Shown piece after piece: positions 1 through 20,686 of a DNA stretch of 20,686 nucleotides. The stretch comes from a virus. Position 1 is the stretch's first letter, and every line of letters starts with the position of its first letter. Under the pieces are notes generated by a model. The model ran no database searches. It worked only from the letters and a program-made list of their open reading frames with translations, and was not told the DNA's origin. Location of the stretch: IMG/VR virus record IMGVR_UViG_3300025122_000205, positions 1 through 20,686 of that record, one strand, 5' to 3'. Position numbers and translations under genes: made by a program.

Positions 1-3000
1 CAGCATACCCCTGAGAAAATAGCTGGTAAGGAGCCCCTGTTATTAACTCAGACTCAGGAAATTTACCATTAAAATCATACCCCATACTACACCTCGGGAA
101 CGACCCGATTGATTGTTCTGGATTAAAATACCACCCTGCACCATTCCTAGGGAAGCCTAAAAATTTAGCTTTAGGGTGAGGAGAGACATATATCCTGAAA
201 GGTCCCATATTTTCGGGGTCTGTTTTCCCAACATATCCATAGGCTGCTCCTGGGTTTGCTCCCAAACCAAAGGAGTCTAATATACTTAGAGAAGAAGTAT
301 TTGGGGTAGAAGAGGGAGCCCCAAAAAGAATGTCGGGGGTTGTCCCAGAACACCACATAGCACTAGGCCCATAATAAGCAGCACTAGCATCTTGAGGATG
401 AACGGATGCCCCTACTGGACCTTGGTCACTTCCTACGGATAAGTAAGAAGCATGTAATTCTGAATTATCAGCGATATTCCAAATACGCAAGTGATCACAG
501 CCAGGACCAGACGCATTATAAACTGGTCCTGAAGTATTGGTCCAACCAGTAGGGAACCATACATTCTGCGCCTCTACATGACTACCTCCGACTGCCCTCA
601 CACAGAACCCGCCCCAAGAAAGGCTCGACACACCAACTCCTGTATCTGTCCAATTCCAAGGAAGTGGTGTTAACGGTAATGTATCCGTAACGTTGGCAAT
701 ATTGGTGGGATACTTAGCTTGGGGCAGCAATCCAGTATATACTGAATAATCTAGATAAGGATTAGGATAAAATTGAAGGTAGCCAGAAGAACAGTAGGCT
801 GAGGTATTATATCCGTCACTTTCGTTACCCGTAGGATAATCTGGATTCGTTAAATACTTAGAGTTCCATCGAGCATGATAGTCTCCCATGTCCTTCATAC
901 TTATAGTAGAGTTTCTATTAGCTACCAGACAAGCCCGTGTAGCATGTAGTCTAACTTGTGTCTGATTAGCTGCGGTCGCCAAAGCCCACCCACTGGCATC
1001 TATAATACCATCCTTAAGATGAGGTCCAAATGAGATCTTAGAATTATCCTCAGCTAAAGCATCCACGCCAGCTTGGCAAATAGTAGTGGGTCCTGCAACA
1101 TAAATATGAGAATTATTTCCTGCATATAAAGCAGCTATTTTCTGTTGCTTTGACCAAAGCTCTGGACCTACCACTAAAGTAGCTTTAGTTCCATGACCTT
1201 GAAGTTCTAAATGACTGCCATTTGTAACCCTAAAAGCTGCACCTTTAATAGCTCCATCAGTAAGATAAGTACCTGCATCCCCATTTGCTGTAAGGAGGAT
1301 TGCTTGGGTAGCTACTGAATTCATATAAGATCCGTTATCAACTACTACCCCTGGTAAGGTTTGTTTATCTCCCTCAGAACGCTGTTCAATCCCATGGTTA
1401 CCACTGAATTGAAGAATCTCATAGTTAGTAGACATCGCACTAGCTGCATAGGTGGGAATAAATTCAGATGAGTTAAGTAACACATGTTGTCCATTATTAG
1501 TAAACTCATTTACTGGATAGAATGGGCCACCAGCAGAATCATACCCTATGAGATCTCCATTCTTATTATAATTAACGATAGATCCATTAGCCAAGATCCC
1601 ATATTCTTGATTGTGATCTACAGAAGATTGAGCTACTTTATATGTGCTATTTTCTAGCTTCATTCCCACCGTATTTTGGAAGGATGCCACCCTATATCCT
1701 GTTTCAATTAAAGAGTTTTTGGCTTTTATCCCACAAGTTACATTAAAGAAAGTTTGTAAGACAATAGTTTGTGCTCCATAAGTATTGTCTGTAATAACTC
1801 CCGCTAAATTAGTAGCATTAGAGGTTCCTCCCTTGCAATTAGGAGGAGTTACTAATTGTGAATTTTCAAGTTCAATCCCGATCATGTTTCTGTAAAAACT
1901 AAACGGAGAATCAATAGGAAGACCCTTTAGCATGTTTGTAGATGCACTTAAAGTAATATTAGAATTAATAGCCCGAAGTCCCGCAGTAGGATTGGAAGTT
2001 ACTTTTTCACTTAATGTAGCCCCTCCATTTTGTAATTCATAATTGTGGAAAGCTATAAATCCTCTGTTTAAAATAACATTAGAATTAACAGCTTGTAGTC
2101 CTGCGTTCTTACAGCGAGCAGCGGTACAATTTTCGATAACCACATCAGAATTTTGAATATCAAATCCGACATTTGTGCGTTGTGAGGGACTTCCTGTGGT
2201 GAGGTCAGCTTGGTTTCCTCCATCTACACAGAAGCCTCTAATATAAATTCTACCCGTACAATCTTTAACAGATACCCCACTCAAGTCATTAGCATATACT
2301 AACGCAGGAGCACGGGCTGTAGCAGCCGATTGAATATCTTGCCTCACTACTAATGAATCATCAGCTAGATTCGTCACAACTACGTCTGAACTTGCTGAAT
2401 TATCAGCATAATCATTAACAGTAAAAGTATTGGCAGTACCCGTTAAGAAGGGATCAACATTTACGACATCTAAAAATCTTGATGAGATAGTAACAGTTCG
2501 TGGGGATGCAGCAGCCGCCTTACTCCATTCAGGGGTTTGCACGAAAGCTCTAGTATAGTAATTCCACCATAGTGAAGCTCCATTCGCATTACTCTGCCAT
2601 ACTGTATCGCTTACCCCTAAGGAAGAAGATTCCGTCATCGTAGTACTTAAGTCTATTGAAAGAAATGTTTCGATGGAGCTTCCCTCAGAGAGCGCGCCAT
2701 ATGCCGTAGCCACGTTACTTGATGGTGACGTACTGCTGCCACATATAGCTTTAGCAAATCCTCTATTTATAATCTCTAATCCCGCTGTCGATCCTTCAAA
2801 GTCTATATTTTCTAAATGAAGACCTCCTAAGGGTCCACTGGTAGCCACTTCGACAATGATTGGAAACCTGATTGTATTGGGTAAAGCATCTACAACTGAA
2901 GAAAGAGTTCCAAATACTTTCTTATTATCAATACCGCAATCGGACACCGTGAGCATAATCCCATCTACAGCAGAAGTGGGATACCCAGCCATCTCATGCA

Positions 3001-3157
3001 AGAAATCATCACGATCTTCTAGATCGTAAATAGGAAGGTTATCTTGTTCCCAGTTATAGAAAGAACTAGAATCAAACTTATAAACAGGATCAACCCAGTT
3101 GTTAATCAACTGTGCTGTTCCAGAAGCTAGATATAAATCATATTTTAAAAATGCCAT
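1..3157 (-). CDS. Giant right-handed beta-helix virion protein, likely tail/baseplate receptor-binding appendage (partial, 3' end outside window)
   Basis: The frame is open without a stop from ATG at 3157 down to base 1, giving 1052 codons and a missing C terminus. The start follows one base after the TAA of the upstream gene (TAA-C-ATG). Residues 1-75 look like a compact docking domain containing NWEQDNLPIYDLEDRDD (35-51). Residues 81-133 hold a conserved-looking strand-rich segment (VFGTLSSVVDALP, then GGLHLENIDFEG). From about 310 to 710 there is a ladder of short rungs with recurring Asn-Ser turns followed by alternating hydrophobics: IQNSDVVIENC, VNSNVILNRG, INSNITLSA, LENSQLV, LENSTYKV, NNSHIYVAG and DNSKISFG. 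This is the signature of a parallel beta-helix. More rungs occur near 850-907 (VGGSHVEAQN, ADNSELHAS). Phage proteins of this fold are commonly fibres, tailspikes or depolymerases. I see no identifiable catalytic site. The position right after the baseplate genes fits a host-contact role, which is inference. Confidence 0.85.
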   Translation of the reverse strand, partial: MAFLKYDLYLASGTAQLINNWVDPVYKFDSSSFYNWEQDNLPIYDLEDRDDFLHEMAGYPTSAVDGIMLTVSDCGIDNKKVFGTLSSVVDALPNTIRFPIIVEVATSGPLGGLHLENIDFEGSTAGLEIINRGFAKAICGSSTSPSSNVATAYGALSEGSSIETFLSIDLSTTMTESSSLGVSDTVWQSNANGASLWWNYYTRAFVQTPEWSKAAAASPRTVTISSRFLDVVNVDPFLTGTANTFTVNDYADNSASSDVVVTNLADDSLVVRQDIQSAATARAPALVYANDLSGVSVKDCTGRIYIRGFCVDGGNQADLTTGSPSQRTNVGFDIQNSDVVIENCTAARCKNAGLQAVNSNVILNRGFIAFHNYELQNGGATLSEKVTSNPTAGLRAINSNITLSASTNMLKGLPIDSPFSFYRNMIGIELENSQLVTPPNCKGGTSNATNLAGVITDNTYGAQTIVLQTFFNVTCGIKAKNSLIETGYRVASFQNTVGMKLENSTYKVAQSSVDHNQEYGILANGSIVNYNKNGDLIGYDSAGGPFYPVNEFTNNGQHVLLNSSEFIPTYAASAMSTNYEILQFSGNHGIEQRSEGDKQTLPGVVVDNGSYMNSVATQAILLTANGDAGTYLTDGAIKGAAFRVTNGSHLELQGHGTKATLVVGPELWSKQQKIAALYAGNNSHIYVAGPTTICQAGVDALAEDNSKISFGPHLKDGIIDASGWALATAANQTQVRLHATRACLVANRNSTISMKDMGDYHARWNSKYLTNPDYPTGNESDGYNTSAYCSSGYLQFYPNPYLDYSVYTGLLPQAKYPTNIANVTDTLPLTPLPWNWTDTGVGVSSLSWGGFCVRAVGGSHVEAQNVWFPTGWTNTSGPVYNASGPGCDHLRIWNIADNSELHASYLSVGSDQGPVGASVHPQDASAAYYGPSAMWCSGTTPDILFGAPSSTPNTSSLSILDSFGLGANPGAAYGYVGKTDPENMGPFRIYVSPHPKAKFLGFPRNGAGWYFNPEQSIGSFPRCSMGYDFNGKFPESELITGAPYQLFSQGYA

Positions 3158-3158
3158 G

Positions 3159-3800
3159 TTAGAAATTCAACGTCCATTTAAAAACTAATGCAAAATCATC
3201 TGTCTTATTAATATTTACAAAAGGTCTGTAAGCTACTAAATTAGACCTCTTAGTACCTACTCCTAAAGGGTTCTCCATAAACAGTCCAACTTCATTTACA
3301 ATTTGTCCGTTACACGTATTACGATCTACGTATAGTATATAGGTTACCGAATTAAGATCCACTCGTTTAATACTATTCTCAGAGATTACTGCAAATACCC
3401 AATTATCTCCCCCATTAGTAACTGCTTTCGAAGTCCCATTATATTCCATTAAATCATGGACTACGAGGGGAAGAGTAGAGTCGCCCCCAGGATTGTAATG
3501 AGTAAGGACATACGCCCCAGCAGCCCCACCAGGGTCCTGACCTAATGCTGAAACCAGTGTAGTTTCAGATACTCCATAAGAATCAATTATAGTATTCCCC
3601 GATACACCTAATTGGAAATATCTGATTTGAAAATTAGTTACAGTTATGGCTCCTGATCCTGCATATAGAAGACCTAATCCCACTCCCATTCCCGAAGTGA
3701 TGACATTATGATCATCAAATACCTGCTCTTCAGTTCCATCTGCATATACTTTATAAATTTCCAAATGACCTGAAGGATCTAAATTATCATGTTGTTTCAT
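3159..3800 (-). CDS. Baseplate/tail appendage paralogue C (smallest of three)
   Basis: This 213-aa protein is related to the next two genes upstream. Its N-terminal module (11-39) reads GHLEIYKVYADGTEEQVF followed by HNVITSGMG, matching a shared pattern G-x-(L/V)-x-(I/V)-x-x-(I/V)-x-x-DG-(T/S), then a four- to six-residue hydrophobic strand, N-(M/L/V)-(I/V)-x-x-G-x-G. The C terminus has VNEVGLFMENPLG and ends in an aromatic strand VAYRPF...ALVFKWTLNF. The family resembles short structural proteins found next to baseplate genes of large myophages; their exact role is unknown to me. I prefer ATG at 3800 because GGAAG lies five bases before it, whereas an in-frame ATG at 3812 (four extra residues) has no purine-rich site upstream. 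The gene ends in TAA one base before the beta-helix gene. It probably forms a baseplate-periphery or fibre-adaptor part; that is inference. Confidence 0.75.
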   Translation of the reverse strand: MKQHDNLDPSGHLEIYKVYADGTEEQVFDDHNVITSGMGVGLGLLYAGSGAITVTNFQIRYFQLGVSGNTIIDSYGVSETTLVSALGQDPGGAAGAYVLTHYNPGGDSTLPLVVHDLMEYNGTSKAVTNGGDNWVFAVISENSIKRVDLNSVTYILYVDRNTCNGQIVNEVGLFMENPLGVGTKRSNLVAYRPFVNINKTDDFALVFKWTLNF

Positions 3801-3805
3801 TTTAT

Positions 3806-3810
3806 CTTCC
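3806..3810 (-). promoter_or_regulatory. Shine-Dalgarno-like GGAAG deciding the start of paralogue C
   Basis: On the minus strand the sequence reads ATGGAAGATAAAATG. The GGAAG sits five bases before the second ATG (3800) and overlaps the first ATG (3812). No purine-rich run precedes the first ATG, whose upstream sequence is AACTATAATAG. This favours initiation at 3800, but the motif is short and the evidence is modest. Confidence 0.4.
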
Positions 3811-3825
3811 ATCTATTATAGTTAT

Positions 3826-4572
3826 CTAGGGGTCACCCAAAGGGCCACTTATTATCCGTAAAGTATCATCAGGTACATCCCCCACCAAGCCACCCCCATC
3901 CCCGAATACCTCATCTACATTAGTAGTTAACCCTAAGAAACCAATTCTCCAATGCATAACTAAAGAGAATGCACTACTCTTTGGCACAGGGGTAAATGAT
4001 TTATAAGCAATTAATAATGGGGAATCCCCTCTAAATCCCCTCGGGTTTTTAGAAAAGAGTCCTATCTCACTAATATTTTTATCGTTAGCTGTTTTTTCAT
4101 CTAAAACAATTACTGCTTCAAATGAATCTAAGTATACTCTACTTATTTTAGTTGGAGGAACTTCCCCAAAATATTGATTAGTACCGGAAAATACAACCGC
4201 TGATAAAGCCCCACTAGTTCCATACAACTCTCCGTAAGTAAGGCCATCATCTACTGTAGAAGCATAGAATCCTCTATACCTTTCATCAAGAATAAGATCT
4301 GTATCATCTCCGTATTCCGACCAGGATAGAGGAGAACTTAGTTGATAAAAATAAGCCGAAGTGTCAGAAATAAACTTAAGAGTATCTACACTACTGGTTC
4401 CTACTTGAAAATAATAAGGTACAAAGTCTTCATGATATACCGCTCCGCGACCTTCTAATATATCAATTAAAGAGGACCCTAACCCCTTCGTAATCATATT
4501 AGATTTATCTAAGACGATTTCTTTAGTGCCATCCTTGTATATCTTACAAATTGTTAAATGTCCATTAACCAT
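3826..4572 (-). CDS. Baseplate/tail appendage paralogue B
   Basis: This 248-aa protein shares the two-module layout of its neighbours. The N-terminal module is at 4-33 (GHLTICKIYKDGTKEIVL then SNMITKGLG). The C-terminal module has ISEIGLFSKNPRGFRG followed by LLIAYKSFTPVPKS and FSLVMHWRIGFLG. The C-terminal pattern (E-(V/I)-GLF ... aY(K/R)-x-F ... W-x-(I/L)-x-F) is the same in paralogue C and is recognisable but diverged in paralogue A. A glycine/aspartate-rich tail of about 35 residues follows the last strand. The start overlaps the end of paralogue A by 8 bp, and the upstream sequence TTTAGGGCTAAAC gives a weak ribosome-binding site. The stop is TAG. I infer a virion structural protein of the baseplate periphery. 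No enzymatic motif is visible. Confidence 0.75.
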   Translation of the reverse strand: MVNGHLTICKIYKDGTKEIVLDKSNMITKGLGSSLIDILEGRGAVYHEDFVPYYFQVGTSSVDTLKFISDTSAYFYQLSSPLSWSEYGDDTDLILDERYRGFYASTVDDGLTYGELYGTSGALSAVVFSGTNQYFGEVPPTKISRVYLDSFEAVIVLDEKTANDKNISEIGLFSKNPRGFRGDSPLLIAYKSFTPVPKSSAFSLVMHWRIGFLGLTTNVDEVFGDGGGLVGDVPDDTLRIISGPLGDP

Positions 4573-5818
4573 GTTTAGCCCTAAAATCTATTGTCCAACT
4601 TAATCTAAGACGTAAGTAATCCGATACACCAAGTACATTTATCCCCCCTAACATTACATGCCCAGAAAGAGGTCGCGTAATTCCTGGGCCTGTTACTGCA
4701 TCATCTTTAACCTGAGCTAAGTTTTCTGTAAAGGTTTTCTTAGCAAATAATCTATATTCTATTGGGCTTACTCCAGTGGTTAGATTGTGACGAGTCAATG
4801 TTGGACCCATAGTAAAAGGGGGTTCCTGGTTCTTCAGGCTCTCTTTACAGTTCACACTCCATAAGCCTATCTGATGTAGCCCCCCATATAAATTCATAGC
4901 CCATAAATCCCCACCCCAAATTGTAGTGTTTATGGTTACTCTGGGATCTATTACCAGATCAACTGCATTTACCCCTGCAACTGCACCAGAGACAGCTACC
5001 ATCCCTATATTATTAGGGGACACCCAATCAGGACCATAAGTTGTTTCAATAAATCCTCGTAAATCCATTTGAGAATAATAATTATAATAACTAAAAACAT
5101 TAACAGGAGCGGTTCCACCCAGACCCAAAGCTGCTTGAGATTCAAAATTGGGACTGGGCTGAGTCATATGTAAATAAGGATCAGCTTGCCAATCTCCTTC
5201 ATATGAGCTTACAAGTATCCCACTTGTTTGATGATGTGTAGTTAGAGTCTGTCCTGATAATGCATAAGTTCCTTGGAAATAACTGGAGGCATCACCTGAA
5301 GCAAAATTAGGTCTATTTTCAAAATGTCCATAACTTACAGTACCATCCCCACTCACAATCGAATACGCAGTACTAGCATCTTCAAGTTTTTTATTTAAAG
5401 GATCAGGGTAAGAGGGTAATTGATAAGGAGGAGTGTAAGTAGAAGGTGTAGGATCTGTGACCGTACCGCTTAACCACCGAGGACGTATAATACGATCTGT
5501 AGATATTTGATTAATGTAAGAATTTACATCTGCACTAACTCCGTCACATAAATCATCTTCGTTATAATAAATTCCTCCAGATGGGAAAAAATAAGCATTC
5601 GCTGAGAAGGAAGCAGCAGCGGGACCAAAAGAAATAGCTCCCCATCTCCAGTTAGATGTGTCCATCACCTTAGGGCTTATCCCTAGGGTGCATGAGGGGG
5701 TCGTAAGCATGTCTACAATCGACTCCCCAGCCCCATCCACTACGAGATTAGGCTCCTCTAAGAGGAGCGTCTCAGAGCCATCTGAGTGGATTGCATATAC
5801 TTCTACTTTACCCCTCAT
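4565..5818 (-). CDS. Baseplate/tail appendage paralogue A (largest of three, expanded middle)
   Basis: This 417-aa protein begins with the shared N-terminal module (3-32: GKVEVYAIHSDGSETLLL then PNLVVDGAG). It ends in a diverged copy of the C-terminal module: IGLW, then RLFAKKTF, then LRLRLSWTIDF near the end. Between them is about 250 residues rich in Ser, Tyr, Gly, Pro and Asn with no motif I recognise, which is why it is nearly twice the length of its paralogues. The long Tyr/Ser/Gly middle would suit a beta-rich surface-exposed insertion; that is inference. The start codon lies inside the last codons of the gp7-like gene (11-bp overlap), preceded by GGGATAG, so translation is probably coupled. 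The stop overlaps paralogue B. Alternative roles include a fibre-attachment adaptor or a short fibre. Confidence 0.75.
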   Translation of the reverse strand: MRGKVEVYAIHSDGSETLLLEEPNLVVDGAGESIVDMLTTPSCTLGISPKVMDTSNWRWGAISFGPAAASFSANAYFFPSGGIYYNEDDLCDGVSADVNSYINQISTDRIIRPRWLSGTVTDPTPSTYTPPYQLPSYPDPLNKKLEDASTAYSIVSGDGTVSYGHFENRPNFASGDASSYFQGTYALSGQTLTTHHQTSGILVSSYEGDWQADPYLHMTQPSPNFESQAALGLGGTAPVNVFSYYNYYSQMDLRGFIETTYGPDWVSPNNIGMVAVSGAVAGVNAVDLVIDPRVTINTTIWGGDLWAMNLYGGLHQIGLWSVNCKESLKNQEPPFTMGPTLTRHNLTTGVSPIEYRLFAKKTFTENLAQVKDDAVTGPGITRPLSGHVMLGGINVLGVSDYLRLRLSWTIDFRAKHG

Positions 5819-8800
5819 GAATTTCTATCCCCGATACAAAGTTCCCGAATTTATTACTAAGAGTGAGGGCACCCTGCTCTCCCCACACTTCATTAGTATA
5901 CATTTCTTTATTCGATCTGTAGTTCATACGACTGCCGCCTGAAACTTCCATAGTTCCTAAGGTGATGGCTGAATTCCTACTTGCAAATCCTGTACTAATA
6001 TCTTTAAAGAATCTAAACACAGATTTTAAATCTTTAGAGTCTAATTGAGCTTCACCATATTTAGTTTTAATAACCGAATTATTATAGTTCGTTAAATCTT
6101 TAATACTTATATCTTCGAAGACTATAAATTTACTCGCATTCTTACTAGACTGAGGAACAAAAAATTCTAAAACATATTTTTGATCAGTCCGATGAACCTT
6201 CCCAAACTCATCTAAATATTTGGCTGTTGGTTTAATAGTTCTATTATTTTCTGTAGTAAATCTAAACGTAAGATCTTGACGAGTTCTTTCTTTAGCATTA
6301 GCAATAGCTTGGGGATTTGTCCCTACTAAGGTAGACTCTATAAGCATAGGTTCCCAACATCTAAAATCATAACTATCTATAATTATTCCTGCCCCCATAG
6401 AAGCCCCTACTCCACTCCCAATTACACTATTTAAACTCTTAGAGTGGAAAGGTTTATAATCAGCTTTAGTACTCACAAGATTAATTCCATTAGCAGAAGA
6501 TAAATCAGCTACCCGTATAGGTTCCCAATTATCTAATAAAATTCCGCACCTATCGTATGCTCCTGCGGGTACATGAGACCACACCTCATCGTTCTCTGGT
6601 TCAGTCCTCACCCATAGCCCTAGCTTTAGCCCCCCTACTTCTGCATTACTTACATCTAAATTATGAGCCTTTACAGTTACCTCATATTCATGATTAGGTT
6701 CTAAAAAGTTTCGAGATTTATTATTATAATTAGAATTATCAATTTTAATTCTAAGACGCGGGAACAAATCGTTATTTGTAGAGCGGTGATATTTAATAAT
6801 TTGATTGTTAATTAAATAACTAGAATAAGCATACTTACTTTGGTCATCTCTACTTAATTTAAATACAGAAAAAATGGGATGAGATCCAAATGTATAAGGT
6901 GCTGACGTATCCACCAATTCTACGGCACTTACAATATTGCTATTACGAAATTCTGGATGAGCAAGGAAAACATCCCCAGCGGTTGAGGCTGCATAAGTTC
7001 CGAGCCCCTCATAATCTCCCTTAACTCCAGATAAACTTAAAACCCCACTCCCTCCATAGTAGGATAAATCTACCTCATAGGTAACCGCACTAGCTGCAAG
7101 ATACCCACTAGTACCTAAGGTAGATCCATCAATATCAAAATTAGAATTATAAATAAGTGGACCAAAAGTGTGGGAGAAAAAGTTTGGAACCCCTAGTAGA
7201 TTATAATTATTAGTTAAGCCATGCCCACTAAAGTAACTACTACTATTATACACATTATATAATTTGTGTACCTTTGAACCAAAAGCAAAATCTTCATAGT
7301 AAGTTAAAGACTCATCTGATGATTCTTGGTTAAGTAAAGAGTTAGCTATAGATGGTACAACATCTATATCTTTCTCATTATACCATGCACTAAAATCAGT
7401 AGGTTGTATCAAAGTACTACTTGTAGGCCAATTAGGATTTATAACTCCAAACTCATCCAAATAACCAGAAACTATCGAACTAGCTTGAAGATATTTTTCT
7501 CTGTTATGGATCTTATTCATTGTATAAATAATTTCCTGTAATTGACCCCTTCTGCCATAAGTATTACAATCCGATGTTGCTACAATCTGTTTTGCTCTAG
7601 AGGCAAACGTGTTACTCACATCATATCCAAATATTGAACTAGGGGATAATAAATTCTGACATATATCCCACACGGCATTTAGATTATCATAATCTATTAA
7701 CTTCCCTATACCCCTCCCCCTAGGGTTTTGGCGTAATGCTACAGATTGAAATTGTAAAGAAGAAGGTATAAAGCCTAAAGGAAGATACCCTATTGAAGAA
7801 GAGTAGTAACTTGGAGATGACATCTCTAAGCTGCCTGGATTATTTCTTCCATTTCTAGTAAAGAATTTAGTTTCTGGTAATAGATTATGATAACTCCTTC
7901 TTCTTAAAGAGTTTCTAGGGACAGAAATAAAATCATCTACGCCAGATGCAAATAACACATCGTTAATATTGTTTACTTGACCGCGTTTAAATCGTTTAGG
8001 GGGTATCCCATTTGCCACAGCTATAGATTCCATATCCACTGCACATATTGCATAGTTAGTAGTAATGTCACTAGAACCTAGATCTGTAAAGTTGGGTCTC
8101 CACTCTCTACAATCTTTATCTGCTATAGCATCCATAGTATCTGCTACATCAGATACAGAAACTAATATTTTAGGGATAGCGTGGGCTGGAATAACTTGAT
8201 CCAAAACCCTCATAACTTTTTGGATTCCATACTTGCTTGTAGACCGTAAAGCTTGCCCATCCCAATCAAAAGAACTAGCCTCAAAGCTCATGATAAAGTG
8301 AGACGATTTACCGTTCCACAAACTTAGAAGTTTTATGGGATCTACTAAACGTTGTTTAGTAGAGTCTCTTAAAATTGTAGTGTAATTTGGTGGGTACTGC
8401 TTAGTTTTAGTGAACAAAAGAAAACTATTAATAACCGTATCTGCGTCCAGACTTGCAGTAAGATTGTTCCTACAGAAAGTTACAACTTGTTTAGCAAAAG
8501 CTTTATCTACTCCGTAACATATTAAATAATACTCAATACGCTCTAATAAATTTTCTGTAATTTTAGTAGCTGTATAATACTGTCTATTCTCATACGGAGG
8601 AACTAAGTTAACCTTGTCTCTATAGAAGAACATAAAAGTAGGATCATACTTTAATTGCAAAAATTCAGAATCAGGTCCTGCTCTAGACCCCGTTTTGAAT
8701 ACGGGCCACTGAGATTCAAGAAAGATGGGAGGAGGTGGAACTCGTATGTGGCATGGACTAGGAACATTCGGAGGAGGTCTGAATAATCCTCTTTGAACAT

Positions 8801-10415
8801 TGCATCGTGGTATAGGAGTATTTCCCTTCGATGGAGGAAGAATATGGTAAGGACCTGTATAAGCTTCTCCTGTACTGGAAGATACTAATTCTAGTTGAGG
8901 GAATGGTTTACCCCCTAAATAAAAACTATTAGGAAATTCTCGGGTTAAATCGAATAGAATTTTATCTATAGTATATTTTATATTAGTTTCCATGCTGCTC
9001 GCAGAGTAATGAGGAACACCAAACTGACGAGCTAACTCAGGAGTGTAAACATCAAAATCCACAAATGCAGGAGAACTTGTAGCAAGAGCATAGTACATTA
9101 AATCAGGAATATAAGATTCCCACAACTCTTTTATAGTATCACTAGTGGTAACATTAAAGACCCCTGTAGAAAATAAAGTATCCATTAAAATTTGAATGGA
9201 CCTTTTAGTTCCCTTCATCTTATAAATTTCTACGGCATTTCTTAATTGTACTCTCCACTTGTCTACATCCGCCCCAATAAATTTCCAACCAATTAATTCT
9301 GCTAAGAGTTCTAAAAATTCATCAGGGCATTTTCCTATGTCATACAAAACATCTATTTCATTATGCTCTGTGATCCTATCCGCAATAGAGAAAGACATAG
9401 CCTCCAGAAAACGAGTTAAAGGTCCCGCTTCTTCTGTAGTAGTAATTAATGATCCATCTTCAGTAGGAGTTGATGTAGAAAGGTAAGTATAGAAAGCATC
9501 CTCTACGGCTGTATCAGGACTATCCAGATAGTGGGGAGAGTATACTACCTTATTTAATGTTTTAAGACGATCTAGTAATTGGGTGCCACTGGTCCACGTA
9601 ACTGCACTTATATCCACTCCTGAAACATAATTAGTAGGGATAATTTTCTCTGCTATCCCCCAAACTGGTTGATTTTTCCACAGGTATTCCTGATAAATAT
9701 TAATAACATCTTCAAGTACAAGAGATCGCCCCCTCCAAAAAGTATTTGTCATTAAGGTGGCAAGCCCCGCAGAAGGATCAAATCCATCTGTAGGACCTTC
9801 TCTATTAAGGAAATATAGCCACCCTAAATTATTCGCTAAATACTTATAGGTCCCCGAAGAATCATTAGCATAAGCACTAACTGTAAGAGTAGCTAAGTTA
9901 TCAGTCTCATGATAACCTGTAGCTATAGCAGGTATACTAGGTAGGAGAGTTCCACTTACATAGTCTATAAAAGCCTGACTAGTACTGTAATTAGATAATT
10001 TGGTTTTTAGAGGAAATAATATATTACGTTGAAAATCATCAGGCGTAATTTGAGCGGGGTTATAGTGCTTATAAAAATATTTGGCAAAGCCCGAAGGGGT
10101 ATTGATAGCCGAAAGATAATGATCGTAGGTTAAAGAGGAAACAGGGAGGATAGTAGATTGATGTTTATTAGCTAATATATGAGAGTTAATTAATTGATTA
10201 GGATAAGAGATATGAGTTCCACTAGCCGCCACCTCATCTTCAAAATAAAAATCAGGAACTATCTGCCTGATAGCCTCTAAATAATTTCTCTTAAAGTATT
10301 TTTGTGTCTGAGCCCTACTTGCGATATTATCTTTAGCAGACACCACCGCAACTATTTCAGGAGTAACCTGATCTAACTGATTGATCTTAGATGATTTTAT
10401 ATACCTTCTGGACAT
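5808..10415 (-). CDS. Giant gp7/gpI-like baseplate wedge protein with carbohydrate-binding-module-like C-terminal region
   Basis: This 1535-aa protein follows the gp6/J homologue, the standard position of T4 gp7 and P2 gpI. The recognisable core is at about 330-417: LTRFLEAMSFSIADRITE, a run CPDEFLELLAELIGWKF, then WRVQLRNAVEIYKMKGTKRS. That matches the tail-protein-I pattern of an 'LA..lGw' strand-helix followed by 'R.....A...Y..KGT'. It is longer than T4 gp7 (about 1030 aa). A Pro-rich linker lies at about 535-565 (RPPPNVPSPCHIRVPPPP), preceded by YTGPYHI, a phrase seen in many myophage structural proteins. From about 1085 (LIYNSNFDIDG) to 1437 (FIVFEDISIKDL) the strand pattern resembles a family 4/9 carbohydrate-binding module. 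In the contractile-tail model it links the gp6 ring to peripheral fibres. Its ATG overlaps the gp6 stop (TAATG). Confidence 0.82.
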   Translation of the reverse strand: MSRRYIKSSKINQLDQVTPEIVAVVSAKDNIASRAQTQKYFKRNYLEAIRQIVPDFYFEDEVAASGTHISYPNQLINSHILANKHQSTILPVSSLTYDHYLSAINTPSGFAKYFYKHYNPAQITPDDFQRNILFPLKTKLSNYSTSQAFIDYVSGTLLPSIPAIATGYHETDNLATLTVSAYANDSSGTYKYLANNLGWLYFLNREGPTDGFDPSAGLATLMTNTFWRGRSLVLEDVINIYQEYLWKNQPVWGIAEKIIPTNYVSGVDISAVTWTSGTQLLDRLKTLNKVVYSPHYLDSPDTAVEDAFYTYLSTSTPTEDGSLITTTEEAGPLTRFLEAMSFSIADRITEHNEIDVLYDIGKCPDEFLELLAELIGWKFIGADVDKWRVQLRNAVEIYKMKGTKRSIQILMDTLFSTGVFNVTTSDTIKELWESYIPDLMYYALATSSPAFVDFDVYTPELARQFGVPHYSASSMETNIKYTIDKILFDLTREFPNSFYLGGKPFPQLELVSSSTGEAYTGPYHILPPSKGNTPIPRCNVQRGLFRPPPNVPSPCHIRVPPPPIFLESQWPVFKTGSRAGPDSEFLQLKYDPTFMFFYRDKVNLVPPYENRQYYTATKITENLLERIEYYLICYGVDKAFAKQVVTFCRNNLTASLDADTVINSFLLFTKTKQYPPNYTTILRDSTKQRLVDPIKLLSLWNGKSSHFIMSFEASSFDWDGQALRSTSKYGIQKVMRVLDQVIPAHAIPKILVSVSDVADTMDAIADKDCREWRPNFTDLGSSDITTNYAICAVDMESIAVANGIPPKRFKRGQVNNINDVLFASGVDDFISVPRNSLRRRSYHNLLPETKFFTRNGRNNPGSLEMSSPSYYSSSIGYLPLGFIPSSLQFQSVALRQNPRGRGIGKLIDYDNLNAVWDICQNLLSPSSIFGYDVSNTFASRAKQIVATSDCNTYGRRGQLQEIIYTMNKIHNREKYLQASSIVSGYLDEFGVINPNWPTSSTLIQPTDFSAWYNEKDIDVVPSIANSLLNQESSDESLTYYEDFAFGSKVHKLYNVYNSSSYFSGHGLTNNYNLLGVPNFFSHTFGPLIYNSNFDIDGSTLGTSGYLAASAVTYEVDLSYYGGSGVLSLSGVKGDYEGLGTYAASTAGDVFLAHPEFRNSNIVSAVELVDTSAPYTFGSHPIFSVFKLSRDDQSKYAYSSYLINNQIIKYHRSTNNDLFPRLRIKIDNSNYNNKSRNFLEPNHEYEVTVKAHNLDVSNAEVGGLKLGLWVRTEPENDEVWSHVPAGAYDRCGILLDNWEPIRVADLSSANGINLVSTKADYKPFHSKSLNSVIGSGVGASMGAGIIIDSYDFRCWEPMLIESTLVGTNPQAIANAKERTRQDLTFRFTTENNRTIKPTAKYLDEFGKVHRTDQKYVLEFFVPQSSKNASKFIVFEDISIKDLTNYNNSVIKTKYGEAQLDSKDLKSVFRFFKDISTGFASRNSAITLGTMEVSGGSRMNYRSNKEMYTNEVWGEQGALTLSNKFGNFVSGIEIHEG
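8341..8363 (-). repeat. Perfect 10-bp inverted repeat with 3-base loop inside the gp7-like gene
   Basis: The sequence reads TCTACTAAAC-AAC-GTTTAGTAGA on the minus strand and would form a 10-bp hairpin in the mRNA. It lies inside codons for STKQRLVD near residue 688 of the gp7-like protein. There is no U-run after it, so it is not a typical intrinsic terminator. It may be coincidental or may affect mRNA stability or ribosome pausing. Confidence 0.5.
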
Positions 10416-12025
10416 TACACTAACACAGTATTAATAGTAAAGTTGTTTAATTGAATAATCTCATTAAAATCTACCGTTGTAACCTCAGGCATATTATCCA
10501 CGGTAGAATACCTTACACTAGGTAACCTGAAAATTTCTCTATTTAACTCCGATGCCACAAAAGGCTTTCCAAAATCAGCACTATCAATACTGAAATGATT
10601 GAGAATAACTTGAGATACTTCTTGGTAAATCTGGGTTTCAATCGCTTCGGATTCTTTATCAATTCGTATAGTCACTACTAGATCTAAAGTTCTAACGAGC
10701 CCATCTACGACAGCTACTTCATCAGTCAACATCTTTTTAGGCTCAATTTCTGCAAGTAATTGTTCTTTAAATGTAGGGGAAGCTTTTTGAAGCCTTAAAT
10801 CATCTGCCTTCTCTAACGTGTACAAATCAATAACGTTAGCTGATGAAAAAGCATCCCTAGTAACAGCAGTAGTTTTTCCTATAGTTCCTTGAGAGCTTCT
10901 AAAAGTATTGCCTATAGCGATATAGTCCTCTAAAGTTACTACTCTATCTTGTCTCTTAAAAGTATAGGGAGCATATTTTTTAGCATGTTGGGATGTTTCA
11001 GCTTCCGAGCCCCCTGTAGCATCAGAAATATTTTCAGTAGTCATAGTGAGAGCATCTGGGGTACCTCCCGCAGTCTCAACTGTAGTTTCCACATTGATCA
11101 TTTCTTTCCCAATATTTCCTCTACTCCCCCCTCCTACTCTATACACTACTGTAAATGTTGATCCTGCTGGAGGAGATATACCTAAAGCATTATCACCAAA
11201 TAACACGGTGGCTGCATAATTATCATCGTATATAACTTGGAAAATTCTATCGTTTAAGCCTGACGCAGAAAATAGCCTATCAACTTGGGTATAAGATCCG
11301 TTCGCAGGATCCGCAGAATTTCCTGTATCAATATATACTTGGACACTTCCTTCAATAATGGGGGAATCCGTCAAAGAGACTCGCTTGTTCCCTTCTAATG
11401 AATCAAAATTTCCTTTCTGCACACTTAAAGATCCCTCTAACATAGCCACATTCGTAAAGACAGAACTTACTGCGTTATCTGCTTCATCGCCTGAAAGGTC
11501 AAAAGATGCATTAACATTTTTAATATCTTGAATAAGATTATTTTCGATTTTATATAACGTATAATTTACTGGGGCTCCATCTTCCCGCGAGGTAACAGCA
11601 AAAACTCTATTACTGGGCGTATAAGTTAGAGGAAAATTAGCTACTACAGGATCAGTAGTACAAGTTAATTTAGCAGAAGCCGCTGCTCCTAAGGGACCCC
11701 GCATATCTACCCCTACCAATTCTAAAAGTTTTCTTAGGTTAGAACGAACTTTCACTGTTCTTAAATAATTTTCATTCGCCAGCATATCCCCCTTTAAAGA
11801 TAAAACGGACCCCATGTATGCTACTATTTCAATTAGCATTACTCCTAAATCAGATTCTGAAAAATTTTGATAATCTAATGGATAAACTGCTTTAATATAT
11901 TCGATTAAGTCTTGTCGAATAGAATAAAAATCATTTCCCGCATAGTCGATATACTGCTGTTTTTTCTGGTCAGGAATTGCCCCTAACTTCATAAAATCTG
12001 TATTTGTTGTTCCTGAAAATGCCAT
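10415..12025 (-). CDS. Baseplate wedge protein, gp6/gpJ family (Baseplate_J-like)
   Basis: This 536-aa protein matches the Baseplate J / T4 gp6 pattern. The N-terminal helical part has DFYSIRQDLIEYIKAVYP (32-49), FSESDLGVMLIEIVAYMGSV (55-74) and YLRTVKVRSNLRKLLELVGV (88-107), the region that in this family carries the 'D.G..lie..A' signature. A central strand-rich part has FGDNALGISPPAGSTF and VVYRVGGGSRGNIG (276-306), which corresponds to the 'FGdg..G..P..G..i...Yr.GgG..GNv' signature. In myophages two copies of this protein plus one gp7/gpI-like subunit form the core of each wedge and close the iris ring around the hub. The length is shorter than T4 gp6 (660 aa). The start overlaps the stop of the gp25-like gene (TAATG), and the end overlaps the gp7-like start in the same way, so the three wedge genes are tightly coupled. 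Confidence 0.92.
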   Translation of the reverse strand: MAFSGTTNTDFMKLGAIPDQKKQQYIDYAGNDFYSIRQDLIEYIKAVYPLDYQNFSESDLGVMLIEIVAYMGSVLSLKGDMLANENYLRTVKVRSNLRKLLELVGVDMRGPLGAAASAKLTCTTDPVVANFPLTYTPSNRVFAVTSREDGAPVNYTLYKIENNLIQDIKNVNASFDLSGDEADNAVSSVFTNVAMLEGSLSVQKGNFDSLEGNKRVSLTDSPIIEGSVQVYIDTGNSADPANGSYTQVDRLFSASGLNDRIFQVIYDDNYAATVLFGDNALGISPPAGSTFTVVYRVGGGSRGNIGKEMINVETTVETAGGTPDALTMTTENISDATGGSEAETSQHAKKYAPYTFKRQDRVVTLEDYIAIGNTFRSSQGTIGKTTAVTRDAFSSANVIDLYTLEKADDLRLQKASPTFKEQLLAEIEPKKMLTDEVAVVDGLVRTLDLVVTIRIDKESEAIETQIYQEVSQVILNHFSIDSADFGKPFVASELNREIFRLPSVRYSTVDNMPEVTTVDFNEIIQLNNFTINTVLV

Positions 12026-12522
12026 TATGTTATACTAACCTCTACATCAAAAATATCTAACGACTCATCTAATAATTGAAGAGTGAGCTTTACTATAAGC
12101 TGATGGTCTCGAAACCTATCCTCAAAAATAGCTAGAGTAATAACCTTAACTATACTAAAGTATTTTTTTAAAGTTTGAAGAATATCGTTTCTCATTAAGA
12201 AAAAAGTTGTTTCATCCATGGGTTCAAATAAATATCTATTCAAAGACATTCCATACCCAGGTAACATTACTCTTTCTCCTTTTTCACAAAGAAAAAGCTG
12301 TCTTAAATTATTTCTAATAAGATCTACCCCATATGATTTACTAAAATACCCCCCTGGTCCTTTGTTATCTTGTAGCACCGCAGGGTTTCCTGTTACTTGT
12401 TTAAAAGAACCGACGAGAGGATAGGCAAAACCGCTATTCTTCTTATATTTCGAAGCGGTAGCCCGTTTAACACTAATGCTAACTGGGGCTCCGTAAGAAT
12501 TATGAGTAGTAGTAATAGCCAT
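12025..12522 (-). CDS. Baseplate wedge / sheath initiator, gp25/gpW family
   Basis: This 165-aa protein carries the hallmark of the GPW/gp25 family: RNNLRQLFLCEKGERVMLP (70-88) followed by GYGMSLNRYLFEPMDE (89-104), equivalent to the family pattern 'i..iL.t..GeR...p.fG..l...lFep'. A helix and two strands follow (ILQTLKKYFSIVKVITLAIF, 114-133; HQLIVKLTLQLLDES, 140-154). Proteins of this family cap the wedge and template polymerisation of the contractile sheath; homologues occur in type VI secretion (TssE). The usual Glu-Pro-Arg motif before the second strand is absent and is replaced by roughly Phe-Ser-Ile. An N-terminal extension of about 60 residues, Lys- and Gly-rich, precedes the core; T4 gp25 is 132 aa. 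Start and stop codons overlap both neighbours by one base (TAATG). Confidence 0.93.
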   Translation of the reverse strand: MAITTTHNSYGAPVSISVKRATASKYKKNSGFAYPLVGSFKQVTGNPAVLQDNKGPGGYFSKSYGVDLIRNNLRQLFLCEKGERVMLPGYGMSLNRYLFEPMDETTFFLMRNDILQTLKKYFSIVKVITLAIFEDRFRDHQLIVKLTLQLLDESLDIFDVEVSIT

Positions 12523-15509
12523 TAGATTAAAATATTTTCAAAAAAGCCTTGTTGAGCTTTATAGTTAGTTAAAATTTCACCAGAAGAAAGGGCTCTATTA
12601 TATAGTTTTAGGCTTCCAAGGTATCCATATAAACCACTTTTTTTGCCTCCCCATTTTCCTCCCATAAAGTTCATGCCTTCTATGGATCCGTCACCAGACT
12701 TATAAAACATACCATCTGTGTAACCTCCCCCAATTATCCAAGGGGTTAAAGCCATCCTAGAATTTCCCCCTTGAAGCTGTGGTCCATCCCAATACCAAAA
12801 ATCTGTTTGCCCCACTGAATTAGGTGGGAACAAAGGTCCGTTCATAGGAAGGCCACTAAATACAGAATTATAACTAAAGGAATCAGGAGTTATCATGCCT
12901 GGAATTTGAGGAGGCCCTGTATCTCCAAATGTCTCCGTTATAGTAGAGGAAGCTAAAAGACTTCCATTTAAATAAATGTGTGTTAACTTAGAAACATAAT
13001 CTACCGTAACAGTAGCTAACATAAAGTTCGCGGAACAATCATCAAAACTACTCCCATTAAGAGCCGTAGTAGATGTATCTACTTGTATTCCATAGTATCC
13101 ACTCGGGGGTACAATATCCTGAGGACATAGAATTGGATTAGCTGAAGCAGCTAAGAATGTTACTCCACTCGTATTAATAGATTGAGTAGGACTCATATGA
13201 AATACAAGACCCTTTGTGAGGTCATTATCCGCAGGATTATTACTGGGGGCAGTTCCGCTGGTCATGCGACAGTCCCTACTAAATCCCATCAATAAACCCT
13301 TTACTGTCTTAGTGCCTTGTTGGGGGCCAGCAACCCAGTAAGGATCTACTGAGGAGAAGGTTCCTCCACGATTCTCACAACCCACTACTACTCTATGTAA
13401 TGACGATAAGGCACTGTCAGCATTCCATCCCGCTCCCGCACTGTCATGAAGGTCTGGAACATGTGTCCAAAATTCAAAAGTAGCTCCTGACCTTGAATAT
13501 AACAAACTTTCAATGTCATCCCAACCACTCTGAATTCTCCCATATCCGTATGGTCTATAGGGGGAATGCAAATATTCTAAATTAGCAGCATGATTTAGAA
13601 CTTTAGGATTACCGTCTCCACTTACTCCAGAAAAGAAATTACAAACTCCTCTAAAGTATGGGATTCCAATCCCCGAAGGGAACATCGAAGGAATAGAAGA
13701 GCCCACTAATTGGGCTGGCTTATCACTAACAGCACTTGTGTTACAATTAATAACAAAATATTCACTAGAATTGGGAGCCACTAAATCAGCATCTAAGAAA
13801 TTATAAATACTCACTAATCCTGAAGTAGCAATCTGATTATTTAAAGATAATGTAGTACCACTTGTTCCAGAAACATGAGGATCCGAAGAAATAATACCCC
13901 CTACTCCTACTTCAGGAACCACTAACTCATTAACTGTAAATGCATTTTGTGGAATATCACTCTTAATAAATGTTGGACAGAGAGGTAATACTATACCAGA
14001 TGCATCTCCTGGATGAAATAATAATGCTTCTTGCTTCCCTCTTTCAATAGCTAATTTATCCCCATCCAATCCTTCAAAATTATTAATAGGAATATTTCCC
14101 TTTTGCGCTGGGTTAGTGGGAGGGGAAAGTAAAACGTGTACTTGAATTTGTTTCTTTCTACGATTAATTTTCGAATCATGAGTTGCAATAGCCGCATATA
14201 AAATTTGCCTCTGATTAGTTACAAGAGCACTATCTTCAGCATACCCACTTAGCTGAAGATCTGTAACATAAGTTGATAAATCATAAAGCTCTCTATTACG
14301 TTGATCAATTACAACTTGAAGAAAATGATCTTCCTCATAAAAAGTTTGCATAAAGGGGCTTTCGTCTATCTGGGTTATATCAAATGCAGTATTAGCCCAT
14401 TGGTTAAAGGTATTCCATGTTACAATCTCACCCTTTCCACCTATGTTAGGGTTATATTCATGCATCCATTTCACCATGTTATCTGGTACACCAGTTCCTG
14501 GTATAGGGTTTCCAGATGAATCATAATAAATAGCACTTACAATATTTGTAATACACCCTGAATAGTCCAGCCCTCCTCCATATGAATCATAATAAATTCC
14601 TGTTTTAGAGAATAAAAATTGTCCCTTTTTAGAAACAGGAGGCCCCATTCCACTAGGAGCCTGTGTTATTTCTTTATAAGATTCTACTACAGGAACAATG
14701 GGATCACCATTAGCTGCCGCATCAGCATCTATTAGATTAAAAGAAGTTAGCCCAGATAAAGCTTGATCTAATGTTTGCCCAAACCACGGACTGTTAGGGT
14801 CTTCATTTACCATATTTTTCCAAAATACGGGTTCGGGGTTATTAGCAGGATCCTTTTGTCTCGCTTGGAGAATTGACCTAATATTATTTTGTTGCGCGTT
14901 TGCTTCATTAATGAAGCCAGTAGCCGTCTCAAGCATATCCTTATTTTGGTCAAATACTAAACTAGCAGCTTCGCTTGGGGGAGGTGGTTTAAAGATGGAG
15001 CCTCCTGCGGTAAAGCCTACCATCTTATCCGCGACTGCTGATGGGCCTTTTTGGAGAGCACTAAAGGATTTCATTTTATCAATACAATTTTTGATATCAT
15101 TAAATTGTTCTACTATCTTCTCTCCCATCACCCAAGCTTTAGCCCCAAAACCTAAAATAGTGCCGAGTCCAAAGAGATTATTAACGTCATCTAAAGCACT
15201 CCTCTCCACCCCCAGTTTCGATGTTGCTGATACAAAAACAAACTTACCTGTAGTGGTATCATATTCAACAATACCCGTATCCAAAAATATCTTTCGAGTG
15301 ATATCTTTAAATACAGAATCAGCAAGAGCTTTTCCTTCCTCAATACTACCATTCATTCCACCTAAAACGGGGGAGGGGAAAGCAGCTAATGCATTTTTAG
15401 CCATACGCATCATACATTGAGGTACTCCAAATTGAGTGCCCATCGCATCCAAAACCGGAGTAGGAGAAGTAGTTATAATCCTTGCTGCTTTAGAATAATC
15501 AAATGCCAT
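12522..15509 (-). CDS. Large baseplate-associated structural protein with C-terminal LamG/concanavalin-like domain
   Basis: This 995-aa protein has no single family I can name for its first 660 residues. The N-terminal 170 residues are mostly helical with Gly/Ala-rich hydrophobic stretches (LFGLGTILGFGAKAWVM). They are followed by Gln/Asn-rich helix (NEANAQQNNIRSILQARQ). From about 665 to 990 there is a LamG-like jelly roll: ATFEFWTHVPDL, then HIYLNGSLLASS, and near the end GYLGSLKLYNRALSSGEILTN. That is the classic LamG_3 ending 'G.i..lriYnraLs..Ei..ny'. Such domains bind glycans in many phage structural proteins. The gene lies between the spike and the gp25-like gene, inside the baseplate operon, so I infer a baseplate component that exposes a lectin domain. 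The start at 15509 is supported by AAGG eight bases upstream. Confidence 0.78.
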   Translation of the reverse strand: MAFDYSKAARIITTSPTPVLDAMGTQFGVPQCMMRMAKNALAAFPSPVLGGMNGSIEEGKALADSVFKDITRKIFLDTGIVEYDTTTGKFVFVSATSKLGVERSALDDVNNLFGLGTILGFGAKAWVMGEKIVEQFNDIKNCIDKMKSFSALQKGPSAVADKMVGFTAGGSIFKPPPPSEAASLVFDQNKDMLETATGFINEANAQQNNIRSILQARQKDPANNPEPVFWKNMVNEDPNSPWFGQTLDQALSGLTSFNLIDADAAANGDPIVPVVESYKEITQAPSGMGPPVSKKGQFLFSKTGIYYDSYGGGLDYSGCITNIVSAIYYDSSGNPIPGTGVPDNMVKWMHEYNPNIGGKGEIVTWNTFNQWANTAFDITQIDESPFMQTFYEEDHFLQVVIDQRNRELYDLSTYVTDLQLSGYAEDSALVTNQRQILYAAIATHDSKINRRKKQIQVHVLLSPPTNPAQKGNIPINNFEGLDGDKLAIERGKQEALLFHPGDASGIVLPLCPTFIKSDIPQNAFTVNELVVPEVGVGGIISSDPHVSGTSGTTLSLNNQIATSGLVSIYNFLDADLVAPNSSEYFVINCNTSAVSDKPAQLVGSSIPSMFPSGIGIPYFRGVCNFFSGVSGDGNPKVLNHAANLEYLHSPYRPYGYGRIQSGWDDIESLLYSRSGATFEFWTHVPDLHDSAGAGWNADSALSSLHRVVVGCENRGGTFSSVDPYWVAGPQQGTKTVKGLLMGFSRDCRMTSGTAPSNNPADNDLTKGLVFHMSPTQSINTSGVTFLAASANPILCPQDIVPPSGYYGIQVDTSTTALNGSSFDDCSANFMLATVTVDYVSKLTHIYLNGSLLASSTITETFGDTGPPQIPGMITPDSFSYNSVFSGLPMNGPLFPPNSVGQTDFWYWDGPQLQGGNSRMALTPWIIGGGYTDGMFYKSGDGSIEGMNFMGGKWGGKKSGLYGYLGSLKLYNRALSSGEILTNYKAQQGFFENILI

Positions 15510-15519
15510 TATTTATACC

Positions 15520-16704
15520 TTACGCTGTGTACCCAGGCCCCTCTCCATTTAAGTGTACTTGAGCCCCATCTACTGTGATATTTCCAGTAGCATTAATATC
15601 TACTATAGGAGCATTAATTTCTACTTCAGTATCACTTTGTAGGGTAACTTTACTTTTAGCTATTATATCTACTGTTCCCCCACTATCTACAATAATTTTA
15701 GAGTCTGCGCCTGGAGATACAATACGGATCACAGAATCAGCCTCTAACGCTTCCAAGGTTATGTTATTATGATGTGAAAGTAAATGGATACATCCCGTAG
15801 TTTCATCTCCAAATGTGGAAATTCTCTGAGTTGCTTTAGCTCCTCCTGTAGAAGGGGGTCCGAGTTTCCCTCCTGGTCCATATGACTTAGCTCCTGTAGA
15901 TTTGTTTTCAATTTCAATATTTAATCCATCTTCTATCCATATATGAAATCTATTAAATAAGGAATATAGATTAAAGGGACCATGAGTTCTCCAATGAACC
16001 TCCCCTTCGGCAAAGGGACTCTGCTCACTCATTCCTGTACTCCAAATCATATAATCTTTCCCGCGATGTTCATTAGTCATCACGATTCCATCTACCGTAG
16101 GGCTATCAATTAAAGCCAATCTTTTTCCTGAACCACTCTGAAGACTTACTTTATAATCTTGATATGGATCAGCACCCTTATTCCCCCTATACCTATTTGA
16201 GATAGTCATAGAATCAGACCTAAGACTGGTGAGTCCCATCATTTCAGGGACCGTACCTTTAGCATCATACATTCCTTGAAAAATATCAGGAAATGGGGTT
16301 TGATTTTCGGGAAGAACTTCAGGAAAAATTCCTTCTGGCGTAGGGGGACCAGCGGCTCCAGGAACTGTTTTATCAATATACCCCGTATGAACAGGAGGAG
16401 GAGTATCGGATTCTACCGACATTAATCTATTAGCTCCAGGTGATACCCCTATTAAAGATCCTATATAATAATAACCTTGAAGATCATCCGATCCAGCAGT
16501 ATCATCATATAAACATAATGCCTGAGATCCTTTTTCAGGAATGGCTATAAAAGCCGACTGGTTGCTTCCATAAGGAGATACATAGCTCACAGTTTCTTCT
16601 AGGGGCTCATTATCTTTAGCAGCTTTAAAAGCTACTTTAAATTTACCCGTCTGATTAATATCAGCCTTGCTGGTTACAGTTCCTATTTTGAGTCGTAAAG
16701 TCAT
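15520..16704 (-). CDS. Central baseplate spike, gp5/gpV-like (no lysozyme domain)
   Basis: This 394-aa protein starts with an OB-fold-like segment (about 1-90: LKIGTVTSK, FKVAFKA, YVSPYGSNQSAFIAIPEKG, YYYIGSLIG) typical of gp5/gpV/VgrG spikes. It ends in a strand-repeat needle. Residues 304-394 repeat short hydrophobic alternations: SKIIVDSGGTVDIIA, SKVTLQSDTEVEINAPI, VDINATGNITVDGAQVHLNG. The final GEGPGYTA is probably the tip. T4 gp5 (575 aa) carries a lysozyme domain between these parts. Here the middle (about 90-300) instead holds Pro/Gly-rich linker and strands, and I see no lysozyme catalytic pattern. A His-rich patch HLLSHHNN opens the needle. The ATG overlaps the hub stop (ATGA, 4 bp), consistent with equimolar trimers of hub and spike. 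A separate PAAR tip gene was not found. Confidence 0.88.
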   Translation of the reverse strand: MTLRLKIGTVTSKADINQTGKFKVAFKAAKDNEPLEETVSYVSPYGSNQSAFIAIPEKGSQALCLYDDTAGSDDLQGYYYIGSLIGVSPGANRLMSVESDTPPPVHTGYIDKTVPGAAGPPTPEGIFPEVLPENQTPFPDIFQGMYDAKGTVPEMMGLTSLRSDSMTISNRYRGNKGADPYQDYKVSLQSGSGKRLALIDSPTVDGIVMTNEHRGKDYMIWSTGMSEQSPFAEGEVHWRTHGPFNLYSLFNRFHIWIEDGLNIEIENKSTGAKSYGPGGKLGPPSTGGAKATQRISTFGDETTGCIHLLSHHNNITLEALEADSVIRIVSPGADSKIIVDSGGTVDIIAKSKVTLQSDTEVEINAPIVDINATGNITVDGAQVHLNGEGPGYTA

Positions 16705-19670
16705 TCTGATCCAGCCTCGTTGTCTTCTTCATCATCATTTTTTTTACTACTAGTTGGGCTTCGCATAATAAAAAATTGAGACTGAACATTTCCTTTACTA
16801 ATAGTATGTTTAAACCCATTAAGTTGGTATAAACCAGAATACCATGTAAAAACTTTTTCCTTTAATCCTCCACCAAGAGTAAACCTAGGTTCCGCACAAA
16901 ATACTAGGCATGGTCTATTCAGGACTCTTATATCATTTGCTAAATTAAATTGAGGAAGTGTGGTTATTTTCCCTTTCAGTACATTTTCTCCTAATTTCTT
17001 GGTTATATTCGCAACAGCAGTTATTCCCGCATCTGTAGGTTCTTTACCCCCGATTGTTATTTGCGAACGGTTAAACCCTTTAGTTCCCGCTGTTTTATCA
17101 TATAAAGCCTTAAAAGCAGACCACATATATTTATAAAATTCCTTTTTATTACTAGAAATAAACCAATTCTCAAATTCTTTACCCGCCATGTCACTAAATT
17201 CTTCCCCTAATCCCAATTCTGTGCGAGCTTCACTAAAGAAAGTTGACCATTGATCAAAATTTTGAATGCGATCATCAAATAAGGAGCCCCCAACATCTAA
17301 ATACCACTTCTCTACTAAAGCTTCAAAGTCCTTAGGAACACCAGTTTCTTCATCTACCTTTGTATGGTCAAATTTACTCATAGCTGAAAACATTTTAGCT
17401 GCTTTATCACGCATTTGACTAGGGGGGTTACCAAAAAAAGCATCTACTTTTTGTTGATCAGTTGCTGGGACAGGTCCAGCAGTTTTCATCCACTTAGTAT
17501 ATATTTGATTAATATCAATATCAATAGAGAGGATATTAGAATTCTTAGTCCCCAATGAGAAGATAGGAAGTCTACTAGCCGCATGAGGTTGATCTTTTCT
17601 AAGGTGCTCCACTCCCTCTCTCATGGTAGTACTATTACTCAACATCTCACTATCTTCTAAATCCCCATAACTTGGCCCAAAAGGTGAATTCCAGATCGGG
17701 GGTCTCAGATAATCCACTACATCTTTCATATAATTATAATTAAGTCCTCGCAAAACATCTATAGGGTGTAAGACATCCGTGATAATAGTTTTCACAACCT
17801 TCTCACGTTCTATTCTCCCGGTTTGCAGCTTCATGGTTGTCTCTCTTATTTGTTCTGCTTTCCTATTACTATCAGGTGACTCGGCATGTAGTTCAGAAGC
17901 TAACTGAGCTATATCGGCTTCCATTAATCGCGCCTGTAAGAATTGGGGAATCATATTCTTATCCCCCCATATAATTGCAGGTACCGTTTTATCATCAATT
18001 AACTGATGTTTATACATTATATTTAACATGTTATAATCAGTTTCTATATGAAAACCTGCTTTCAATTCACGGAATCCATGATTATAATCTCTAATAATCT
18101 TGGAAAGAGAAGATGCTACCGCTTCTAATTTTTCTCTAAATGATTGGGAAACATAATCATTTTGTAAAACAGCATACATTCTTCTATTGGTGAACCACTC
18201 CAAAGCTTCTTCAGGGGTAGCTGCTTCCTCATAAGGAATATGGGGAATAGCTCCTGCCGCTGGAGTACCGACCATAGTTGGAGTACCCATACCAGAAAAC
18301 ATCCTCGTTTCTGCTACAGAAAATCCTATAGATTCTAATACTTGTTTGTAGCATTCTACCCGTTTCATATCGCTAACAGTAGAAATTGCTTTTCCAGGTA
18401 ACTTTCCAGCAGTAGTACATTTATCTATTACTTTCTGCAAACTAGTATTACTGATCTGTGGTGACACCCTCTTCCACGTTTCACGGAAGTATCCCTGTAA
18501 GTTACCTCCCCCATAACCACTTCCCTGCCCTCCTGCATCTAAATTAGGTAAAATAACAACTACATTATCATAATCTGTTCCGCTTCTAATATAATTTCTT
18601 ATAGTATTAGTAATAAGTAGATGGAAACTAGGACGATTTGGTTTTCCTATATATCTAAAATCAGGTACATCTTTCTGTGCCTTCAATTGGGTTAATGCTT
18701 TAAGTTGAGAATCGTATGATTCATCATTAAAAAAAGGATTAGACATTCCTTTAGTAAGAAATCCCTTCTTTGAATCCCCTAAAGGATTAATACCCATACT
18801 AGTCAGGTTAGGATGGACAGCTTGACCAGCGAATAGAAGAGTTAAAATTCGTGCCCCCTTTCCATCAAATTTATATTCTAACGTTGTAATTTCTCCAAAG
18901 CATGTAGGAGGAGACCAATCTAGCAAATTATCTCCCACCCCATAAGTAATATAAACAGGTCTTTGGGTTAAAGGAACATTCTCAGCCATCTGTTTATTGA
19001 TAAATGCTAATTTCTTGCTCATCCCCGAAACTTCCATCTCACCTAGGTCTTTAGTCAAAGCTCTTAATTTACGACTCCGAGCAGATTTTTCTCCTAGCAG
19101 TTCTCTTGCTCTATCGAACATCTCCTCATCCAACGTAATATCTCTCCCATTAATCGTTGCCATATATGTGAAAGTAGGATCATGTTTAGCTCTCCTTAAG
19201 CCGCGATATATACTATCAACGGTTATTTTGTCCTTACCGTATTCTTTATTAAGGGTATCCCGTAGCGCAGTAATAGCTCGTTGTTCAGCATGTATCTCAG
19301 CCTCTTTACTTTTCAAAAGAGTAAAATAAGGGTTAGTTGTAGCTGGTTCATTAGAAGCCATAGTACCAGCCATCATTGCGTCCTCAAAAAGACCTTGAGG
19401 ATCTACCAATTCAATTCTAATTACAGGAGCTTCTTTGCTACCACCCAACCCATATTGATGGCTTAAAGAAAGAAAATTAGAACCTGGAACATTATTAAAG
19501 AGATAAGTTTGGGGTCTATAGTTCTTCTTATCCGCAGAAGCCGCTTCTCTGTCTTTTGCTTCTTGTGCCTCAGCCCAACTTTTAAAGCCAGTAAAAGAAC
19601 GTTCTTCCTGAAACCTTATCATCGCTTCAGGATCGAACGTCATCACTATATTAGCGGCAGGAATATTCAT
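16701..19670 (-). CDS. Oversized baseplate hub protein, gp27/gpD-like, with large internal insertions
   Basis: This 989-aa protein lies directly upstream of the spike, the canonical position of the hub. Two flanking parts look like the gp27/gpD fold. The N-terminal part has NFLSLSHQYGLGG followed by VIRIELVDPQGLFED (65-97), and, after an interruption, YITYGVGDNLLDWSPP with EITTLEYKFDGKGARILTLLFAGQ (240-283). The C terminus has VFTWYSGLYQLNGFKHTISK and then FFIMR (940-970), matching the 'wyv.glyrv.gv.H.is.G.f.q...l.R' ending. Between 120 and 225 there is a charged helical insertion with heptad-like spacing, and the long middle (290-915) is mixed and unfamiliar. T4 gp27 is about 390 aa. The last 14 residues are very acidic (KKNDDEEDNEAGSE) and their codons overlap the spike start. 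The gene's own ribosome-binding site is weak (TAATAAGTT before ATG). Confidence 0.82.
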   Translation of the reverse strand: MNIPAANIVMTFDPEAMIRFQEERSFTGFKSWAEAQEAKDREAASADKKNYRPQTYLFNNVPGSNFLSLSHQYGLGGSKEAPVIRIELVDPQGLFEDAMMAGTMASNEPATTNPYFTLLKSKEAEIHAEQRAITALRDTLNKEYGKDKITVDSIYRGLRRAKHDPTFTYMATINGRDITLDEEMFDRARELLGEKSARSRKLRALTKDLGEMEVSGMSKKLAFINKQMAENVPLTQRPVYITYGVGDNLLDWSPPTCFGEITTLEYKFDGKGARILTLLFAGQAVHPNLTSMGINPLGDSKKGFLTKGMSNPFFNDESYDSQLKALTQLKAQKDVPDFRYIGKPNRPSFHLLITNTIRNYIRSGTDYDNVVVILPNLDAGGQGSGYGGGNLQGYFRETWKRVSPQISNTSLQKVIDKCTTAGKLPGKAISTVSDMKRVECYKQVLESIGFSVAETRMFSGMGTPTMVGTPAAGAIPHIPYEEAATPEEALEWFTNRRMYAVLQNDYVSQSFREKLEAVASSLSKIIRDYNHGFRELKAGFHIETDYNMLNIMYKHQLIDDKTVPAIIWGDKNMIPQFLQARLMEADIAQLASELHAESPDSNRKAEQIRETTMKLQTGRIEREKVVKTIITDVLHPIDVLRGLNYNYMKDVVDYLRPPIWNSPFGPSYGDLEDSEMLSNSTTMREGVEHLRKDQPHAASRLPIFSLGTKNSNILSIDIDINQIYTKWMKTAGPVPATDQQKVDAFFGNPPSQMRDKAAKMFSAMSKFDHTKVDEETGVPKDFEALVEKWYLDVGGSLFDDRIQNFDQWSTFFSEARTELGLGEEFSDMAGKEFENWFISSNKKEFYKYMWSAFKALYDKTAGTKGFNRSQITIGGKEPTDAGITAVANITKKLGENVLKGKITTLPQFNLANDIRVLNRPCLVFCAEPRFTLGGGLKEKVFTWYSGLYQLNGFKHTISKGNVQSQFFIMRSPTSSKKNDDEEDNEAGSE

Positions 19671-19676
19671 AACTTA

Positions 19677-19985
19677 TTATAGCTTTACAGGAATTTGAAT
19701 ATTATCTCCCGCATTCAACTGTTCGAATATATCAAAGATAGCATTTCTTTCACAAATTATCCACCAACTAGCGGGAGTATCTAAAAATAAGTTAGATATC
19801 AAATCTGGCCTATGATCAAATCCATATGGAATATTCCCAGGAGTGCGCGTAAAATTTAATTGAGACCCTCCATAAACACCTTCATAGACAGGACTCCCTA
19901 CTGAAGTAGAAATAGGCTTCCCTTTATGAGTAATTATTATTTGAGCAAAAGATGATCGTCTTCCTGTATTCGTTCTAGATACCAT
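19677..19985 (-). CDS. Small LysM/gp53-like baseplate wedge protein
   Basis: This 102-aa protein resembles the T4 gp53 family and LysM folds. Its C-terminal half (56-100) reads FDHRPDLISNLFLDTPASWW then IICERNAIFDIFEQLNAGDNIQIP. The layout is first strand, helix with a Trp-Trp pair (74-75), helix ending in Asn, then 'l..Gd.i.IP', as in LysM and phage gp53/gpX proteins. T4 gp53 is 196 aa, so this is a compact version. Residues 1-55 form a strand-rich extension with Ser, Gly and Tyr. In T4 gp53 clamps adjacent wedges together near the hub; the same role is inferred here. It has the best ribosome-binding site of the operon. It lies between the tube-junction gene and the hub with almost no spacer. 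Confidence 0.75.
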   Translation of the reverse strand: MVSRTNTGRRSSFAQIIITHKGKPISTSVGSPVYEGVYGGSQLNFTRTPGNIPYGFDHRPDLISNLFLDTPASWWIICERNAIFDIFEQLNAGDNIQIPVKL

Positions 19986-20675
19986 TTATCCTCCCTTTCC
20001 AAAACTATCTAAAGGCATAGGATCTGTAGTAAAGTAACCACCTATAGCCGATTCCCAACCTGCAAGATTATCTCTTTTAACAGGTATAGCCGCATCATAT
20101 GTTCCAAAATCTCCTACTCGCAACTCTTCTAACTGTAATCCAACTTCTACTCTACGAGGGGTAAGAGTTTCTAAATCATACTTTGCATCCTCTAACCACC
20201 CTACAGTATAACTTTTACATATACAAGGTACACTTTGATACATAGTTCCAAAACTTAACCTAATTATAGGAGGACCAAGCATAGGGTTAGTAGCATTATT
20301 AGTTACCGAAGTTCTAAATAAGGCTAGAAAGAATAGAAGAGTATCAATAACTTTATGCTTTTCCTCAGGCTCTGCAATAAGATTTGTAAACTTTATAGCG
20401 TTTCCTGGACTCTCCGACCCTAATGGTTTACCACCCCTTAATGCGTCTTTAAAAATGAATGGTGCTGCTTCTTCCAACCCTATTATGTCATCCATATTCT
20501 CGTGGGATTGAAGTGCAACCCATACCTTCTCTACTTCTAGTGATAAAGAATGGTTAACATCCCCAGGTTTAGGTTTAGTAGAAAATCTAGACTTAGATGT
20601 AAATAATAGTTTTTGGCTCTCTTTAGTTGTTTGGCTAAAAATTCTAGTAAACCTATCTATTCCCATATCATGCAT
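19986..20675 (-). CDS. Baseplate tail-tube junction protein, gp48/gp54-like (start may lie beyond the window)
   Basis: This protein is 229 aa as read from ATG at 20675. The diagnostic part is at 133-193: LGPPIIRLSFGTMYQSV, then ICKSYTVGWLEDAKYDLETL, then TPRRVEVGLQLEELRVGDFG. It matches the gp48/gp54 and tube-initiator pattern 'P....l.fG......p.v..s......d....d..tl.Pr...v.l.l.e.r'. Such proteins sit on the hub and nucleate the tail tube. It is shorter than T4 gp54 (320 aa) and gp48 (364 aa), with only one such protein visible here. No ribosome-binding site precedes the ATG at 20675 or the in-frame ATG at 20666 (MGIDRFTRIF). The frame stays open to the window edge, so the true start may be further upstream. 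The last codons carry the ribosome-binding site of the next gene. Confidence 0.72.
   Translation of the reverse strand: MHDMGIDRFTRIFSQTTKESQKLLFTSKSRFSTKPKPGDVNHSLSLEVEKVWVALQSHENMDDIIGLEEAAPFIFKDALRGGKPLGSESPGNAIKFTNLIAEPEEKHKVIDTLLFFLALFRTSVTNNATNPMLGPPIIRLSFGTMYQSVPCICKSYTVGWLEDAKYDLETLTPRRVEVGLQLEELRVGDFGTYDAAIPVKRDNLAGWESAIGGYFTTDPMPLDSFGKGG
19990..19997 (-). promoter_or_regulatory. Strong Shine-Dalgarno AAGGGAGG for the gp53-like gene
   Basis: AAGGGAGG lies four bases before ATG at 19985 on the minus strand and is embedded in the last codons of the preceding gene (Gly-Lys-Gly-Gly-stop). It fixes the start of the gp53-like protein and is the strongest such site among the genes in the window. 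Confidence 0.7.
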
Positions 20676-20686
20676 TGCAAGATGAG

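Follow-up and report, generated by a model that had tools for sequence, protein, structure and literature searches.

A predicted beta-helix protein encoded next to the baseplate genes of an uncultivated phage lineage is a candidate tail appendage

The receptor-binding protein (RBP) gp15 of Staphylococcus phage Andhra is a trimeric protein in which a docking loop of 36–38 residues is followed by a short coiled coil and a 534-residue β-helix (PMC9710869). Its docking loop is conserved between the Andhra and P68 RBPs, which differ in fold, and the Andhra protein has been likened to the N-terminal two-thirds of phi29 gp12 (PMC9710869). Here we analysed a 20,686-nucleotide stretch of viral DNA (the window), which is the whole of IMG/VR record IMGVR_UViG_3300025122_000205. 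Its genes lie on the minus strand; the listed plus-strand frames are short and overlap minus-strand genes. An earlier note, made from the sequence alone, had reported a stop-free but incomplete frame of at least 1052 residues, and this frame is indeed present on the minus strand at 2–3157, beginning with an ATG at 3157 and remaining open for 1052 codons until the contig stops at base 2. The features discussed below are as follows.

2..3157, minus strand: putative β-helix appendage gene, truncated at its 3′ end; 1052 codons remain and about 100 are missing, judged from complete relatives
2972..3157, minus strand: N-terminal putative docking loop and short helix, residues 1–62, the family's most conserved block: KFDSSSFYNWEQDNLPIYDL
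2321..2707, minus strand: variable inserted domain, residues ~151–279; mean column conservation 0.32
854..2320, minus strand: predicted β-helix part I with Asn-Ser ladder, residues ~280–768; model strands, 13 conserved Ser columns and VIA alignments to right-handed β-helices
614..853, minus strand: Tyr/Pro/Asn-rich loop, residues ~769–848; model confidence low in mid-loop
419..613, minus strand: predicted β-helix part II, residues ~849–913; model and conservation
2..418, minus strand: start of the C-terminal domain, residues ~914–1052; complete relatives run on to the conserved tail GFKSxNxFDLxRDN
3159..3812, minus strand: 217-residue neighbour matching phrog_5417, whose function is unknown; also adjacent on the upstream side in relatives
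5808..10415, minus strand: gpI-like protein of 1535 residues with a Tail_P2_I domain
10415..12025, minus strand: gp6-like baseplate wedge protein (phrog_219, E 1.4e-34)
12025..12522, minus strand: gp25 (Pfam, E 1.5e-9)
12522..15509, minus strand: 995-residue product, flanked by the spike and gp25 genes and weakly LamG-like at its C-terminus
15520..16704, minus strand: spike/DUF2345 protein (weak match), in the baseplate block

The earlier note had looked to the full contig for the missing 3′ end. No further sequence of this contig exists, because the record is only 20,686 bases long and ends at the window edge, and the length was taken from complete relatives instead. These have closed genes of 1035–1308 residues, or up to 1311 as an open frame, and the window protein is therefore short by roughly 100 C-terminal residues. 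The description of the protein as giant holds only in a relative sense, as the largest phage-spike fold matches are of similar size. More than 300 IMG/VR contigs encode relatives (316 related stretches in a sequence scan, 331 in a profile scan), most of them 31–60% identical over nearly the full length, and a tail of the type GFKSxNxFDLxRDN terminates most of the complete ones. Searches of Pfam, PHROGs, NCBIfam and PDB sequences with the protein and its relatives yielded few matches, all weak, and no relative. The window protein matched no Pfam family, and neither it nor the family profile matched a PDB sequence; three of 36 relatives weakly matched PF13229 Beta_helix (best E 0.0033). Likewise, tblastn against 50,697 phage records returned no relative, even with a divergent member as query at E up to 1. 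LR756511, a 595-kb metagenomic phage that is nearest by gp6 and terminase, was considered as a source of a relative and rejected, giving no match to the family profile. The lineage consists of widespread, uncultivated tailed phages; the fold is familiar, and the protein family is absent from all databases searched.

To obtain a structural view of the family, we modelled a complete relative, L003 (1165 residues, 60% identical to the window protein over the best segment), as a monomer with AlphaFold2 using 61 sequences (pLDDT 81.9, pTM 0.85). Strands begin at residue 67, and the ladder occupies about 280–760 and 845–910. The longest stretches of low confidence are the docking loop (20–45) and a loop at 807–836, with a helix at 43–56. 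VIA-align placed the Andhra RBP gp15 first (8egr_B, Z 23.6, 465 residues, 3.8 Å); this alignment spans L003 residues 62–1131 at 15% identity. Alginate lyases, epimerases, tailspikes and pectate lyases followed at Z 15–21, most of the structural matches barely testing the part of L003 beyond residue 704. Foldseek matches overlapped this set, and Bacillus phage pre-neck appendage proteins occur in the viral fold list. The two-part parallel β-helix proposed in the earlier note is thus supported by the monomer model and the fold matches, which predict a right-handed helix in two stretches parted by a loop. The fold is generic, and Z values separate Andhra gp15 from the enzymes only modestly.

The repeat pattern read from the window protein is also borne out. 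Five strict units of the form (hydrophobic)-x-N-[SGT]-x-(hydrophobic)-x-(hydrophobic) lie at residues 334–903, a number reached by one of 2000 composition-preserving shuffles (mean 0.87). NS dipeptides are weak evidence alone (14, against 8.2 in shuffles, 57 of 2000 of which had as many). Across 61 aligned relatives, 15 columns are each 92–100% Ser, spaced by 22, 40, 34, 45, 22, 22, 36, 48, 39, 35, 23, 44, 113 and 41 residues, and several of these spacings equal one 22-residue rung or about two. These Ser columns are the strong evidence for the ladder; the window protein's own strict rungs are few but above chance. Helix I has 63 positions with conservation of at least 90%; Gly, Ser or Asn occupies 37 of them, the composition expected of β-helix turns. 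The Tyr/Pro/Asn-rich separator noted previously is present at residues ~769–848 and is among the least conserved parts. Family-wide, the variable regions are about 151–275 and 761–844, and near relatives diverge above all in the inserted domain.

The genomic setting supports the earlier placement of the protein in a tail appendage, since the gene closes a conserved baseplate block with spike, gp25, gp6 and gpI genes. In loci L002–L081 that are long enough, the order spike, LamG-like, gp25, gp6, gpI, paralogous small proteins, β-helix gene is kept, the part upstream of the LamG-like gene falling beyond the fetched loci. So that the β-helix gene would not select its own loci, we also collected loci using gp6 relatives as seeds. 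Of these, 33 extend 8 kb or more past gp6, and 30 of the 33 carry the family; in the three contigs that seemed to lack it, the intervening genes are long and the contig ends before the expected position. Two neighbouring features deserve mention. Three consecutive genes at 3159–5818 (minus strand; 217, 248 and 417 residues) encode proteins with a similar N-terminal block, G-x-(L/V)-x-(I/V)...DG(T/S)...N-(L/V/M)-(I/V); two of them match phrog_5417, and the 248-residue protein matches the same place as the 217-residue one in distant relatives. The gpI-like protein reaches about 2700 residues in a relative (L272), while Tail_P2_I covers only residues 337–414 of it here.

We compared the rate of divergence of these proteins. 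The β-helix protein stood at 34% in the far set (gp25 35%, gpI 31%) and at 56% in the near set (gp25 54%, gpI 58%); its pace is close to that of gp25 and gpI and exceeds that of gp6. It therefore behaves as a core virion part, not as a readily swapped host-range tip. One pair of phages is nearly identical, with a genome median of 96%, and the β-helix protein reaches 94% identity between them. Most of its differences fall into two blocks, residues 301–400 and 901–1250, where synonymous and nonsynonymous changes cluster together. We take this pattern to reflect mosaic exchange, not selection acting on a variable tip.

Conservation within the protein is highest in its N-terminal block, KFDTSSFYNWEQDNxPxYDLEER. 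As the first family set was found via patterns that included FYNWEQDN, the apparent invariance of this motif was biased, which the gp6-seeded set corrects: the block occurs in all 29 distinct members, with FYNWEQDN exact in 23 and variants such as FYNWEEDN in six. The next gene downstream starts with a related block, KFTDPIRYFKANDPYYxEVDNIPLKQLxEN, in every relative readable there. Of 80 loci, 74 contain two copies of the motif and the remaining six lie on truncated contigs; a profile comparison related the two blocks with P 81% (E 1.2e-5). Neither this shared loop nor the conserved C-terminal tail figured in the earlier note, both being partly or wholly outside the window. In the models of L003 and of the next-gene protein alike, the block forms a low-confidence loop leading into a helix. 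The latter model is of low confidence overall (pLDDT 60.7), and a fold search of the PDB gave no match at E ≤ 0.001; it therefore does not place the pair in a known baseplate. The similarity of the two blocks suggests, on the simplest reading, that both appendages may share a baseplate socket or attachment site.

The motif is also carried by gp199 of the cultured Salmonella phage Arash (P 94%, E 1.6e-7) and by proteins annotated as hypothetical in Vibrio phages D69, D148 and D181. It is N-terminal in the Arash structural protein and the D69 hypothetical protein (L111 12025–12957 and L112 11968–12888). We tentatively propose, as a possibility of rather low probability, a two-component host-contact layer, in which the β-helix protein and its unrelated downstream neighbour would plug into their sockets via one docking loop; given its presence in the Arash and Vibrio phage proteins, the loop would then be a general attachment code for appendages. 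As a short recognisable tag, it could guide searches of unannotated phage genomes for appendage proteins.

We put at about 55% the probability that the protein is a β-helix appendage (spike or short fibre) anchored to the baseplate of a contractile-tail phage, probably trimeric and contacting the host. The frame, the family, the gene order, the link between the two docking loops and a relative's predicted fold come from computation. Fold and locus are well supported; trimerization, outward projection and host contact or receptor binding are what we infer. According to this model, the extended docking loop and short helix of residues 1–62 would pin the protein to the baseplate, and the right-handed β-helix shaft, with at least 15 Ser-marked rungs and one flexible-loop break, would point outward, its distal end closed by the conserved C-terminal domain and tail. 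The trimer would most likely make a conserved contact with the host surface during adsorption, while the downstream neighbour, via its related loop, may occupy an equivalent baseplate site. The predicted fold, the locus, the anchoring layout and the variable regions 151–275 and 761–844 are consistent with an appendage that contacts the host. A simple distal receptor tip does not agree with the position of the most variable domain, which is close to the N-terminus and so presumably on the baseplate side.

The earlier note had offered a receptor-binding fibre or a polysaccharide-degrading spike; the tail appendage stands, but no family-wide acidic pair clearly marks a groove. In the enzymatic alternative, a tailspike depolymerase or lyase would cleave host surface polysaccharide in the β-helix groove before injection, as the many polysaccharide lyases, hydrolases and depolymerase tailspikes among the fold neighbours would lead one to expect, together with a small group of conserved charged residues, R303, D308, E337, R360 and Y368 (L003 numbering), on the first rungs. 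However, D308 (90%) and E337 (98%) are the only acidic residues of helix I conserved at 90% or more, the rest being mostly Gly, Ser or Asn. That the alignment shows no family-wide acidic set counts against a depolymerase, while subfamily-specific sites may exist. Depolymerases are usually exchanged rapidly, and the lineage-wide retention of the gene, with its gp25-like pace of divergence, argues against a readily exchanged host-range enzyme. We regard this reading as unlikely.

Retention throughout the lineage and wedge-like conservation would also suit a purely structural baseplate element without host contact, at the wedge periphery or as an inter-fibre clamp, with receptor binding left to the long gpI-like or the paralogous upstream proteins. 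The extreme C-terminus is also conserved, as if both ends were held. Yet the size, β-helix and N-terminal loop layout resemble receptor-binding appendages, and regions 151–275 and 761–844 vary as exposed surfaces would, so that we give a structural role the same low probability as the enzyme. Bacterial adhesins, some of which are among the fold neighbours, are β-helical too, and the gene might in principle encode a secreted adhesin or other non-virion protein lying beside baseplate genes by chance. This is very improbable: its position in the block is fixed in relatives, its docking loop is common to its neighbour, and bacterial genomes gave no match except one phage contig in a single-cell assembly.

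That contig, the sole match in the genome collection, is a 130.6-kb sequence in the Prochlorococcus single-cell assembly AG-409-P03 (L084 / G001:C3 1–130604); of its 166 predicted proteins, 144 have matches, in rotated order, on a 129.9-kb IMG/VR contig (G002). Prochlorococcus is thus a host lead for one relative, and a co-sorted virion would look alike. The cyanophage mark psbA was not found in the nine viral records searched and is present only on another contig of the assembly. Separately, in L104–L105 (G004:C1 2310–30176), several proteins start like sugar-nucleotide epimerases or dehydratases (e.g., VLVTGGTGMIG), as though this phage encoded a set of proteins for modifying glycans.

Under the preferred reading of a baseplate-anchored appendage, the analysis assigns a fold and a testable virion position to a large core protein that the family databases searched do not cover and that belongs to a widespread, uncultivated phage lineage. 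Among known systems, the tailspikes and depolymerases of Sf6, Dettilon (gp208) and CBA120 (TSP2) and the Klebsiella K1 lyase are likewise right-handed parallel β-helix tail appendages; here, in contrast, no family-wide catalytic acidic set was found, and the gene is retained lineage-wide rather than readily exchanged. The phi29 pre-neck appendage gp12, likened here via the description in the Andhra paper, is also a β-helix appendage that differs in virion type and anchoring. Andhra gp15 (8egr) itself has 609 residues, no detectable sequence similarity to the β-helix protein and a short-tailed virion, in which it attaches to portal and tail stem, whereas the gene described here sits in a baseplate block with gp25 and gp6. 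The resemblance nevertheless extends over the whole layout: Andhra gp15 gave the highest Z and the longest alignment in the VIA list, the predicted L003 model has an N-terminal docking loop, a short helix and a single long β-helix in the same order, and in both systems the docking loop is common to otherwise unrelated proteins, the Andhra and P68 RBPs in one and the products of neighbouring genes in the other.
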